Positions 1 to 64,000 of a stretch of 64,000 nt of DNA are shown here, piece after piece; position 1 is the first letter of the stretch, and each line of letters opens with the position of its first letter. The notes beneath the pieces were generated by a model, which worked only from the letters and a program-made list of their open reading frames with translations, searched no databases and was not told the DNA's origin. A program made the position numbers and the translations under genes. Origin of the DNA: Chloroflexota bacterium (lineage in GTDB: Bacteria > Chloroflexota > UBA11872); the NCBI GenBank assembly GCA_022821645.1, contig JAJEDE010000015.1, positions 62,001 through 126,000 on the forward strand. The letters run 5' to 3'.

Positions 1-288
1 AGCGGCGACCACCGGCATCAGGGCAAGCGGCAAGCCCACCCCCCAGCGTGAGAAATTGCCGCTGTGCTCCCGCAGATACTTCTGATCGGGGTCGACCACC
101 ACGCTCTTGGCCATTTCGAAGGCGAACGTCCCGTCGGCGCTGTAGCCGACGCCGTTGCGGCTCACGCCGGCGGTGAGCAGATAGACGGTGGCGGCGAGCA
201 CAAACAGCACCAGCGCCGGACGCTGCACGATCCAATTCGGCATGTGCAGCCGCATCAGCCGCGCGCCGAATCGACACGCCGCGCGCAT
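1..288 (-). CDS. N-terminal fragment of a membrane protein, possibly GT39-like glycosyltransferase (cut by window edge)
   Basis: The reverse strand encodes 96 residues running off the left edge. After a basic N-terminus there is one hydrophobic segment (about residues 23-40), then a hydrophilic stretch with the motif GYSADGTFAF, and a second hydrophobic segment begins at the edge. An N-terminal helix followed by an acidic loop is typical of polytopic GT39/PMT-type sugar transferases, but too little is visible to be sure. It starts 7 bp after the stop of the upstream glycosyltransferase gene and is the last visible gene of the minus-strand polysaccharide operon. ATG at 288 was chosen; another ATG lies 33 bp further in. 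Confidence 0.6.
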   Translation of the reverse strand, partial: MRAACRFGARLMRLHMPNWIVQRPALVLFVLAATVYLLTAGVSRNGVGYSADGTFAFEMAKSVVVDPDQKYLREHSGNFSRWGVGLPLALMPVVAA

Positions 289-294
289 CGCGTG

Positions 295-1893
295 CTATGC
301 GGGAGGCGCAGCGGGCAATCCAAGCTCATCGACCAGCGCGTTGAGGCGCTGAGCGAAGGCGGCGACATTGAATCGCTGGCTCGCGGCCTGCGCGGCCTCG
401 GACATGCGGCGGCGCAGTTCCGCGTCGTGCACGAGCCGCCACGTGTAGTCGCGCAGCTCGCGTGTCGTCGACCAGCGAAATCCGTCCACGCCGTGGCTGA
501 TGATTTCAGGCAGGCCCCCCCGGTCAAGCACCACCGGAACCGCGCCGCTCGCCATGGCCTCCACCACCGTGATGCCGAAGTGCTCGAATCTCACCGGATT
601 GCGCGACTCGCGCTCCCCATGGCCGGCGGCGTGCCAATAGATCTGCGCTTCACCGTACAACCGTTGCAGGTCGGCGAACGGCGCGTCGACGTGGAACTCG
701 ATGGGATGCCCCGCGGCGCGTCGTTTCAGGTCGCGGGTGTAGTCGAGGTCGATGTCGCGCTCGCTCTGCTGCCCGGCCAGGTGCAACGTCCAGCCGTCAA
801 GTCCCTCCCGCCGCATGTGGATGAACTGGTCGATCATCACCCGGTGCTTCTTCTCGTGCGTGCCGCGAAAGAACCGGCCCACCCCCAGAATAGATTGACG
901 ACGGCGCCTGGGCGCGGCCCATGCGGTGTCAACCGGCGGGAAGAGCAAGGGACCGTCGCGGTCCCAGTAGTGGCGCATCCAGCGTCGGCTGAACTCGGAA
1001 ATGGGCGCGATGAGATCGTAGGAGTCCAGGAAGTCGAGCGACCCATAGGTCGGCAGGCCCTCCAGCCGGATGCCCGCTTCAGGCAGGAGGCGGCGGAACA
1101 GCAGCTCGTAGAGCAGCCGGCGCGGGCTGCGCACGCGCACGTCGGTGACCGCCAGGCCCACCTCGCGGTTGTCCGCCTCGTCCAGGGAGTCGGCGGGGTT
1201 GAACACCGGCGATTCGAGCGTGAGCTCGAGCGGGTCGTTCGCCCCACGCGGGCGATGAATGCGCAGCGGCCAGAGCTCGAACTCGCCCGGGCGCGGCTCG
1301 AACGTGCGCTCGGCGAGCAAGTCGCCGTCGACGAGGCACCGGACCGGAAGCGGCTCGTCGCTGCGAAAGTTGCCGGCGATGACCTCGACGTTCGCCGACG
1401 TGCCTCCCGGCGGCCAGGGGATGCGCACAACCGCGCGATTCGTGGTGTACCGGAACCAGCCCCGGCCCAGCGGATGCACGTCGTAGAAGCCGTCCAGCCA
1501 CTCCGGCAGCAGCAGCTGCCGAATCAGCATCTCCCCGACCCTGCGCCGCAGGCGCGCGGTCCAACCGCGCTCGATGGGCGACGGGAAGAGCACCAGCATC
1601 AGGCTGCGGCGCGCCGCCGACGGCTGCGAGGTCATGAACGAGGAATTCACGAAGAGATCGAACTGCGAGGTGTACTCGGAAAAGCGGTTCGGCGGCAGGG
1701 CCGGGATGACTTCGATCCGGACGTTCGACAGATCGAGGTTGAGGGCGGATTCCAGGTCTTGGCGCGCAATGCCGCGATGCGTGACCAGGCGCGTGTCGTC
1801 GAAGCGTCGGGCCAATACGGCGGCTGCCATGGCGGCGTGGCGCTCGCCGCCGCCGCGCTGATGCAGCCAGCGGTTGTAGACGGCGGCCTTCAC
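295..1893 (-). CDS. GT4-family glycosyltransferase with an inserted beta-rich module
   Basis: A 532-residue protein. The C-terminal half (about 258-532) looks like a GT-B family 4 glycosyltransferase, with the donor-site pattern HFGITVVEAMASGAVPVV followed by GGLPEI. The N-terminal part (1-130) carries the acceptor-side fold. Between them, residues 132-257 form a beta-rich insert running from GFYDVHP...FRYT to DNREVGLAVTDVRV, not part of normal GT4 enzymes but resembling segments in the neighbouring GT2 and Wzt proteins. The GTG start at 1893 overlaps the upstream stop (GTGA). Upstream in-frame sequence is open but antisense to the GT2 gene's coding frame, so I excluded it. Likely cytoplasmic, building a surface glycan; the sugar is unknown. 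Confidence 0.85.
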   Translation of the reverse strand: MKAAVYNRWLHQRGGGERHAAMAAAVLARRFDDTRLVTHRGIARQDLESALNLDLSNVRIEVIPALPPNRFSEYTSQFDLFVNSSFMTSQPSAARRSLMLVLFPSPIERGWTARLRRRVGEMLIRQLLLPEWLDGFYDVHPLGRGWFRYTTNRAVVRIPWPPGGTSANVEVIAGNFRSDEPLPVRCLVDGDLLAERTFEPRPGEFELWPLRIHRPRGANDPLELTLESPVFNPADSLDEADNREVGLAVTDVRVRSPRRLLYELLFRRLLPEAGIRLEGLPTYGSLDFLDSYDLIAPISEFSRRWMRHYWDRDGPLLFPPVDTAWAAPRRRRQSILGVGRFFRGTHEKKHRVMIDQFIHMRREGLDGWTLHLAGQQSERDIDLDYTRDLKRRAAGHPIEFHVDAPFADLQRLYGEAQIYWHAAGHGERESRNPVRFEHFGITVVEAMASGAVPVVLDRGGLPEIISHGVDGFRWSTTRELRDYTWRLVHDAELRRRMSEAAQAASQRFNVAAFAQRLNALVDELGLPAAPPA

Positions 1894-3308
1894 TCGGGCT
1901 CGTAGAAGGGGTGCAGCTCGCGCGCGTCCAGCGGCCCCAAGCGCGCTTCGACGCGGCGCAGCCGCAGCGTGCCCGGCATGGCCCGCAGCGCCGCGCTCAG
2001 CGCCGAGGCCCGGGCTCGTCCGCGCGCCAGGGTCTCCGCGTCGCCCGCGGCCAAACCGTGTCGAATCTCGCGCCCGCCGTGGATCGCCGCCAGCGCCGCG
2101 TGGTGACCGGCCCAGCGCCAGGGCGCGTTTTTCGCCAACATGCGCAGCTTGCCGAACTCGACGTTGCGGACGAATGCGGGCGACCACTCGCGGCTGGACG
2201 CCGCGTGGGCGTGGCGGACGACCGACGCCGGCTCGTACCAGAAGCGCCAGCCGCGGCGGCGCGCGCGCCAGGCCAGGTCCGCGTCTTCGTAGTACATGAA
2301 GATGCCGGGATCGAAGAAGTCCAGCGTTTCGAGCATCGAGCGCCGGTAGAGCGCCGCCCCGCCCTTGACGGCGAACACCTCGCGGGGCACGGCGAAGTCC
2401 GGCCCGTCCCACGCTTGCCACACGTTGCCATGGGTCACGAAGGTGCCGCGGTCGCGCATGGAGCCGTCGGGCAGGGGCTTGATGCCGGCATTCTCAATGA
2501 CCGGGCGTGCAAATTCGCGGACGGCGTCCGCGGGAATGTCACGTTCGAATCGGGCGCGCTCGGGCGCAACGTGGAGGGCGGCAAGCTCGCGGCCGCCGAT
2601 CGTTACCGCAAGCTCGACGTCATCGCGTCCGGGACCGGCCGCGATATCGAGCGCGATCCGGGCCTTGCCGTCGACGACGGGAACGGCCAGCGTCGCCGAC
2701 GCGCCGGTCCAGCGAAACATGGCCCCGTCGTGGTCGGTCTCGGGTCCATAGGCTCCCCGGTTGACGACCGGCGGGGCGATTTCGGACGCATCCGTATACA
2801 GGCGCACGCCGAGCTCCCGCGTGTCGCCGCCGCCGGGCACGAAGGTCGGCGCATGCAGGTCCACGGGAACGCGGTCGTGCAGGTAAAGAATCTTCGGCGC
2901 GGCGCCTCCCGCCACCGGGTCCGTGCACAGCCGCTCGACCAGCGGCCGCAGCCAGCCCGGATCGACCTCGGTATCGGGGTTGAGCAGGGCGATGAACGGG
3001 GCGGTCGCCTCGCGCATGGCCAGGTTGTTGCCGCGCGAAAAGCCGAGATTGGCCCCGGCCTCCACCAGCGCGACCCCCGGAAAGTCCCGGCGCAGATTGC
3101 GCACGGACCCATCGGTGGAGTCGTTGTCGACGACGGTGACATCGAAGGCTGGATAGTCCGTGTCCAGGATGGAACACAGGCACCGGTCGATGAATGCGCC
3201 GGGGTTGTAGGTGAGGACGACGACGTGGACGCGCGGCGCGCCGGTGCCGGCGCCGCCAACCGTCCCAGCCGGCTGCCGCGCCGTCTCGGCCGCGATGGCG
3301 CCGGTCAT
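1890..3308 (-). CDS. GT2-family glycosyltransferase with an inserted module
   Basis: A 472-residue GT-A enzyme of the rhamnosyltransferase-like GT2 type. Visible motifs are VVDNDSTDGS (59-68), the metal-binding region NPDTEVDPGWL (110-120), and the late acidic motif YYEDADLAWRARRRGW (339-354). Residues 160-270 are an insertion absent from ordinary family members; it contains DTRELGVRLYTD and then GAYGPE...FRWTG. The start overlaps the wzt stop by 4 bp (ATGA) and the stop overlaps the next gene, so the operon is translationally coupled. Expected role: adding a sugar to the lipid-linked chain that the Wzm/Wzt exporter moves. Donor and linkage cannot be read from sequence. Confidence 0.88.
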   Translation of the reverse strand: MTGAIAAETARQPAGTVGGAGTGAPRVHVVVLTYNPGAFIDRCLCSILDTDYPAFDVTVVDNDSTDGSVRNLRRDFPGVALVEAGANLGFSRGNNLAMREATAPFIALLNPDTEVDPGWLRPLVERLCTDPVAGGAAPKILYLHDRVPVDLHAPTFVPGGGDTRELGVRLYTDASEIAPPVVNRGAYGPETDHDGAMFRWTGASATLAVPVVDGKARIALDIAAGPGRDDVELAVTIGGRELAALHVAPERARFERDIPADAVREFARPVIENAGIKPLPDGSMRDRGTFVTHGNVWQAWDGPDFAVPREVFAVKGGAALYRRSMLETLDFFDPGIFMYYEDADLAWRARRRGWRFWYEPASVVRHAHAASSREWSPAFVRNVEFGKLRMLAKNAPWRWAGHHAALAAIHGGREIRHGLAAGDAETLARGRARASALSAALRAMPGTLRLRRVEARLGPLDARELHPFYEPE

Positions 3309-5020
3309 TCCACGCTGATCGTGCGCACGGCCAGCCCCAGGACGCGGGTGTCGTCGTCAATGCCCACCGCCGCGGGCACGAGCGGCTCGTCGACCACGAT
3401 TTCGAGCTGCAGCGTCGTGGGCTCGGTCACCGGATCCAGCGGCACGATCACGTCCTCGAAGTCCATGTGCCGCACCGTGAGCGTCGCCACGCGCCGCCCA
3501 TTGAGACGCAGCTGGACGCTTGCGCCGTCGAGGTCGTGAAACGGCCGGCACACCGACATCCGCAGCGTGCCCTGCCCCACGGATTGGGTGACATAGGCCA
3601 CCGCGCGGTCCGTGGTCCAGCGGAGGCGAGGCGGCCACTCCTCGGCCGGATGCCAGCCCTCGCCGAGCCAGTCGTCGTCGCCGTCGCCAAGGCGAAGCTC
3701 GGCGGGCGGGTGCCGCCAGATCTGGCGCGGCGACTCGCTGATCATGTCCGGCTGGGCCACCGGGGCATCGCCGCGCTCGAGCGGCGGGTGGTCGCGCGAG
3801 ACGCGGGCGCGCCATTGGGCGGGAACCACCACCGCGCCCCGCTGAAAGCCGGCGAACTTGCCCACGAAGAACGTCAGGGCGTTGTCCCAGCGATGGTATG
3901 GCTGATGGCGCTTGTGCTCGGGCCAGGCGCGAAGCGAAATGTTGTAGGCGCCCACCCCGACCGGCACCGGCCCGAGGCGGCAGGTGACGATGGTGCGGCC
4001 GGGCGGCACGTCCAGCGGGCCAATGGTGGACTCCGTGCTTGACTCGGCGACCAGCAACCCGTCGCTGCGGTGCAGCGCGCACCCGACGATCACGTCGGTC
4101 AGGTGCGTCTCGGCCTCCAGCTCGGCGGCCACGGTGACCGTGTCGCCCGGGAGCACGGTGTATTGCTCGGGTCCGGTCGCACTCTCCCGCAGCACCGCCG
4201 CCCGGATCCGCAGGGCGGTGGGTTTGCCCCGGTCGCGCGGCGCGGCCGACGCGTCGCCGGGCGTCGCCTCTCCTTGCATGTGCTGGACGTAGTCCTGGAT
4301 GACCTGCTGGGGATCCCCGGCCTGGCGCACCTTGCCCCGATCCAGCCAGACCACGCGGTCGCAGAACCGGCGCACCTGGATGGGATCGTGCGAGACCAGC
4401 ACCATCGTGCGGCCGCGGCGCTTCACGCGGGCCAAGGCCGCGTGGCACTTGGCCGCAAAGTGCGCGTCGCCCACGGCCAGCACCTCGTCGATCAACAAGA
4501 TCTCGGGGTCCACGTGGATGGCGATGGCGAACCCCAGCCGCATGAACATGCCGGATGAGTAGTGCTTGACCGGCGTGTCGATGAACTGCTCGAGCTCGGC
4601 AAACGCCACGATGTCGTCGTACATGGCTTGAATCGCGCGCCGGTTGAGGCCGAGGAACGATCCGTTGAGGAAGATGTTCTCGCGCCCGGTGAGGTCCGGA
4701 TGCATGCCGGCCCCCAGCTCGAGCAGCCCGAACACCCGACCTCGCGCGGTTACCTCGCCCTCCGTGGCCCGGATCGTTCCGGCCAGCAGCTTCAGGATGG
4801 TGCTCTTGCCCGACCCGTTCGGCCCGATGATCCCCAGCGTCTCGCCGGGCGCCACCGCGAGGCTCACGCCGTCGAGCGCCCAGAACTCCTCGTGCTCCAT
4901 GGGCCGCCGTCCAAGCAGGGCCAGGGCCATCCCCTGAAACGTGCGAGCCGCCTCGTGGCGGATGACAAACCGCTTGCGGACGTCGCGGAGCTCGATGGCC
5001 GGCGGTGCGTGGTCGGGCAC
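3305..5020 (-). CDS. wzt: Polysaccharide ABC exporter ATPase, Wzt/TagH type, with extra C-terminal module
   Basis: A 571-residue protein. The ABC ATPase domain (1-245) has Walker A GPNGSGKST (66-74), signature YSSGM (154-158), Walker B ILLIDE (174-179) and the H-loop histidine at 211, with the KpsT/Wzt-type spacing. A Wzt-type C-terminal beta-sandwich follows (about 268-405); in known Wzt proteins this domain recognises the capped end of the glycan. A further beta-rich module (448-571), running from GWHPAEE...LRWT to DDTRVLGLAVRTI, makes the protein longer than usual (roughly 400-450). It lies 6 bp downstream of the permease gene and overlaps the GT2 gene by 4 bp. It energises export of a finished polysaccharide across the cytoplasmic membrane. 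Confidence 0.93.
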   Translation of the reverse strand: MPDHAPPAIELRDVRKRFVIRHEAARTFQGMALALLGRRPMEHEEFWALDGVSLAVAPGETLGIIGPNGSGKSTILKLLAGTIRATEGEVTARGRVFGLLELGAGMHPDLTGRENIFLNGSFLGLNRRAIQAMYDDIVAFAELEQFIDTPVKHYSSGMFMRLGFAIAIHVDPEILLIDEVLAVGDAHFAAKCHAALARVKRRGRTMVLVSHDPIQVRRFCDRVVWLDRGKVRQAGDPQQVIQDYVQHMQGEATPGDASAAPRDRGKPTALRIRAAVLRESATGPEQYTVLPGDTVTVAAELEAETHLTDVIVGCALHRSDGLLVAESSTESTIGPLDVPPGRTIVTCRLGPVPVGVGAYNISLRAWPEHKRHQPYHRWDNALTFFVGKFAGFQRGAVVVPAQWRARVSRDHPPLERGDAPVAQPDMISESPRQIWRHPPAELRLGDGDDDWLGEGWHPAEEWPPRLRWTTDRAVAYVTQSVGQGTLRMSVCRPFHDLDGASVQLRLNGRRVATLTVRHMDFEDVIVPLDPVTEPTTLQLEIVVDEPLVPAAVGIDDDTRVLGLAVRTISVE

Positions 5021-5026
5021 GACGCG

Positions 5027-5869
5027 CTACAGCTCCTCGGCGAAGCGGTAGGCGTATCGTCGAAAGACCCACCAGCCGAAGGCGAGCGCCACCACGGCCA
5101 CCACGACGGTGGCGATGGTGTGGCGGATGGGGAAGGACCCAAACATGATGGCGAAGCGGTAGTCGGTGGTCAGCGTGGCCATGGGATTGAGCATGAAGAC
5201 CCACCGGTGCACGTCGAGCCCGAGAAACGTGACATTGGGAACAAACGAAATGGGATAGAAAATAGGCGTGAGGAAGAACCATGCCAGCAATCCAACCTCG
5301 ACCAGATGCTCCGTGTCACGGAAGAACACATTGGCCATCGCCAGAATGAGGCTGAGTCCCATGACCAGCGCAAGCTGCAACAGCATGATCAACGGGATCA
5401 TGAGCATTGCGCGAGTGGTGCCTACGCCAAAAAATAGACCAATAATCCAGAATATGAAGAATGCCAACACGAAGTTGACAAAGCTGGCAAGCACGGCGCT
5501 CATTGGCAGCAATTCACGCGGAAAGTAGACCTTCTTGATGAGCTGCGCGTTGCTCGTAATGCTGCGCATGGCGGAAGTCAGCGCCTGCGCGGTGAACAGC
5601 CAGGGCACGAGCGCCGCCATGAGGAAGAACGGATAGAGATGGATTTCGTCGTATTGCGCCAATACCTGAAACACCAGGGTGAACACGGCCATCATCAGGA
5701 GCGGATTGAGCAGCGACCACCCGAAGCCGAAAATCGATCCGCGATAGCGCACTTTGAGGTCGCGAACCACGAGGTTGCGCAGCAGGTCCGTATAGTCCGC
5801 GATCTCTCGAGCTGCGCCCCACACGCGCCGCGCCCGAGTCGACTCGAGCAAGGCGGCGGCGCGTGCCAT
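5027..5869 (-). CDS. wzm: Polysaccharide ABC exporter permease, Wzm/TagG type
   Basis: A 280-residue ABC-2 type permease with about six membrane helices. The cytoplasmic lead-in DLLRNLVVRDLKVRYRGS and the following FGFGWSLLNPLLMM are typical of O-antigen/teichoic-acid permeases, as is FFRDTEHLVEVGL before the last helices. I chose the ATG at 5869 because a GGAG lies 6 nt upstream; ATGs at 5881 and 5920 lack a good ribosome site. First gene of the minus-strand operon and partner of the following ATPase. Part of this gene (about 5200-5500) is clearly less GC-rich than its neighbours, which could mean transfer or membrane-helix codon bias. Confidence 0.92.
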   Translation of the reverse strand: MARAAALLESTRARRVWGAAREIADYTDLLRNLVVRDLKVRYRGSIFGFGWSLLNPLLMMAVFTLVFQVLAQYDEIHLYPFFLMAALVPWLFTAQALTSAMRSITSNAQLIKKVYFPRELLPMSAVLASFVNFVLAFFIFWIIGLFFGVGTTRAMLMIPLIMLLQLALVMGLSLILAMANVFFRDTEHLVEVGLLAWFFLTPIFYPISFVPNVTFLGLDVHRWVFMLNPMATLTTDYRFAIMFGSFPIRHTIATVVVAVVALAFGWWVFRRYAYRFAEEL

Positions 5870-5936
5870 GCGGTGCTCCATGCGCGTGCTAGGCGGCTCG
5901 CGGGCGCATTTCACGCCCAATTTGGATCGTGCCCCA

Positions 5937-5945
5937 TGCTACAAT
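5937..5945 (+). promoter_or_regulatory. Extended -10 promoter upstream of MBL-like gene/pyrG
   Basis: TGCTACAAT matches an extended -10 element (TGn followed by TACAAT, five of six bases). No well-spaced -35 is visible, as is common with extended -10 promoters. It would place transcription start near 5952, about 40 nt ahead of the ATG at 5992. It lies in the short divergent gap between the glycan operon and the nucleotide genes. Confidence 0.5.
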
Positions 5946-5991
5946 CCGCGGATTCTCGGGTTGCCCAACACATAGGCACCATTGGAGGGGG

Positions 5992-6627
5992 ATGGACGTC
6001 ACGTGGGTGGGAGGCGGCTGTTTTCGCCTCCGCGGCCGTGACGCTACCGTTCTCACCGACCCACACACCAGCGGCATCAAGCAGCGGTCGGCTTTGCCCA
6101 AGGCCGACGTGGTGACATCGAGCGACCTGGACGCCGACCCGGGTACCAGCGTGCCGCAGCGGCGCACCGATCGCGCGCTCACGGCATACGTCGCCGACGG
6201 GCCCGGCGAATACGAGGTCGCCGGCGTGTATGTGCACGGCGTTCCCGCGCCCGGCCAGGCCGATCGACGGACCACCCTGTTCACGTTCGACGTCGACGGC
6301 GTATCGGTGGGGCACGTCCCGGAGCTTTCGAGCGTCCCGGTCGACGCGCTATTGGATGAACTGGGCACCATTCACGTGTTGCTGATCGGCGTGCGCGGCG
6401 GCGACGAGTTTCTTTCTCCCGACCAGATCATCAAGACCGTCTCTCGCATCGAGCCGAACATCGTGATTCCCTACGGAGTGGAGGACGCCGCGAGCCCCGA
6501 AGCATCCTGGCGGCTGGTGGCGCGCGAGCTTCATGGCGCGGACCCCGTGGCGGACGGCAATCTGAACGCCAACCGCCGGCAGCTTCCCGATCCCGTTGAC
6601 GTGCGCCTGCTCGAACGAAGGAACTAG
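5992..6627 (+). CDS. Metallo-beta-lactamase-fold protein (UlaG-like), metal site degenerate
   Basis: A 211-residue protein beginning MDVTWVGGGCFRLRG, the start pattern of UlaG-like MBL-fold proteins. It then shows TVLTDP and ADVVTSSDLDAD where family members have TH-x-H-x-DH, so the zinc-ligand histidines are replaced by S and D. GPGEYEVAGVYVHGV is also typical of this subfamily. ATG 5992 is preceded directly by GGAGGGGG; a longer frame from 5929 lacks a ribosome site and the family N-terminus. The stop is 6 bp before pyrG, so the two are probably co-transcribed. Catalysis by the usual zinc mechanism looks unlikely; function unknown. Confidence 0.8.
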   Translation: MDVTWVGGGCFRLRGRDATVLTDPHTSGIKQRSALPKADVVTSSDLDADPGTSVPQRRTDRALTAYVADGPGEYEVAGVYVHGVPAPGQADRRTTLFTFDVDGVSVGHVPELSSVPVDALLDELGTIHVLLIGVRGGDEFLSPDQIIKTVSRIEPNIVIPYGVEDAASPEASWRLVARELHGADPVADGNLNANRRQLPDPVDVRLLERRN

Positions 6628-6633
6628 GGAATC

Positions 6634-8331
6634 GTGACGCGCGACGGAACGACGGGCGGCGGGCGGGCGGCGAGGCATCCATCCCAGCGGCGCTACATCT
6701 TCGTGACGGGCGGAGTGGTTTCCGCCATCGGCAAGGGCGTCACGGCCGCGAGCATCGGGCGAATGCTCAAGAGCCGCGGGTTGCGCGTGTCGATCATGAA
6801 GCTCGATCCCTATATCAACGTTGACCCCGGCACGATGAGCCCGCTGGAGCACGGGGAAGTCTTCGTCACGATCGACGGCGCTGAAACAGACCAGGACTTG
6901 GGACATTACGAGCGCTTCGTGGACGAGAGCCTCACCGGGGCCAGCAACCTGACGACCGGCGCGGTCTACGACCGCGTGATCACCCGCGAGCGGCGGGGCG
7001 ACTTCCTGGGCGGCACGATCCAAGTGATCCCGCACGTGACCGACGAGATCAAGACGCGCATTCGAGCCGTCGGCGACGGCGACGATCCCGACGTGGTGAT
7101 CGTGGAGGTGGGCGGCACGGTCGGCGACATCGAGAACATTCCGTTTCTCGAGGCGCTGCGGCAGCTCCGCCGCGAGGTCGGCATGCGCAACGTGGTGTTC
7201 GTGCACGTGACGCTGGTGCCGCGGCTCGGGTCGACGCTGGAGCTCAAGACCAAACCCACGCAGCACAGCGTGCGCGAGCTGCGGAGCATCGGTATTCAGC
7301 CGGACGTGGTGGTCTGTCGATCGGATGACCGGCTCACGCCGGAACTGGTCGACAAGATCGCGCTGTTTGCGGACGTGGAGTCGCGGGCCGTGATCTCGAA
7401 CCACGACGTGGCGTCAATCTACGAAGTTCCGCTGGTGCTGGAGGAGGCTGGGCTGGGGACGTTCATTGCCGAACATCTCGGCCTGGGCGACTTGACGCCG
7501 GATCTTGACGAGTGGAACGCGACGGTGGACGCGCTGCTGGAGCCCTCCTTGCCCGAGCTTGAAATCGCCATCGTCGGCAAGTACATCTCCCTGCCGGACG
7601 CCTACCTGAGCGTGGTGGAAGCGGTCCGCCATGCCGGAATCGCCTGGAATGTCCGGCCCGTCATCCGGTGGGTCGATTCGGAGGAGCTCGAAGACCGCGA
7701 TCCCCACGACCTGCTGGCCGGGGTCGCGGGCATCATCGTGCCGGGCGGGTTTGGGCCGCGGGGCATCGAGGGCAAGATCATGGCGGCGCACTATGCGCGA
7801 ACCCAGAAGGTGCCGTACCTGGGGCTTTGCCTGGGCATGCAGGTGGCCGTGATCGAATTTGCGCGGAAGGTGCTGGGCACCGACGACTGCACCAGCATCG
7901 AGTTCAACCCGGACACGGCGCATCCGGCCATCCACCCAATGCCGGAGTACTATCACGTAGCCAACAAGGGCGGCTCGATGCGCTTGGGCGCGTGGCGCTG
8001 CGACTTGGTGGCCGGCACGCAGGCTCGGCGCGTCTACGGCGACGCGAGCATTGAAGAACGACACCGCCACCGCATGGAAGTCAACAACAGCTACCGCGAT
8101 ATCCTGCGCTCGCAGGGCATGACCCTCAGCGGCCTTTCGCCTGACGGCGCACTGGTGGAAATCGTGGAGTTGGACCACCATCCGTGGTTCGTCGGGTGCC
8201 AGTTTCATCCGGAGTTCGCCTCGCGGCCGACGCGCCCGCACCCGTTGTTCTGGGGATTCCTGGAGGCGGGGGTGCGGCACGTCGAGGGGCGGAGTCCCGT
8301 GCCCGAATCGGTGCCTGAGGTGGCCGGCTGA
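6634..8331 (+). CDS. pyrG: CTP synthase (glutamine-hydrolysing)
   Basis: Converts UTP to CTP using ATP and glutamine, the last step of de novo pyrimidine nucleotide synthesis. The 565-residue protein has the N-terminal synthetase domain with [10 protein letters not shown] (about 26-35) and a class I glutamine amidotransferase domain with nucleophile Cys399 in GLCLGMQ and the His525/Glu527 pair in FHPEF. Length matches the family (530-570). The GTG at 6634 is preceded by AGGGAA and lies 6 bp after the MBL-like gene. The short basic extension before the conserved YIFVTGG is common in Chloroflexota-type enzymes. Cytoplasmic tetramer in known cases. Confidence 0.97.
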
Positions 8332-8422
8332 GGGTCGCCGCCGCCCGACCCCTCGAAGAGACCATGAACGGCAGGACCCGGCGCGCGTGGCATCGCACGC
8401 GCCGCCCCCGAGAGGACACCCG

Positions 8423-9721
8423 ATGAGCACCATGGCCGTGATCGGCGCGCAATGGGGCGACGAAGGCAAGGGCAAGATCGTCGACCATCTGGCGGAGCGC
8501 GCCGACCTCGTCATCCGCTTCCAAGGCGGCAATAACGCCGGACACACCATCGTCAACGACTACGGCACCTATGCGCTGCACCTGCTGCCGGCCGGCGTCT
8601 TCCACGCCGGCACGGTGAACCTTCTCGGGCCGGGCACGGTCGTGAATCCGCAGGCGCTGATCGACGAGATGCAGGAGGTTGGCGAGGCCACGGGCATCTC
8701 GTTCGACACGTTCAAGATCGCCGAGCGCGCCCACGTCGTGATGCCCTATCACCTCGCGCTCGACGCCGCCGAGGAGCAGCAACGCGGCGAGCTGGTGCAG
8801 GGCACCACGCTGCGCGGCATCGGGCCAAGCTACGCCGATAAGGCCGCCCGGTCGGGAGTGCGGGTGGGCGACCTGCTCGACGCCGACTACTTGTCGACGT
8901 GGATTCCGAGCATCCTTGAACCCAAGAACCTATTGCTCACCGAGGCCTACGGGCTGGAACCCCTGGACCCCAGCGCCCTCGTCGACGAGGCCCTGGCGTG
9001 GGGCGAGACCCTCCGTCCGCACGTGGTGGACTCGCTGCCGCTGGTATCCGAAGCGCTGGCCGCGAACCGCAACATCGTGCTCGAAGGCCAGTTGGGCGTG
9101 ATGCGCGACCTCGATTGGGGTCACTATCCCTACGTCACGTCGTCCAGCCCGTCGGCCGCGGGCGCCTGCATCGGCGCGGGGATTCCGCCCAAGGCGCTGG
9201 ACAAGGTGCTGGGCATCGCCAAGGCGTTCACGTCCTCGGTCGGCGAGGGACCGTTTCCCTCGGAGCTCGCCGACAGCACCGGCGACCGCTTGCGCAACGT
9301 CGGCGCCGGGGAATACGGCGCCTCGACGGGCCGCCCGCGGCGCTGCGGCTGGTTTGACGCGGTGCCCGTGCGCACGGTGGGCGCGCTGAGCGGGGTCGAC
9401 GCCCTGGCGCTAACGAAGATCGACGCGCTGGACGGGTTCGAGCAGCTGCGCGTGTGCGAGGGCTACATGATCGACGGCCGGCGCGTCGATCTGGCGCCCG
9501 ACACGCATGCGCTCAGCCGCGCGCGCCCCATCTACCAGGACCTGCCCGGCTGGATGTCCTCGACCGAGGGCGTGCAGGACTACGACGCGCTGCCGCCAAA
9601 CGCCCAGCGCTACGTCCGCACCATTGAAGAGATAACCGGCATTCCCGTGGCGATGGTCGGCACGGGCCAGCATCGGACGGCCGTGGCGACGCGCGACCCG
9701 GCGTTCAGCCTGGCGCGCTAA
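8423..9721 (+). CDS. purA: Adenylosuccinate synthase
   Basis: Catalyses GTP-dependent joining of IMP and aspartate to adenylosuccinate, the first step from IMP to AMP. The 432-residue protein opens with AVIGAQWGDEGKGK (P-loop-like GDEGKGK at about 12-18) and contains the conserved NNAGHT with the catalytic histidine, GTTLRGIGPSY, and the late GRPRRCGWFDAV motif. ATG 8423 was chosen because AGAGGA lies 7-8 nt upstream and the conserved N-terminus begins right after; an earlier in-frame GTG at 8387 would add 12 unconserved residues. It follows pyrG by 91 bp and precedes the regulated pyr leader. Confidence 0.97.
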   Translation: MSTMAVIGAQWGDEGKGKIVDHLAERADLVIRFQGGNNAGHTIVNDYGTYALHLLPAGVFHAGTVNLLGPGTVVNPQALIDEMQEVGEATGISFDTFKIAERAHVVMPYHLALDAAEEQQRGELVQGTTLRGIGPSYADKAARSGVRVGDLLDADYLSTWIPSILEPKNLLLTEAYGLEPLDPSALVDEALAWGETLRPHVVDSLPLVSEALAANRNIVLEGQLGVMRDLDWGHYPYVTSSSPSAAGACIGAGIPPKALDKVLGIAKAFTSSVGEGPFPSELADSTGDRLRNVGAGEYGASTGRPRRCGWFDAVPVRTVGALSGVDALALTKIDALDGFEQLRVCEGYMIDGRRVDLAPDTHALSRARPIYQDLPGWMSSTEGVQDYDALPPNAQRYVRTIEEITGIPVAMVGTGQHRTAVATRDPAFSLAR

Positions 9722-9890
9722 GCAAAACTCCATCCGCGCACGGGCAATGGCTCACATTCAGTCCGTCATTCCCGCGGAGGCGGGAATCCACCCCCGCAAG
9801 TCACCCGCCAAATCGCGAGAGTGCCCGCCGGTGCCGGGTCACCGTGCGGCGCTCACGTGTGAAAGTCGCACACCACCGAATCACGATCCG
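9722..9890 (+). other. Non-coding spacer between purA and the pyr leader
   Basis: No convincing gene. A 62-codon frame here reads SVIPAEAGIHP, the usual translation of the dispersed palindromic repeat at 9768-9787, and has no ribosome site, so I treat it as spurious. Together with the leader elements that follow, this accounts for the 346 bp gene-free stretch before pyrR. Confidence 0.6.
9768..9787. repeat. Short palindromic repeat ATTCCCGC-GGAG-GCGGGAAT
   Basis: A perfect 8 bp inverted repeat with a 4 nt loop, inside the longer string CATTCCCGCGGAGGCGGGAA. Near-identical elements are scattered in many bacterial genomes as small non-coding palindromes. Only one copy is seen in this window. 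It may end purA transcription weakly, but no T-tract follows. Confidence 0.65.
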
Positions 9891-9892
9891 CG

Positions 9893-9921
9893 TAGGGTTC
9901 CCGGGCCGAAGAGGCTATACT
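9893..9921 (+). promoter_or_regulatory. Putative promoter of the pyr operon
   Basis: TATACT at 9916-9921 is a good -10 hexamer (five of six). The matching -35 position (9893-9898, TAGGGT, 17 nt spacer) is poor. Start of transcription would be near 9928, just at the beginning of the PyrR-type hairpin, which fits a leader designed for attenuation. Confidence 0.45.
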
Positions 9922-9924
9922 TCA

Positions 9925-9960
9925 GGGCCCTTTAATCCGTTCCAGCGAGACGGAAAGCGG
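9925..9960 (+). promoter_or_regulatory. PyrR-binding anti-antiterminator hairpin of the pyr leader
   Basis: The RNA folds into a lower stem CUUU/AAAG (9930-9933 with 9954-9957), a 5' side bulge AAU (9934-9936), an upper stem CCGU/ACGG (9937-9940 with 9950-9953) and a terminal loop UCCAGCGAG (9941-9949). The loop contains CAGCGA, matching the CNGNGA consensus of PyrR-binding loops, and the purine-rich 5' bulge is in the known place. In Bacillus-type control, PyrR with UMP holds this hairpin and allows the downstream terminator to form. GGGCCC at 9925-9930 can instead pair with 9998-10003, a plausible antiterminator. pyrR is the next gene. Confidence 0.8.
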
Positions 9961-9996
9961 CAGACCGCCGACGCCGTGTGTGTCGGGCGCGGACCT

Positions 9997-10020
9997 AGGG
10001 CCCTTCGAGGCCCTTTTTTT
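9997..10020 (+). terminator. Attenuator (intrinsic terminator) of the pyr leader
   Basis: AGGGCC (9997-10002) pairs with GGCCCT (10009-10014) around the loop CUUCGA, followed by an unbroken run of seven T (10014-10020). It lies 47 nt before the pyrR start and after the PyrR-type hairpin, the arrangement of a PyrR attenuator. Confidence 0.85.
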
Positions 10021-10067
10021 GTGCCCTGAGCACGCGGCCCGGAGGATGAACACATAGGGAGGTGTTC

Positions 10068-10643
10068 GTGGCAGCGGCACAGCGCCGCGTGGTGATGTCG
10101 TCGGCGGACATGGGCCGCGCGATGTCCCGCATTGCCCACGAGATCATCGAGCGCAACCGCGGCGCCGCGTCGCTCGTCCTCGTCGGCATTCCCCGGCCGG
10201 GCCCCGTGCTCGCCGAGCGCCTGGCTGGCCTGATCGAGACGATCGAGGGCCAGCAGGTCCCGACCGGCGCCGTGGACCCCACCATGCACCGCGACGATCT
10301 GGACCGCCGGTCCATCGGCCCGCCGGTGCGTCCCAGCGACATTCCGGTGGACGTGACCGATCGCACCGTGGTCCTGGTGGACGACGTGCTCTACACCGGT
10401 CGCACCTTGCGCGCCGCGCTGGACGCGCTGAACGACTTTGGTCGGCCGCGCGCGATTCAGTTCGCCGTCATCGTCGACCGCGGCCACCGCGAGCTGCCGG
10501 TCCGCGCCGACTTCGTCGGCAAAAACCTCCCGACCGCCGACGACGAGCGGGTGACTGTGCGACTGCTGGAGCTCGACGGGGAAGACGCCGTGCACATCGA
10601 GCGCGTGACGCGCGGGGCGCAGGAGGCCACTCCTGCAGCGTAA
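10068..10643 (+). CDS. pyrR: PyrR, pyrimidine operon attenuation protein / uracil phosphoribosyltransferase
   Basis: A 191-residue phosphoribosyltransferase-fold protein. The PRPP-binding loop [18 protein letters not shown] is plainly the PyrR type (DDVLYTGRT), and [13 protein letters not shown] and the DITLYRDDL-like PTMHRDDL match the family. In known cases it binds UMP/UTP and the pyr leader RNA and may convert uracil to UMP. GTG 10068 is preceded by GGGAGG with 5 nt spacing; a GTG at 10062 overlaps the ribosome site and is less likely. First gene of the operon, directly downstream of the hairpin it should bind, so it is probably autoregulated. Confidence 0.95.
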
Positions 10644-11571
10644 GCACCTCCTGGACGTGAGCGACTTCACCCGCGATGAGTTCGCGGAAGTCCTGGACAC
10701 CGCCGAGCGCATGCACGCGGTGCTGGAGCGCCCCATCCGGCGCGTGCCGACGCTGCGCGGCACCACCATCGCCAACGTGTTCTACGAGCCCAGCACGCGC
10801 ACCCGCGTGTCCTTCGAGCTGGCGGGCAAGAACCTGAGCGCGGACGTGGTCAACATCGCCGCCTCGGGCAGCAGCGTGGAGAAGGGCGAGTCGCTGATCG
10901 ACACCTTCCAGACCATTCAAGCCCTTGGCGCGGACATCGTGGTCGTGCGTCACTCGCGCGCGGGCGCGCCCGAGTTGGCGTCACGCCACCTCGACTGCGG
11001 CGTGATCAACGCCGGCGACGGCACCCGCGGCCACCCCACTCAGGCGCTGCTGGACCTCTACACCGTGCGGCGCCGGCTGGGCGACGTGGAGGGCCGCAAG
11101 ATCGTCATCGTGGGCGACATTCTGCACAGCCGCGTGGCGCGATCCGGCATCTGGGCCTTCGCGCGCATGGGGGCGCAGGTGGTCTTGAGCGGGCCGCCCT
11201 CCCTGCTGCCCGACGCCATGGCGGACCTCACCGACGGGACCGGCGAGGTGCGCATCGAGCACAATCTGGACCGCGCCATCCAGGGCGCCGACGTGGTCAT
11301 GGCGCTGCGCGTGCAACGCGAGCGCATGCAGGCGGGCCTGCTGCCGGACCTGCGCGAATATGCCCGCCGCTGGTCGGTCAATCCCGCGCGGCTCGAGCGC
11401 GCCCAGCGACATGCGCTGGTGATGCATCCCGGTCCGATGAATCAGGGCGTGGAAATCTCGCCGGCCGTGGCCTACAGCGAGCAGTCCGTGATCGAAGAGC
11501 AGGTGGCCAACGGCGTGGCGGTGCGCATGGCGGTGCTCTACCTCTTGCTCACCGGGGAGGGGCGACGATGA
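10633..11571 (+). CDS. pyrB: Aspartate carbamoyltransferase catalytic subunit
   Basis: Makes N-carbamoyl-aspartate from carbamoyl phosphate and aspartate. Conserved motifs include [10 protein letters not shown] (carbamoyl-phosphate site), [10 protein letters not shown] and [11 protein letters not shown]. The usual start would be GTG 10657 (304 residues), but no ribosome site precedes it and the family-typical N-terminus [11 protein letters not shown] begins upstream. An in-frame CTG at 10633 has a perfect AGGAGG with 6 nt spacing (10621-10626), giving 312 residues and an 11 bp overlap with pyrR. I prefer that start as inference; the stop is certain. No pyrI is present. The stop overlaps the next gene (ATGA). 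Confidence 0.93.
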
Positions 11572-12180
11572 GCGGCTATGCGGGATCCGGGCCGCGGGAG
11601 ATTCTGCCCGGCCTGATCCATTGGTCGGTCGGTTGGCAGCGGTATTCGCTGGAGTCCTACGCCATCGAGCAGACGTCCGGCTGCGTGCTGATCGATCCCA
11701 GCGACTACCCGCCGCACGCCATCGGCGCCATCGAGCGCCACGGCGTCAGCCACATCCTCATCACCAACCACTTTCACGAGCGGGCGGCGGCCATGCTGCG
11801 CGGACGGTTTGGCGCCGAGGTTTGGACGCCCGAAGGAGACACGGGCGAGCTTGAATCGGTCACACCCGATCACGTGTACGGCGCCGACACCGAGCTTCCC
11901 GCCGGGCTGCAGGCGATCGCGCTCGGCACGATCACCGATGGCGAGCACGCGCTGCTCTGGCCCGAGAATCGCGGCGTGCTGCTCGTCGGCGACGCGCTCG
12001 GCACCACGAGCTATTGGACGCACAACGAGGGTCAGTTGGGCGCGCACCCGCGAGCGCGACCGCCCCACGCCTTGAAGGGCCTGCTGGACTTACCGTTCAC
12101 GTCGCTAACGGTGGGACACGGCGAGCCGATTCTCGACGTGGCCAAGGAGGCCCTGCGCCGCTACCTAAGCGAGGCGCTGG

Positions 12181-12188
<8 letters not shown>
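11568..12188 (+). CDS. MBL-fold protein embedded in the pyr operon, metal site incomplete
   Basis: A 206-residue protein with the order of metallo-beta-lactamase-fold hydrolases. It has a strand pair ending in VLIDPSDYP, then ILITNHFHERAAAM in place of TH-x-H-x-DH (HxH kept, DH changed to ER), GVLLVGDALG with the bridging aspartate, and LTVGHGEPI with the last histidine. So part of the metal site is kept and part lost. It overlaps pyrB by 4 bp and pyrC by 8 bp, so it is translated with them. The position suggests a role linked to pyrimidine synthesis, but no function can be assigned from sequence. Confidence 0.8.
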
Positions 12189-13528
<1,340 letters not shown>

Positions 13529-13539
<11 letters not shown>

Positions 13540-14731
13540 GCCCGCCGCCCTCGCGCTCGCCACGGGCGACGTGTTTTTCGGCTACGGATTCGGCAGCCGC
13601 GAGCCGGCCGAGGGCGAAGTGGTGTTCAACACCAGCATGACGGGCTACCAGGAAATCACGACCGACGCGTCCTACCGCGGACAGATCGTGACCCTGACCT
13701 ACCCGCTCATCAACAACTACGGCGTGAACGCCGACGACGTCGAGTCGCGCCGCCCATGGATCGCCGGCCTCGTCGTGCGCGAGCTTGCGCCGACATCCAG
13801 CAACTGGCGCGCGGCCGGCGGATTGGGCGCGTTTCTGGACGAGCACGGCATCGCCGGACTCATGGGCATCGACACGCGGGCATTGGTGCGCGTGATCCGC
13901 CGCACCGGCCCGGCGCCGAGCCGGCTCGTTCGGGCGCCCCGCGAGGTGGCCCGCGGCGCCACGACGTTCCAATGGCTGCGGGGAGCGCATCCGGGCGCCG
14001 CGGCCTGGGCCGAGAGCGAGGTCGAGCGGGCGCAGGACTTGCCGCCCTACGACGACCAGCCGTTCGTCGCCGAAGTGACCGTCCCCGAGCCGTTCACGTC
14101 CACCAGCGCGCCGTGGGCGCCCTGGCCGGAGCCCCGACGGCGCGACGGGGAACCGCGCATTGCCCTCCTGGACATTGGCGTCAAGACCAACATCGTGCGC
14201 TCGCTCGCCCGCAGGGGCGCGCGGGTGCACGTGCTGCCCTACGGCTCAACGCCGGGCGACATCGACGCCCTGCAACCGGACGGCGTCGTCGTGGGCAACG
14301 GACCGGGTGATCCCGTGCAGGCCGACCGGGCCGTCGAAACCGTCCGCGCCATGATCGGCCGCTATCCCCTGATGGGAATCTGCCTGGGGCATCAGGTCCT
14401 GGGGCTGGCGATCGGGGCTACCACCAGCCGCCTCCCCTTCGGCCATCGCGGCGCCAACCACCCGGTGCAGGACCTCACGGACGGTCGGGTGCACATCACC
14501 TCGCAGAACCACGGCTTCCAGGTCGATGCGGAATCGATTCCGGCCGACTGCGGCTTCACCGTGAGCCACGTCAATCTGAACGACGGCTCGGTCGAGGGCC
14601 TGAGCCACGAGCGCCTGCCCGTCTTTTCCATTCAATACCACCCGGAGGCCAGTCCGGGTCCCCAGGACAACCAGTACCTTTTCGACCGATTCCTCGACGC
14701 GATCGAGGGCGTGGACAGGCCCGCGGCTTGA
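13529..14731 (+). CDS. carA: Carbamoyl-phosphate synthase small (glutaminase) subunit
   Basis: Supplies ammonia from glutamine to CarB. The 400-residue protein has the CarA-specific N-terminal domain (GEVVFNTSMTGYQEITTD, TLTYPLINNYG) and a class I amidotransferase domain with nucleophile Cys285 in GICLGHQ and the His371/Glu373 pair in YHPEA. The ATG at 13529 overlaps pyrC by 11 bp and sits at the family N-terminus. carB follows after 27 bp. Confidence 0.97.
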
Positions 14732-14758
14732 CGGCGCCGGTGGCCCGAGGACGCATGC

Positions 14759-17700
14759 GTGGCTGATCTCGAGAGCGTGCTGGTGATCGGCTCGGGGCCG
14801 ATCGTGATTGGCCAAGCGGCGGAGTTCGACTACGCCGGGACGCAGGCCTGCAAGGCCCTGCGTGAAGAGGGCGTGCGCTCGATCCTGGTCAACTCCAACC
14901 CCGCCACGATCATGACGGATGAAGGCATCGCCGACCGGGTGTACATCGAGCCCATCACGCGCGAGGTGCTCGCGCGCGTCATCGAGCAGGAACGGCCGCA
15001 GGGGCTGCTGGCGTCCATGGGCGGACAGACCGGCCTCAACATGGCCGTGGAGCTTGGCGAGGCGGGCATCTTGGACGCCTCGGGCGTGCGCGTGCTGGGC
15101 ACGCCGCTCGAAGGCATCCAGGACGCGGAGGACCGGGAGCGATTTCGGGCGCTGATGGAGCGCATCGGCGAGCCCGTGCCCGAGAGCCGCACCGTCACGT
15201 CGCTGCCCGACGCCTGGGATTTCGCGCGTTCGTGCGGTTTCCCGCTGGTGGTGCGCCCGGCGTACACCCTGGGCGGCACGGGCGGGGGATTCGCGCGGCA
15301 TGAGGACGAGTTCGAGGCCGTGGTCAACGGCGGGCTCCAGGCGAGCCCGATCGGGCAAGTCCTCGTGGAGCGCTCGCTGGCCGGGTGGAAAGAGATCGAG
15401 TACGAGGTGATGCGCGACGGCGCCGACAACTGCATCACCGTCTGCAACATGGAGAACTTCGACCCGATGGGCGTGCACACGGGCGACTCCATCGTGTTCG
15501 CGCCCAGTCAGACCCTCAGCGACAAGGAGTACCAGATGCTCCGGTCCGCGGCGCTGCGCATCATTCGCGCGCTGCGCGTGGAGGGCGGGTGCAACGTCCA
15601 GTTCGCCCTCGACACCAAGTCCTTCAACTACGCCGTGATCGAGGTGAACCCGCGCGTGAGCCGGTCGTCCGCGCTGGCGTCCAAGGCCACCGGCTACCCC
15701 ATCGCCCGCATCGCCGCCAAGATCGCCCTGGGCCGGCGGCTCGACGAGCTGCCCAACCCCATCACGCAGCGGACCTGCGCCGCGTTCGAGCCCGCGCTCG
15801 ACTATGTCGTGACCAAGATCCCGCGCTGGCCGTTCGACAAGTTCGCGCACGCCGACCGCCGCCTGGGCACCCAGATGAAGGCCACGGGCGAGGTGATGGC
15901 GATCGAGCGGACCATCGAGGCCTGCCTCAACAAGGCCGTTCGCGGGCTGGAGATCGGCGGCCGCACGCTGCTCTGGGAGGACCCGGCCTGGGCCGACGAT
16001 GATCAGGCCGTCTGGTGGCGCATCGACCACGCGCACGACGAGCGGCTGTGGGCCATCATGGCGGCCCTGCGGCGCGGCGCCGAACCGGCCGAGATCGCCC
16101 GGCGGTCGCACATCGACATCTTCTTCGTCGACAAAATGGCCGGCATCCACGCCATGGAGCGCCGCCTGCTCAATGAACCGCTGACCGCCGATCTGCTGTG
16201 GGACGCCAAGCGCATGGGCTTCTCCGACGGGATGATCGCCGCGCTGGCGGATGAGCTGCCCCAGCGCGTGCGCGAGCGGCGCGAGGCTTACGGCATCACC
16301 CCGGTCTACAAGATGGTCGACACGTGCGCGGCGGAGTTCGACGCCGTCACGCCCTACTACTGGAGCACCTACGAGCACGAAAACGAGGCCCAGCCCGAGG
16401 CCGACTCGCCGGCGGTCGTGATCGGCAGCGGACCGATTCGCATCGGGCAGGGCATCGAGTTCGACTACTGCTCCGTCCACGCGGCCTGGGCGTTGCAGGC
16501 GGCGGGACGCGCCAGCGTGATGATCAATTCGAACCCCGAGACCGTGAGCACTGACTTCGACTCGTCGACGCGGCTGTATTTCGAGGCGCTCGATGTCGAA
16601 AGCGTGGCCGACGTGCTCGCCAACGAGGGCCGGCGCAACGGAATGCCGCCCGCCATCGCGCAGTTTGGCGGCCAGACGGCCATCAACCTCGCCGAGCCGC
16701 TCTACGCGCTGGGCCATGAGATCGCGGGCGGCGGTCCGGGAAGCATCGACGAGGCGGAGGACCGGGCCAAGTTCGACCGGTTCCTCGAACGGCTTGGCCT
16801 GTTGCGTCCGCCGGGGGCCACGGTGACCCGGATGCGCGACGCGGTGACCGTGGCGGAGCAACTGGGATATCCCGTGCTCGTGCGCCCGTCGTACGTCTTG
16901 GGCGGGCGCGCCATGGAGATCGTCGACGACCGGCAGGAGCTCGAACGCTATATCCGGGAGGTCACGCAACCCTCGCCCGAACGCCCCGTGCTTGTCGACA
17001 AATATCTCGAAGGCCGGGAGCTCGAAGTCGACGCGATCTGCGACGGCGTCCATACGCTCATTCCCGGCATCATGGAGCACATCGAGCGGGCCGGCGTTCA
17101 CTCCGGCGACAGCTTCGCGGTGTACCCGCCGGTCACGGCGTCGGAGGCGACGCAGGCGGCCATTCTGGAAGCCACGCAGCGCATCTGCGCCGGGCTCGGC
17201 GCGCGCGGGCTCGTCAACGTGCAGTACGTGGAATACGACGGCGACGTCTACGTGCTGGAGGTCAATCCACGTTCCAGCCGCACGGTGCCGTTCTTGAGCA
17301 AAGCCACCGGAATCCCCATGGTGCGCCTGGCCATGCAGACGCTATTCGGCGCGTCGCTGGCCGAGCTCGGTTGGGCGCCGGGTCTGGCGCCGGTGCCGCC
17401 GTTGTTCGCCGTCAAGGCGCCCGTGTTCTCGATGGCCAAGCTCTCGGGCGTGGACACGTATCTGGGCCCCGAGATGAAGAGCACCGGCGAGGTGATGGGC
17501 GTCGATCGCGCGTTTCCGCCCGCCCTGCTCAAGGCCATGATCGCCGCCGGCAACGCCCTGCCGCCCGAGGGCGACGTGCTGCTCTCGATCGCCGACCGCG
17601 ACAAGCCGGGGGCCGTCGACATCATCCGGCGCCTGGACCAGCTGGGGTATGGGCTCGTCGCCACCGAAGGCACGGCGCGCTTCATTCGCGACCTCGGGTT

Positions 17701-17980
17701 CCGCGCGCGCACGGTGGCCAAATTGCGGGCCGGTACCCCAAACGTGGAGCAGTTCATTCGCTCGGGCAGCAGCGTGCTGGTTGTCAACACGCTGACGGGC
17801 CGCCGCCAGGCGCTGCAGGACGGCCACTACATGCGTCGGGCCGCCGCGGAGACGCGCACCCCCTGTCTCACCACGCTCGAGACGGTCCGCTCGCTGCTGG
17901 AAGCGCTGGGTGCCACGCGCGGATCGTATGACGTGCGCACGATCGACGAATACCGCGGCGCCCCGACGGCGTCCGCGTGA
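14759..17980 (+). CDS. carB: Carbamoyl-phosphate synthase large subunit
   Basis: Forms carbamoyl phosphate from bicarbonate, ammonia and two ATP. The 1073 residues contain the two homologous ATP-grasp halves (first beginning LVIGSGPIVIGQAAEFDYAG, second VVIGSGPIRIGQGIEFDY) and the C-terminal methylglyoxal-synthase-like allosteric domain (from about residue 935, DVLLSIADRDKPGA). Full length for the family. Starts at GTG 14759 right at the conserved N-terminus, and its stop overlaps pyrK (GTGA). A large open frame on the opposite strand is an artefact of high GC. Confidence 0.98.
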   Translation: MADLESVLVIGSGPIVIGQAAEFDYAGTQACKALREEGVRSILVNSNPATIMTDEGIADRVYIEPITREVLARVIEQERPQGLLASMGGQTGLNMAVELGEAGILDASGVRVLGTPLEGIQDAEDRERFRALMERIGEPVPESRTVTSLPDAWDFARSCGFPLVVRPAYTLGGTGGGFARHEDEFEAVVNGGLQASPIGQVLVERSLAGWKEIEYEVMRDGADNCITVCNMENFDPMGVHTGDSIVFAPSQTLSDKEYQMLRSAALRIIRALRVEGGCNVQFALDTKSFNYAVIEVNPRVSRSSALASKATGYPIARIAAKIALGRRLDELPNPITQRTCAAFEPALDYVVTKIPRWPFDKFAHADRRLGTQMKATGEVMAIERTIEACLNKAVRGLEIGGRTLLWEDPAWADDDQAVWWRIDHAHDERLWAIMAALRRGAEPAEIARRSHIDIFFVDKMAGIHAMERRLLNEPLTADLLWDAKRMGFSDGMIAALADELPQRVRERREAYGITPVYKMVDTCAAEFDAVTPYYWSTYEHENEAQPEADSPAVVIGSGPIRIGQGIEFDYCSVHAAWALQAAGRASVMINSNPETVSTDFDSSTRLYFEALDVESVADVLANEGRRNGMPPAIAQFGGQTAINLAEPLYALGHEIAGGGPGSIDEAEDRAKFDRFLERLGLLRPPGATVTRMRDAVTVAEQLGYPVLVRPSYVLGGRAMEIVDDRQELERYIREVTQPSPERPVLVDKYLEGRELEVDAICDGVHTLIPGIMEHIERAGVHSGDSFAVYPPVTASEATQAAILEATQRICAGLGARGLVNVQYVEYDGDVYVLEVNPRSSRTVPFLSKATGIPMVRLAMQTLFGASLAELGWAPGLAPVPPLFAVKAPVFSMAKLSGVDTYLGPEMKSTGEVMGVDRAFPPALLKAMIAAGNALPPEGDVLLSIADRDKPGAVDIIRRLDQLGYGLVATEGTARFIRDLGFRARTVAKLRAGTPNVEQFIRSGSSVLVVNTLTGRRQALQDGHYMRRAAAETRTPCLTTLETVRSLLEALGATRGSYDVRTIDEYRGAPTASA

Positions 17981-18780
17981 AAGCCCTCCAGGAGACGGCG
18001 CGGGTCATCCGCAACGAGCGGATCACGGAGCGCCTGTGGTGGTGCAGCTACGAGTCGCCGGGCATCGCGGCGACGGCGCGCGCCGGGCAGTTTGCCCACG
18101 CCCTGTGCGGCGACCCCGGCAGCTACGACCCCATGCTGCGGCGACCGTTGAGCTTCACCCGCGTCGAGCCCGAGCCGGGCCGCATCGCCTTTCTGATCGA
18201 CGTCGTCGGTCGCGGCACCGACTGGCTCGTGCGGCAAGAGCCGGGAACGGAAATCGACTTGCTGGGCCCGCTCGGGACGTGGTTCGAGTGGCAGCCAGGC
18301 GCCGAGCGGGCGCTCTTTGTTGGCGGCGGCATTGGGCTGGCGCCGCTCCTCGTGATGGCCGACGACGCCGCGGCAAACGGCGTCGAGTCCACCATTCTGT
18401 GCGGCGCGCGGGATACGGCGGGTGTCACGCCCGCGGACTGGATTCCCGAGTCGGCCACCTATGTCACCGCGACCGACGACGGCTCGCAGGGCCATGCGGG
18501 CGTGATCACGGACCTGGTTTCCGACTGGTGGGACTGGTCCCAGCAAGTGTTTGCGTGCGGCCCCACGCCAATGCTCGAGGCAATGTCGCGGCTCAGCGCC
18601 AGATTCGGATTAGAGCGCGGTCAACGCCCGGTCTTCGCGTCGCTCGAAGCGCGCATGGGCTGCGCCGTGGGCGTGTGTTACTCGTGCGTGGTCCGCACCA
18701 CGCAGGGCGTCAAGCGCGTATGTAGGGACGGACCAGTCTTTCGTCAAGACTCGCTCTCGTGGGAATGGACCCACGATTAG
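17977..18780 (+). CDS. pyrK: Dihydroorotate dehydrogenase B, electron-transfer subunit
   Basis: Passes electrons from PyrD's FMN through a [2Fe-2S] cluster and FAD to NAD. The 267 residues show the flavin motif RRPLSFTRV, the NAD-binding GGGIGLAPLL, and the C-terminal cluster ligands GCAVGVCYSC...VC with spacing C-x4-C-x2-C-x11-C. It starts at GTG 17977 overlapping the carB stop. Its partner pyrD is not downstream, where another locus begins, so PyrD must be encoded elsewhere. Last gene of the pyr operon. Confidence 0.94.
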   Translation: MKALQETARVIRNERITERLWWCSYESPGIAATARAGQFAHALCGDPGSYDPMLRRPLSFTRVEPEPGRIAFLIDVVGRGTDWLVRQEPGTEIDLLGPLGTWFEWQPGAERALFVGGGIGLAPLLVMADDAAANGVESTILCGARDTAGVTPADWIPESATYVTATDDGSQGHAGVITDLVSDWWDWSQQVFACGPTPMLEAMSRLSARFGLERGQRPVFASLEARMGCAVGVCYSCVVRTTQGVKRVCRDGPVFRQDSLSWEWTHD

Positions 18781-18906
18781 AACACCCGGCAGCACACCAA
18801 TTGCCGCAATACAAGGTCGCAAAAAGATAGCGTGCAAGGCACTGTCGGCGGCCTGCCCGGAATTGCCACGATTACATTCCGGATAGGTTCGACTCTGGTC
18901 CGAAAT

Positions 18907-18936
18907 TTGCATCCGACGATTTGCGTGTGCCATGAT
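18907..18936 (+). promoter_or_regulatory. Putative promoter of the 86-residue unknown gene
   Basis: TTGCAT (18907-18912), an 18 nt spacer, then CATGAT (18931-18936) preceded by TGC, an extended -10 pattern. The start would lie near 18943, about 37 nt before the ATG at 18980. The surrounding 200 bp is less GC-rich than the genome around it. Confidence 0.4.
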
Positions 18937-18979
18937 GACCCGATCCAATGTGGATTGTTCGACAGGAGTGGAGAATCGA

Positions 18980-19240
18980 ATGAAGGTCAAAGAGGTCGTA
19001 TCAACCGGCGACTGGAAGCAGCGGCCGCAGCGTTCTCGTCGCATCAGCCCTGAGATTCGCGAGATTGTCGACCGTCTGGATAAGACATCGCGTGGCGAAT
19101 GGGTAGTCATCAGCCTCTCGGAGCAAGAGAAGAAGCGTCAGCCCACGATTCGCGGCCGCATCCAATCGGCTGCCGCCCAGTCCGGCTTCAAGGTTCAGTT
19201 CGAAATGCGGGCGGGCGACCTGGGCGTCCAGAAGGCGTAA
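18980..19240 (+). CDS. Small basic protein of unknown function
   Basis: An 86-residue, basic, soluble-looking protein without a recognisable family. The middle (EIREIVDRLDKTSRGEWVVI) suggests helix-strand structure, and the high Arg/Lys/Gln content would suit nucleic-acid binding, but that is a guess. ATG 18980 has AGGAG and GGAGA upstream at suitable spacing. It stands alone between the pyr operon and a large hairpin, with its own likely promoter, so it is probably a single-gene transcript. Confidence 0.6.
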   Translation: MKVKEVVSTGDWKQRPQRSRRISPEIREIVDRLDKTSRGEWVVISLSEQEKKRQPTIRGRIQSAAAQSGFKVQFEMRAGDLGVQKA

Positions 19241-19300
19241 ACCAGTCTCGGCGGCCATAGGCCGTCGGAATTAGGAAAGCTCCGAATAGGTAGGTCGGCC

Positions 19301-19358
19301 GCGCCCCCATCCGTTCGTCCTGAGCTTGTCGAAGGAGTTGTCGAACGGATGGGGGCGC
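19301..19358. repeat. Large hairpin: 17 bp perfect inverted repeat around a TGAGC-TGTCGAA element
   Basis: Arms 19301-19317 (GCGCCCCCATCCGTTCG) and 19342-19358 are exact reverse complements. The 24 nt between them contains TCCTGAGCTTGTCGAAGGA, itself a small hairpin (TCCT/AGGA). A related element is at 40735-40757. It lies between convergent genes (the 86-residue gene and the minus-strand subunit gene), so it may also act as a two-way transcription stop, though no T-tract is present. Confidence 0.75.
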
Positions 19359-19394
19359 ATGTCGGCAACGGTGTCCGATTTGTTCAGAGGTTCT

Positions 19395-19853
19395 TTAGAC
19401 GCGGCGCCAGGTCCGGTTGCGCTGGCGCACGCCTTCGAGCAGCGCAGAGTCGAAGGTTCGCGCTTGCGTGAATCCTTCGGGCTGCGGATTCTCGGGCGTG
19501 AAGCCCAAGGCACGGCGCACCTTGGGGCACGTGTAGTGCGCGTTGTACGTCTGTGTCACCAGAGCGGTGAAGACTTCGGGTTGGGCGGCCTCAACCGTTC
19601 GCAAGATGTCGGGTCGGGTCGCCGGATCGCATGCAAGAAAACCGCGCGCGCCGGCGGCGATATCGATCGCCCGCAGCGCGTTGAGCACCGGCCGCCGGAC
19701 GTCGGGGCGCTCGGCCAGGATGGCGTCCAAGCGCTGGGCGCCGCCGGCCTCGCCGGCTCCCGGCTGCTCGCCGTCGGGCGGGATGATCTCGTCGAGCACG
19801 GCCGTCGCCAGGCGTAACTGCTCGTCCGTCAGGAAGCGCAACTCGGCGTTCAT
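19395..19853 (-). CDS. Gluconate 2-dehydrogenase subunit 3 family protein
   Basis: A 152-residue helical protein with FLTDEQLRLATAVLDEIIPPDG at the N-terminus, the pattern of the Gluconate_2-dh3 family: small subunits that accompany GMC flavoprotein dehydrogenases. It follows the GMC gene with a 4 bp overlap (ATGA), which supports a two-subunit enzyme. Many family members carry a Tat signal; none is visible here, so the complex may stay in the cytoplasm or use another route. Confidence 0.75.
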   Translation of the reverse strand: MNAELRFLTDEQLRLATAVLDEIIPPDGEQPGAGEAGGAQRLDAILAERPDVRRPVLNALRAIDIAAGARGFLACDPATRPDILRTVEAAQPEVFTALVTQTYNAHYTCPKVRRALGFTPENPQPEGFTQARTFDSALLEGVRQRNRTWRRV

Positions 19854-21496
19854 GCGGCGACCTCGCGGTGATGGGCGCCGATCCAGCTGGCCGTGCGCAG
19901 GGCCAGCGCCTGAATCGTGCTCGTGGGGTTGACCGGCGCGCCGGTGACGAACAGGCTGGCGTCGACCACGAATAGATTCGGCACGTCGTGGGCCCGGCCC
20001 CAGGCGTCAACGACCGAGGTTTCCGGGTCGTTGCCCATTCGCGCTGTGCCCATCAGATGCCAGCCCGACTCGGGAACGCATGGCAGCTCCCGGACCTCAT
20101 GCGCGCCGGACGCTTCGAGGAGCTCACGCGCCCGCGCGACCACGAAATCGATCGCGCGCCGGGTGTTGTCGCTCAGCGTGTAGCTGATCTTCGGCGCCGG
20201 GATCCCGTGGCTGTCGGTGAGGGTGTCGTCCAGCGTGACCCGATTGTGAAGCTCCGGCAGATCCTCGGTCATCGCGGTGATCGACAGCGTGCGGCCGAGC
20301 CGCTTGCGCATCACGCGGTGGTGATCGGCGCCCCAGGGCACACGGTGCGCCGTGAATCCCCCGAGCGCCGTGGTCAGCGGGCCGAAATCGTGATGCAACT
20401 GCATCTGGCATCCCCGGACGAAGCCTCGCGCCGGCTCGGACTCGTAGAACTCCTGGCAGTGGAGCAACACGCCGAGCGGACCCTGATAGCCCACGAGATC
20501 TTCGTCGAACTCACCGCTGACGAAGCCGATGGGATGAAACATCAGGTTTCGGCCGACGTATCCGCTGGAGTTGGCCAGCCCGTCGGGAAATAGCGACGAG
20601 GCGGAGTTGAGCAGCAGACGCGGCGTGCCGACGCCGTTGCACGCCATCACCACCGCGCGCGCGGCATGATGTCGCGCCACGCCGTCCCGGTCGTAGTAGA
20701 CCGCGCCCGACGCGCGGCCCCGGGCATCCACCGTGATCTCGCGCACGCGGGCGTGCGTCACCAGGCGCGCGCCATGGTCCAGCGCCTTGGGCCAATAGGT
20801 GACATGGGCGCTCGACATGGCGCCGTTGGGGCACCCCAGGTCGCACGGTCCGCAGCGGTTGCACACGTCGCGGCCGTCGCCGTAGGGCGCGGTGAGCAGC
20901 GCGCCGTCGGCCGGCCACCAATGCCAGCCGAGCTTCTCGAGTCCGCCAATGAAGACGTGGGCGGCGTCATCGAGCGCGACCGGCGGCAGCGGCCGCGGGC
21001 CGCGCGGGGGATTGGCCGGATCGCCGTTGAGTCCGGCCACGCCGACGTTGATGTCGTTCTCCTCGTAGAAGGGCTCCAGGTCCTCGTAGGCAATGGGCCA
21101 GTCGTCGGCCACCCCGTCGAGGGTGCGCACGCGGAAGTCGGATGGCCGAAATCGCGGGAAGTGGCCCGCCCAGTGGATCGTGCTGCCGCCCACGGCGTTG
21201 AACATGAGCGGCGCAATCGGCGTGTCGGCATTGTTGAGCGGGTAGTCCTCGGGCCGCCCGCGCACGTTGGGATCGTTGGAGAAATCGGTCTGCCGATGCA
21301 TCTCCCAGTCCGGCAGCTCGTGCGGATAGTCGGTGGGATCCAGCCATCCGCCCTGCTCCAGGCAGGTGACCCCGATGCCGGCCCGAGCCAGGGACCAGGC
21401 CACGGCGGCGCCCGACGCGCCGGCGCCGATGATCAACACGTCGGTGGCGTCGCGGTCGTGTGACATATCGCTGGGCTCGTAGGCGAGACGGCTCAT
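19850..21496 (-). CDS. GMC-family FAD oxidoreductase with a four-cysteine cluster motif
   Basis: A 548-residue flavoenzyme of the glucose-methanol-choline family. The FAD-binding GAGASGAAVAWSLA follows a short N-terminus, GGSTIHWAGHFPR is the family signature region, and the C-terminal domain has GTARMGNDPETSVVD and VDASLFVTGAPVNPTSTIQALALR. Residues 212-222 read C-x2-C-x2-C-x3-C followed by P, a ferredoxin-like spacing that in this subgroup probably holds an iron-sulfur cluster. Substrate is likely a sugar, sugar acid or alcohol; electrons would pass to the small subunit partner. ATG 21496 was kept; ATG 21466 is possible and closer to the FAD motif. Confidence 0.88.
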   Translation of the reverse strand: MSRLAYEPSDMSHDRDATDVLIIGAGASGAAVAWSLARAGIGVTCLEQGGWLDPTDYPHELPDWEMHRQTDFSNDPNVRGRPEDYPLNNADTPIAPLMFNAVGGSTIHWAGHFPRFRPSDFRVRTLDGVADDWPIAYEDLEPFYEENDINVGVAGLNGDPANPPRGPRPLPPVALDDAAHVFIGGLEKLGWHWWPADGALLTAPYGDGRDVCNRCGPCDLGCPNGAMSSAHVTYWPKALDHGARLVTHARVREITVDARGRASGAVYYDRDGVARHHAARAVVMACNGVGTPRLLLNSASSLFPDGLANSSGYVGRNLMFHPIGFVSGEFDEDLVGYQGPLGVLLHCQEFYESEPARGFVRGCQMQLHHDFGPLTTALGGFTAHRVPWGADHHRVMRKRLGRTLSITAMTEDLPELHNRVTLDDTLTDSHGIPAPKISYTLSDNTRRAIDFVVARARELLEASGAHEVRELPCVPESGWHLMGTARMGNDPETSVVDAWGRAHDVPNLFVVDASLFVTGAPVNPTSTIQALALRTASWIGAHHREVAA

Positions 21497-21542
21497 GCTA
21501 GCGCGTCGCGCGCGGTCACCGGCGAGGTGGGCGCAGGGCTAT

Positions 21543-21564
21543 CCCAGGCTGCACGCAGCCTGGG
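21543..21564. repeat. Perfect 10 bp hairpin between two minus-strand genes
   Basis: CCCAGGCTGC (21543-21552) and GCAGCCTGGG (21555-21564) are exact complements with a 2 nt centre. It sits in the 93 bp gap between the 78-residue gene and the GMC gene. It could end transcription from upstream, but there is no T-tract. Confidence 0.5.
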
Positions 21565-21589
21565 CCACCGGAATTGGCGCGCGGCCCTA

Positions 21590-21826
21590 CTAGTTCGCGT
21601 CGTCGACGTCGGGCTGGCGGGCGGCTGTGCCGCGCCGGCCTTCGAGAACCTCCATCGCCAGCAGCACCGTCTCGTAGGCCTCGGTCGCCCGACGGCCGTC
21701 GTCATCGCTGAACTGTGGCGGCAGGCGTTCGAAATCGCCGTCCGCCATCTGCGCGATCTTGCGCTGGAGCCAGCCTCGCAGGCGCTCCCACTGGTCGGCG
21801 GCGCGCGGGTCGGCGCTGGAGGCCAC
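21590..21826 (-). CDS. Small acidic protein of unknown function
   Basis: A 78-residue protein with helical, charged sequence (ADQWERLRGWLQRKIAQMADGD; later YETVLLAMEVLEGRR). No family is recognised. GTG 21826 lies only 4 nt after the stop of the nucleotidyltransferase gene, which points to translational coupling. A longer frame upstream is antisense-style arginine-rich reading of the neighbouring gene and was dropped. Confidence 0.55.
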   Translation of the reverse strand: MASSADPRAADQWERLRGWLQRKIAQMADGDFERLPPQFSDDDGRRATEAYETVLLAMEVLEGRRGTAARQPDVDDAN

Positions 21827-21830
21827 GGCG

Positions 21831-23213
21831 TTAGGCCTTGGCCGATGCGGTCGGTACGCCCGATTCGCGCTCGACCAGCTCGCGCGCGATCTCCGTCGCA
21901 CCTTCGGTGTCGTCCGGGGCCAGCTCACCGTCGAGCACGAGATTGAGCAAGTGCTGCTTGACGGGCTTGATCCATGGGCCGGGCGGGCGCTGGAACAGCT
22001 CCATGAGGGCATGGCCGTCCAGGGGGCTGTCGAGGGCGGTGACGTCCTGCTCGGCCATCAAGCTGTCGCAGCGCGCCCGCAGCTCGGCCACGCGCGCGAG
22101 TCCCGTTTCGATGCGCCGCGGCCGATAGCTGGTGATGTCGGCCCGCGAGAGGGCGATCAGGTTGTCGAGCTCCTCGCCGGCTTCGCGGATGAAGCGCCGC
22201 ACCGCGCCGTCCGTCCAGGTCGGCTCGTAGCCGTTGGCGCGCATGTGCAGCGCCACGATGTGCGAGACGCGATCGGTCAGCCGGTTGTCGGCGCGCAGTC
22301 GCTCCAGGATGACGCGCGCCATGCGGGAGCCGACCTCGGCGTGGCCGTAGAAGTGCACGCGCCCGCGGCGCACGGACTTGGTGGCGGGCTTCGCCACGTC
22401 GTGCAGCAGGGCGCCCCAGCGCAACTCCAGGCGATTCGGCGTCCGGGCGAGCACCCGCATGGTGTGGGCAAAGACGTCCTTGTGCTCATGCCGCTCGTCC
22501 TGAACGGTGGATTGCATGGCGATCATCTCGGGAATGACGAAGTTCATCAGCCCCAGCTCCAGCAGGGCGATGATGGCTAGATGCGGTCGATCCGACGCCA
22601 TGATGAGGTGCATTTCGGCGCCGATCCGCTCGGCGCTGATCGTCCCCAGCCCCGTGGCCTGGCGGCGCATGGCGGCCATGGTGTCTCCGTCGATCGTGAA
22701 TCCGAGCTGAGCGGCGAAGCGCACGGCCCGCAGCACGCGCAGGGGATCTTCGCGGAATCGGTCGTCGGGGGTGCCCACGGCCCGGATTACGCGCCGCGCG
22801 ATGTCGCCAAGCCCGCCCAGCGGGTCGAAGATGCGGCCCGTGGCGATGTCCTGCGTGATGGCGTTCACCGTGAAGTCGCGGCGCGAGAGATCGCCCTCCA
22901 GCGAGTGGCCGAAGGTGACGGCTGGCTTGCGCGAGCCGGGTTCGTAGGTCTCCGACCGATAGGTCGTGACCTCGACCGGCATCTCGCCGAAGACCGCACC
23001 GATGGTGCCGAAGCGCTCGCCGACGGCATAGATATGGTCGGCGCCGGCGCGGCGCAGCAACACCTTGATCTCCGGCGGTCGCGCGTCGGTGGTGAAATCC
23101 AGGTCCGTCGACTCGCGCCCGAGGACTCGGTCGCGCACCGGTCCGCCGACCAGATAGAGGGCAAACCCCGACCGCTGAAATGCTTGCGCGAGGCGCCCGA
23201 TGGGGTTATTCAC
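21831..23213 (-). CDS. cca: CCA tRNA nucleotidyltransferase / poly(A) polymerase family with HD domain
   Basis: A 460-residue class II nucleotidyltransferase. The head has GGPVRD and the two catalytic aspartates in DLDFTT, then RRDFTVNAI, DPLGG and EDPLRVLRAVRFAAQLGF, all core signatures. An HD domain follows (LRWGALLHDVAKP, HAEVGSRMA). Such proteins add or repair the CCA end of tRNA, or one part of it; motifs alone do not separate full CCA-adding from A-adding enzymes. The GTG start at 23213 is just before the conserved fold. It lies 15 bp after the VWA gene. Confidence 0.92.
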   Translation of the reverse strand: MNNPIGRLAQAFQRSGFALYLVGGPVRDRVLGRESTDLDFTTDARPPEIKVLLRRAGADHIYAVGERFGTIGAVFGEMPVEVTTYRSETYEPGSRKPAVTFGHSLEGDLSRRDFTVNAITQDIATGRIFDPLGGLGDIARRVIRAVGTPDDRFREDPLRVLRAVRFAAQLGFTIDGDTMAAMRRQATGLGTISAERIGAEMHLIMASDRPHLAIIALLELGLMNFVIPEMIAMQSTVQDERHEHKDVFAHTMRVLARTPNRLELRWGALLHDVAKPATKSVRRGRVHFYGHAEVGSRMARVILERLRADNRLTDRVSHIVALHMRANGYEPTWTDGAVRRFIREAGEELDNLIALSRADITSYRPRRIETGLARVAELRARCDSLMAEQDVTALDSPLDGHALMELFQRPPGPWIKPVKQHLLNLVLDGELAPDDTEGATEIARELVERESGVPTASAKA

Positions 23214-23228
23214 AGGACTGAGACGTTG

Positions 23229-25877
23229 CTAGGGGCGCTGTCGGAAGCGCGGCAGGCGGCGCAGCGAACGAAGCGCCGTACGCAGCGATTCTACACGCTC
23301 TCGAAGCTGGCCCCAGACCTCGCGCGGTGTGCCGCGAACCCGGCGAACGCCGACGTCGGCCACGGCGCACAGCAGGCCGATGGTGAGAAACAGCGGCCAT
23401 CCCAGGTGCTGACCCCCGGGCGTGGCGCGGAGGGCGGTGCGGGCAAGATCCGTCGGCGTCTCGACCACCGCGCCGCCCGTGGCCGCCGCGATGCGGCGCA
23501 GCGTGGCCATGTTGGGCTCAATGCTGCGGAACTCCGCGCGCGCCGGCACCACGAGCGATGTCTGGCTGCTCGCCACCAGCGCCCCGGCGGCGCGTTGCTC
23601 GATCTGGACCTCGTAGACGCCTGGCGGAGGACTGGCCGTGTCGAGCGTGTAGCGGCCGGGCGCGGATTGACCCGCGGTGTAGGCCAACTCCTGCCTGCTA
23701 GGTGCGATCAGCCGCACGCTCGTGTCGAGCCCGTTCCGAAAGCTTCCATCGGACTCCAGCGAATCGATCGTGATCGTGGTGCGCTCGGCCGTGGCCTCCA
23801 CGACCGGATGCAGGCCCTCCGCGAGCGTTCCGTCGGGCGCCGGCATGACCCAGTCCACCGCCTGGCGCAGATAGGCGTTGAACATGGCCCATTGGGTCCA
23901 ATCCTCGGCCCAATCGCCTCCAAGATCCGACGTCCAGGCCACCGCGCGACCGCGGCCGAACTGCCACTGCGCCAGGATGGGATCGTTGCTGTCGGAGGCC
24001 AGCACGACCTCGGCCGTGGGCTTGGCTCGCGTACGGACGTATCCCGTCAGGTTGGGCAGCGCCTGTCCCTGAAGCTCGCCGGAAAAGACCGGGCTGGCAG
24101 TCTGGAGCCGCGGCTGAAACTCCCGCTCGACGATGGCGAACTCGCCGGCCAACTGGGTCTCTTGCGTCAGGACTCGCGGCAGGTCGCTTGCCGTGGGCGC
24201 GAAGTAGTAGCGGCCGTTGCCCAGTCGCGCCATCTCGGTCAGCAGCTCCTTATCCGCGTCCTCCCCGATGGCGATGGACGAGATGGTGATATCGCGCCGA
24301 CGCATGGAGCGGGTCATCGCGTCAAAGTCGCCGCGGTGGGCTTTGCCGTCCGTCAGCAGGATCACGTGCTTGACGGAGGCATCGACCCGTTGCAATCGCT
24401 CGCGGGCGGTGTACATGGCCAGGAACAGGTCGGTCAGGTTGCCGATCTGAATGCGCTGGATGGCGTCGACCACGCTCGAAAGGTCGGCGCCGCTTTCCAT
24501 GGCGCGCGGCGGGACGATCCACTGCGTGTTTTCGTCGAAGGCGATCACGCCGATGATGTCGCCCTCGTCCAGCACCTCGACCGCCTCCACTGCCGCCTCG
24601 ATGGCGAGGTCGATCTTGACCTTGTCGTCGGGCGTCTCCCGCGACATGCTCGACGACCGGTCGATCAGCAGCACGATGGCCAGGCGGGGGTCGGGCCGTG
24701 CCTCGGTCGGGTTCGACCACACGGGCAGCACCTCATCCAGCGGCGTGCCTTCGTACCCGCCGGCGGCGTAGCTCCGGGCGCCGCCGGTCACCACGAGGCC
24801 ATAGCCGTCGCGCACGTATTCGCGCAGCGAGGCCATCAGGGCGGGACTCAGCGATTCCGCGGCGGTATCGGCCATCACGACGGCGTCGAAATCTCGGAGC
24901 GCCGAGGACTCGAGGTCCGCCGGGCGGACCGGGGTGATGTCCAGGCCGGACGCCGCGAGCGCGCCTTGCATCGCCGGCGCCACGGCGTCGCCGACGAGCA
25001 GAATCGATCCCGCGGGCTGCACCCACGTGGCGGCCTCGGCCACGTTGTTGGCCCGCCGCACGTCGGCGTCCTCCAGCAACTCCGCCCGCAGGCGGTGAAA
25101 GCCGTCGGGCAGGCCGGTGAGATCCGCGATGAAGGTCTGGCGACCCGGACGAAGCTCGACCTGGGCGTCGCTGAGCAGCGTGCCCGCGCTCCACAGCCGG
25201 AGTCGCGCGCTGGTGAGGCGGCCCGACACGACCGTGATCTGCGCCTGGGCCGCGGCGCCCCGGCGCACCGCGTGCGGCACGTCGAGGCCGTCAATGGCGA
25301 GGTCGGTGCCGGCCTCGCTCGCCACCGGCATCGGGGAGACCGTGACGCCCCGAACGACCGCCGCGTTGATCGCCGCGTCGAGATTGCCCGCCGTTGGGTT
25401 GCCGTCGGTGACGAGCACGATCCGGCCCTCACGTTCCGGCGGCACGAGGGCCAGGGCCGCCGAGAGGCCCTGCGCCAGGTCCGTCGCGTCGGTCGGCACC
25501 GCTGCCGTGAGCGGCGGGGCCTCCTCCAGGCGATCGGGTGAGGCGAGCACCGCGGCGCGGCCGGCGAATTGGACGACGCCGACCGGCGTATCGGAGCTGA
25601 AGGCCCGTGCGAAGTCTTCAACCTGCCCCATGGCCAGGGCCTGATCGGCCAGCGGCACGCTGGCCGACGTGTCAACGGCGAAGATCGTGACGGGTGGCCC
25701 GCTGCCGCCTCCGGGTCCGGCAAGCGCCACCACGATGGCCGCAATGGCCACCGAGCGCAGAATTGCGGCCACGGCTGTGCGCCGCCGCGAGAGTCGGGCG
25801 CGGCTCGCGTGCGTCATCCAGACACAGAGCGGGATGAGCGCCAGGAAGGCGAGCAGCCAGATGCGGTCCAGCGTCAT
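23229..25877 (-). CDS. Large membrane protein with two von Willebrand A domains
   Basis: An 882-residue protein. Two N-terminal membrane helices (about 5-20 and 40-55) precede a first VWA domain starting IFAVDTSASV and a glutamine-amidotransferase-like segment. A second VWA domain has the complete metal-ion site IVLLIDRSSSMS and continues VILLTDGKA. Late segments (FGRGRAVAWTSDLGGDW) match BatA/ABC-associated membrane proteins, and a C-terminal helix is visible. It closes the MoxR cluster, 4 bp after the BatA-like gene. Expected to work at the cell envelope with the AAA ATPase; the client is unknown. Confidence 0.88.
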   Translation of the reverse strand: MTLDRIWLLAFLALIPLCVWMTHASRARLSRRRTAVAAILRSVAIAAIVVALAGPGGGSGPPVTIFAVDTSASVPLADQALAMGQVEDFARAFSSDTPVGVVQFAGRAAVLASPDRLEEAPPLTAAVPTDATDLAQGLSAALALVPPEREGRIVLVTDGNPTAGNLDAAINAAVVRGVTVSPMPVASEAGTDLAIDGLDVPHAVRRGAAAQAQITVVSGRLTSARLRLWSAGTLLSDAQVELRPGRQTFIADLTGLPDGFHRLRAELLEDADVRRANNVAEAATWVQPAGSILLVGDAVAPAMQGALAASGLDITPVRPADLESSALRDFDAVVMADTAAESLSPALMASLREYVRDGYGLVVTGGARSYAAGGYEGTPLDEVLPVWSNPTEARPDPRLAIVLLIDRSSSMSRETPDDKVKIDLAIEAAVEAVEVLDEGDIIGVIAFDENTQWIVPPRAMESGADLSSVVDAIQRIQIGNLTDLFLAMYTARERLQRVDASVKHVILLTDGKAHRGDFDAMTRSMRRRDITISSIAIGEDADKELLTEMARLGNGRYYFAPTASDLPRVLTQETQLAGEFAIVEREFQPRLQTASPVFSGELQGQALPNLTGYVRTRAKPTAEVVLASDSNDPILAQWQFGRGRAVAWTSDLGGDWAEDWTQWAMFNAYLRQAVDWVMPAPDGTLAEGLHPVVEATAERTTITIDSLESDGSFRNGLDTSVRLIAPSRQELAYTAGQSAPGRYTLDTASPPPGVYEVQIEQRAAGALVASSQTSLVVPARAEFRSIEPNMATLRRIAAATGGAVVETPTDLARTALRATPGGQHLGWPLFLTIGLLCAVADVGVRRVRGTPREVWGQLRERVESLRTALRSLRRLPRFRQRP

Positions 25878-25881
25878 GGCG

Positions 25882-27720
25882 CTAGCGCAATCCGCGCACG
25901 CGGTGAAACCACCACCACTCGGCGATCAGGAAGAACAACGCCAGCGCGGCGAAGACCGGCCACAGCCGGACGGTCTCCGGCACGCCCGCGGTCGCGCCGG
26001 CCGTGGGCGCCGCGGCCCCCGTCATGGTCTGGGCGGAACCTGCGCCAAGCTCTCCCTCGGGCGGCTCGACCACCAGGCGTGTCTGCGCCAGCACCTGTCC
26101 ATCGCGGTATTGCCGCACGACGTAGGTCCCAATCTCGCCCGCGTCGAGCACCGCCGGGGCGGTGACCGGAAACTCGCTCCGGGCTCCGCTCGGGTGAACC
26201 ACCTCGAAGGTGTCGGCCAGCGGGTGCGGAATCAACCGTGCGGGCCGATCGGGGCTGAGCGGCGCATCGCCCCCGCGCGGGTTGAACGGATCGGCCCACT
26301 GCAGGACGTTGCTCCAGAGCACGGGGTACCAGGGGGCGATGGTCGCGCTCGGAGACAGCAGATCGAGCCCGATCAGCACCAGCCGACGCCGGTCCATGAC
26401 GCCGTGGGCCAGCACGGCGCCGCCGTCGACGTCCAGGTCGACCGCCATCTCGGCGGGCGCTCCATAGCGCCGTGCCCGCGGCAGGGCGATTTCGATCGGG
26501 TCCACGTGCCGCAGCAGCACGCTGTCCCGGGCGGCGCGGGGCGCGGACTCCAGCGCGGGGAGCTCCTGCATTCCGAGCGCCTCGACATCCGGCGGGTTCA
26601 CCAACACCACCGAGGCGTTGGGCAGAAATTCGGGCAGCCAGCCCTGGAACACATAGACGTCGTGCGGGCGCTCGGTGTCGAACTCGGCCGGCGTTCCGCC
26701 CGCCGCCGTGACCCTGGCCGACGCCTGCAGCGCCCGGACGATCGGCTCGGTCTCCTCGCCGACGACGAGGACCCGCAGGTTCCGCGGATCGCTCAACTCC
26801 GCATACGCGGTGTTGTCCAGCGCCAGACCGTCGTCGCCGCGCACCACCGTGGCGGAGTAGCCCGGCGCCGCGCCGAGATCTTCGATGAGCAGGGTCTCCC
26901 GGGCGCGGGGCTCGACGGTCAGCTGGCGCTCGGCAACGCCGATGCCGGCCGCATCGATGCGCACCGCAACGTCGGCCGCGCGCGTGCCGTCGTTGCGAAT
27001 CACCACCAGGCCCTGGACGCCCCGCGCCTCCGCGAACTCCCGGCGCACGGAAAACTGCTCCAGCGCCACATTGGCCGCGTCCCCCGCCACGATGAACGCC
27101 GTCACGTCGTCGTAGGCGCGGCCCGGCGGCAGCTCGAAGGCGCCGTCGCTGAACAGCGCCACCATGCCGCCGGTGGCCGGCGGCGCCAGGGACAGCGCAA
27201 TGTCCAGGGTGCCTGGGATCGCGCCCTCGGCGGCCGTTGGCCGAATGCCGTCGATCGCGGCCTCGATCTCGAATCGGTTGGCGCTATGCGTCACTAGGGG
27301 CCGCGGCGCGCCTTCGGCGCTGAGCACCGACACGCGAACGTCGGCGGGCAACGTGCGTACGAACGCGATCGCCTGATCCTTGGCGGCCTCGATCCGGGGG
27401 CGGCCCACGTCGGCGATCTGCATGGACATGGAGGCGTCCAGCACCACCGCCACCGGCGGTCCGACGGTGCGCGTGCCGGTGCACTCGGGCCGTGCCAGCG
27501 CCAGGGCCAGGGCCGCGACCAGGAGCAGCTGGAGAATCAGCAGCAGGTGGCGCTTGAGCCAGTCGAGCCACGATTCGTCGCGCTCGCGCTGCAACGTCCG
27601 CCGCCACAACAGCAGCGACGCCACGGCGACCCGTTGCCGCTTCGGCCGCAACAGGTAGAACAGCCCAACCAGCGCCATGAGCGCCAGCCATCCGAAGGCG
27701 AGCGGCGCGGCCCAGGTCAT
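25882..27720 (-). CDS. BatA-like membrane protein with VWA domain
   Basis: A 612-residue protein with the BatA N-terminal pattern: a first helix (LAFGWLALMALVGLFYLLRP), the cytoplasmic RVAVASLLLWRRTLQRE, a second helix, then a VWA domain with VAVVLDASMSM. The middle is beta-rich and the C-terminus (LWPVFAALALFFLIAEWWWF) is a membrane anchor. I placed the start at ATG 27720, which overlaps the DUF58 stop (ATGA); a longer frame to 27840 is antisense reading. Part of the MoxR-DUF58-VWA set found in many bacteria and linked to envelope stress or complex assembly. Confidence 0.88.
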   Translation of the reverse strand: MTWAAPLAFGWLALMALVGLFYLLRPKRQRVAVASLLLWRRTLQRERDESWLDWLKRHLLLILQLLLVAALALALARPECTGTRTVGPPVAVVLDASMSMQIADVGRPRIEAAKDQAIAFVRTLPADVRVSVLSAEGAPRPLVTHSANRFEIEAAIDGIRPTAAEGAIPGTLDIALSLAPPATGGMVALFSDGAFELPPGRAYDDVTAFIVAGDAANVALEQFSVRREFAEARGVQGLVVIRNDGTRAADVAVRIDAAGIGVAERQLTVEPRARETLLIEDLGAAPGYSATVVRGDDGLALDNTAYAELSDPRNLRVLVVGEETEPIVRALQASARVTAAGGTPAEFDTERPHDVYVFQGWLPEFLPNASVVLVNPPDVEALGMQELPALESAPRAARDSVLLRHVDPIEIALPRARRYGAPAEMAVDLDVDGGAVLAHGVMDRRRLVLIGLDLLSPSATIAPWYPVLWSNVLQWADPFNPRGGDAPLSPDRPARLIPHPLADTFEVVHPSGARSEFPVTAPAVLDAGEIGTYVVRQYRDGQVLAQTRLVVEPPEGELGAGSAQTMTGAAAPTAGATAGVPETVRLWPVFAALALFFLIAEWWWFHRVRGLR

Positions 27721-28610
27721 GCCAGCACGCGATGCGCCCGCAATCGCCGCAGGAGCACCTCCTCGACCGGCCATTCCGACTCGATGGGGATATAGCGCGC
27801 ATGCCGCCGGTGGCAGAAGGCCTGGAGCTCGCTCGTCCACTCCGCCACGGTGGCCCGGAAGGCCGCCAGGAGCGCCGCGTCCCCGTAGAGATCGAGGCTG
27901 ACGCCGGTCTCGACGTCAACCAACTCGACCTCTTCGGCGAAATCCGGCTGCACGGCCTGCCCGTCGAGCACGTGGATCACCACAAGCTCGTGGCCACGCT
28001 CGACCAACAGGCCGATGGCCTCGGTGGCGTCGTCGGCGAGCAAATCCGATATGAGAACCGCCACCCCGTGCGGCCCGCCGCGGGCGGCATGGGCGCGCGC
28101 CGACGCCGCCAGGCGGGTGGGACCGGTGGGCGATTGGGCGTCGAGAAAGTCGTAGAGGCGGCTCGCCGCCGCGCGGCCCTGCTGGGGTGGGAAATGCTGG
28201 GGAGTTTCGCCGCCGATCAGGGTCGCGGCCAGATAGTCGTGGCTGGTGAGCGCCACCCAACCGAGCGCCGCCGCCAGACGCTGGGCGACGTCGAACTTTG
28301 ACGGCCGGCCCGTCGCCATCGAGGCGCTGGCGTCCAGGAACAGGTGGACGACGAGCGTCTCCTCGGATTCGCGGACCTTGACGAACAGCTCGTCGCTGCG
28401 GGCGTAGACATTCCAGTCGATCTGCCGGAAATCGTCTCCCGGCGTGTAGGAGCGGTAGTCGGCAAACTCGATGGACGATCCCGACTTACGGCTCCGGCGC
28501 CCGCCCGTGTGGAGATGCCCATGGGGCCGGTTGGAAACCACGGCCAGCCGTTCCAGCTGGGCGCGCAGCCCGGCCTCCGGAGCGAAGGCCGGTTCGGCCC
28601 GTCGGGCCAC
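27717..28610 (-). CDS. DUF58 domain protein
   Basis: A 297-residue protein with the DUF58 hallmark GDDFRQIDWNVYARSDELFVK and a following VWA-like fold (VVHLFLDASASM). DUF58 proteins nearly always lie beside MoxR ATPases, as here (6 bp after the MoxR gene), and before BatA-type proteins. No membrane segment is visible, so it is probably cytoplasmic. Start is GTG 28610. Function in the family is unsettled; an adaptor role between MoxR and the membrane VWA proteins is the usual proposal. Confidence 0.92.
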   Translation of the reverse strand: MARRAEPAFAPEAGLRAQLERLAVVSNRPHGHLHTGGRRSRKSGSSIEFADYRSYTPGDDFRQIDWNVYARSDELFVKVRESEETLVVHLFLDASASMATGRPSKFDVAQRLAAALGWVALTSHDYLAATLIGGETPQHFPPQQGRAAASRLYDFLDAQSPTGPTRLAASARAHAARGGPHGVAVLISDLLADDATEAIGLLVERGHELVVIHVLDGQAVQPDFAEEVELVDVETGVSLDLYGDAALLAAFRATVAEWTSELQAFCHRRHARYIPIESEWPVEEVLLRRLRAHRVLA

Positions 28611-28616
28611 GGTGTC

Positions 28617-29615
<999 letters not shown>

Positions 29616-29624
29616 GGTGGCACC

Positions 29625-31181
29625 CTACGGAGCGGAGAAGTAGCGGTCGAGCAGAATCTGCCGGTCCGCCGGCAGCGCGCGGCTCATGTCGGGACGACCC
29701 ACCGCCGTGCCGCGGCTGCCCGCCGAAGGCTCGTACTCGCGAGACACGTCCGTGCCCAGCTCCAGCACGGGCCGCATCACCGTCTCCTGGCCCTCTTCGG
29801 TCGGATCGATGGGCACGATTTCGAGCCGGCCTTCGGCGTCCAGCCGTTGATTGGCGGCCAGGTCCTCGATATTGGCCGGGACTTCCTGGCCCTCGGCCGC
29901 CGAGCCGCCCAGGCCGCCGCCTTCGCCGGCCGGTTGATTCAGCATGGCCGCGTTGCCGTCGCCGGCCATCGCGCCCTGCCCCGGCATCGCGGATCCGTCC
30001 GGAGCGGATTCGCCCGGCAGTTGGGCGCCCGCCCCGGTATCGGCGAGCATCTCGGCCAGGCCGGCTTCAAGGGTCGCGAGCTCCTGCCGCATGGCCGTGT
30101 TGCCGGCGGCCGATTCCTCGACGGCTTCGAGCATGCTGGCCAGCTCCTCGAAGCTGGAGCGGGCGTCGCTGAGCCGGCCGCTCTCCAGGGCTTCCGCCAG
30201 GTCGCCCAGCGGTTCCGCCAGGCGAGGATCCGTGGCGGCGGCTGCCGCGGCTTCGCCGAAACGCTCGCCCAGCTCCTCCCGCTGGGCCGCGCTCATCTCG
30301 GACAGCTCGGCGGCGAGGCGGCGCAGCTCCGACGCCGCGGCCGCGTACTCGCGATTGCCAAGCTCGCGGCCGAGCTGCCGTCCCTCGTCCGACAGGCGCA
30401 GATGCTCCGAGGCTTCATGGAGCGCCTGCTCCGCCGTGCCCGCCTCGGGATCGAGTTGCGCGCGAAGCTCGTCGATCGCCGCCTGCATGCGCTCGATCTC
30501 CGCGGCCGTTGTCGGATCGAGCGCCGCCGCTGAATCGCCGGGCGCTGCCGGACCCGGAGCCGCCGCGTCGGACTGCTCGACCTCGCCGCGGTCGAGGGAG
30601 AGCGGCGGGTTGATCGTGCGCCAGAACGGCGTGAGGGTGATCGCGGCCGCCCACGCCGCAAGGGCGGCGGCCGCCAGCGCCATGGTCAACAGATCGCGCC
30701 TGGACACGCCGTACGGCATGGCCCCGCCGGGATTCAGGCGACCCGCGGCCGCCAGCGCGTCGGCGTGCTGCAATTCGCGCACGTCGGGATCGACGTTTCG
30801 AAGCTCGGCAATCGCCGTCGAAAGACGTTCCTGCAAGCCGGCGCGGTTGTCATAGGCCAGCGCCACGTCGTGGGGCGCCGGCACATGGAGCGCCACCCCG
30901 GCCAGCACGACGACGCCGGCCAGCGCGAGGGCGATGCCGGCTGGGACGAGGAGATCGGGACCTCCCATCCACGCGGCCGGCACGGCGATGACGAGCGTGC
31001 CGGCGATTCCCAGCGTGACCAGGCGCGGCGTCAGGGCCAGCGCGCGGGCGCGTTGTCGGCGGCGCGCCAACTGCAACAGCCGAAGGCCCAGCGCCTTCCG
31101 GCCGTAGGCCGTTCCGCGAAAACTGGGCCGCGGCAGCGCAAAGCCCGACCATGCCGCCCGGCGAGCGCTGGCGTTGATCAT
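29625..31181 (-). CDS. Membrane-anchored coiled-coil protein heading the MoxR cluster
   Basis: A 518-residue protein, no firm family; it resembles DUF4175-type envelope proteins. Two close helices lie at about 55-100, a third at about 160-185, followed by a long alanine/glutamate-rich region (230-380) with strong coiled-coil character. A low-complexity Gly/Pro/Ala linker and a C-terminal tail (DRQILLDRYF) follow. It is the first gene of the minus-strand cluster, 9 bp before moxR, so it is likely a structural partner or substrate of that system. Alanine/glutamate runs mean homology searches need composition correction. Confidence 0.7.
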   Translation of the reverse strand: MINASARRAAWSGFALPRPSFRGTAYGRKALGLRLLQLARRRQRARALALTPRLVTLGIAGTLVIAVPAAWMGGPDLLVPAGIALALAGVVVLAGVALHVPAPHDVALAYDNRAGLQERLSTAIAELRNVDPDVRELQHADALAAAGRLNPGGAMPYGVSRRDLLTMALAAAALAAWAAAITLTPFWRTINPPLSLDRGEVEQSDAAAPGPAAPGDSAAALDPTTAAEIERMQAAIDELRAQLDPEAGTAEQALHEASEHLRLSDEGRQLGRELGNREYAAAASELRRLAAELSEMSAAQREELGERFGEAAAAAATDPRLAEPLGDLAEALESGRLSDARSSFEELASMLEAVEESAAGNTAMRQELATLEAGLAEMLADTGAGAQLPGESAPDGSAMPGQGAMAGDGNAAMLNQPAGEGGGLGGSAAEGQEVPANIEDLAANQRLDAEGRLEIVPIDPTEEGQETVMRPVLELGTDVSREYEPSAGSRGTAVGRPDMSRALPADRQILLDRYFSAP

Positions 31182-31249
31182 CCGAACTCCGGTCGATGCC
31201 GGGCGTGCGGCGCGCGTGGGGCCTCAATTGCTTCGCACGCGGGAATCGC

Positions 31250-31267
31250 GCCCCGCCCCGGCGGGGC
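31250..31267. terminator. GC hairpin downstream of recN
   Basis: GCCCCGCC (31250-31257) and GGCGGGGC (31260-31267) are exact complements. It lies 15 bp past the recN stop and before the next minus-strand gene, the right place to end the housekeeping operon. There is no T-tract, so it may act with Rho or only as an RNA-stabilising end. Confidence 0.45.
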
Positions 31268-31281
31268 AGGGTGCCGCGAGC

Positions 31282-33057
31282 CTAGCATCGGCGCGCCGCC
31301 GCCTCCGTGGCATATCCACCGGAATCTCCGGCCTGGCCGGCGTCCTTCCACGCCACCGCGTCGGCCAGGAGGTCGCGTGCCACGCGCCGTCCGGCGGTGG
31401 TGCGGCTGCCGCCCATGGCCGCGATTTCTTCGACGACGGCGTCTGGGTCGAGCCGGCGCACGTCGGTCACGGTGCCCGCCGCTTCCTCCTGTTTCTCCAC
31501 CACGAAGTGCGTGTCGGCGAAGGCCGCGACCGAGGGCAGGTGGGTCACACACAGGACCTGGTGGGCCCGCGCCAGCCTGGCCAGCTTCTGTCCCACCACG
31601 TCGCCGCTGCGTCCGCCCACGCCCACGTCGATCTCGTCGAAAATCAGCGTGGGCGTCTCGTCGACCGCGGCGAGCGCCGATTTCAGTCCCAGCAGAATCC
31701 GAGACATCTCCCCACCCGAGGCGACCGCGGCCAGCGGCCGCACCGGCTGACCGCGGTTCACGCTGAGCAGCATCTCCCCGGCGTCCACGCCCGATCGATC
31801 GAAAGCCACCCGCTCCTCGCCCTCGTCGAGCACGAGGCCCGCCGCATCGGCCCGCGTGTCCAGAGGGAACTCCACGTCGGCGTCGGGCAGGTTGAGGTCC
31901 GCCAGCTCGCGGGCAATCGCGCGTGTCAGCCGCTTGGCGGCGCCCAGCCGGCGCCGGCGAAGGTCCCGCGCGGCGTGCGCGAGGTCCGCTTCGAGGGCGG
32001 CCTGCTCGGCGGCAAGTCCCCGCCGCCGGTCGTCGGCGGCGCCCAGGTCCGAGAGCTGGCGGCGCGCATCGTCGGCAAAGGCGAGCACGTCGGCCAGCGA
32101 ATCGCCGTATTTGCGCTTGAGCGTGTCCAGCACGTCGAGCCGGGCGTTGATTTCCTCCAGCCGGGCCGGATCGGATTCGATGTCGGCGGCATAGGCGGCA
32201 ATGGACTGCGCGGCGTCTGTTATCACGGCCTGCGCCTCGGCGATCTGATCCGCCGCGGGCCTTACCGCCGGATCGAGGTCGGCGATCTCGGCGAGGGTCG
32301 CCATCGCCTCGCCCAGGCGGTCCACCGCCGCCCCGGCGTCGTCGCCCGTCAGGAGGCGCTCGGAGACGCCGGCCAGCTCGCGCAGGCGCTGCGCGTTGGC
32401 CAGCACGTGACGCTCGACACGCAGCGTCTCGTCTTCGCCAACCGACAGGCCCGCCCCGTCGATCTCATTCACCTGGAAGGACAGCAGGTCGATCAGACGC
32501 GCGGTCTCGCGGGCGTCCCGCCGCAGCTCCGCGTCCTCGGCCTTGACGGCGCGCCAGCGGTCCACCAGCCGGGCCACGTCCTGCCGCTCTCGCGTGTGAC
32601 CGCCGTAATGGTCCAGGTACTCGAGCTGACGGGAGGTGCGAAACAGCGATTGGTGTTCCACCTGCCCGTGGATGTCAATCAGGTGGGGTCCAATCTCGGC
32701 GAGGGCCCGCACCGGCACGGCGCGCCCGTTGACGCGGGCCACCGAGCGCGCGACGCCGTTGACGATGACCTCACGCGAGATCAGCAGCGACTCGTCCGGC
32801 TCGATGCCATACGCCTCCAGCCTGGCGGCAAGGCCCGCGCTCTCCGGCGGCGTGAACACGCCGTCCACGTAGGCCGCCCGCGCGCCGGCGCGCACGTCCT
32901 CGGGCCGAGCGCGGCGGCCCAGCAGCAGGTCGATCGCGTCGATGAGAATCGACTTGCCCGCGCCGGTCTCCCCGGTGAAGACGTTGAATCCCGGTTCCAG
33001 CGCAAGCTCGACGGCGTCGATCAGGGCCAGGTTCTGCACCCGCAGCCGGAGCAGCAC
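31282..33057 (-). CDS. recN: DNA repair protein RecN
   Basis: A 591-residue SMC-like ATPase for double-strand break repair. The N-terminal head has the Walker A GETGAGKS (29-36) after LRVQNLALID. Coiled-coil arms occupy the middle, and the C-terminal head has the signature ASGGEMSRILLGLK and Walker B IFDEIDVGVGG, followed by VTHLPSVAAFAD. I placed the start at GTG 33057, 5 bp after the nadK stop; the in-frame extension to 34188 is antisense reading of nadK and tlyA. Last gene of the fmdB-to-recN operon. Confidence 0.95.
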   Translation of the reverse strand: MLLRLRVQNLALIDAVELALEPGFNVFTGETGAGKSILIDAIDLLLGRRARPEDVRAGARAAYVDGVFTPPESAGLAARLEAYGIEPDESLLISREVIVNGVARSVARVNGRAVPVRALAEIGPHLIDIHGQVEHQSLFRTSRQLEYLDHYGGHTRERQDVARLVDRWRAVKAEDAELRRDARETARLIDLLSFQVNEIDGAGLSVGEDETLRVERHVLANAQRLRELAGVSERLLTGDDAGAAVDRLGEAMATLAEIADLDPAVRPAADQIAEAQAVITDAAQSIAAYAADIESDPARLEEINARLDVLDTLKRKYGDSLADVLAFADDARRQLSDLGAADDRRRGLAAEQAALEADLAHAARDLRRRRLGAAKRLTRAIARELADLNLPDADVEFPLDTRADAAGLVLDEGEERVAFDRSGVDAGEMLLSVNRGQPVRPLAAVASGGEMSRILLGLKSALAAVDETPTLIFDEIDVGVGGRSGDVVGQKLARLARAHQVLCVTHLPSVAAFADTHFVVEKQEEAAGTVTDVRRLDPDAVVEEIAAMGGSRTTAGRRVARDLLADAVAWKDAGQAGDSGGYATEAAARRC

Positions 33058-33062
33058 GCGAC

Positions 33063-33926
33063 CTAGGAATCCGAGTTGGAGGGACGCGCGAGTTGATGGG
33101 GCACGCGCCAGCGCAGCTTCTCGGCCAGGGTGGCGTAGAAGTAGCTGCGCGACTGCACCCGCGCGAATTGGGCGATGTGTTCGGATGCGCGGCACACCAC
33201 GCGGTCGCCGGCGTCCAGGAGGTATTGCGTCTGGCCGTCGATCGACAGCGTGGCCTCGTGCGTCGTGCGCACGCCGATGTCGATGGTGACGTCCCGGCCC
33301 ACGACGATTGAGTTCGCGGGCGTCAGGAACGGCGCGATGGGCGTGACGACTAGCTCGCGGACCTCGGGATGCAGCACCGGCCCCCCGGCGGCCTGGGTGT
33401 AGCCGGTGGTGCCGGTGGGCGTCGCCACGATCACGCCGTCGGCGGTGTAGGTGGTGAGCTCGGCGTCGTCGATGCGGACCTCGACCTCGATGACTCGGGC
33501 AATGCGTCCGCGGCCAACCACCACGTCGCCCGCGGCAATGCCGCGAGCCTCGGCCCCGTCGCTCCCCGTGTGGGTCCAGTCGATGAGCAGTCGGGGCTCG
33601 ATCCAATAGCCGCCCGCCACCAGGTCGGGCAAGCGGGCGTCCAGGTCGGCGCCGCTGAACTCGGTGAGAAACCCGATGCGCCCATAGTTGACGCCGGCGC
33701 AGGGCACGCCGAACGGCGCCGCGGTTCGCGCCGCGCGCAGCACGGTGCCGTCGCCGCCGAAGGTCAGGAGGAGATCGGAACCCTCGATCGCGTCCGGTTC
33801 GTCCACGATCTCGAACGACGACGACGCCCAGGCATCGACGCCAAGGTCTCCAAGCCGCTCGCGCACGCGGTCCGCATGGCGAACAGACGCCGCGATATGA
33901 GGCTGGTAGAGCAATCCAACGCGCAT
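33063..33926 (-). CDS. nadK: NAD kinase
   Basis: Phosphorylates NAD to NADP. The 287-residue protein has the catalytic GGDGT (57-61), the NYGRIGFLTEF motif, and the late TPTGTTGYTQAAGGPVLHP that binds NAD. Full length for the family. It sits between tlyA and recN, an order common in many bacteria. Confidence 0.96.
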   Translation of the reverse strand: MRVGLLYQPHIAASVRHADRVRERLGDLGVDAWASSSFEIVDEPDAIEGSDLLLTFGGDGTVLRAARTAAPFGVPCAGVNYGRIGFLTEFSGADLDARLPDLVAGGYWIEPRLLIDWTHTGSDGAEARGIAAGDVVVGRGRIARVIEVEVRIDDAELTTYTADGVIVATPTGTTGYTQAAGGPVLHPEVRELVVTPIAPFLTPANSIVVGRDVTIDIGVRTTHEATLSIDGQTQYLLDAGDRVVCRASEHIAQFARVQSRSYFYATLAEKLRWRVPHQLARPSNSDS

Positions 33927-33956
33927 GGCCTGGCCCGTCGTCGGCTTTGCCGCATT

Positions 33957-34697
33957 CTAGTGGGGCGCGGGCCAGGGCGGCGCCAGGTGCACGAACGTCT
34001 CCCGGTTGCCCCCGACGCCCGGCACCGGGCTGGGGCAGGTTCCAACCTCGACGAAGCCTGCACGGGCCAGCCACGTTCGAAAGTCCTGAAGCACCGCGTC
34101 GCGCTGCGCCTGGCTCTTGACCACGCCGTCCGGAGGCACGGATCTGCCGGGCAATTCGAACTGCGGCTTGAGGAGCAGGACCATCCATTGCGCCGCCGGT
34201 GCCGCGCGGACCAGGGAGTCGAGCACGTCGCGCAGCCGGATGAACGCGAGGTCGACGACCACGGCGTCGACCGGCGGCTCGATGGCGGCGACGTCCCTGA
34301 TGTCGGCGCCTTCGCGTACGTCAACCCGTGGGTCCTCGCGCAGGGCCGCCGCAAGCTGCCCGTGCCCCACGTCCACGGCAACGACGTGAGCGGCGCCGCG
34401 CTGGAGCAGCACGTCGGTGAATCCGCCCGTGCCCGCGCCCACGTCGAGCACGCGGAGCCCGCTCGGATCCAGGCCGAAGTGGTCCAGGGCGAAGGCCAGC
34501 TTGCGTCCGCCGCGTCCCACGTAGCGCGACGCTTCCGGGTCCACCTCGATGGCGGCGTCGGACGCCACGGTGCCTCCCGGGCGCCGAACCGGCGCATCGT
34601 CGACCCGCACGAAGCCGTCACGTACGTACTGGCGGGCCTGGGCTCGCGTGGGGGCCAGTCCGCGTCGGACCAGCTCAACGTCCAGCCGGCGCTTCAC
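33957..34697 (-). CDS. tlyA: TlyA-family rRNA 2'-O-methyltransferase
   Basis: A 246-residue protein with an N-terminal S4 RNA-binding domain (RLDVELVRRGLAPTRAQARQYVRDGFVRVD) and an FtsJ/RrmJ-type methyltransferase domain with the SAM motif VLDVGAGTGGFTD (about 83-95). TlyA proteins methylate ribose positions in 16S and 23S rRNA; C-terminal family members may also be haemolysin-annotated, which is historical. Located between hisB and nadK, the classical tlyA-nadK-recN order. Confidence 0.93.
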   Translation of the reverse strand: MKRRLDVELVRRGLAPTRAQARQYVRDGFVRVDDAPVRRPGGTVASDAAIEVDPEASRYVGRGGRKLAFALDHFGLDPSGLRVLDVGAGTGGFTDVLLQRGAAHVVAVDVGHGQLAAALREDPRVDVREGADIRDVAAIEPPVDAVVVDLAFIRLRDVLDSLVRAAPAAQWMVLLLKPQFELPGRSVPPDGVVKSQAQRDAVLQDFRTWLARAGFVEVGTCPSPVPGVGGNRETFVHLAPPWPAPH

Positions 34698-34706
34698 CGG
34701 CCGCGG

Positions 34707-35306
34707 CTAGGTTTCGAGGGTGCCCTTGGTGCTGGGCACCTGGCCCTCGCGGCGCGGATCGAGCGCGGTGGCCGCGTCGAGGGCGCGCGCCAGGGCCTTG
34801 AAGATGGCCTCGGCCTTGTGGTGGTCGTCGCGCCCGGCGAGCAGCCGCACGTGCACCGCCGCCCCGAGGTGGCGGGCGAACGACCCGATGAAGTGCTCGA
34901 TGAGCGACGATTCGAGGTCGCCGATCGCGTCCTGCCGAAACTCTGCGTCGAACGACAGATGGTCGCGCCCGGCTAGGTCCACGGCGACATTGGCCAGCGC
35001 CTCGTCCATGGGCACGGTGGCGTCGGCCATGCGCGCGATACCCACGCGGTCGCCAAGCGCGTCGTTGCACGCCTTCCCAAGCGTGATGCCCACGTCTTCC
35101 GCGGTGTGGTGCCCGTCGACGTTGAGATCGCCCGTGGCGTTGACGTCGAGGTCGAACATGCCGTGCTTGGCGATCTGGGCCAGCATGTGATCCAGGAAAC
35201 CGATGCCCGTGGATCCCTCGAAGTGGCCGGTGCCGTCGATGTCAACGGTAACCGTGACGTCGGTCTCGTCCGTTGTTCGCTGGACGGAGGCGGTGCGGTC
35301 AGCCAA
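34707..35306 (-). CDS. hisB: Imidazoleglycerol-phosphate dehydratase
   Basis: Sixth step of histidine synthesis. The 199 residues include the two manganese-binding histidine clusters FLDHML and DGHHTAEDVGI, and a second set SLIEHF and DDHHKAEAIFKA. This is the monofunctional enzyme; no phosphatase domain is present. It follows hisD by 42 bp on the same strand; other his genes are not in the window. Confidence 0.96.
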   Translation of the reverse strand: MADRTASVQRTTDETDVTVTVDIDGTGHFEGSTGIGFLDHMLAQIAKHGMFDLDVNATGDLNVDGHHTAEDVGITLGKACNDALGDRVGIARMADATVPMDEALANVAVDLAGRDHLSFDAEFRQDAIGDLESSLIEHFIGSFARHLGAAVHVRLLAGRDDHHKAEAIFKALARALDAATALDPRREGQVPSTKGTLET

Positions 35307-35348
35307 TGACGGCGACCCCCTGGTGCGCTCGTTGCCGCGCCATTGTAG

Positions 35349-36677
35349 TCACGGGCCGGCGGGGTTCTGACGGCGCTCCGCAGCCCGCGCGTGGCCTTCC
35401 AGCCGTTCCGCGCGCGCCATGCGGGCGGCCACCGGCGCCAATCGCTGGGAGTCGGACGCGTCGAGCCGCACCACGCTCATGGACTTCAGGAAGGCATAGA
35501 CCCCGCACGGCGACGCGAACCGCGCCGTGCCCCCGGTGGGCATGACGTGACTGGGACCGGCCACGTAGTCGCCGTGCACCTCGGGCGAGCCGGCGCCGAC
35601 GAACACGCCGCCGGCGTTGCGCACCCCGTCGAGCAGCCGCTGCGGATCGGCCACCAGCAGGCACAGGTGCTCCGGCGCATATTCGTTGGCCAGCGTCACG
35701 GCCTCGTCCAGATCCGCCACGACGCCCACGCCGCCGCGGACGGCAAAGCTGTCCGCCGCCACCGCCCGGCGCGGCAGCGATTCCAGCTGGCGCTCGATCT
35801 CCTGGGCAATTTCGCCGGCGAGCTCGGCGGAGTCTGTGAGCGCGATGGGGCTGGCCGGCCCGCCGTGCTCGGCCTGGGCGATGAGGTCCGCCGCGACATC
35901 CGCCGGATCGGCGGTCGCGTCGGCGATCACAAGGGTTTCGGTTGGTCCCGGCAGCACGCTCACGCCAGTGAGCCCGAACACCTCGCGCGTCGCCAACACT
36001 ACCCAGGCGTTTCCGGGGGCGACGACCGCGTCGCAGCGGGGCACCGACGCCGTTCCCACGGCCATGGCGGCAATGGCCTGCGCGCCGGACACCAGGAATA
36101 CCCGATCGACTTGCGCCACGTGCGCGGCCAGGGCGATGACGGGATCGACGCCGGAGGCGGCGGCGGGCGTGCAGACCACGATCTCGCGCACGCCGGCCAC
36201 GCGCGCGGGGATGGCCGTCATGAGCACCGACGAGGCCAGCGGACCGGATGCGCCGGGAATGTGGATCCCCGCTCGCTCGACCGGCATCCAGCGCTGCCCC
36301 ACGCCGCTTGCCTCATCGAAGAAATCTCGCGGCATCTGGCGCTGGTGAAAGGCCCGGATGCGCTCCGCGGCGACCTGGAGATCCGCCGCCAGGTCCGCCG
36401 GCGCCTTGGCGCGCGCGGCTGCCAGCTCCGCCGGGCTCACTTCGAAGCGCGATGGAATGTGGTCGCCCACCCTGGCGGCGATCTCTCGCAGCGCGTCGTC
36501 GCCGTCGGCCCGCACGCGCTCGACGACCTTGGCGACGAACTCCCGCGGGCTCAGCGACTCGCCAAAGACCGCCGACGCGCGTTGCCGTGCCGCCTCGTCG
36601 ACGACGGCCAGCTCGCCGTGCCTGGCGATCAGCTCCCGGCGCACGGCGTCGACGCCGTGAACGATACGTATGTTCAC
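35349..36677 (-). CDS. hisD: Histidinol dehydrogenase
   Basis: Oxidises histidinol to histidine in two steps with NAD. The 442-residue protein shows VERAGIHIPGASGPLASSVLM, PRCDAVVAPGNAWVVLATREVFG, GPTETLVIAD and AEHGGPAS, together with EYAPEHL, which carry the zinc and substrate residues of HisD. Standard length. It lies 30 bp after dtd in the housekeeping operon. Confidence 0.97.
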   Translation of the reverse strand: MNIRIVHGVDAVRRELIARHGELAVVDEAARQRASAVFGESLSPREFVAKVVERVRADGDDALREIAARVGDHIPSRFEVSPAELAAARAKAPADLAADLQVAAERIRAFHQRQMPRDFFDEASGVGQRWMPVERAGIHIPGASGPLASSVLMTAIPARVAGVREIVVCTPAAASGVDPVIALAAHVAQVDRVFLVSGAQAIAAMAVGTASVPRCDAVVAPGNAWVVLATREVFGLTGVSVLPGPTETLVIADATADPADVAADLIAQAEHGGPASPIALTDSAELAGEIAQEIERQLESLPRRAVAADSFAVRGGVGVVADLDEAVTLANEYAPEHLCLLVADPQRLLDGVRNAGGVFVGAGSPEVHGDYVAGPSHVMPTGGTARFASPCGVYAFLKSMSVVRLDASDSQRLAPVAARMARAERLEGHARAAERRQNPAGP

Positions 36678-36707
36678 GGCTGATCCCCGCCGGGGATGGC
36701 CGGTGAA

Positions 36708-37175
36708 CTAGGCGCGTCGACGCGCGATGTGCCGGTCATGGCTATCCAGGATGATGGTGACGGGACCCTCGTTGACCAATTCGACATCCATCGCGGCCCC
36801 AAACTCGCCGTGGCTCACGGGCACGCCGAGCGCCTCGAGGGCGGCGCCAAACTCCTGCACCAACGGCTCGGCGACGGCCGGAGCGGCCGCGCCGGTGAAG
36901 CTGGGGCGCCTCCCCTTGCGGGTTTCAGCGATCAGGGTGAACTGCGAAACCACCAGCACGGCGCCGCCCGTGTCCAAGACGGACCGGTTCATGCGCCGGT
37001 CCGCGTCCGGCATGATGCGCAGATTGGCGACCTTCTCCGCGAGATAGCGAACGTCGTCGGGACCGTCGCCCTCCGCCGCGCCCACCAGCGCCAGGAATCC
37101 CGGACCAATGGCCGCCACCTCCCGGCCGCCGACGGATACACGGGCTCGCGAGACTCGTTGGATGACGACGCGCAT
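36708..37175 (-). CDS. dtd: D-aminoacyl-tRNA deacylase
   Basis: Removes D-amino acids wrongly attached to tRNA. The 155-residue protein has the N-terminal MRVVIQRVSRARV, the active-site motif SQFTL and the cross-subunit VNEGPVTI (an NxGPVT variant), both diagnostic of DTD. It follows the FmdB-like gene after 12 bp. Confidence 0.96.
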   Translation of the reverse strand: MRVVIQRVSRARVSVGGREVAAIGPGFLALVGAAEGDGPDDVRYLAEKVANLRIMPDADRRMNRSVLDTGGAVLVVSQFTLIAETRKGRRPSFTGAAAPAVAEPLVQEFGAALEALGVPVSHGEFGAAMDVELVNEGPVTIILDSHDRHIARRRA

Positions 37176-37187
37176 GGGGATCGCGCC

Positions 37188-37547
37188 TCAATCGGACGCG
37201 GCGCCCTTTGCCGGCTCGGCCTTCGCTTCGGACTTGGCCGCCGCCGTCTCCTTGGCGGGAGCGTCGGTGGTCGCCCCATCCTTGGCCGGCTTGTCTGCTT
37301 TGTCCTCGCCGGCGTCGCCGGACTCGGCTGGGGCCTTGCCGTCGTCCTTGAACTTGTTCTTTTCCGAGCTGGCGCGGCTGTCGGTGGCGTACCAGCCATC
37401 ACCCTTGAAGATGATGCCGACCGGATGAAAGACCTTGCGCACGCGGCCGCGACACTCCGGACACTGGGTCAGCGGATCGTCGCTGAACCGTTGCATCACT
37501 TCGAAGCGATGCGTGCAAGCGGTGCATTCGTACTCGTAGGTCGGCAC
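37188..37547 (-). CDS. FmdB-family zinc-ribbon protein
   Basis: A 119-residue protein. The N-terminal MPTYEYECTACTHRFE...CPECRGRVRKVF is the FmdB zinc ribbon with two CxxC pairs. The rest is a low-complexity Lys/Ala/Glu/Asp tail without predicted fold. GTG 37547 was chosen because it gives the exact family start and AAAGGAG lies 9 nt upstream; an in-frame extension to 38003 is not coding. First gene of the minus-strand operon. Often called a regulatory protein, but the role is not established. Confidence 0.88.
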   Translation of the reverse strand: MPTYEYECTACTHRFEVMQRFSDDPLTQCPECRGRVRKVFHPVGIIFKGDGWYATDSRASSEKNKFKDDGKAPAESGDAGEDKADKPAKDGATTDAPAKETAAAKSEAKAEPAKGAASD

Positions 37548-37614
37548 GCCGGAGGACTCCTTTGGGGGATTCAGGGGCCGCCATCGGTTGCCGGAACGCG
37601 GCGGCGCCAGCGGG

Positions 37615-37642
37615 ATTATACGAACGTGCCGGGTTGTCCCAA
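37615..37642 (-). promoter_or_regulatory. Putative promoter of the fmdB-dtd-his-tlyA-nadK-recN operon
   Basis: On the minus strand TTGGGA (37642-37637) is followed after 16 nt by a perfect TATAAT (37620-37615). Transcription would start near 37608, giving a leader of about 60 nt to the GTG at 37547. It is the best housekeeping-type promoter in the window and stands where the seven-gene operon begins. Confidence 0.6.
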
Positions 37643-37820
37643 CGATCATCGGCATCTCCCGGCGAATGCCTCGGGCATGTTGACTGGAACCTTCGGGACC
37701 GGCCGAGTCCGTGGAGGGCCGTCCCGATGCAGGTCTCAATTGGCGCGTTTCGCACCGATCGCCGGAAAGGGCGGGTGCTAGGATTGGCGGCCAGCGGCAA
37801 GCCGTAGCAGGTCGGTATCC

Positions 37821-38156
37821 ATGCGGTGTCCGGAGTGCAGTCATCAGAACACCGAGGGCGCCTGGCTGTGCATCAACTGCGGCGAGAAGCTGCCTCGACC
37901 CGAGACGGCCGAAACCGATCTGAGTTCCGAGACGGCCACCCCGGACGAGTCCGGCCGGTTCGCGCCGAAGATCAGCGAGAATCTGCGCCGATTGCGTGAG
38001 CAAACGGAGCGCGAGCGAGCCGCGTCGGAGCCTCGCGCGCGCAAGACCACACCCAGCACGCCGTCCACCACCCTGCTGGGGTTGCCGCTGACCGTGTGGG
38101 CGGCCGTGGCGATCCTCATCATCGCCTTCGTCATCGTCGTCTCGAACCTGCAGTAA
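37821..38156 (+). CDS. Zinc-ribbon protein with C-terminal membrane anchor
   Basis: A 111-residue protein: zinc ribbon at the N-terminus (CPECSHQNTEGAWLCINCGEKL, two CxxC pairs), a charged linker (about 35-80), and one C-terminal helix (LTVWAAVAILIIAFVIVVS). The ribbon would face the cytoplasm, as in many tail-anchored zinc-ribbon proteins of unknown role. Its TAA stop overlaps the presumed start of the methyltransferase gene. Confidence 0.8.
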   Translation: MRCPECSHQNTEGAWLCINCGEKLPRPETAETDLSSETATPDESGRFAPKISENLRRLREQTERERAASEPRARKTTPSTPSTTLLGLPLTVWAAVAILIIAFVIVVSNLQ

Positions 38157-39295
38157 CGTCCCGCGGCCCCCTTTTCGAGTCGCTTCGCCGGCGCATCGCC
38201 GCCGAGGGCCCGATTTCGTTCGCGGACTTCATGACGTCGGCGCTCTACGACGAGCGCCACGGCTTCTACAGCCGCGCGCCGTCCCGAGCCGGCGACTACT
38301 TCACCAGCGTCACCGTGCACCCGACGCTCTTCGGCACGCTCCTGGCGCGGCATCTCGACGACGTGTGGACGGCGCTTGGTGAGCCTCGACCATTTCGGGT
38401 CGTGGAGCTTGGCTGCGGGGACGGCACGCTTGCCGGGCAGATTGTGTCCGCCGCCCGGGGACGCCCATGGCGCGAGCACCTCGCCTACGTGGGCGTCGAG
38501 CGCTCCGCCCAAGCGCGAGCGCGGGCCCGGACGCAGGTTCCGACGGCTACGTTCACGGCATCGTTGGACGCCATCGATGCCGGTCCGACGGCCGCGTTTC
38601 TCAGCAACGAGCTGTTCGACGCCCTGCCCGTGCGGCTGCTGCAACGCGACGGCGGCGACTGGGTCGAGTTGCGGGTGGGCATGAGCGACGATTCCCTGGC
38701 CCTCGAGCCATTCCGCGCGGATGTCGAAGCCATGGCTTATGCGCGGCGCTATGGCAGTGACGTTCCAGACGGCGGGATCATCGAGATGCGCGAGGGAGTG
38801 GCCGGCGTCTATGCAGACGTCCGTCGCATCGCCCGCCGATGGGTCATGACGAGCATCGACTACGGAGGCCTCGCGACCGAGATGCACGGCCCGCGCTTCA
38901 ATCAGGGAACGCTGCTGGCGTACCGCCAACACCGCGCCTCGGAGGACGTGTTGGCCGATCCCGGTTCCTCCGACCTGACGGCGCACGTAAACTTCTCCGA
39001 ACTCATCGACGCGGGCGCGCGCGCTGGCGCGACGGCGGCGCTCTTGGGCACGCAGGGAGACTTTCTGACGGCACTGGGAATCGGCGAGCATTTGCCGGCG
39101 GTGCAGCGCCGTCCGGACCTTTCGGTCGCGGACTACACGCGTGAGCGCGAAGCCGTTTTTCAGCTTGTGTCCCCCACCGACCTTGGAAGGTTTCGCGTGC
39201 TGGTGCAGGCTCGCGATGCAGTGATCGACCGATTGCGTGGAGTGCCGGCAGCCGCGGCCACGCCACAGCCCGCCACCGGGAAGGACGACGGATGA
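38156..39295 (+). CDS. MidA/NDUFAF7-type SAM-dependent methyltransferase
   Basis: Related to the arginine methyltransferase that helps assemble respiratory complex I in mitochondria; bacterial function is less clear. Motifs: GPISFADFMTSALYDERHGFYS near the start, GDYFTSVTVHPTLFG, the SAM loop VVELGCGDGTLAGQI, and FLSNELFDALPV. Family members begin about where ACG 38156 lies, overlapping the upstream stop as TAACG. No ATG, GTG or TTG is nearby; the nearest canonical upstream codon is GTG 38096, 61 bp inside the previous gene. I give the ACG position (379 residues) as the likelier start, by inference. Confidence 0.85.
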   Translation, partial: TSRGPLFESLRRRIAAEGPISFADFMTSALYDERHGFYSRAPSRAGDYFTSVTVHPTLFGTLLARHLDDVWTALGEPRPFRVVELGCGDGTLAGQIVSAARGRPWREHLAYVGVERSAQARARARTQVPTATFTASLDAIDAGPTAAFLSNELFDALPVRLLQRDGGDWVELRVGMSDDSLALEPFRADVEAMAYARRYGSDVPDGGIIEMREGVAGVYADVRRIARRWVMTSIDYGGLATEMHGPRFNQGTLLAYRQHRASEDVLADPGSSDLTAHVNFSELIDAGARAGATAALLGTQGDFLTALGIGEHLPAVQRRPDLSVADYTREREAVFQLVSPTDLGRFRVLVQARDAVIDRLRGVPAAAATPQPATGKDDG

Positions 39296-40707
39296 CGACA
39301 CGGACCGAAACGGACCCCCTGGGCGATCTGGAGGTTCCAGCCGGCGCGCTCTACGGCGTGCAGACGCAGCGCGCGGTTGAGAACTTCGACATCAGCGGCA
39401 TCGGACCGCACCCGGCGTTCATTTGGGCGACGGTGGTGGTGAAAAAGGCTGCGGCCATTGCCCACCGGCGCACCGGCCGGCTCGACGCCACGCTGGCGGA
39501 CGCCATCGTGCAGGCCGCGGACGAGGTGCTGACGGACGGGCTGCACCAGGACCAGTTCGTCGTGGATGTCTTCCAGGCCGGGGCCGGGACCTCGCACAAC
39601 ATGAACGCGAACGAGCTGCTCGCCAACCGCGCCAACGAGCTATTGGGCGGCGAGCGCGGCGCCTACGCGCCGGTGCATCCCAACGACCACGTGAACATGG
39701 CCCAGTCGACCAACGACATCATCCCCACGGCCATTGCCCTGGCGGCGCTGAAGCTATTGCAGGACCTGTATGTGTCGCTGGACGGCCTGGCCGACGCGTT
39801 CGACGAGAAGGCGCGCGACTGGGACGGAATCGTGAAGTCGGGCCGAACCCACTTGCAGGACGCGACGCCGGTGCGCCTGGGCCAGGAGTTCGGGGCCTAC
39901 GCGGAGGCCATCCGCCGCGACGCGGCGTTCATTCGCGACGCCGAGACACAGGTCCAGGAGCTCAGTCTGGGCGGCACCGCCGTCGGCAGCGGCCTGAACG
40001 CGGAGCCCGAGTACCAGGTCGAGGTCATCGACGTCATCGGCGAGGTCACGGGACTCGACGTGCGACGCGCGGAAAACCTCTTCTACTCGATGCAGAGCAT
40101 GTCGCGGTTCGCCATGTTGTCCGGAGCGCTGCGCGCGCTGGCCATCGACCTGAGCCGCATCGCCAACGACTTCCGGCTGCTGGCGTCCGGCCCCCGCACG
40201 GGCATCTCCGAACTGCGGCTGCCGGCGCTGCAGCCGGGGTCGTCGATCATGCCCGGCAAGGTCAACCCGGTCATGGCCGAATGCATGAACATGGTCTGCT
40301 TCCACGTGTTCGGCAACGACGCGGCCGTCCAATGGGCCGCCGAAGCCGGGCAACTGGAGCTGAACGTGATGATGCCCTGCATCGCCTACAACCTGTGCCA
40401 GTCCCTCGAGGTCTTGACTAACGCCACGCGGGCGTTCGACACCCGCGCCGTCCGCGGGTTGGAGGTGGACGAGCGGATGCTGCGCTACTGGCTGGAGCGG
40501 AACACCATGCTGGCGACCGCGCTCGCACCGCGCATCGGCTATGCGGCCGCCGCCGAAATCGCCAAGGAGGCCGTCGCCACCGGCGAAGGCGTGCCGGAGG
40601 TCGCGGCGCGGCTCACCGACATCCCTGCCGACGAGCTGGCGGAGGCGCTCGATCCAACGCCCATGACGGAGGCCGGCGTGCGCGCGGGCGGCGGCGGAGG
40701 CGGCTAG
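39292..40707 (+). CDS. Class II fumarase/aspartase family lyase
   Basis: A 471-residue member of the superfamily that includes fumarase C and aspartase. It has VFQAGAGTSHNMNANE, PNDHVNMAQSTND, SGRTHLQDATPVRLGQEF and the signature loop GSSIMPGKVNPVMAE. The AGAGTSHNMN and LQDA elements look aspartase-like, while GGTAVGSGLN looks fumarase-like, so I do not choose between aspartate ammonia-lyase and fumarate hydratase. It overlaps the methyltransferase stop by 4 bp. The protein ends in an unusual run of six glycines. Confidence 0.9.
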   Translation: MTTRTETDPLGDLEVPAGALYGVQTQRAVENFDISGIGPHPAFIWATVVVKKAAAIAHRRTGRLDATLADAIVQAADEVLTDGLHQDQFVVDVFQAGAGTSHNMNANELLANRANELLGGERGAYAPVHPNDHVNMAQSTNDIIPTAIALAALKLLQDLYVSLDGLADAFDEKARDWDGIVKSGRTHLQDATPVRLGQEFGAYAEAIRRDAAFIRDAETQVQELSLGGTAVGSGLNAEPEYQVEVIDVIGEVTGLDVRRAENLFYSMQSMSRFAMLSGALRALAIDLSRIANDFRLLASGPRTGISELRLPALQPGSSIMPGKVNPVMAECMNMVCFHVFGNDAAVQWAAEAGQLELNVMMPCIAYNLCQSLEVLTNATRAFDTRAVRGLEVDERMLRYWLERNTMLATALAPRIGYAAAAEIAKEAVATGEGVPEVAARLTDIPADELAEALDPTPMTEAGVRAGGGGGG

Positions 40708-40734
40708 CGTCTCGTTCGATTTGAGCCGGTGCCG

Positions 40735-40757
40735 TTCGTGGTGAGCCTGTCGAACCA
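40735..40757. repeat. Dispersed TGAGC-TGTCGAA palindromic element, second copy
   Basis: TTCGTGGTGAGCCTGTCGAACCA shares the frame TTCGT-nn-TGAGC-n-TGTCGAA with the loop element of the hairpin at 19301-19358. The variable bases still pair with each other (GGT with ACC here, CCT with AGG there). That paired change shows the fold is kept. It lies 30 bp past the lyase gene. Confidence 0.6.
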
Positions 40758-40852
40758 CAAGCGGCGCCGGCGCCGCGCAGACCGGGATTGGCCCATGCCC
40801 AGGTGATCCGCGAAGAACATTCCAAAATTGTGGCGGCGAACGCCGCATCCCG

Positions 40853-40861
40853 TGGTACTGT
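40853..40861 (+). promoter_or_regulatory. Extended -10 promoter of the RRM protein gene
   Basis: TGGTACTGT has the TGn extension followed by TACTGT (four of six). The -35 region is poor (TTGTGG is 22 nt away). Start would be near 40868, leaving an untranslated leader of about 120 nt. The leader holds the hairpin GGTTCC-GCGT-GGAACC (40875-40890). Confidence 0.4.
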
Positions 40862-40962
40862 TTGCGCAGTGTCGGGTTCCGCGTGGAACCTGCAACGTTG
40901 GATTCTTGGCTGCGACCGCGGAGTGTGCGGCGGGCAAGGTTGGCGGATCAGGCGAGCGTCGC

Positions 40963-40992
40963 ATGAGTTCCGCGGAAGGTTTAGCTGGATGA
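40963..40992 (+). other. Possible nine-codon leader peptide overlapping the RRM gene start
   Basis: ATG at 40963 opens the frame MSSAEGLAG and its TGA overlaps the RRM start as ATGA. The ribosome site of the RRM gene (GGAAGG, 40975-40980) lies within it. The leader ATG itself has only a weak ribosome site, so translation is uncertain. Confidence 0.3.
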
Positions 40993-41354
40993 ATATCTTT
41001 GTTGGCAATCTGCCGTTCGTGACGACCGATGACGAGCTTCACGAGCTCTTCGCACGATACGGCGAGATCACTCGAGCCACCGTGATCAAGGACCGCGTGA
41101 CCGGAAAGTCGCGCGGTTTTGGCTTTGTCGAGATGATGGACGACGAGATGGCTCGTCAGGCCATCGAGGCCCTCAACGGCTCCGACCTCATGGGTCGCGC
41201 GCTGACCGTGAACGAGGCGCGCCCGCGCGAGTCTCGCCCGCGTAGCGGTGGCTACGGTGGTGGCGGCGGCGGTGGCGGCTACGGCGGCGGCGGCGGTGGC
41301 TACGGCGGCCGTGGCGGTGGCGGTGGCGGCTACGGCGGCGGCGACCGCTACTAG
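40989..41354 (+). CDS. Glycine-rich RNA-binding protein (single RRM domain)
   Basis: A 121-residue protein. The RRM fills residues 1-80 with RNP2 IFVGNLPF (3-10) and RNP1 KSRGFGFV (40-47), both intact with their aromatic residues. Residues 87-121 are a low-complexity tail of glycine and tyrosine with one RGG-like spot. Similar proteins in cyanobacteria and other bacteria are cold-induced RNA chaperones. The long leader before ATG 40989 fits cold-shock type control. GGAAGG 8 nt upstream supports the start. Monocistronic, with a hairpin downstream. Confidence 0.93.
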   Translation: MNIFVGNLPFVTTDDELHELFARYGEITRATVIKDRVTGKSRGFGFVEMMDDEMARQAIEALNGSDLMGRALTVNEARPRESRPRSGGYGGGGGGGGYGGGGGGYGGRGGGGGGYGGGDRY

Positions 41355-41398
41355 GCGGCTAGCTCCGTCGGGCCACGAGCCCGACTGACATCTGATTC

Positions 41399-41425
41399 GG
41401 AAGCGCCGGCACGTCCGGCGCTTCC
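41399..41425. terminator. Hairpin between convergent genes
   Basis: GGAAGCGCCGG (41399-41409) and CCGGCGCTTCC (41415-41425) are exact complements around a 5 nt loop. It lies between the RRM gene and the converging FAD-oxidoreductase gene, whose stop is 5 bp away, so it can serve both strands. No T-tract. Confidence 0.65.
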
Positions 41426-41430
41426 GGCCG

Positions 41431-42933
41431 TTAAGCGACCCCCAGCTCCGCCAGGCGGGGCGACTCGCCCAGGTAGTACCCGACGTCAACCAGCGCGCGC
41501 TGCAGCCGACGGATGTCGACGTGACGCGGCGGCACGCCCTCGGCCACGGCCCGAGCCGCGGCCATGCCCGCCACGCCGCCAGTCACCTTGGCGATCCAGC
41601 GCCAGCGCAGGCTGGCCGTACGGTCCCGGCCAATGGAGCGTCCCGCCGCCAGCATGCCCTCCACGCCTTGGGGCAGGAACTGGCCCAGCGGCATGTCGAA
41701 GTGGTGGCCCTCTTCGCGCTCGCGCAGGTTGACCAACTGGCGGGTGCGCCCATCCTTGCGCACCGAGTCGTCGTAGCGGTAGAGCGTGGTCAGCACGTGC
41801 ACTACGTCGTCAAATCGCCGCTCCGCCACGATGTCGTCGCGGCTGAGGGTGTAGTCGGGGACGATGGTGCGGCTCCAGCGCGTGCCCATGTAGGGCGCGA
41901 TCTGGCTGACGCGGGCGTTCTCGAACCCTGGCACGTGCCGCTTGTAGAACTCGATGGTGTCGTACGCGTGCAGCCGGGCCGAGGACTCGATGGTTGACCG
42001 CTCGATCGCGTTCAGCGCCGACAGGGTGTGATCCGGCCAGCGCGTTTCGATGGTTGTCACGTCCTGATCGTGGGTAGCGAACGGGATCTTGTAGGCATGC
42101 GCGCCGCCCGGGATTGAGGCCACGTACTTGTACTCGCCGGACTCCCAGTCGGCCATCATGAACGGCAGCAGCTCGCGCGGATAGTTGGCCCAGACGCGCT
42201 CGAGGGCGACGAACAGCACCTCGTCCACCCAGCGCTGTTCCTCGTCGCTCAGCGGCTTGTCGCGCTCGGCCGCGCGGAACTCCTCGTAGGTCTCCCAGTC
42301 CACGTCCTCCACTCGGAAGAACAGCCCGAAGCCGGCTTCGGCGCTGGCAAAGGCATCCTCGGTCTCGGCACCGGCCGCGGCGGCCACGTCGGCTTCGCCG
42401 GTGGTGTCGATGACGACCTTGGCCGTGATCGCCCGCCGGCCTTCACCGGTCTCGAAAATCACGCCCCGAACGTGGCCGTCCTCAACGATCGCTCCGGCCA
42501 CGGTGGTGGACAACAGCAGGGAGACGTCCAGGTCGCGCAGACGCTGCAGGGCCAGCCGCTGGAACTCGTTGCGGTCGATGACGGGAATGTGCGCCATGCC
42601 GTCCCAGCGCCAGGGCACGTTGTCGCCGCCGCTGATGAAGTCGAAGGTCTTGATGCCGCCGCGCGCGTCCAGACGGTCCAGGAAGTCGCCCACCTGGCCG
42701 CCCAATCCGCGGTCGTGCTGCTGCGGCGCTTGCCAGAGGTCGTGGCGCGAGCCAAGCCCCGGCCCGTAGTTGCCGCCCACGGCCGAGTACTCGTCCACCA
42801 GCGTGGTACGAGCCCCCGCCGCCGCGGCCTCCAGCGCCGCGTACAGCCCCGAAATGCCCGCCCCCGCCACCAGCACCTCGGTGTCATGCAACACCGGCAC
42901 GTCACGCGCCGGTTCATGGATCACATTCGCCAC
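41431..42933 (-). CDS. FAD-dependent oxidoreductase (FAD_oxidored family)
   Basis: A 500-residue flavoprotein. The Rossmann motif EVLVAGAGISGLYAALEAA opens the FAD domain, AKVVIDTTGEADVAAAAGAE is the second FAD-contact region, and GMLAAGRSIGRDRTASLRWR is the C-terminal contact typical of the FAD_oxidored group. Substrate is unknown; such enzymes occur in secondary and carbohydrate catabolism in this kind of genome. GTG 42933 has GAGAGG 6 nt upstream. Single gene, convergent with the RRM gene and divergent from an ABC exporter. Confidence 0.87.
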   Translation of the reverse strand: MANVIHEPARDVPVLHDTEVLVAGAGISGLYAALEAAAAGARTTLVDEYSAVGGNYGPGLGSRHDLWQAPQQHDRGLGGQVGDFLDRLDARGGIKTFDFISGGDNVPWRWDGMAHIPVIDRNEFQRLALQRLRDLDVSLLLSTTVAGAIVEDGHVRGVIFETGEGRRAITAKVVIDTTGEADVAAAAGAETEDAFASAEAGFGLFFRVEDVDWETYEEFRAAERDKPLSDEEQRWVDEVLFVALERVWANYPRELLPFMMADWESGEYKYVASIPGGAHAYKIPFATHDQDVTTIETRWPDHTLSALNAIERSTIESSARLHAYDTIEFYKRHVPGFENARVSQIAPYMGTRWSRTIVPDYTLSRDDIVAERRFDDVVHVLTTLYRYDDSVRKDGRTRQLVNLREREEGHHFDMPLGQFLPQGVEGMLAAGRSIGRDRTASLRWRWIAKVTGGVAGMAAARAVAEGVPPRHVDIRRLQRALVDVGYYLGESPRLAELGVA

Positions 42934-43051
42934 GGCGGACCTCTCTCATGACTGTCGGCTGCGGCGCGAGTCCGGCGCCGAAGTTCGTCTGGCCGGGCAC
43001 GGTAGCAGAGAGGGGCTCGCGGGAACTCATGGTCGAACGTGGCGCCTGACT

Positions 43052-43080
43052 TTGTGCGCGGCCCTGGTCGCTTCTGTAAG
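43052..43080 (+). promoter_or_regulatory. Weak candidate promoter of the ABC exporter operon
   Basis: TTGTGC (43052-43057), 17 nt spacer, TGTAAG (43075-43080). Both hexamers are only partly consensus, but spacing is ideal and the site is 100 bp before the ATG at 43184 within a 250 bp gene-free gap. Confidence 0.3.
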
Positions 43081-43183
43081 GGAAGTCTCAACAGCGACCG
43101 CTCGCATGCGTCATGATCTGCCGGTTGCCAAGCGAGGGCCGGCTCAGGGCGGACGCCGACCGGAGACATTACAGGAGCAGAGG

Positions 43184-44209
43184 ATGACCAACGGTCCGGC
43201 GGTCCTGGTGGAAGGACTGGGCAAGACCTATCCAGGGGGCGTGCGCGCCGTGGACGGGATCGACTTTGAGGTGGAGCGCGGCGAGTTCTTCGGCTTCCTG
43301 GGGCCGAACGGCGCGGGCAAGACCACCACCATCAAGATCCTGGCCACACTGCTGCCCAAGTCGGAAGGGCGCGTGGAGGTGGCCGGCCTGGACGTGACCC
43401 GCGATCCAAAGGCGGTGCGGCAGGCCATCGGCGTGGCGCTGCAGGAAGTCGGGCTAGACGATCTCTCGAAGGGTCGCGACTTCCTGGAGCTGCAAGGACT
43501 GCTGTACGGGCTGTCGCGCGCCGAGGCTCGGAGCCGGGCCGCTGAACTGCTGGAGCTTGTAGGCCTGTCGTCGGTGGCCGACCGGCGCGTGGGGTCCTAC
43601 TCCGGTGGGATGCGACGCCGGATCGACCTGGCCGGGGCCCTGATGCACAACCCCGGGGTGCTCTTCCTGGACGAGCCGACCACAGGGCTGGACCCCCAGA
43701 GCCGGATTGCCGTCTGGGAGCACCTTGAAGAGCTCAACGCCCAGGGCGTCACGATCTTCCTGACCACCCAACACATGGACGAGGCCGACCGGCTCTGTCG
43801 GCGGCTGGCGATCATCGACCACGGCCGCCTGGTCGCGGAAGGTTCGCCGGCGGAACTGAAAGCCGGCGTGGGCGGCGACATCGTGCACGTGGCTTTTGAC
43901 TCGAACACTTCTGCCGACGGCAGCTTGGACGCTGCCCTGGCGGCCGTGCGCGACCTGCCGGGAGTCACGCAAGCGGACATTGCGGAGGGTGGCCTGACCG
44001 CCACCGTCAGCGACGGCGGAGCCGCCGCGCCCGCCATCATGAGCGCGTTTGCCGAAGCCGACTTTTCCATCGCCAACCTGTCCATCACCCGCCCATCGCT
44101 GGATGACGTCTTCCTGCAACACACCGGCCGCCAGATTCGCGACTCGGACGCCGACGGCGACGCGGAAGACCGCGTGTGGAGCCAGTGGATGGGCGTGAAC
44201 CGGAGGTAA
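43184..44209 (+). CDS. ABC-2 exporter ATP-binding protein (DrrA type)
   Basis: A 341-residue ATPase. Walker A GPNGAGKTTT, signature YSGGMRRRIDLAGAL, Walker B VLFLDEPTTGLDPQSR and the H-loop region LTTQHMDEADRLC are of the daunorubicin-resistance DrrA/multidrug type. The C-terminal regulatory tail (about 230-320) is also DrrA-like. ATG 43184 follows AGGAG with 7 nt spacing; an upstream open frame is not coding. The permease gene overlaps or directly follows, so this is an efflux pair of unknown cargo. Confidence 0.94.
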   Translation: MTNGPAVLVEGLGKTYPGGVRAVDGIDFEVERGEFFGFLGPNGAGKTTTIKILATLLPKSEGRVEVAGLDVTRDPKAVRQAIGVALQEVGLDDLSKGRDFLELQGLLYGLSRAEARSRAAELLELVGLSSVADRRVGSYSGGMRRRIDLAGALMHNPGVLFLDEPTTGLDPQSRIAVWEHLEELNAQGVTIFLTTQHMDEADRLCRRLAIIDHGRLVAEGSPAELKAGVGGDIVHVAFDSNTSADGSLDAALAAVRDLPGVTQADIAEGGLTATVSDGGAAAPAIMSAFAEADFSIANLSITRPSLDDVFLQHTGRQIRDSDADGDAEDRVWSQWMGVNRR

Positions 44210-44214
44210 TGCCA

Positions 44215-44979
44215 ATGCTGATCCTGCGCGAGAGCTATTTCATCTACGTCCGCAACCTGAAAACCTGGCTGGCGCAGCCCTGGATGATCGTGGCGGCGGT
44301 GCTGTCGTCCGCTTTCATGTTCCTGTTCTTCGGCGAGCCGTTGCGCGGCATCACGGCGCTGCCCGGCTTTCCGGCCGACGACTACCAGGCCTTTCTGGCC
44401 GCCATGGTGATCGTGATGGCCGTGGTCTTCAGCGGCAGCGACATGGCGATGGTGCTGCTGACGGACATGATGTCGGGCTACGTGGACAAGCTGCTGCTGT
44501 CGCCGGTGAACCGCTTCTCGATCCTGCTGGGCACGCTGCTGATCGGCGGCACGCGGGCCATGGCGCAGGTGCTGGCGATCATCCTGGTGGCCACCGCCAT
44601 CGGCGTCCGCTTCGAGGGCGGAGTCCTTGGCATCCTCGGCGTCATCGTGGGCACCACGCTGCTGGGCGTGGCGATGGGCTGCGTGGGGCTGATTGTGGCC
44701 ATGCGCACCCGCAGCGTGCAGGTGACGGTCAACAGCTGGCTGCTCTTCATGCCGCTGGCGTTCCTGACCTCGGCCTTCATGCCGCGCGACCTGCTGACCG
44801 GCTGGTTCCAGGTGGCCGTTGGGCTGAATCCCATCGAGTACATCATGGTCGCCGTGCGCGCCGTGATCATCGAAGGTTGGGTCTGGGACAGCATCCTGCC
44901 CGGCATCTGGATCCTGCTGGCCACCACTGCGGTGCTGGTTGGCGCGGCGACCTACGAGTACCGGCGGGCGACGAACTGA
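44215..44979 (+). CDS. ABC-2 type exporter permease
   Basis: A 254-residue permease with about six helices, starting LILRESYFIYVRNLKTWLAQPWMIV and including the family loop FSGSDMAMVLLTDMMSGYVDKLLLSPVNR. A late motif NPIEYIMVAVRAVII is typical of DrrB-like proteins. Two ATGs are close (44209 and 44215); GGAGG at 44202-44206 gives 8 nt spacing to 44215, so I prefer it. Partner of the preceding ATPase. Confidence 0.92.
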   Translation: MLILRESYFIYVRNLKTWLAQPWMIVAAVLSSAFMFLFFGEPLRGITALPGFPADDYQAFLAAMVIVMAVVFSGSDMAMVLLTDMMSGYVDKLLLSPVNRFSILLGTLLIGGTRAMAQVLAIILVATAIGVRFEGGVLGILGVIVGTTLLGVAMGCVGLIVAMRTRSVQVTVNSWLLFMPLAFLTSAFMPRDLLTGWFQVAVGLNPIEYIMVAVRAVIIEGWVWDSILPGIWILLATTAVLVGAATYEYRRATN

Positions 44980-45046
44980 GGATTTGCCTGAGGCATTCTG
45001 ACGTCGTCCCTGCCGCCCCAGCACCGAACTTGGAGGAATCTCGCCA

Positions 45047-45382
45047 ATGACCGCCAGTCGCATGCGCGCGAACATGACCCCCGCGCACCCCGGCGACTTT
45101 GTCCGCACGGAGGTCATCGAGGAATTGGGACTCAGCGTGACGAAGGCAGCCGAGATCCTTAGCGTGCGGCGGGCGACGCTTTCTGACCTGCTGAACGGAC
45201 GCGCCTCGCTCTCGCCGGAAATGGCGCTGCGCATCGAGAAGGCATTCGATGTACGCATGGACCTGCTGCTGCGAATGCAGGCGTGGTACGACGCCGCGCA
45301 GATGCGCGCCCGAGGCAGCGAAGTCAGCGTTCGGCGCTACCAACCCGCCCAAGCGTCGGTTTCGCCGCGCTTGGCGAAATGA
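45047..45382 (+). CDS. HigA-family antitoxin (XRE), no toxin partner
   Basis: A 111-residue helix-turn-helix protein of the HigA addiction-module antidote type: AHPGDFVRTEVIEELGLSVTKAAEILSVRRATLSDLLNGRASLSPEMALRIEKAF. ATG 45047 has GGAGGA upstream. HigB toxins normally precede higA, but the 67 bp before this gene and the ABC permease leave no room for one. It probably regulates transcription on its own, or is a remnant. Confidence 0.87.
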   Translation: MTASRMRANMTPAHPGDFVRTEVIEELGLSVTKAAEILSVRRATLSDLLNGRASLSPEMALRIEKAFDVRMDLLLRMQAWYDAAQMRARGSEVSVRRYQPAQASVSPRLAK

Positions 45383-45464
45383 GGATCTGGACCAGTGTGG
45401 TACTGATCGGGAGCCGGCGAGGAGTCGGCGTCCCGAAGTGCCCTATCGAGAAAGCCTGGCGCGG

Positions 45465-45488
45465 GTAAGCGATCTCGAGACCGCTCAC
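45465..45488. repeat. 24 bp imperfect palindrome between two facing higA genes
   Basis: GTAAGCGATCTC/GAGACCGCTCAC is symmetric at 10 of 12 base pairs around a CTCGAG centre. It lies in the 144 bp between the 3' ends of the two antitoxin genes. It could be a DNA-binding site for a dimeric XRE protein, or a shared transcription end. Confidence 0.45.
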
Positions 45489-45526
45489 GCCTTCACCCAT
45501 CTACCTGAACGATGTGATGGCACGGC

Positions 45527-45811
45527 CTATCCGGCCGCGTATGCCGTCACTTTCTGCAGGCGGTGGGCCAGCCGGTCTTCGGCAGTCTCCAGGTCGTACT
45601 GAGTCTGGAGCCCCATCCAGAACGCGGCTGAGTTCCCGAAGAAGCGCGCGAGCAGTAACGCCGTCTCAGCCGTGATGGCTCGCTGGCCATGCACGATCGC
45701 GTGAATCCGGCGTGGATCGACGCCAATGCCCTTGGCCAGCCGGTACTGGCTGAGAGTGAGCGGCCGCAGAAACTCCTCGTTCAGGATCTCGCCCGGGTGG
45801 ATAGGAGCCAT
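45527..45811 (-). CDS. HigA-family antitoxin (XRE), no toxin partner
   Basis: A 94-residue HigA-like protein: MAPIHPGEILNEEFLRPLTLSQYRLAKGIGVDPRRIHAIVHGQRAITAETALLLARFFG. ATG 45811 gives the exact family start; the frame is open to 45883 but that part does not match. No HigB gene fits in the 90 bp between it and the upstream oxidoreductase stop. It converges on the other higA and differs from it in sequence, so the two are not a recent duplication. Confidence 0.87.
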   Translation of the reverse strand: MAPIHPGEILNEEFLRPLTLSQYRLAKGIGVDPRRIHAIVHGQRAITAETALLLARFFGNSAAFWMGLQTQYDLETAEDRLAHRLQKVTAYAAG

Positions 45812-45902
45812 CCTGGCCGGCTGCCGAGCAGCCGCCGAGTTACTCGGTCCCTTCACGTTGTTCACGTCGTGCCCCACCGGCAAGTCCGAGGACTCACCCT
45901 CT

Positions 45903-47072
45903 CTATACCCCGCCCAGACTAACCGTCTGAGTCTGGCCCGTGTCCGACGCCCTCCGGGCCGCCCAGGCGGTTTCGTGCATCCAGAGGCCGTCGTCGGCGC
46001 TGATGGGTGGTTCGCCGTTGCCCAGGCAGGCCTGGAAGAACTCGTGCTTGAACTGGTCGAACCCGCCGCTCACGCCGGTGTCGGTGAAGCTGAGGCGGCG
46101 TTCGGGCGCGGTGACGCCGGTGCCTTCGCGCGTGAACCACTCAAAGCCGTCGTCGGACTCGGGGTTGAAGCGCAGCCAGCCGCGGCTACCCCAGATTTGC
46201 AGGCCGTCGTGCTTTTGCGAGGACGGTGTCATGAAGCCGCCGGTGAAGGTGCCGACCATGCCGTTGTCGAATCGCAGGCTGATGGCGTAGGCGTCCTCGG
46301 CGTTGATGGGTTCGCCGCCCACGTTGTCGGCAAACCCGGCGACCTGGCGCACGTTGGCGCCGGTGATGTAGCGCATCAGGTCCAGGTAGTGACAGCCCAG
46401 GAAGATCAGGTGCCCGCCGCCGCGGTCGCGGTCGTACATCCAGCCGTCGGCCAGTTCTTCCCACAGCCAGGTGCGCGGGTGCTCGGCCACGTAGTGCACC
46501 TGCATGCCGAACAGCCGCCCCAGCGCGCCGCTCTGCACGACCTGCCGAGCCTCGCGCACCGCCGCCAGGCCGCGCATGTTGAAGGCGACGCAGAGGTGGG
46601 CGGACGAGCGATTCGCCACATCGACAACGCGCCGATAGTCCTCGATGCGCCCGCAGGCCGGCTTCTCGTGAAACACGTGGACGCCGGCTTCCAGGCAGGC
46701 GATCAGCACCGGCGGCATCTTGCGCGGCTCCATCGTCACCAGCACCGCGTCCGGCTTGTATTCGTCCAGCAGCCGGCGATGATCCGTAAAGCTGGCGACC
46801 AGCTTGTCGCCCAGGATGGCCGCGGTGTTGACCTCACGCCCGTACTTCGTCCAGCCGGGGGGCGGGCCGGATCCCGGCTCGTGCTCGCGGGCCTGCCAAT
46901 GCGGATCGGGCGAGGACCCGGTAATGGGCCGAAAGACGCCGGCGACCTGGCCGGTCTGGTCGGCGACGGCGACTTCGCCGACCTCCGGATGCTCGGCGCA
47001 AACATTGATCAGGCCGTCCAGGTGCCAGCCGGCGGGCTCGGCGATCAGACCAACGCGAAGAGTGTCAGACAT
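45903..47072 (-). CDS. Gfo/Idh/MocA-family oxidoreductase
   Basis: A 389-residue NAD(P)-dependent enzyme. The N-terminal Rossmann part (LRVGLIAEPAGW...) is looser than usual, but VHVFHEKPACGRIEDY (the conserved EKP catalytic-lysine motif) and GGGHLIFLGCHYLDLMRYITG (the His-containing active-site helix) are classic. Members act on sugars, inositols or related compounds. The gene stands alone on the minus strand; substrate unknown. Confidence 0.88.
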   Translation of the reverse strand: MSDTLRVGLIAEPAGWHLDGLINVCAEHPEVGEVAVADQTGQVAGVFRPITGSSPDPHWQAREHEPGSGPPPGWTKYGREVNTAAILGDKLVASFTDHRRLLDEYKPDAVLVTMEPRKMPPVLIACLEAGVHVFHEKPACGRIEDYRRVVDVANRSSAHLCVAFNMRGLAAVREARQVVQSGALGRLFGMQVHYVAEHPRTWLWEELADGWMYDRDRGGGHLIFLGCHYLDLMRYITGANVRQVAGFADNVGGEPINAEDAYAISLRFDNGMVGTFTGGFMTPSSQKHDGLQIWGSRGWLRFNPESDDGFEWFTREGTGVTAPERRLSFTDTGVSGGFDQFKHEFFQACLGNGEPPISADDGLWMHETAWAARRASDTGQTQTVSLGGV

Positions 47073-47147
47073 AGCGAAGTCTCGAGCTTGGCGGTGAGGC
47101 CGGATTGTAGGTTGCCCCGGTCCGCCGCTACGTCCTGACTCGCGGCT

Positions 47148-48491
47148 CTACTGGGAAGCGGCCACCGCTCGTCGACGCCGGCGCCGGTTGCGGCGACGCG
47201 GCCTGTCCGACTCACCGTTGGCCGACGGGGTCCGATCGGCGTCTGCCGGCGGCCGGCTGGCGCGGCGATTGGCGCTCAGGCTTTCGCCGGGCAGCACCTT
47301 GAGTCCACCCGCGCCGACCGTCGCGGCGGCGGCCAGGTCGCGCGCTGTCCGGCCGTTGGTTGAGCCGTTGTCGCCTTGAATGTCTCGCCAGGTTCGCCTG
47401 ACCAGCTTGCCGCCCAGGATGCGTTCGATGGCATTCAGGGCGCCCAGGTCCGCGCCGCTGACCAGCGTGATCGAGCGTCCCAGGCCGCCCATGCGTCCCG
47501 TGCGGCCGGTGCGATGGGTGAAGAGGTTCGGGTCTTCCGGCACGTCGTAATTGATCACCTGTCCCAGGCCGGCAATGTCCAGCCCGCGCGCAGCCACGTT
47601 GGTGGCCACCAGCACGTCGATGCGTGAACTGCGCAGACGCTCGATCACGCGGCTGCGCGCCTGCTGCGCCATGGCGCCCTGGATCGAGTCGACGCGTATG
47701 CCCGTACTCTTCAGCCGCGCGCCGAGGCGCGACACCTGGTGCCGGGTCCGTCCAAAGACGATCGTGGGCGTACCTCGTGTCTCGTCCAGGATGTGCTGCA
47801 CGGCCGCCAGGCGCTCGACCTCCGGCACGATCCAGACCTCATGGTCGATGTCGGGCCGGTCGTCCGGCTCGGTGTCCAGCTCGATCCACCTGGGATCGCT
47901 GAGCTGACGCTCGGTGATGCGCCGCACCCAGTCAGGCACCGTGGCCGAGAACAGCGAGGTCTGCCGGTCCGCCGGCGTGTGGCGCAGGATGGCTTCCACC
48001 TGCGGCGCCATGCCGATGTCGAACATCAGGTCGGCTTCGTCCAGAACCACGACGCGGATGGACCTGGTGCTAAGGCTGCCGCTCTCGATCAGGTCCAGCG
48101 CCCGGCCGGGCGTGGCCACCACGATCTGCGCGCCGGCGTCCAGGGCCTTGCGCTGCGGGCCATAGCTGACGCCGCCCAGGATTCGGACGACGCGCATGCC
48201 CAGGCGGGCGGCCAGCGGCTCGGTAACCGAGGCAATCTGCTCCACCAGTTCGCGCGTGGGCCCCAGCACCAGGGCCTGCTGCTCTCGGCTGTCGGCGTCG
48301 ATGCGTTCCAGCAACGGCAGCACGTAAGCCAGCGTCTTGCCGGATCCGGTGCGGGCCTGGCCCACGACGTCACGTCCGTCCATCAGGAGAGGGATGCAGG
48401 CGGCCTGGATTGGTGTGGGATCGGTAATGGACTGGTCTTCGAGGTCGTCGGCGAGATCTTGGCGAACTCCGAGGTCAATGAAACTAGCGAT
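47148..48491 (-). CDS. DEAD-box RNA helicase
   Basis: The Q motif (TPIQAACIPLL), motif I ARTGSGKT, Ia PTRELV, Ib TPGRALD, II DEAD, III SAT, V ARGLDIAG and VI HRTGRTGR are all intact. The C-terminal tail is rich in arginine. The first ATG (48383) lies after the Q motif, so the gene must begin earlier. In frame upstream there is no ATG, GTG or TTG, but ATC at 48491 has GGGAG 8 nt before it and sits just before the conserved SFIDLGV. I give that start (447 residues) as inference. Probably a cold or ribosome-assembly helicase. Confidence 0.87.
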   Translation of the reverse strand: MASFIDLGVRQDLADDLEDQSITDPTPIQAACIPLLMDGRDVVGQARTGSGKTLAYVLPLLERIDADSREQQALVLGPTRELVEQIASVTEPLAARLGMRVVRILGGVSYGPQRKALDAGAQIVVATPGRALDLIESGSLSTRSIRVVVLDEADLMFDIGMAPQVEAILRHTPADRQTSLFSATVPDWVRRITERQLSDPRWIELDTEPDDRPDIDHEVWIVPEVERLAAVQHILDETRGTPTIVFGRTRHQVSRLGARLKSTGIRVDSIQGAMAQQARSRVIERLRSSRIDVLVATNVAARGLDIAGLGQVINYDVPEDPNLFTHRTGRTGRMGGLGRSITLVSGADLGALNAIERILGGKLVRRTWRDIQGDNGSTNGRTARDLAAAATVGAGGLKVLPGESLSANRRASRPPADADRTPSANGESDRPRRRNRRRRRRAVAASQ

Positions 48492-48679
48492 GGGAAGTGC
48501 TCCCTGGATCAGGCACGCAAGCTCAACATGGCGATAGGCGCGCAGTTTCCGATGTTCGCGCGCACTGCTTTTTCTGCTGCGCGCGGTGGCTGGTTATGTT
48601 TCAACCATACCCTAAAGCCGTCGCGCTTGGTCCGGCCCCTGTGAAGTGGCTCACGCGGCGGCCGACGGATGGCTAACCG

Positions 48680-49573
48680 CTATCCCTCGTCCGTCCAGAC
48701 TTCCTGGAGCGCGAACCAGCTTGGGTAGGCACGACGGATCAGGACGGTCAACGCGTCGGCCATGCGCTGCACCCCGATGGCGATGCCCTCGGCGTTGGGC
48801 TCGAGATCCGAGAGTTCGACCTGATCCAGGAACTCGACAAAGACCGTGCCATCGGGCTGCCGCTCGATGGCCGTTGGGAGCATGGGCGCGCCGTTGCGCA
48901 AGGCCAGCCAGACCGGCCCGACCGGCAGGCGAGCCGTCCGGCCGCACAGCTCCACGTCCACACCCGGCCCTGCCACCGGCCGGTCGGCGACGAGCCCGAT
49001 GATGTCGCCGTTGCGCAACGCTCGCAGCAATGGACGGGCCGCGTTCATTGGATCGTAGAGCCGCGTGCCCGCCCCGCGCCTGACCCGGTTCGTCAGCAGG
49101 CCCAGCCAGGCCGGTTCCACCGATTCGCCGGCGCTATGAAAGGCGCCGTAGCGGCGCGCGCACTCCGAGGCGGCCAGGTCCCAGTTGCCCGCGTGGATGC
49201 CAAAGAGCACCACGCCATTTCCCCGGCGCTTGGCCTCCCGCAGCGTCGTCTCGTCAACGACCAGCCGGCGCCGCCGCCCCCACAGGTCGGGCCAGTGCAT
49301 GGTGAAGAACTCCGCCAGGTACTGCCCGTAAGCCGCATACACGCCCCCGGCCAGCGATTCGATCCGCGAGTCCGGCGCATCGGCCCCAACGACCACCCGC
49401 AGGTTGGCGCGCAGCCGCTCGGCGCGGGAACCCGCGCGTCGATAGACCAGCCGGCCAACGCGCGCGGCCAGGGCGTCGACGAGTCCGGCGGGAATCAGCG
49501 CCACTAGGCCGGTCGCCAGCAGCGCCAGGCCGTAGAACGCTGTGTCGCGGAGAGATCGCAATCGGTCAGTCAT
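48680..49573 (-). CDS. LpxL/HtrB-type lysophospholipid acyltransferase
   Basis: A 297-residue membrane-associated enzyme with an N-terminal helix (FYGLALLATGLVALIPAGLV) and the acyltransferase catalytic motif HAGNWD (HxxxxD). The family includes lauroyl transferases of lipid A and the mycobacterial mannoside acyltransferase PatA. With no lipid A genes in view, acylation of another glycolipid is as likely as LPS. Single gene on the minus strand, 188 bp upstream of the helicase gene. Confidence 0.85.
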   Translation of the reverse strand: MTDRLRSLRDTAFYGLALLATGLVALIPAGLVDALAARVGRLVYRRAGSRAERLRANLRVVVGADAPDSRIESLAGGVYAAYGQYLAEFFTMHWPDLWGRRRRLVVDETTLREAKRRGNGVVLFGIHAGNWDLAASECARRYGAFHSAGESVEPAWLGLLTNRVRRGAGTRLYDPMNAARPLLRALRNGDIIGLVADRPVAGPGVDVELCGRTARLPVGPVWLALRNGAPMLPTAIERQPDGTVFVEFLDQVELSDLEPNAEGIAIGVQRMADALTVLIRRAYPSWFALQEVWTDEG

Positions 49574-49630
49574 CGGCGGGCTGGCGCTGGGCCACTCTCC
49601 AATCTTCGACGTCTCCAGGCGGTGTCGATC

Positions 49631-49649
49631 CGGCGCCTTCGGGGCGCCG
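49631..49649. repeat. GC hairpin between two minus-strand genes
   Basis: CGGCGCC (49631-49637) pairs with GGCGCCG (49643-49649) around TTCGG. It lies after the DUF1761 stop and before the acyltransferase start. It may end the DUF1761 transcript; no T-tract. Confidence 0.4.
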
Positions 49650-49661
49650 CCCCTCGGACAA

Positions 49662-50084
49662 CTACGACCAGGCCGCCAGCAGCCCCGTCATGAGAATAAG
49701 TCCGACCAGGTGGTACGCGTTGTTGAACGCCCACAGGCGCAGTCCGCGGCCGGCAAAGACGTAGACGCCCAGGCTGGTGGTCGCCACGATCCCGACCAGC
49801 AACCAGATGCCCAGGATCACGCCTTCGCCAAAACCGGCCGCGCCGGTCATCTTGACCAGAAGGGCCAGCACGTAGGACTGCACCAGCGCGCCGATCAGCG
49901 TCAGTCCCATCGCGGGCCCCGACCCGCCGCCCTCGGCAATCTCCTCCTGGGTCATGCCCACCAGGCCCAGCCAGATGTCGCCCAGGCCGAACCTGGGTGC
50001 GTACCACCACATGCCGAGCGCCATGGGGATAAGCGCCGCCACCACCACGGCCACATAGTTCAAGTCGCCGGTCCAGAGGGTCAT
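49662..50084 (-). CDS. DUF1761 family membrane protein
   Basis: A 140-residue protein with four hydrophobic segments. The opening (NYVAVVVAALIPMALGMWWYAPRFG) and the end (WAFNNAYHLVGLILMTGLLAAW) are typical of DUF1761. No function is known for the family. ATG 50084 was chosen because the family start lies there; an in-frame extension to 50285 is not conserved-looking. Confidence 0.85.
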   Translation of the reverse strand: MTLWTGDLNYVAVVVAALIPMALGMWWYAPRFGLGDIWLGLVGMTQEEIAEGGGSGPAMGLTLIGALVQSYVLALLVKMTGAAGFGEGVILGIWLLVGIVATTSLGVYVFAGRGLRLWAFNNAYHLVGLILMTGLLAAWS

Positions 50085-50340
50085 GTCGTCTTGCCTTTCG
50101 TCGCACGCGGACGCACCGCCGCTCACGGTGTAGTCGGCGCCCACGCCATGCGTCAAGCGGTGGCGACCGTCGTCTCCTCGTTGAGCCGATCCAGACCCGC
50201 GGAACCTCGCGACGCTGAACGCAGCCTTTGTATCCTGTCCGCCGGCCGGACGCGGGCCCACGGGCCGTCCGGCCGCAACGTACATTCACCACGAGCCGCA
50301 GCTGACGGGCGGAGCGCAGCTCTTCCCGGAAGGTTGTGGT

Positions 50341-51723
50341 GTGGAACCGCGCTGGCTGTCGGCCGTTGTCGTGCGCTGGTGGTGGGTACTGCTGCTCGGC
50401 CTGGCCGCCGGCGGGTCCGCCGCCTGGGGCGTCTCGCAACTGGTCAGCCCCACCTACCGCGCCACCGCGACCATCGTCGTCAACCAGTCCGCGTCGCCGG
50501 GCACCGTCACGTATAGCGACGCCCTGCTCAGCCAGCAACTCGTCAAGACCTACGCCCGCATGGCAACCCAGCGGGTGGTGCTGGAGCAGGTTGCCGAGGA
50601 ACTCGACCTGGCCATTGGGCCGCCCGAGCTGGAAGATCTGCTGAGCGGCTTAGCGATTTCGCAGACGCAGCTACTGGAAATCCGGGCCGAGACGCCGGAC
50701 CCAGAGCTCTCGCGCGACGTGGCGAACAGCGTGGCGCGCGTGTTCATCGAACAGCAGCAGCCGTTTCTCCCGATCGGACGCGGCGATCAGACGCTGCGGA
50801 TCGCGCAGCCGGCGAACCTTCCAAGAGCCCCCATCGCTCCGCGCGTGGTTCTCAACACCCTGCTGGGCGCATTGGCGGGCCTGCTGGCTGCCGCCGGCAT
50901 TGCGGCGCTCGTCGAATACCGCGACGACACCATCAAGTCGCCGGACGACCTGGAGCGGCTGGGACTGGCATCGCTCGGCGTCGTCGGCGTTCTGGCTCCG
51001 GGCAAAGACCGTGTCCTGCCTGCTGGGCATTTGCCTCCGCCCGCCGCCGAGGCCTACCGCAAGATCCGCACCGGCATTGACCTCTGGGGTCTGCAGCCGC
51101 CGCTGCGCCTGCTGGTGACGAGCGCCGGCCAGGGCGAAGGCAAGTCGACGACCGCGGCCAATCTGGCCGTCGCGTTTGGCCAGGCGGGAAAGCGCGTGAT
51201 CCTGCTGGATGCCGACCTGCGGCGGCCCCATCTGCACCGGATCTTCGAGTTGCGCAACTCGCGCGGGCTCACCAGCCTGCTGGTCAACCACAAGGCCACG
51301 GCGCACGCGACGCTGCGCGCCACGGGATTCCCGTCCGTCCACCTCATTCCGGCGGGCGCCGCGCCGCCGAAGGCGGCCGAACTCGTGGCGTCCCAGCGCA
51401 TGCGCGCCGTCTTGGACGATCTGTCGGCACTGGCCGACATCGTGATCGTGGACAGCCCGCCGGTACTCGGGGTATCCGATTCCGTCATCCTCGCGGCCGC
51501 GGGTGGGGCGGCCTTGCTGGTCGCGCAGGCCGGCGTCACCAGGCCCCGGTCGCTGCTGCGAGCGCGGGACGCACTGCTCAAGACTGACGTTGTGTTGCTG
51601 GGCGTGGTCGTCAATGCCGCCGCCAGCCGGGTGACCGCCGCGTTCTACGGCGACTACGTCTACGGCGAAGACCCGTCGGGCGCCGGCGGCGCCGATGCCC
51701 TGAAGCCGCCGGTGCGTGACTGA
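50341..51723 (+). CDS. Polysaccharide chain-length regulator and tyrosine autokinase (Wzz-Wzc/CpsD type)
   Basis: A 460-residue fusion. The N-terminal Wzz part has two helices (about 15-35 and 180-200) enclosing a periplasmic domain. The cytoplasmic BY-kinase part has Walker A TSAGQGEGKST, Walker A' LLDADLRRPHL and Walker B IVIVDSPPV. Near the C-terminus YGDYVYGED is a short tyrosine cluster that could be the autophosphorylation site. GTG 50341 has GGAAGG upstream. First gene of the plus-strand glycan operon; such kinases control polymer length and export. Confidence 0.9.
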   Translation: MEPRWLSAVVVRWWWVLLLGLAAGGSAAWGVSQLVSPTYRATATIVVNQSASPGTVTYSDALLSQQLVKTYARMATQRVVLEQVAEELDLAIGPPELEDLLSGLAISQTQLLEIRAETPDPELSRDVANSVARVFIEQQQPFLPIGRGDQTLRIAQPANLPRAPIAPRVVLNTLLGALAGLLAAAGIAALVEYRDDTIKSPDDLERLGLASLGVVGVLAPGKDRVLPAGHLPPPAAEAYRKIRTGIDLWGLQPPLRLLVTSAGQGEGKSTTAANLAVAFGQAGKRVILLDADLRRPHLHRIFELRNSRGLTSLLVNHKATAHATLRATGFPSVHLIPAGAAPPKAAELVASQRMRAVLDDLSALADIVIVDSPPVLGVSDSVILAAAGGAALLVAQAGVTRPRSLLRARDALLKTDVVLLGVVVNAAASRVTAAFYGDYVYGEDPSGAGGADALKPPVRD

Positions 51724-52897
51724 GGGCGGCCCCGCGCCGGTTGGTCGCGGCGATCCAGGCTCCCCGGCTCGCCGCCACCGCGGGGCGCTCGCGGCGCTGT
51801 TGCTCCTGGCGGGAGCGGTCATCGGCTTCACGGCCCGTTGCGGGCTTGCCGCCCTGCTCGTCAACGTCGGGAATCTGGCCGTGCTGCACGGCGCCGACGA
51901 CCTGGCCGCTTCGGCGTTCGAGGCCGCAACCAGTGTCAATCCGGCCACGCAAGCCGCAAGCAACTTCCGAATCTCGCGGGCCCTCCTGCGGGGCGACTAC
52001 AACGCGGCGGCCGACGAACTGGTCGGGTTGCGCGCACTCGGTGGAAGTCCGCGCGGAGTCGCCGCCACGTCCAGCGTGCTGCTGCACCTGGAGGCCATCC
52101 TGGCCGAACGGGCGGGGGACTCGGAGCGGGCGCTGTCGCTAATCCGGGAAGCGGTCGCGCGTGTCGGCGTCAACGCGCCCGGCCCGGCGCTGCGGTTGCT
52201 GGACCAATTCACGCGGGAAGTTGCCGACCAGCCCTACGGCCGGGAGATTGTCAGCGTCCGGTTTCCTGTCGACCCTCGACGCAACACGTGCGGCGACGGT
52301 CGTCGCCTGGCCCAGGTACACCTCAATCGCAATGCGGTTGCCGCGGGTGGCCCGCTGCTCGTGGACCTCGAGTGGACGGATCCCAACGGTCGGACCGGGC
52401 AAACGCAGACGCGCCGGCTGCGCAACCTGGCGCCCAACGGCGCCTTCACCTGGGGCATTTCCGACGCCGACCTCCCCTTGGGGTTTACGGCCCATCCGGA
52501 TCCGTCCCCCGGCGCCACCGCCGTCTATGTCGGCGTCGCGGACCTGGACGGCCAGCCCCTGTCCGCTTTGGTCATGGACAACCGGCACGGACCGCCACGG
52601 ACCTCGCGTCTCCGCAGCGACTGGATTCCGGCAACGCCCGACGCCTGCTACCTGCTGGCCAGCGAGGTCTGGACTGGCGGCGGCAATCCGCACTTCGGAG
52701 TGACTCCGCGCAGTCCGGCCGGCGCGCTGGGGCCGGTGTTCGGGTTGCAGGGGCCGCTGGCGCAGGGCTGGCGCCGCGAGGCGCGGCTGGTTCGGCTGGC
52801 CCCGGATACCGAAGCGCTGCAGGTGTTCTTCTGGAACTTACGCGCCAGCCGCGCCGTGGCATTCAGCCTGGCGATCGTGGCCCGCCTGGATGCCTGA
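51716..52897 (+). CDS. Unknown single-pass membrane protein of glycan locus
   Basis: A 393-residue protein with a signal-anchor-like helix (about 24-43), a short helical repeat region (60-165) reminiscent of tetratricopeptide repeats, and a beta-rich C-terminal half (170-390). No family is recognised. It overlaps the kinase gene by 8 bp and the next glycosyltransferase gene by 8 bp, so it is made together with them. It is probably an external or periplasm-like component of the polysaccharide machinery. Confidence 0.7.
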   Translation: MTEGGPAPVGRGDPGSPARRHRGALAALLLLAGAVIGFTARCGLAALLVNVGNLAVLHGADDLAASAFEAATSVNPATQAASNFRISRALLRGDYNAAADELVGLRALGGSPRGVAATSSVLLHLEAILAERAGDSERALSLIREAVARVGVNAPGPALRLLDQFTREVADQPYGREIVSVRFPVDPRRNTCGDGRRLAQVHLNRNAVAAGGPLLVDLEWTDPNGRTGQTQTRRLRNLAPNGAFTWGISDADLPLGFTAHPDPSPGATAVYVGVADLDGQPLSALVMDNRHGPPRTSRLRSDWIPATPDACYLLASEVWTGGGNPHFGVTPRSPAGALGPVFGLQGPLAQGWRREARLVRLAPDTEALQVFFWNLRASRAVAFSLAIVARLDA

Positions 52898-54062
52898 ACC
52901 CGTCGCCCGAGCCGTGGTCACCGTGGCCATCGGCCGGACCTATGGGCTGTACCGCGTCGCGGAGGCACTGGCCGCTCGCGGCGCGTTGGTGCGTCTGCAC
53001 ACAACGTACCCGCGCTTCAGCCTGGCGCGGTTCATACTCCCGAGGTCGGTTGTGACGTCGTACTGGCCGCTGGAGGCGACGGCGCGCGCCGCCGGCCGGC
53101 TCCCGCTCGTTGGGAGGCGGCCTGAGATCGACCGGTGGCGGAAGGCCGGCTTTGACCGCCTGGCCGCCCGCGGGCTCCGGGACGCCAACGTTGTGTTCGG
53201 CCAGGCCAGCGCCTGCCTTCACACATTGCGCGCCGCCCGGCGCCGGGGCGCGGTGAGCGTCGTCCACCGAAGCTCGACCCACGTGACGTTCCAGCGCGAC
53301 CTGCTACACGCTGAATTCAGGGCGCACGGCCTCGCAGGCGACCCGGTGGACCCATGGGCGCACGACCGGGGGCTGGCCGAGTACGCCGAGGCCGACTACA
53401 TCCTCGTGCCCTCGCGCTTCGCCGCCCGTAGTTTCGCGCCTTACGGTGTGCCCCAGTCCAAGCTGGTGGTGGTTCCCGAAGGCGTGGACCCGACGCAATT
53501 CACCTTGTTGCGGGAGCGCACGTTCAACCCGCGGCGCTTCGTGGTCCTGGTGCTGGGGCGCGTAGGACTGCGCAAGGGTGTGCCCTACGTATTGCGGGCC
53601 GCCCGCGCGCTCGACCTTCCCGGGCTGGAAATCCGGCTGGTGGGCGCGCTGGAACCCGAAGGCGCCGCGCTACTGGCCGGTCGACCTGACCACGTGACCT
53701 ACCGCGGCGTCGTGCCCAGTGGAAGCGTGGCCGCCGAACTGGCGCAGGCCGACGCGCTGCTGCATCCGGCCATCGAAGACGGCTTCGGTCACAGTGTGGT
53801 GGAAGCCCTGGCCGCCGGGCTGCCGGTGATCGTGTCCGAGCACACAGGCGCCTCCGAACTGATCGCCCACGGCCACCACGGGTTTGTCATCCCCATTCGC
53901 GACGCCGCGGCCATTCAGGCCAGCGTCGAAACGCTGTACCGGAACCGCGAGTTGGCGCGTCACCTGGGGCAGGCGGGCCGCCGCCGGGCGGCAGCCGCCT
54001 CCTGGTCGGCGATTGGGACGCGCATCGCAGCCTGCGCCGACCGACTGGTGGCTGATGCCTGA
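52890..54062 (+). CDS. GT4-family glycosyltransferase
   Basis: A 390-residue GT-B enzyme. The C-terminal nucleotide-sugar region is clear (VVPEGVDPTQF, LGRVGLRKGVPYVLRAA, HPAIEDGFGHSVVEALAAGLPVIVSEHTGASELI). The EDGFGHSVVEA motif is the E-x7-E-like signature of family 4. It overlaps its neighbours by 8 bp on both sides in the plus-strand glycan operon. Confidence 0.92.
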   Translation: MPEPVARAVVTVAIGRTYGLYRVAEALAARGALVRLHTTYPRFSLARFILPRSVVTSYWPLEATARAAGRLPLVGRRPEIDRWRKAGFDRLAARGLRDANVVFGQASACLHTLRAARRRGAVSVVHRSSTHVTFQRDLLHAEFRAHGLAGDPVDPWAHDRGLAEYAEADYILVPSRFAARSFAPYGVPQSKLVVVPEGVDPTQFTLLRERTFNPRRFVVLVLGRVGLRKGVPYVLRAARALDLPGLEIRLVGALEPEGAALLAGRPDHVTYRGVVPSGSVAAELAQADALLHPAIEDGFGHSVVEALAAGLPVIVSEHTGASELIAHGHHGFVIPIRDAAAIQASVETLYRNRELARHLGQAGRRRAAAASWSAIGTRIAACADRLVADA

Positions 54063-55008
54063 CGCTCCCCGGTCTCCCCGCCCGCCGGGCGCGCCGGCGC
54101 CGCTCGTCTCGTTCGTCGTGCCCGCCTACAACGAAGCGCCGCGCGTTGCGAACATTCTCGACTCGATCAACCGGCAGACCCATCGGAACATCGAACTGGT
54201 ATTCGTCGACGACGGGTCCACCGATGACGCGCTGGCCCGCCTGGCCCGGCTCGCCGGAGACGTGCCGTTGCGCACGGTCCGCCATCCAGGCACTCGCGGC
54301 GTCGCCGTCGCCCGCAACAGCGGCGCGCGCATCGCGGCTGGCGACATCCTGGTGTTCATGGACGCCGACCTGGCACTGCCCGGCGATTTCACGGTCCGCA
54401 TCCTGGCCCATTACGCGGCCGGCGCTGACTACGTGCTGGTCGGTTCGCGGGTCGTCGACCGGTCACGGGCGCCGTCGCGTTACTTGCAAAGCGAGTACGA
54501 AATCGCCCTGGCCGCGCCGGAGTCGCAGCGGAGTTCCCAGGCGTTCTCGGCCCGCCGACGGGTCGTCCAGGCGGTGGGTCCCTTCCGCGAGGACCTGCCG
54601 CGCGGCGACGACTCCCAATTCGGCGAGCAGGTAATGGCGGCCGGGTTTCGGCGAGTCGAGGACCTGACCATCGAAGTCCTCCACGACCGCCCGCGAACTT
54701 GGGGCGGACTCCTGGCCCTCCAGCGCCGCCGCGGCCGGAACTTCGCCTACACCCGCCGAAACCTGCGGGGGCACGGCGCCGTCCACCTTCTGATGGCGGC
54801 GCTGGCGCGTACATGCCTGACCGTGCTGCAGATCGCCACGCTGGCCATGCCGTTGCGCACCGCCGTTCGCTTCGCCAAACGCTCGCCGCGAGGACCAGCC
54901 GACCTGGCGAGCTTCGCGCTGCTGGACGCCTCGGCGCGGGCGGCACGAGCCGTCGGTGTCTGGCAGGGCGTTCGCGAAGTGCTGACCGGGACTTACAGCC
55001 CCGACTGA
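54055..55008 (+). CDS. GT2-family glycosyltransferase
   Basis: A 317-residue GT-A enzyme: SFVVPAYNEAPRVANILDSI, VFVDDGSTDDAL, FMDADLALP (DxD region) and the late RGDDSQFGEQ. A C-terminal helix pair (ALARTCLTVLQIATLAMPL) may hold it at the membrane, as in ExoA- or PelF-adjacent enzymes. ATG 54055 overlaps the previous gene by 8 bp; an extended frame to 53884 is not conserved. Last plus-strand gene, convergent with the polymerase gene 20 bp away. Confidence 0.92.
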   Translation: MPDAPRSPRPPGAPAPLVSFVVPAYNEAPRVANILDSINRQTHRNIELVFVDDGSTDDALARLARLAGDVPLRTVRHPGTRGVAVARNSGARIAAGDILVFMDADLALPGDFTVRILAHYAAGADYVLVGSRVVDRSRAPSRYLQSEYEIALAAPESQRSSQAFSARRRVVQAVGPFREDLPRGDDSQFGEQVMAAGFRRVEDLTIEVLHDRPRTWGGLLALQRRRGRNFAYTRRNLRGHGAVHLLMAALARTCLTVLQIATLAMPLRTAVRFAKRSPRGPADLASFALLDASARAARAVGVWQGVREVLTGTYSPD

Positions 55009-55027
55009 ACTCGAAACGTGGCGCCGG

Positions 55028-56563
55028 CTAGGTCCCGCGCGCCCTGGTGCGGCCGAACAACGGTCCGGCATAGGCGATAGACAGCAAGACGATCACACCT
55101 ACCACCAGGGTGCGAATGGCCTGGACGTAGACGGGAATTAGCTCGGCGTTCACAAAGATAATCCGCCAGAACAGCGCCACGTACAGCACGGCGCCCACCG
55201 CCGTGGCGTCTGGCCGATCGACCAGCCAGCCGTACAGCAGCCGGTACAGCAGCCCCAGCGCTAGGCTCCCGATGACCACGCCGACCAATCCGTGACGCAG
55301 GTACAGGTCGCCGGTGTGCGTAATGCCAAACGAAGTTCGGTTGCCCTCCACCCCGCGGAACGTGCTGCTCACCTGGGGCGAAAACGGCGCTGGCTTGTCC
55401 GGCCAGATTGCGCGTGGCACGAACGCGAAGGCCGGGATTAGCGCCAGGTCGACGCCCGTGGCCTCCACGTTCACCGCGTCTCCATACGCCAGGATCGAGG
55501 CGACCGTCTCGCCTGACGTCTGCCGGTTCACCAGCGTCCGCAGCGCGACCTGTAAAAACTCGCCGGGCCCGGTCGCCAACACCTCGCCGGCCAGCCCGGC
55601 GGGAGCGGCCATCAGGTCCGCGACGTCCGTCGGGCGCTGAAGCACGCCCTGGTTGACCCGGTCGCGGTAGATGGTGACGACGCCGAACATGACGATCACG
55701 GCAACCGCAGCCCCCAGCAGGAACCTGAACCCGCCAAGCCGTCGAATCCGGTAATTGCAGAGGCCGGCCAGCCCCACGAGGAGAAACACAAACACGTGCT
55801 TGGCCCCAAACGCCACCGTGAAGACCGCCTCGATGGGCGCGATCACCGCGAGAACTGCCGCAACCACGCCCACGCGCGCTCGATCCCGGCCAAGCGCATA
55901 TACACCCGCCAGCAGCACGGCGAACTGGCTGAAACCGCCAAGCTGTAGCAGCACGTTGAAGTCATCGGTCAGCGCCGCTTCGAGGTCCAGGCTGGCAAAG
56001 GTTGCCCCGTGCTCCAGCAGCAGCACGCCGCGGGCAACGACACCCGCCGCGTAGATCAGGATCAGCGCCGCCCAGGGCATGTGCCGGGGCAGGGCCAGGT
56101 GCGCTGCGGGTAACGTCCTGACCGCCCGCCGCCACCAGGGCGCGTAATAGCCCGCATACGTCAGGCCGAGCGCCAACGTGGCCAAGGCAATGGCCGCCCC
56201 CCGCGTATCGTCGATGTTCACGAAGACGAACGGTTCCGCCAGGTCGCTCCCCGCTTCGACCAGCAGCGTCCGCATGCCGAAGTCGAGAAAGAAGAACAGC
56301 CCGATCGGCACGATCGGCTGAAACAGGTCGCCGCCCCGGATCAGCGCATGCAGGGCCGGCGCCAGCGCCAACACCGACAGTCCCACCGCCAGCCCGGGAA
56401 CCGCGGATTCGGCCGGCAGCGCGCCGCTGAGAAGCGCGACGGCCGCCCCTGCCGCCGCGGCGACCGCGACGGCTGGGAAGGCGACCAGGAGCCGGCCTGA
56501 GCGGCCCGAATCTCGAGTCGGCGCCATGCGCCGACCAACGACGTCCGCCCGGCTTGCAAGCAC
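55028..56563 (-). CDS. Polytopic membrane protein, O-antigen polymerase (Wzy-like) candidate
   Basis: A 511-residue protein with about 12 membrane helices and a long loop near residues 300-400 containing NRQTSGETVASILAYGD and FVPRAIWPDKPAPFSPQ. The latter resembles the extracellular loop of Wzy/O-antigen polymerase-like proteins that begin with P-W-P-x-KP. GTG 56563 has AGGAGG 9 nt upstream; ATG 56527 is also possible. It sits in a glycan locus with glycosyltransferases and a Wzc-type kinase, which supports a polymerase role. Sequence alone does not prove it. Confidence 0.72.
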   Translation of the reverse strand: MLASRADVVGRRMAPTRDSGRSGRLLVAFPAVAVAAAAGAAVALLSGALPAESAVPGLAVGLSVLALAPALHALIRGGDLFQPIVPIGLFFFLDFGMRTLLVEAGSDLAEPFVFVNIDDTRGAAIALATLALGLTYAGYYAPWWRRAVRTLPAAHLALPRHMPWAALILIYAAGVVARGVLLLEHGATFASLDLEAALTDDFNVLLQLGGFSQFAVLLAGVYALGRDRARVGVVAAVLAVIAPIEAVFTVAFGAKHVFVFLLVGLAGLCNYRIRRLGGFRFLLGAAVAVIVMFGVVTIYRDRVNQGVLQRPTDVADLMAAPAGLAGEVLATGPGEFLQVALRTLVNRQTSGETVASILAYGDAVNVEATGVDLALIPAFAFVPRAIWPDKPAPFSPQVSSTFRGVEGNRTSFGITHTGDLYLRHGLVGVVIGSLALGLLYRLLYGWLVDRPDATAVGAVLYVALFWRIIFVNAELIPVYVQAIRTLVVGVIVLLSIAYAGPLFGRTRARGT

Positions 56564-56583
56564 CAGCGGGCGCCTCCTGGGAG

Positions 56584-57597
56584 CTAGGCCATTCGCTCCA
56601 CTTGCTCGCGCGAGATCTCGTGCCGCAGCGGCTCGCCGGCGACGTGGCGCGCGATCTCGTCGACCATCCGGCCCATTTGCCGCGCCCGCGTTTCCAGCGT
56701 GAAGCCCGCGATGTGCGGCGTCAGGACCGCGTTGGGCAGGTCTCTGAACGTCGAGTCCGCCGGCAACGGCTCCTCGTCAAACACGTCCAGCACCGCGTCG
56801 ATCTTCCCGGCGGCCAACGCGTCCAGCAGCGCGTCCTGATCCACCAGCCAGGCGCGCGCGCAGTTGACGAACAGCGCCCCCGGCTTCATCAGGTCCAGTT
56901 CCCGCCGCCCGATCATGTGGTGCGTCTCGGGCAGGATCGGCGCGTGCAGGGTCACCACGTCGCTGGTGCGCATCAGCGTGTCCAGGTCCGCCAGCTGCAC
57001 GCCCAGGTCGGCGGCCCCCTGCTCGTCCACAAACGGGTCGTAGAGCACCACGTCGGGTGTGAACGCCCGCAGCAACGGAATCACGCGGCGCCCCACCATG
57101 CTGGCGGCCACCACGCCGACCCGCCGCTCGGCCAGCAGCCCGCCGACGTTCGAACCGCCGCTGGATTGTTTCCAGCCGCCGGCTCGGAGCGTCTCCTGGT
57201 GACCGATATACCCGCGCAGTGCTAACAGGATGGCGCCAATGGTGTACTCCGCCACCGCCTCGGCGATCACGTCGGCCGCGTGGGTTACGCGGATACCGCG
57301 ATCCCAGGCCGACTCGTCCACGTATGGCCGCACGGACCCGGCGGCGTGCGCCACGATCTCCAGGTTCGGCGCCGCGGCCAATGCCTCAAGGTCGAGCTTG
57401 GGACTGCCCCAGCCCGTAACGACGGCCCGCACGTCGGGGTCCAGGTGCTCCAGCAAATCGTCTTGCGTCCAGGGTTCGTCGCCGTCGTTGCTGACCACGT
57501 GGGCGGCCAGCGTTTCCAGGCGGGCCTCGTCCTCGGGCTTCAAGGTCATCTCGCGCAGTGGCCGGTGCACGGTCACCACGATGGTTCCGGTAGCCAT
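56584..57597 (-). CDS. D-isomer-specific 2-hydroxyacid dehydrogenase family protein with altered NAD motif
   Basis: A 337-residue protein. The catalytic set is kept: Arg248 in NCARAWLVDQDAL, Glu in DVFDEEPLP (about 275), and His295 in LTPHIAG. The nucleotide-binding loop, usually GLGxIG, is AASMVG (164-169), with two of three glycines lost, so cofactor binding may differ. Family enzymes include phosphoglycerate dehydrogenase. Located beside glycan genes on the minus strand. Confidence 0.85.
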   Translation of the reverse strand: MATGTIVVTVHRPLREMTLKPEDEARLETLAAHVVSNDGDEPWTQDDLLEHLDPDVRAVVTGWGSPKLDLEALAAAPNLEIVAHAAGSVRPYVDESAWDRGIRVTHAADVIAEAVAEYTIGAILLALRGYIGHQETLRAGGWKQSSGGSNVGGLLAERRVGVVAASMVGRRVIPLLRAFTPDVVLYDPFVDEQGAADLGVQLADLDTLMRTSDVVTLHAPILPETHHMIGRRELDLMKPGALFVNCARAWLVDQDALLDALAAGKIDAVLDVFDEEPLPADSTFRDLPNAVLTPHIAGFTLETRARQMGRMVDEIARHVAGEPLRHEISREQVERMA

Positions 57598-57657
57598 GGG
57601 GCGGCGTTCACTTCCTTGGCGTGGAGTGGCGAAACATACCGCGCGGACGGGCAGCGC

Positions 57658-58827
57658 TCATGTCGTTGCCGCCACACTGGCGTAGATTTCGCCCAGCTGG
57701 CGCGCGGTTCGGTCCCACCGAAAGCGCTGGGCCACTGCCAGGCCACGAGCCTGCGTGGCCCGACGGAACTCGTCCTCCTTCAGCAGCCGTGCCGCGGCTG
57801 CCGCCAGCCCGCGCGTGTCCGTGGCGTTCGCCTGGAGGGCGGCGCCACCGGCAGTCTCGCGAAAGGCGGGACAATCCGAGGTGACCGCCGGCGTTCCACA
57901 GGCCATGGCTTCCAGCGCCGGCCAGCCAAAGCCCTCCCAGTGCGACGGCGCCAGCAGGACCTGGCAGCTGGCATAGAGCGCGGGAAGGTCCGGCTCCGGC
58001 ACGTAGCCGGTCTCCACGATCCGGGGTTCCAGCCCCAGGCTTCGCGCCAGCCGTCGCTGGTCCTGGGTCAGGCGCTGGCCTGCTTTGACGAAGCCGCAGT
58101 CGATCCCGTGCGAGTGGCGCAGGGCATGTACCACCCGCAGCGCGCCCTCGATGTTCTTGTAGGCGTCGGCGCCCCCGACGTGCAGCAGCAATGGGATCTC
58201 CGGCAGCTCGAGCCGTTCACGGATCCGGGCTACGCGCTCCGCCGCCGGAGCCCGAAAGTGGTCGGCCACACCGCTATGCACCACATGCACTCGCTCCGGG
58301 TCGCAGGCCAGGTAATGCTGCACGTCGTCGGCGGTGGCTTGGCTGACACAAACGACGCGGGCGGCCCGCGGGAGATGACGAACGGCATAGCGAAAGGCCG
58401 TCAGTGCGACGCGAGGGGTCCGCGCGCCCGGTATTCGACCGTCGTCCATGCGCAGCAGCATCAGGTCGTGACAGGTCACCACCGTGCGCCGTGCCCACAG
58501 CGCGGACACAAGGTGGGCGTAGGAGTGATCGACCACGTGATGCACGGTGGCCGATTCGCCGGACACCCGGCGCGGGTAGTCGGCGTAGCGCACCCGGTAC
58601 TTGCCCACGTTCTCGGCCAGGCGGCCGAACGGGCTGTCGTCGTGCTCCGGCCATGGGGGCGGGGTGACGGTGCGGACGTCCAGCGGCGGGTCCAGGTATC
58701 GCAGCGCGCGCTCCAAGGTCCGGCCATAGCGGTCCATGGACGGCCGGCACTCGCTGGGATTGACGAGATAGAGATTGACGCGCGGCCGCGCCCCGGAAGC
58801 CTCATCCGAGGAATAGTCAACGCTCAC
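57658..58827 (-). CDS. GT4-family glycosyltransferase
   Basis: A 389-residue GT-B enzyme with VVCVSQATADDVQHYL, PLLLHVGGADAYKNIEGAL, and the donor motif LLAPSHWEGFGWPALEAMACGTPAVTSD. The GxxxxKN-like loop before the ligand site and EGFGWPALEAM are family 4 signatures. It overlaps the methyltransferase gene upstream (GTGA). Confidence 0.92.
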   Translation of the reverse strand: MSVDYSSDEASGARPRVNLYLVNPSECRPSMDRYGRTLERALRYLDPPLDVRTVTPPPWPEHDDSPFGRLAENVGKYRVRYADYPRRVSGESATVHHVVDHSYAHLVSALWARRTVVTCHDLMLLRMDDGRIPGARTPRVALTAFRYAVRHLPRAARVVCVSQATADDVQHYLACDPERVHVVHSGVADHFRAPAAERVARIRERLELPEIPLLLHVGGADAYKNIEGALRVVHALRHSHGIDCGFVKAGQRLTQDQRRLARSLGLEPRIVETGYVPEPDLPALYASCQVLLAPSHWEGFGWPALEAMACGTPAVTSDCPAFRETAGGAALQANATDTRGLAAAAARLLKEDEFRRATQARGLAVAQRFRWDRTARQLGEIYASVAATT

Positions 58828-59456
58828 GGCTTGCGCACCAGGACTTCCCAGCTGGTGGCCCAGACCTGGTTCAGCACCGGCAGCCGCAACAGCCAGGGGA
58901 CCGCACGAATCAGATTCAGCCGTGCCGCCAGCGGCAGCGGACCCATGCGATCCACGCGCATGACGTCGAACCCGGAGTCCAGGAAGAGCAGCCGAATCGC
59001 CACGGCGGTGAAGCCGCGGCGGTGCGAATAGTCGTTCCAGACCACCCGCGGCCGCGCCATTGGAACCGAGGCCAGCGCCAGCCCGCCGGGCCGGAGCACC
59101 GCGCGCATCTCGCGCACGGCGTCCCAGGGACGGTCCAGGTGTTCCAACACATCCCTGGCAATCACGGCGTCGAACCGCCCGCGCGGAAAGGGCAGTCGGC
59201 GCCCCGCCCCGGCGTCCCAGGCCAGGACCGCGCCGTGTGGACCGGCGAGTTCAAGAGCCCCGCGGTCGTGATCGACCCCGATCACGCGCACGCCGCACGG
59301 CGCCGCCCGCGAGACACCGCCCGTTCCGCAGCCCAGGTCCAGCACCAGCGAGACGGAACCCAGGCGGCGAAAGTACTCGCGCACAAGCTGAGCCGGCGCC
59401 CCGGTTCCGTGGTAGTACGCGCGCTTGCGAACCCGCCGATCCCGCCCGTCGTTCAT
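58824..59456 (-). CDS. Class I SAM-dependent methyltransferase
   Basis: A 210-residue methyltransferase of the type 11 group: LVLDLGCGTGGVSRAA (SAM site), IGVDHDRGAL, FDAVIARDVLEHLDRPWDAVREMRAVLRPGG. It overlaps the flanking glycosyltransferase genes by 4 bp each, so it probably modifies a sugar or a lipid carrier in the glycan. ATG 59456 was chosen on that overlap; the frame extends upstream without matching. Confidence 0.9.
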   Translation of the reverse strand: MNDGRDRRVRKRAYYHGTGAPAQLVREYFRRLGSVSLVLDLGCGTGGVSRAAPCGVRVIGVDHDRGALELAGPHGAVLAWDAGAGRRLPFPRGRFDAVIARDVLEHLDRPWDAVREMRAVLRPGGLALASVPMARPRVVWNDYSHRRGFTAVAIRLLFLDSGFDVMRVDRMGPLPLAARLNLIRAVPWLLRLPVLNQVWATSWEVLVRKP

Positions 59457-60616
59457 CCGGCGTGGTTCCGGGCGGGGCGACGGCGGACCTGCGCCAGGCA
59501 CTCCGCCAGCCGTTCCGCGACCACCGAGTGCGTGAAGCGACGCTCCACCCGCATTCGACCGCGCGCAGCCAGGCGTGCGCGCAGGTCGGCGCATGCAATC
59601 AGGGAGTGCAAGGTGGCTCGCAGCCGCCCAACGTCACGCTCCGGAACCACGATGCCGGCGTCGCCAATCACGGCCGGAATCTCACCCGAATTCGTCCCCA
59701 CCACCGGGCAGCCCGCCGCCATGGCCTCGATCAGCACGTGCCCGAACTGCTCGGCCCAGTCCGCGGTCGCGTACGACGGCAGGACGAGCACGTCCAGCGC
59801 GGCCAATAGGGCGCGTACCCGATGGTGGTCGGCGTCCGCGACAAGCTTCAGTCGCCTGGATAACCCTGCGAATGCGAAGCGCATCTCCAACTCGTCACCT
59901 AACGGTCCCCGTCCGACCGCCAGGAACGTCCAGTCCAGGCGCCCGAGCCCAACCAGCGCCTCCGCCAGGTCCAGCACCCCCTTTTCGGGGATCAGCCGCC
60001 CGGCAAAGCCGACCACAACGCCGGACAGCCCCAGTTCCCGTCGAACCCGCCCTCGCGTCCGATCCGGCCGGTCCGGCAGATCGACGCCAACCTGGGGAAT
60101 GCGATGGATCGGGTGGACGAAGCCTGACGCGCGCAGGCGGTCGCGGGCCGTCCGGTTCCCGGCAAAGGCCGCTCGGGCGGCGTGCAGCGCCCCACGCTCC
60201 AGAATGCGCAGCGGCAGCGCCCGCCGGCGGTTCGGCGGGCTGCCCCACGTGAAGAACGTGAACGGCGGACACCCGGGCAACCGCCGGGCCAGCCAGCGGC
60301 CCTGCAGGGCCAGCAGCGAGTGCGGCTCCTGTTCGACCAGGACCACGTCCGGCCGGAATCGCCAGGCCGCCAGCGCCAGCCGCGGGTCGACGTGAAAGCT
60401 CAGCGTGCCGTGCCCGCGAAACAGCGCCCGAGCGACGACCAGGCGCACGCGGGGGTGCGCTGGCGGCTCAGGGTTCACGCGTCCGAAGTGCGGATCCAAC
60501 CAGCCGTTCGGGACCACCAGCAGGACGGCGTGGCTCGGCGTAAGGTCGGCAAAGGCCTCCCACTTGCGCTGGTTGAACCGTCGCAGATAGGTGTGACTCA
60601 GCACCAACACGCGCAC
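59453..60616 (-). CDS. GT4-family glycosyltransferase
   Basis: A 387-residue GT-B enzyme beginning VLVLSHTYLRRFNQRKWEA, with VVGFAGRLIPEKGVLDLAEAL, PSYATADWAEQFGHVLIEAMAAGCPVVGTNSGEIPAVIG. The EQFGHVLIEAMAAG motif is family 4. First gene of the minus-strand half of the second glycan locus, divergent from recQ. Confidence 0.92.
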   Translation of the reverse strand: MRVLVLSHTYLRRFNQRKWEAFADLTPSHAVLLVVPNGWLDPHFGRVNPEPPAHPRVRLVVARALFRGHGTLSFHVDPRLALAAWRFRPDVVLVEQEPHSLLALQGRWLARRLPGCPPFTFFTWGSPPNRRRALPLRILERGALHAARAAFAGNRTARDRLRASGFVHPIHRIPQVGVDLPDRPDRTRGRVRRELGLSGVVVGFAGRLIPEKGVLDLAEALVGLGRLDWTFLAVGRGPLGDELEMRFAFAGLSRRLKLVADADHHRVRALLAALDVLVLPSYATADWAEQFGHVLIEAMAAGCPVVGTNSGEIPAVIGDAGIVVPERDVGRLRATLHSLIACADLRARLAARGRMRVERRFTHSVVAERLAECLAQVRRRPARNHAG

Positions 60617-60881
60617 CCGTCGTCGTCCTTCCTTACGCCGGGTGGCTGTGCGTGAATCTGGCCGGGACCGACGCGCTCGAGACGCTATGACCGCTGCGTC
60701 TCGGCCCGCCGTGGAAAAATACGCGCGCGTAGCGCGCCCCGCCGCGCAGCGCCCATACGGTAGCGGTCTTGTGCCCGCTCTGTCTCCGCCGGATGGCTGG
60801 AGACGCAGAGCCGGCAGGGCTGGCGGACCGCACCCGGGCTCAATTCATCGCGGGGAACCCTGAACGAGCGGCTGGCCAGCC

Positions 60882-63095
60882 ATGCAAACGCCCGACATCC
60901 ACGATCTGCTGAAAACACGCTTCGGCTACGACGAGTTCCGCCCGCTCCAGGCCGAGATCATCCGGACCGTGCTGGCCGGGCGCGACGCCCTGGTGCTGAT
61001 GCCGACCGGCGGCGGGAAGTCCCTCTGCTATCAGCTGCCCGCGCTCTGTCTGGATGGCCTGACGCTGGTCGTATCGCCGCTGATCGCGTTGATGAAGGAC
61101 CAGGTGGACGCGCTGCGCGCCAACGGTGTGGCGGCGGCCTTCGTCAACAGCACGGTTCCGCCCGGGGAGGCCCGGGAGATTCTCGCGGATGCCAGGGCAG
61201 GTCGGGTCAAGATCCTCTACATCGCCCCGGAGCGACTGGCGGTGCCGGGATTCCGTGACTTCCTTGGATCCGTGGACCTCAGCCAGATCGCGATTGACGA
61301 AGCCCACTGCATCTCGGAGTGGGGCCACGACTTTCGCCCCGACTACCGGAATCTGCACGTCTTGCGCCAGCGTTTTCCCGAGACGCCCGTCATGGCCCTC
61401 ACGGCCACGGCGACCACCCAGGTTCGGGACGACATCGTGGGGCAATTGGCGATCCCGCGAGCGCGCCAGTTTGTCGCCAGTTTCGACCGTCAGAACCTGA
61501 CGTACCACGTCCGCATCAAGCGCGGGGCCTTTGAGGCACTGCTCGATCTCCTTCGGCGGCATGCCGACGGCTCGGCCATCGTCTACTGCCTCTCGCGTCA
61601 GAACGCCGAGGACCTGGCGGCGGACCTCACCGACGAAGGCATTCGCGCGCTGCCCTACCACGCCGGGCTCGATCCGGCCGTCCGGCGAACGACGCAAGAG
61701 CAGTTCATTCGCGACGAGGTCACGGTTGTCACCGCGACAATTGCCTTCGGCATGGGCATCGACAAACCGGACGTGCGGTTGATCGTCCATTACAACCTGC
61801 CCAAGACCCTGGAGGGCTACTACCAGGAAACGGGACGCGCCGGCCGCGACGGGCTGCCCAGTACCTGCGTGCTCTTCTACGGCGCGTCGGACCGGCACGC
61901 GCTCACCGGCTTTATCGAGCAGATCCAGGACGAAACCGAGCGCGCGCGTGCCAGGCACAAGCTGCAGCGAATGGTCAATTACAGCCAGTTGCAGACCTGC
62001 CGCCGTGCCTACCTGCTCGACTACTTCGGCGAGGCCTACGACCAGGCGTCCTGCGGGGGCTGCGATATCTGTCTCGGCGAACGCGAGGAGTTTGACGCCA
62101 CCGAAATCGCCCAGAAAATCCTCTCGGCCGTCATCCGCACCGGCGAACGTTTCGGCGCCGACCACGTAATCCAGGTTCTGCGCGGCGGTCGCGGGCGTCG
62201 GCTGCGGGAAGCGGGACACGACCGCCTGTCGGTGCACGGCATCGCCCGCGACCAGGGGCGGATTGAACTGCACGACATTGTGAGCCTGCTGGAAGACGCG
62301 GGGCTGGTCGGACGAAGCGCCGATCGCTACCGGTCCCTCGCCGTGACCCCAAACGGCCGCGACTTCCTGCGCCGGCGCGAGCCGCTGACGCTCTCCCGCG
62401 TCAAGCCGCCGGAGGACGACGCTTCCCAACCGCCGCCTGGGCTCGATCGCCTGGATTTCGACCGTGGCTTATTCGACCACCTGCGCGACCTGCGGTGGCG
62501 GCTGGCGCAGGCCCGGAACGTTCCGCCCTACGTGATCTTCGGCGACCAGTCGCTGCAGGAGATGGCGCACTACCTGCCGCAGAGCCGGGCGAGCTTTTCA
62601 AACATCTCCGGCGTCGGGCGCGTGAAGCTCAACGAATTCGCCGACGAATTCCTGCGCGTTATTCGCGACTACGCCGAACCCCGAGGCCTGGCGGAACGGC
62701 CCAAGACACCGGCTCGGACCAGGCCTGACCGTGCGATTCGACGCCGGGGTTCGACCTACCGCCAAACGCTGGATCTCTTGCACAGCGGTCTCTCCATCTC
62801 GGAGGTCAGCCGGCGGCGCGAGCTCACCGAGGGCACGATCATGTCTCACCTTGAACGCTTGATCGCCGCCGGCGAAACGCTGCCGCTCGAGCGCGAGCTG
62901 CCGCCCCCGGAGCGACTCTCTCGCATTGAGCAGGCGTTTGCCGACGCGGGCTCCTGGAACCTCGCGCCGGTCCGGGAGCGCCTCGGCGACGACTTCTCCT
63001 ACGAAGAGCTGCGGCTCGTGCGCGCCTGGCTGGACCAGCAAGGCCGAATGAAAGGCGAGGGCGCGGACGGGAACGCCCGGCAGCCGCCGGCCTGA
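60882..63095 (+). CDS. recQ: ATP-dependent DNA helicase RecQ
   Basis: A 737-residue RecQ. Motif I PTGGGKS (41-47), DEAH box (139-142), and motif VI QETGRAGRDG lie in the helicase core. The RecQ zinc site has Cys373, Cys391, Cys394 and Cys397. The RQC winged helix (about 400-500) and HRDC (about 530-610) follow. Residues 620-737 hold an extra helix-turn-helix region (LDLLHSGLSISEVSRRRELTEGTIMSHLERLI), seen in some Gram-positive and Chloroflexota-type RecQ proteins. Unwinds DNA at repair and recombination forks. Confidence 0.96.
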   Translation: MQTPDIHDLLKTRFGYDEFRPLQAEIIRTVLAGRDALVLMPTGGGKSLCYQLPALCLDGLTLVVSPLIALMKDQVDALRANGVAAAFVNSTVPPGEAREILADARAGRVKILYIAPERLAVPGFRDFLGSVDLSQIAIDEAHCISEWGHDFRPDYRNLHVLRQRFPETPVMALTATATTQVRDDIVGQLAIPRARQFVASFDRQNLTYHVRIKRGAFEALLDLLRRHADGSAIVYCLSRQNAEDLAADLTDEGIRALPYHAGLDPAVRRTTQEQFIRDEVTVVTATIAFGMGIDKPDVRLIVHYNLPKTLEGYYQETGRAGRDGLPSTCVLFYGASDRHALTGFIEQIQDETERARARHKLQRMVNYSQLQTCRRAYLLDYFGEAYDQASCGGCDICLGEREEFDATEIAQKILSAVIRTGERFGADHVIQVLRGGRGRRLREAGHDRLSVHGIARDQGRIELHDIVSLLEDAGLVGRSADRYRSLAVTPNGRDFLRRREPLTLSRVKPPEDDASQPPPGLDRLDFDRGLFDHLRDLRWRLAQARNVPPYVIFGDQSLQEMAHYLPQSRASFSNISGVGRVKLNEFADEFLRVIRDYAEPRGLAERPKTPARTRPDRAIRRRGSTYRQTLDLLHSGLSISEVSRRRELTEGTIMSHLERLIAAGETLPLERELPPPERLSRIEQAFADAGSWNLAPVRERLGDDFSYEELRLVRAWLDQQGRMKGEGADGNARQPPA

Positions 63096-63125
63096 CGCAC
63101 AGCCTCGGCCATTCGTGCGAAGCTC

Positions 63126-63147
63126 GGGGCGGCCATCCCGCCGCCCC
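63126..63147. repeat. GC hairpin between recQ and the next gene
   Basis: GGGGCGG (63126-63132) pairs with CCGCCCC (63141-63147) around an 8 nt loop. It lies 31 bp past the recQ stop and 14 bp before the next start. It may separate the two genes' transcripts; no T-tract. Confidence 0.4.
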
Positions 63148-63160
63148 GGTTGACAACGCG

Positions 63161-64000
63161 ATGACAGAACTGCTGGAAGACGAATTCGGCGACATCATCG
63201 GCAAGGCCCGATTTGGGCTTGACCTCTCGGCGGACGAGGTCGCCCTGCAGGTCGGGATCTCGACCGACGACCTCGAGGTACTGGAAGACTGCGTACGCAG
63301 CCCAACCGATGCCGAGAGCGACGCGCTGGCGGCGGTTCTGAACCTTCACCCGGAGCGCTTGCTGGCCGTGGCCCGCGACGCCTACGTGCCCAATCCGGTA
63401 CCGCTGGACCATGGCGGCGTGCGCATCCGCGTCATTCCCTATCCGCCCATGCGCGTCTATCAGTACGTGGTCGGGGATGTTGAATCCGGGCAGGCCGTCA
63501 TTGTCGATCCCGGCGCGATCCCGGACCAGATTCTGGGCGCGCTGGCCGACGACCAATGGACGGCGGCCGCGATCCTGGTAACCCACGCGGACGCCGATCA
63601 CATCGACGCCCTTCCGGCGATACACGAGGCACTCAACGTCCCCATTTGGGTCCATCCGAACGAACAACCCCGGATGCCCGCGCTCAAAGGGGCGGATATT
63701 CGCAACTACGACCACGGGCAGCGGTTCCAGGCGGGACCGTTCGAGGTCGAGGCCCGCCGGACGCCGGGGCATGCCCCGGGGCATTCCTCGCTGGTGCTGC
63801 GCGACCTGGTGCTCGTAGGCGACGCCGTGTTCGCCGGCTCCCTGGGACGAACCTCGCTGGGGCCTGCCCACTACGCCGAGCACCTGGCCGCCGTTCGCTC
63901 GCAGATTCTCACGTTGCCGGCGACCACGCGCCTTTTTGCCGGTCACGGCCCGCCCACAACGGTCGGCGAGGAGCTGGCGAACAACCCGTTTTTTGGGGGC
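63161..64000 (+). CDS. HTH-MBL-fold fusion protein, 3' end outside window
   Basis: At least 280 residues with no stop before the window edge. Residues 10-70 (GKARFGLDLSADEVALQVGISTDDLEVLED) look like an XRE-type helix-turn-helix. The rest is an MBL-fold hydrolase: VIVDPGAIPD, the ligand motif THADADH (His142, Asp144, Asp146, His147, with Asp where the second His usually is), TPGHAPGHSS, LVGDAVFAGS and LFAGHGPPT. Those features fit a glyoxalase II-like hydrolase. ATG 63161 is chosen by the family fold and absence of earlier starts. Fusion of a DNA-binding-type domain to this enzyme is unusual. Confidence 0.82.
   Translation, partial: MTELLEDEFGDIIGKARFGLDLSADEVALQVGISTDDLEVLEDCVRSPTDAESDALAAVLNLHPERLLAVARDAYVPNPVPLDHGGVRIRVIPYPPMRVYQYVVGDVESGQAVIVDPGAIPDQILGALADDQWTAAAILVTHADADHIDALPAIHEALNVPIWVHPNEQPRMPALKGADIRNYDHGQRFQAGPFEVEARRTPGHAPGHSSLVLRDLVLVGDAVFAGSLGRTSLGPAHYAEHLAAVRSQILTLPATTRLFAGHGPPTTVGEELANNPFFGG

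Follow-up and report, generated by a model that had tools for sequence, protein, structure and literature searches.

Comparative evidence for an ATC translation start, conserved across a Chloroflexota family, in a DEAD-box RNA helicase gene

Our comparison of orthologues strongly supports translation of a DEAD-box RNA helicase gene from an ATC codon at position 48491 of the window, the whole stretch of 64,000 nucleotides that was analysed (positions 62001-126000 of a 250-kb contig). A sequence-only reading of this DNA had proposed that start, and it agrees with ATC or ATT in 19 out of 19 orthologues of the family, with in-frame stops six codons upstream in two of them and with a coding signal that sets in at the ATC; ATC/ATT is thereby shown to be the only putative start consistent with all lineages. 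Taken jointly, initiation at this codon from a Shine-Dalgarno (SD) sequence in the leader and a low output limited by initiation factor IF3 make up the explanation that we consider likely. There are few conserved near-cognate starts, and they mostly escape notice because gene finders look for ATG, GTG or TTG; the helicase is thus likely truncated in automatic annotation, with loss of its Q motif. A DEAD-box helicase held at ATC/ATT across a family would add a class of target to those known, and the set of open-access papers that we searched yielded no bacterial DEAD-box helicase with an AUC or AUU start.

The predicted protein has the DEAD (3.2e-49) and Helicase_C (3.8e-27) Pfam domains together with the Q motif that define DEAD-box helicases. 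The best of the NCBIfam models listed was CshA, with 350 of the 646 bits of the equivalog cut-off, and because this score lies below the curated cut-off the helicase is left without a named subfamily. Residue 1, encoded by the ATC, matches residue 1 of chain 5ivl (CshA) without offset (3-365 to 3-365) and falls within one position in Hera 4kbf (4 to 3) and in the RhlE model (3 to 2). By these alignments the ATC position appears to be where CshA, Hera (the 'heat resistant RNA dependent ATPase') and RhlE begin; the helicase shares with them the protein family and the position of residue 1, and differs in its non-canonical start and its sub-cut-off NCBIfam score. The first ATG, at 48383 on the minus strand, lies 36 codons inside the frame and past F...TPIQ, in agreement with the earlier argument that the Q motif is encoded ahead of it and that it is not the start. 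The upstream frame was likewise as described: it extends without interruption to a TAA at -105, none of its codons ahead of the Q motif is ATG, GTG or TTG, and the only ATC or near-cognate codons in it are one ATC (-18) and two CTGs (-21 and -54). The GGGAG noted 8 nt ahead of the ATC is also in place (Table 1).

Table 1. Features of the helicase locus (positions in the window).
Feature	Position	Strand	Evidence
DEAD-box RNA helicase CDS, CshA/RhlE-like, 447 aa	47148..48491	minus	Pfam DEAD + Helicase_C; orthologues in 19/19 family genomes
Putative start codon ATC, read as fMet	48489..48491	minus	ATC/ATT in 19/19 orthologues; coding signal begins there
SD-like GGGAG, 8 nt ahead of ATC	48500..48504	minus	anti-SD duplex -7.4 kcal/mol
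Q motif region F...TPIQ, 5' of first ATG	48405..48482	minus	read from sequence
Internal ATG, not the start	48381..48383	minus	Leu at equivalent place in e.g. G005, G001, G004
5' leader, ~110 nt, conserved	48492..48603	minus	non-coding by substitution pattern
Possible 6-codon uORF, MLSLRA-stop, just 5' of SD	48509..48529	minus	10/10 close g1 genomes scanned
TATGGT, possible -10 element	48604..48609	minus	consensus match only
In-frame TAA 5' of ATC (at -105)	48594..48596	minus	sequence

The family (f1), of uncultured Chloroflexota, was sampled with 19 genomes in two genera, g1 (n = 13, including the window's own) and g2 (n = 6); the start region was read in 18 of them and also in the remaining one, G011, where a second contig supplied it. 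All 19 carry the helicase gene, with ATC as the start codon in 17 and ATT in two (G006 and G010), and a reversion to ATG, GTG or TTG occurs in none, a constancy across species that exceeds chance. In G003 and G002 the sixth codon upstream of the ATC is an in-frame TGA, and the codons between them (AAG GGA TGG ACC ACC and AGG GAA CTC GAC GTT, respectively) include no ATG, GTG, TTG or CTG, which excludes an upstream start as well as a consensus error; G002 is a closed 3.0-Mb chromosome in one contig. A canonical start without loss of conserved protein is therefore impossible in these two genomes, where the evidence is decisive, and all 19 are consistent with this. Ahead of the Q motif, the four lineages align only at the ATC/ATT and at an AGY TTY two codons further on. 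We counted against the ATC the far-upstream in-frame ATG, GTG or TTG codons (at -93 or beyond) found in 7 of the 18 sequences, namely GTG at -93 in G012 and TTG at -99 and others in all six g2 genomes; the TTG at -99 shares bases with the TATGGT at -104; no such codon is common to different lineages. As a control, a canonical codon was found 5' of the Q-motif Phe in 83 out of 83 DEAD-box loci that do not belong to the orthologue group (the nearest being ATG in 46, TTG in 25 and GTG in 12), a set of relatives from several phyla and g2-type paralogues in which an upstream canonical codon is no proof of its use.

The SD sequence stands at a usable spacing from the ATC. All 10 close g1 genomes that were scored share its predicted anti-SD duplex (Table 1), and -7 or better is reached by 5.8% of 600 ATY triplets sampled from the window; the SD is also strong in G003 and modest in g2 (-4.5 kcal/mol) and G002 (-5.3). 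A hexamer like TATGGT, a possible -10 element by consensus match only, occurs in each of the four f1 lineages (-104 to -118). The leader between it and the ATC hardly varies within either genus, and in g1 the first ten codons also have few changes at third positions. A structured cis-regulatory leader RNA was considered and dropped: the leader matched no Rfam family, its folding energy is ordinary (z -0.13) and none of 40 pairs had both sides changed, in sequences too alike to give this covariation count power. The conservation of the leader might also serve something unrelated to the start. In the ten close g1 genomes scanned, the possible uORF ends 17 nt 5' of the ATC; it is absent from G002, G003 and g2 and was therefore not retained as a general element of the mechanism.

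The IF3 and initiator tRNA genes, to which the sequence-only reading had drawn attention, are both present and look normal, as does the anti-SD. The IF3 N-terminal domain (IF3_N, PF05198) was found in 27 out of 27 genomes searched, an initiator tRNA with the GGG/CCC anticodon stem is present in the window's own genome, its exact pattern being matched in 14 of 21 genomes, and the 16S end carries CCTCCTT. Therefore, relaxed initiation through loss of IF3 is ruled out as the cause. The infC gene itself appears near-cognate: a CTG occupies one position in all 17 f1 genomes read, with a TTG or ATG 6 nt before it, directly after GGAG, in 15 of them and neither in G015 and G003, and ATA precedes the IF3 sequence in G020, G021, G022, G023, G025 and G027; G019, which was not found by the pattern used for the other genomes, reads ATG. 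The infC start is probably CTG in f1 and ATA in related families (L120, L117, L132 and other infC loci), and is likely misplaced by gene callers. As a separate observation, a second infC in G004 (L115, G004:C12) has ATA ahead of the IF3 sequence and resembles the G025 and G027 copies, which belong to another family; this suggests contamination of the G004 assembly.

In the explanation that we favour, the helicase would be initiated at the ATC, decoded as fMet, with the SD placed 8 nt ahead within the leader of about 110 nt. The third base of AUC or AUU would mispair with the initiator anticodon, IF3 would on that account reject most of the initiation complexes and helicase output would be low and IF3-dependent, rising when there is little IF3 for the number of 30S subunits. 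According to PMC10158994, codons that IF3 tolerates must form Watson-Crick pairs at their first two bases, as AUC and AUU do. Regulation of the helicase by IF3 is our inference. The infC gene (ATT in E. coli, ATC in Streptomyces, AUA in S. aureus) likewise has a clade-conserved near-cognate start after a good SD and is a target of IF3 discrimination, but is autoregulated by its own product, whereas here the gene is an RNA helicase. As described in PMC5472188, IF3 represses the near-cognate starts of sigR and infC, and the start of sigR, GTC in 32 of 34 Streptomyces and GTT in the other 2, resembles ATC/ATT in being a conserved near-cognate codon with a rare third-base variant and canonical codons in other taxa; in that source IF3 repression of sigR, which encodes a sigma factor, is shown by experiment, whereas the helicase start is known from sequence comparison. 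The AUA of ccpN and the AUU of cvfC1 in S. aureus are also conserved near-cognate starts, with an output of about 10% of AUG in poor medium (PMC13009471); there, they have extended SD motifs, whereas the SD of the helicase is modest, especially in g2. The helicase thus probably represents a conserved near-cognate start of this known kind, sensitive to IF3, with an RNA helicase as a new target, and because of its ATC it is probably made at a low rate that depends on IF3.

A rival possibility, less likely but to be reckoned with, is that the ATC is merely tolerated, i.e. that an accidental start arose by drift at the root of the family and has remained, a low output being sufficient, with no IF3-dependent regulation. 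The order-level outgroups G022 and G020 apparently use TTG as the helicase start, and the exchange of ATC for ATT in G006 and G010 would fit a weak constraint on the third base. However, none of the 19 genomes has reverted to ATG, GTG or TTG, though ATG is one base change away, and the leader and first codons are unusually invariant in g1. If output is indeed limited by IF3, since infC is near-cognate too, IF3 and the helicase would respond together, and with both genes in the same genomes a setting of helicase supply by start-codon fidelity becomes testable. At the 1e-60 threshold, each of the 12 g1 genomes other than that of the window (G000) has one DEAD-box helicase; G000 has a second one, of the g2 type, whose contig also carries the g2-like stretch described below, and a second copy is found in 5 of the 6 g2 genomes. 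It could be imagined, as a speculation to which we give rather little weight, that the genus has wired its only close DEAD-box helicase to start-codon fidelity: immature 30S subunits, or 30S in excess of IF3, would raise near-cognate initiation and thereby the synthesis of IF3 and of a helicase helping ribosome or mRNA folding, in a homeostatic loop matching helicase supply to the state of the ribosome.

The substitution pattern appears protein-like 3' of the ATC and not 5' of it in close relatives. In the ten g1 sequences compared, the 35 upstream codons include 1 with synonymous changes only and 9 with amino-acid changes, against 15 and 6 in the first 36 codons from the ATC and 53 and 14 in the next 100 (upstream versus first 36, Fisher p 0.002); in the six g2 sequences the figures are 3 and 5, 8 and 0, and 27 and 12 (p 0.026; p 0.09 against all 136 codons). 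These counts, made without G002, G003 and G011, pool related sequences and are descriptive. Translation of a longer protein from the CTG at -21 or the ATC at -18 could appeal to the retention of both codons in close g1 genomes, but it is very improbable given the stops in G002 and G003, the free amino-acid change of the codons 5' of the ATC and the lack of a counterpart to either codon in g2. Initiation at the first downstream canonical codon, which would yield a helicase without a complete Q motif, has the ATG at 48383 to recommend it in the window and is, if anything, even harder to credit: that codon varies in place from +60 to +222 across 18 sequences, and the codons skipped evolve as protein and carry F...TPIQ. 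Finally, the consensus error or frameshift that the earlier reading had allowed for, like a pseudogene, could draw on the metagenomic origin of a contig that is chimeric elsewhere, but has practically no chance of being right, as the identical error would be needed in separate assemblies, a closed chromosome among them, the same codon is found in 19 genomes, the frame is unbroken to its stop so that no frameshift is needed, and the uORF that a frameshift model requires is missing in G002, G003 and g2.

The contig comes from an assembly of 3.55 Mb in 28 contigs (completeness 95, contamination 7), and the window appears to join two genera: positions 1-41323 align at about 87-93% to the g2 genome G013 and 40989-63993 at about 84-87% to the g1 genomes G004 and G007, with the switch near 41250-41300 in 50-base bins (about 41.25 kb). 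The junction, at 41245-41300, was seen to fall inside a shared gene (ORF 40707-41582, minus strand), g2-like to its left and g1-like to its right. A second pyrB, of g1 type, lies on another contig of the window's genome. This fits a two-genus mixture by assembly chimera or contamination, natural recombination being still conceivable. The helicase is well inside the g1 side, and pyrB and the MidA-like gene are on the g2-like segment; therefore, the remark that three near-cognate starts occur in one window fails as a property of one genome, and of the three it is the ATC and the CTG of pyrB that stand. The latter (10633-10635), preceded in the window by CAGGAGG, is kept in four out of four g2 sequences, the window's and those of three genomes; each has AGGAGG or GGGAGG ahead of the CTG and a stop upstream, and 13 g1 and 7 outgroup sequences have ATG at or beside its place (G021 and G019 matches left out). 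The ACG proposed for the MidA-like gene was dropped, being not conserved (GCG in the three other g2 sequences). A GTA before it, kept in all four g2 sequences, overlaps the upstream stop as GTAA or GTAG (38153-38158) at the place where g1 often has GTG or ATG; this GTA is the likelier start, although one at the upstream GTG, residue 33, is conceivable. Among 53 syntenic ORF pairs of G013 and G006, 10 were flagged, but none looked sound when inspected. Because this test accepts a canonical codon as far as 7 residues downstream, it would miss a case like pyrB; it yields no rate. In the window, 40 ORFs, some of them antisense readings, had a match in a more distant relative and 9 were flagged on the window side; the MidA-like gene went unflagged because of its upstream GTG and, after reading of 11 selected ORFs, a near-cognate start stood for pyrB and the helicase only.
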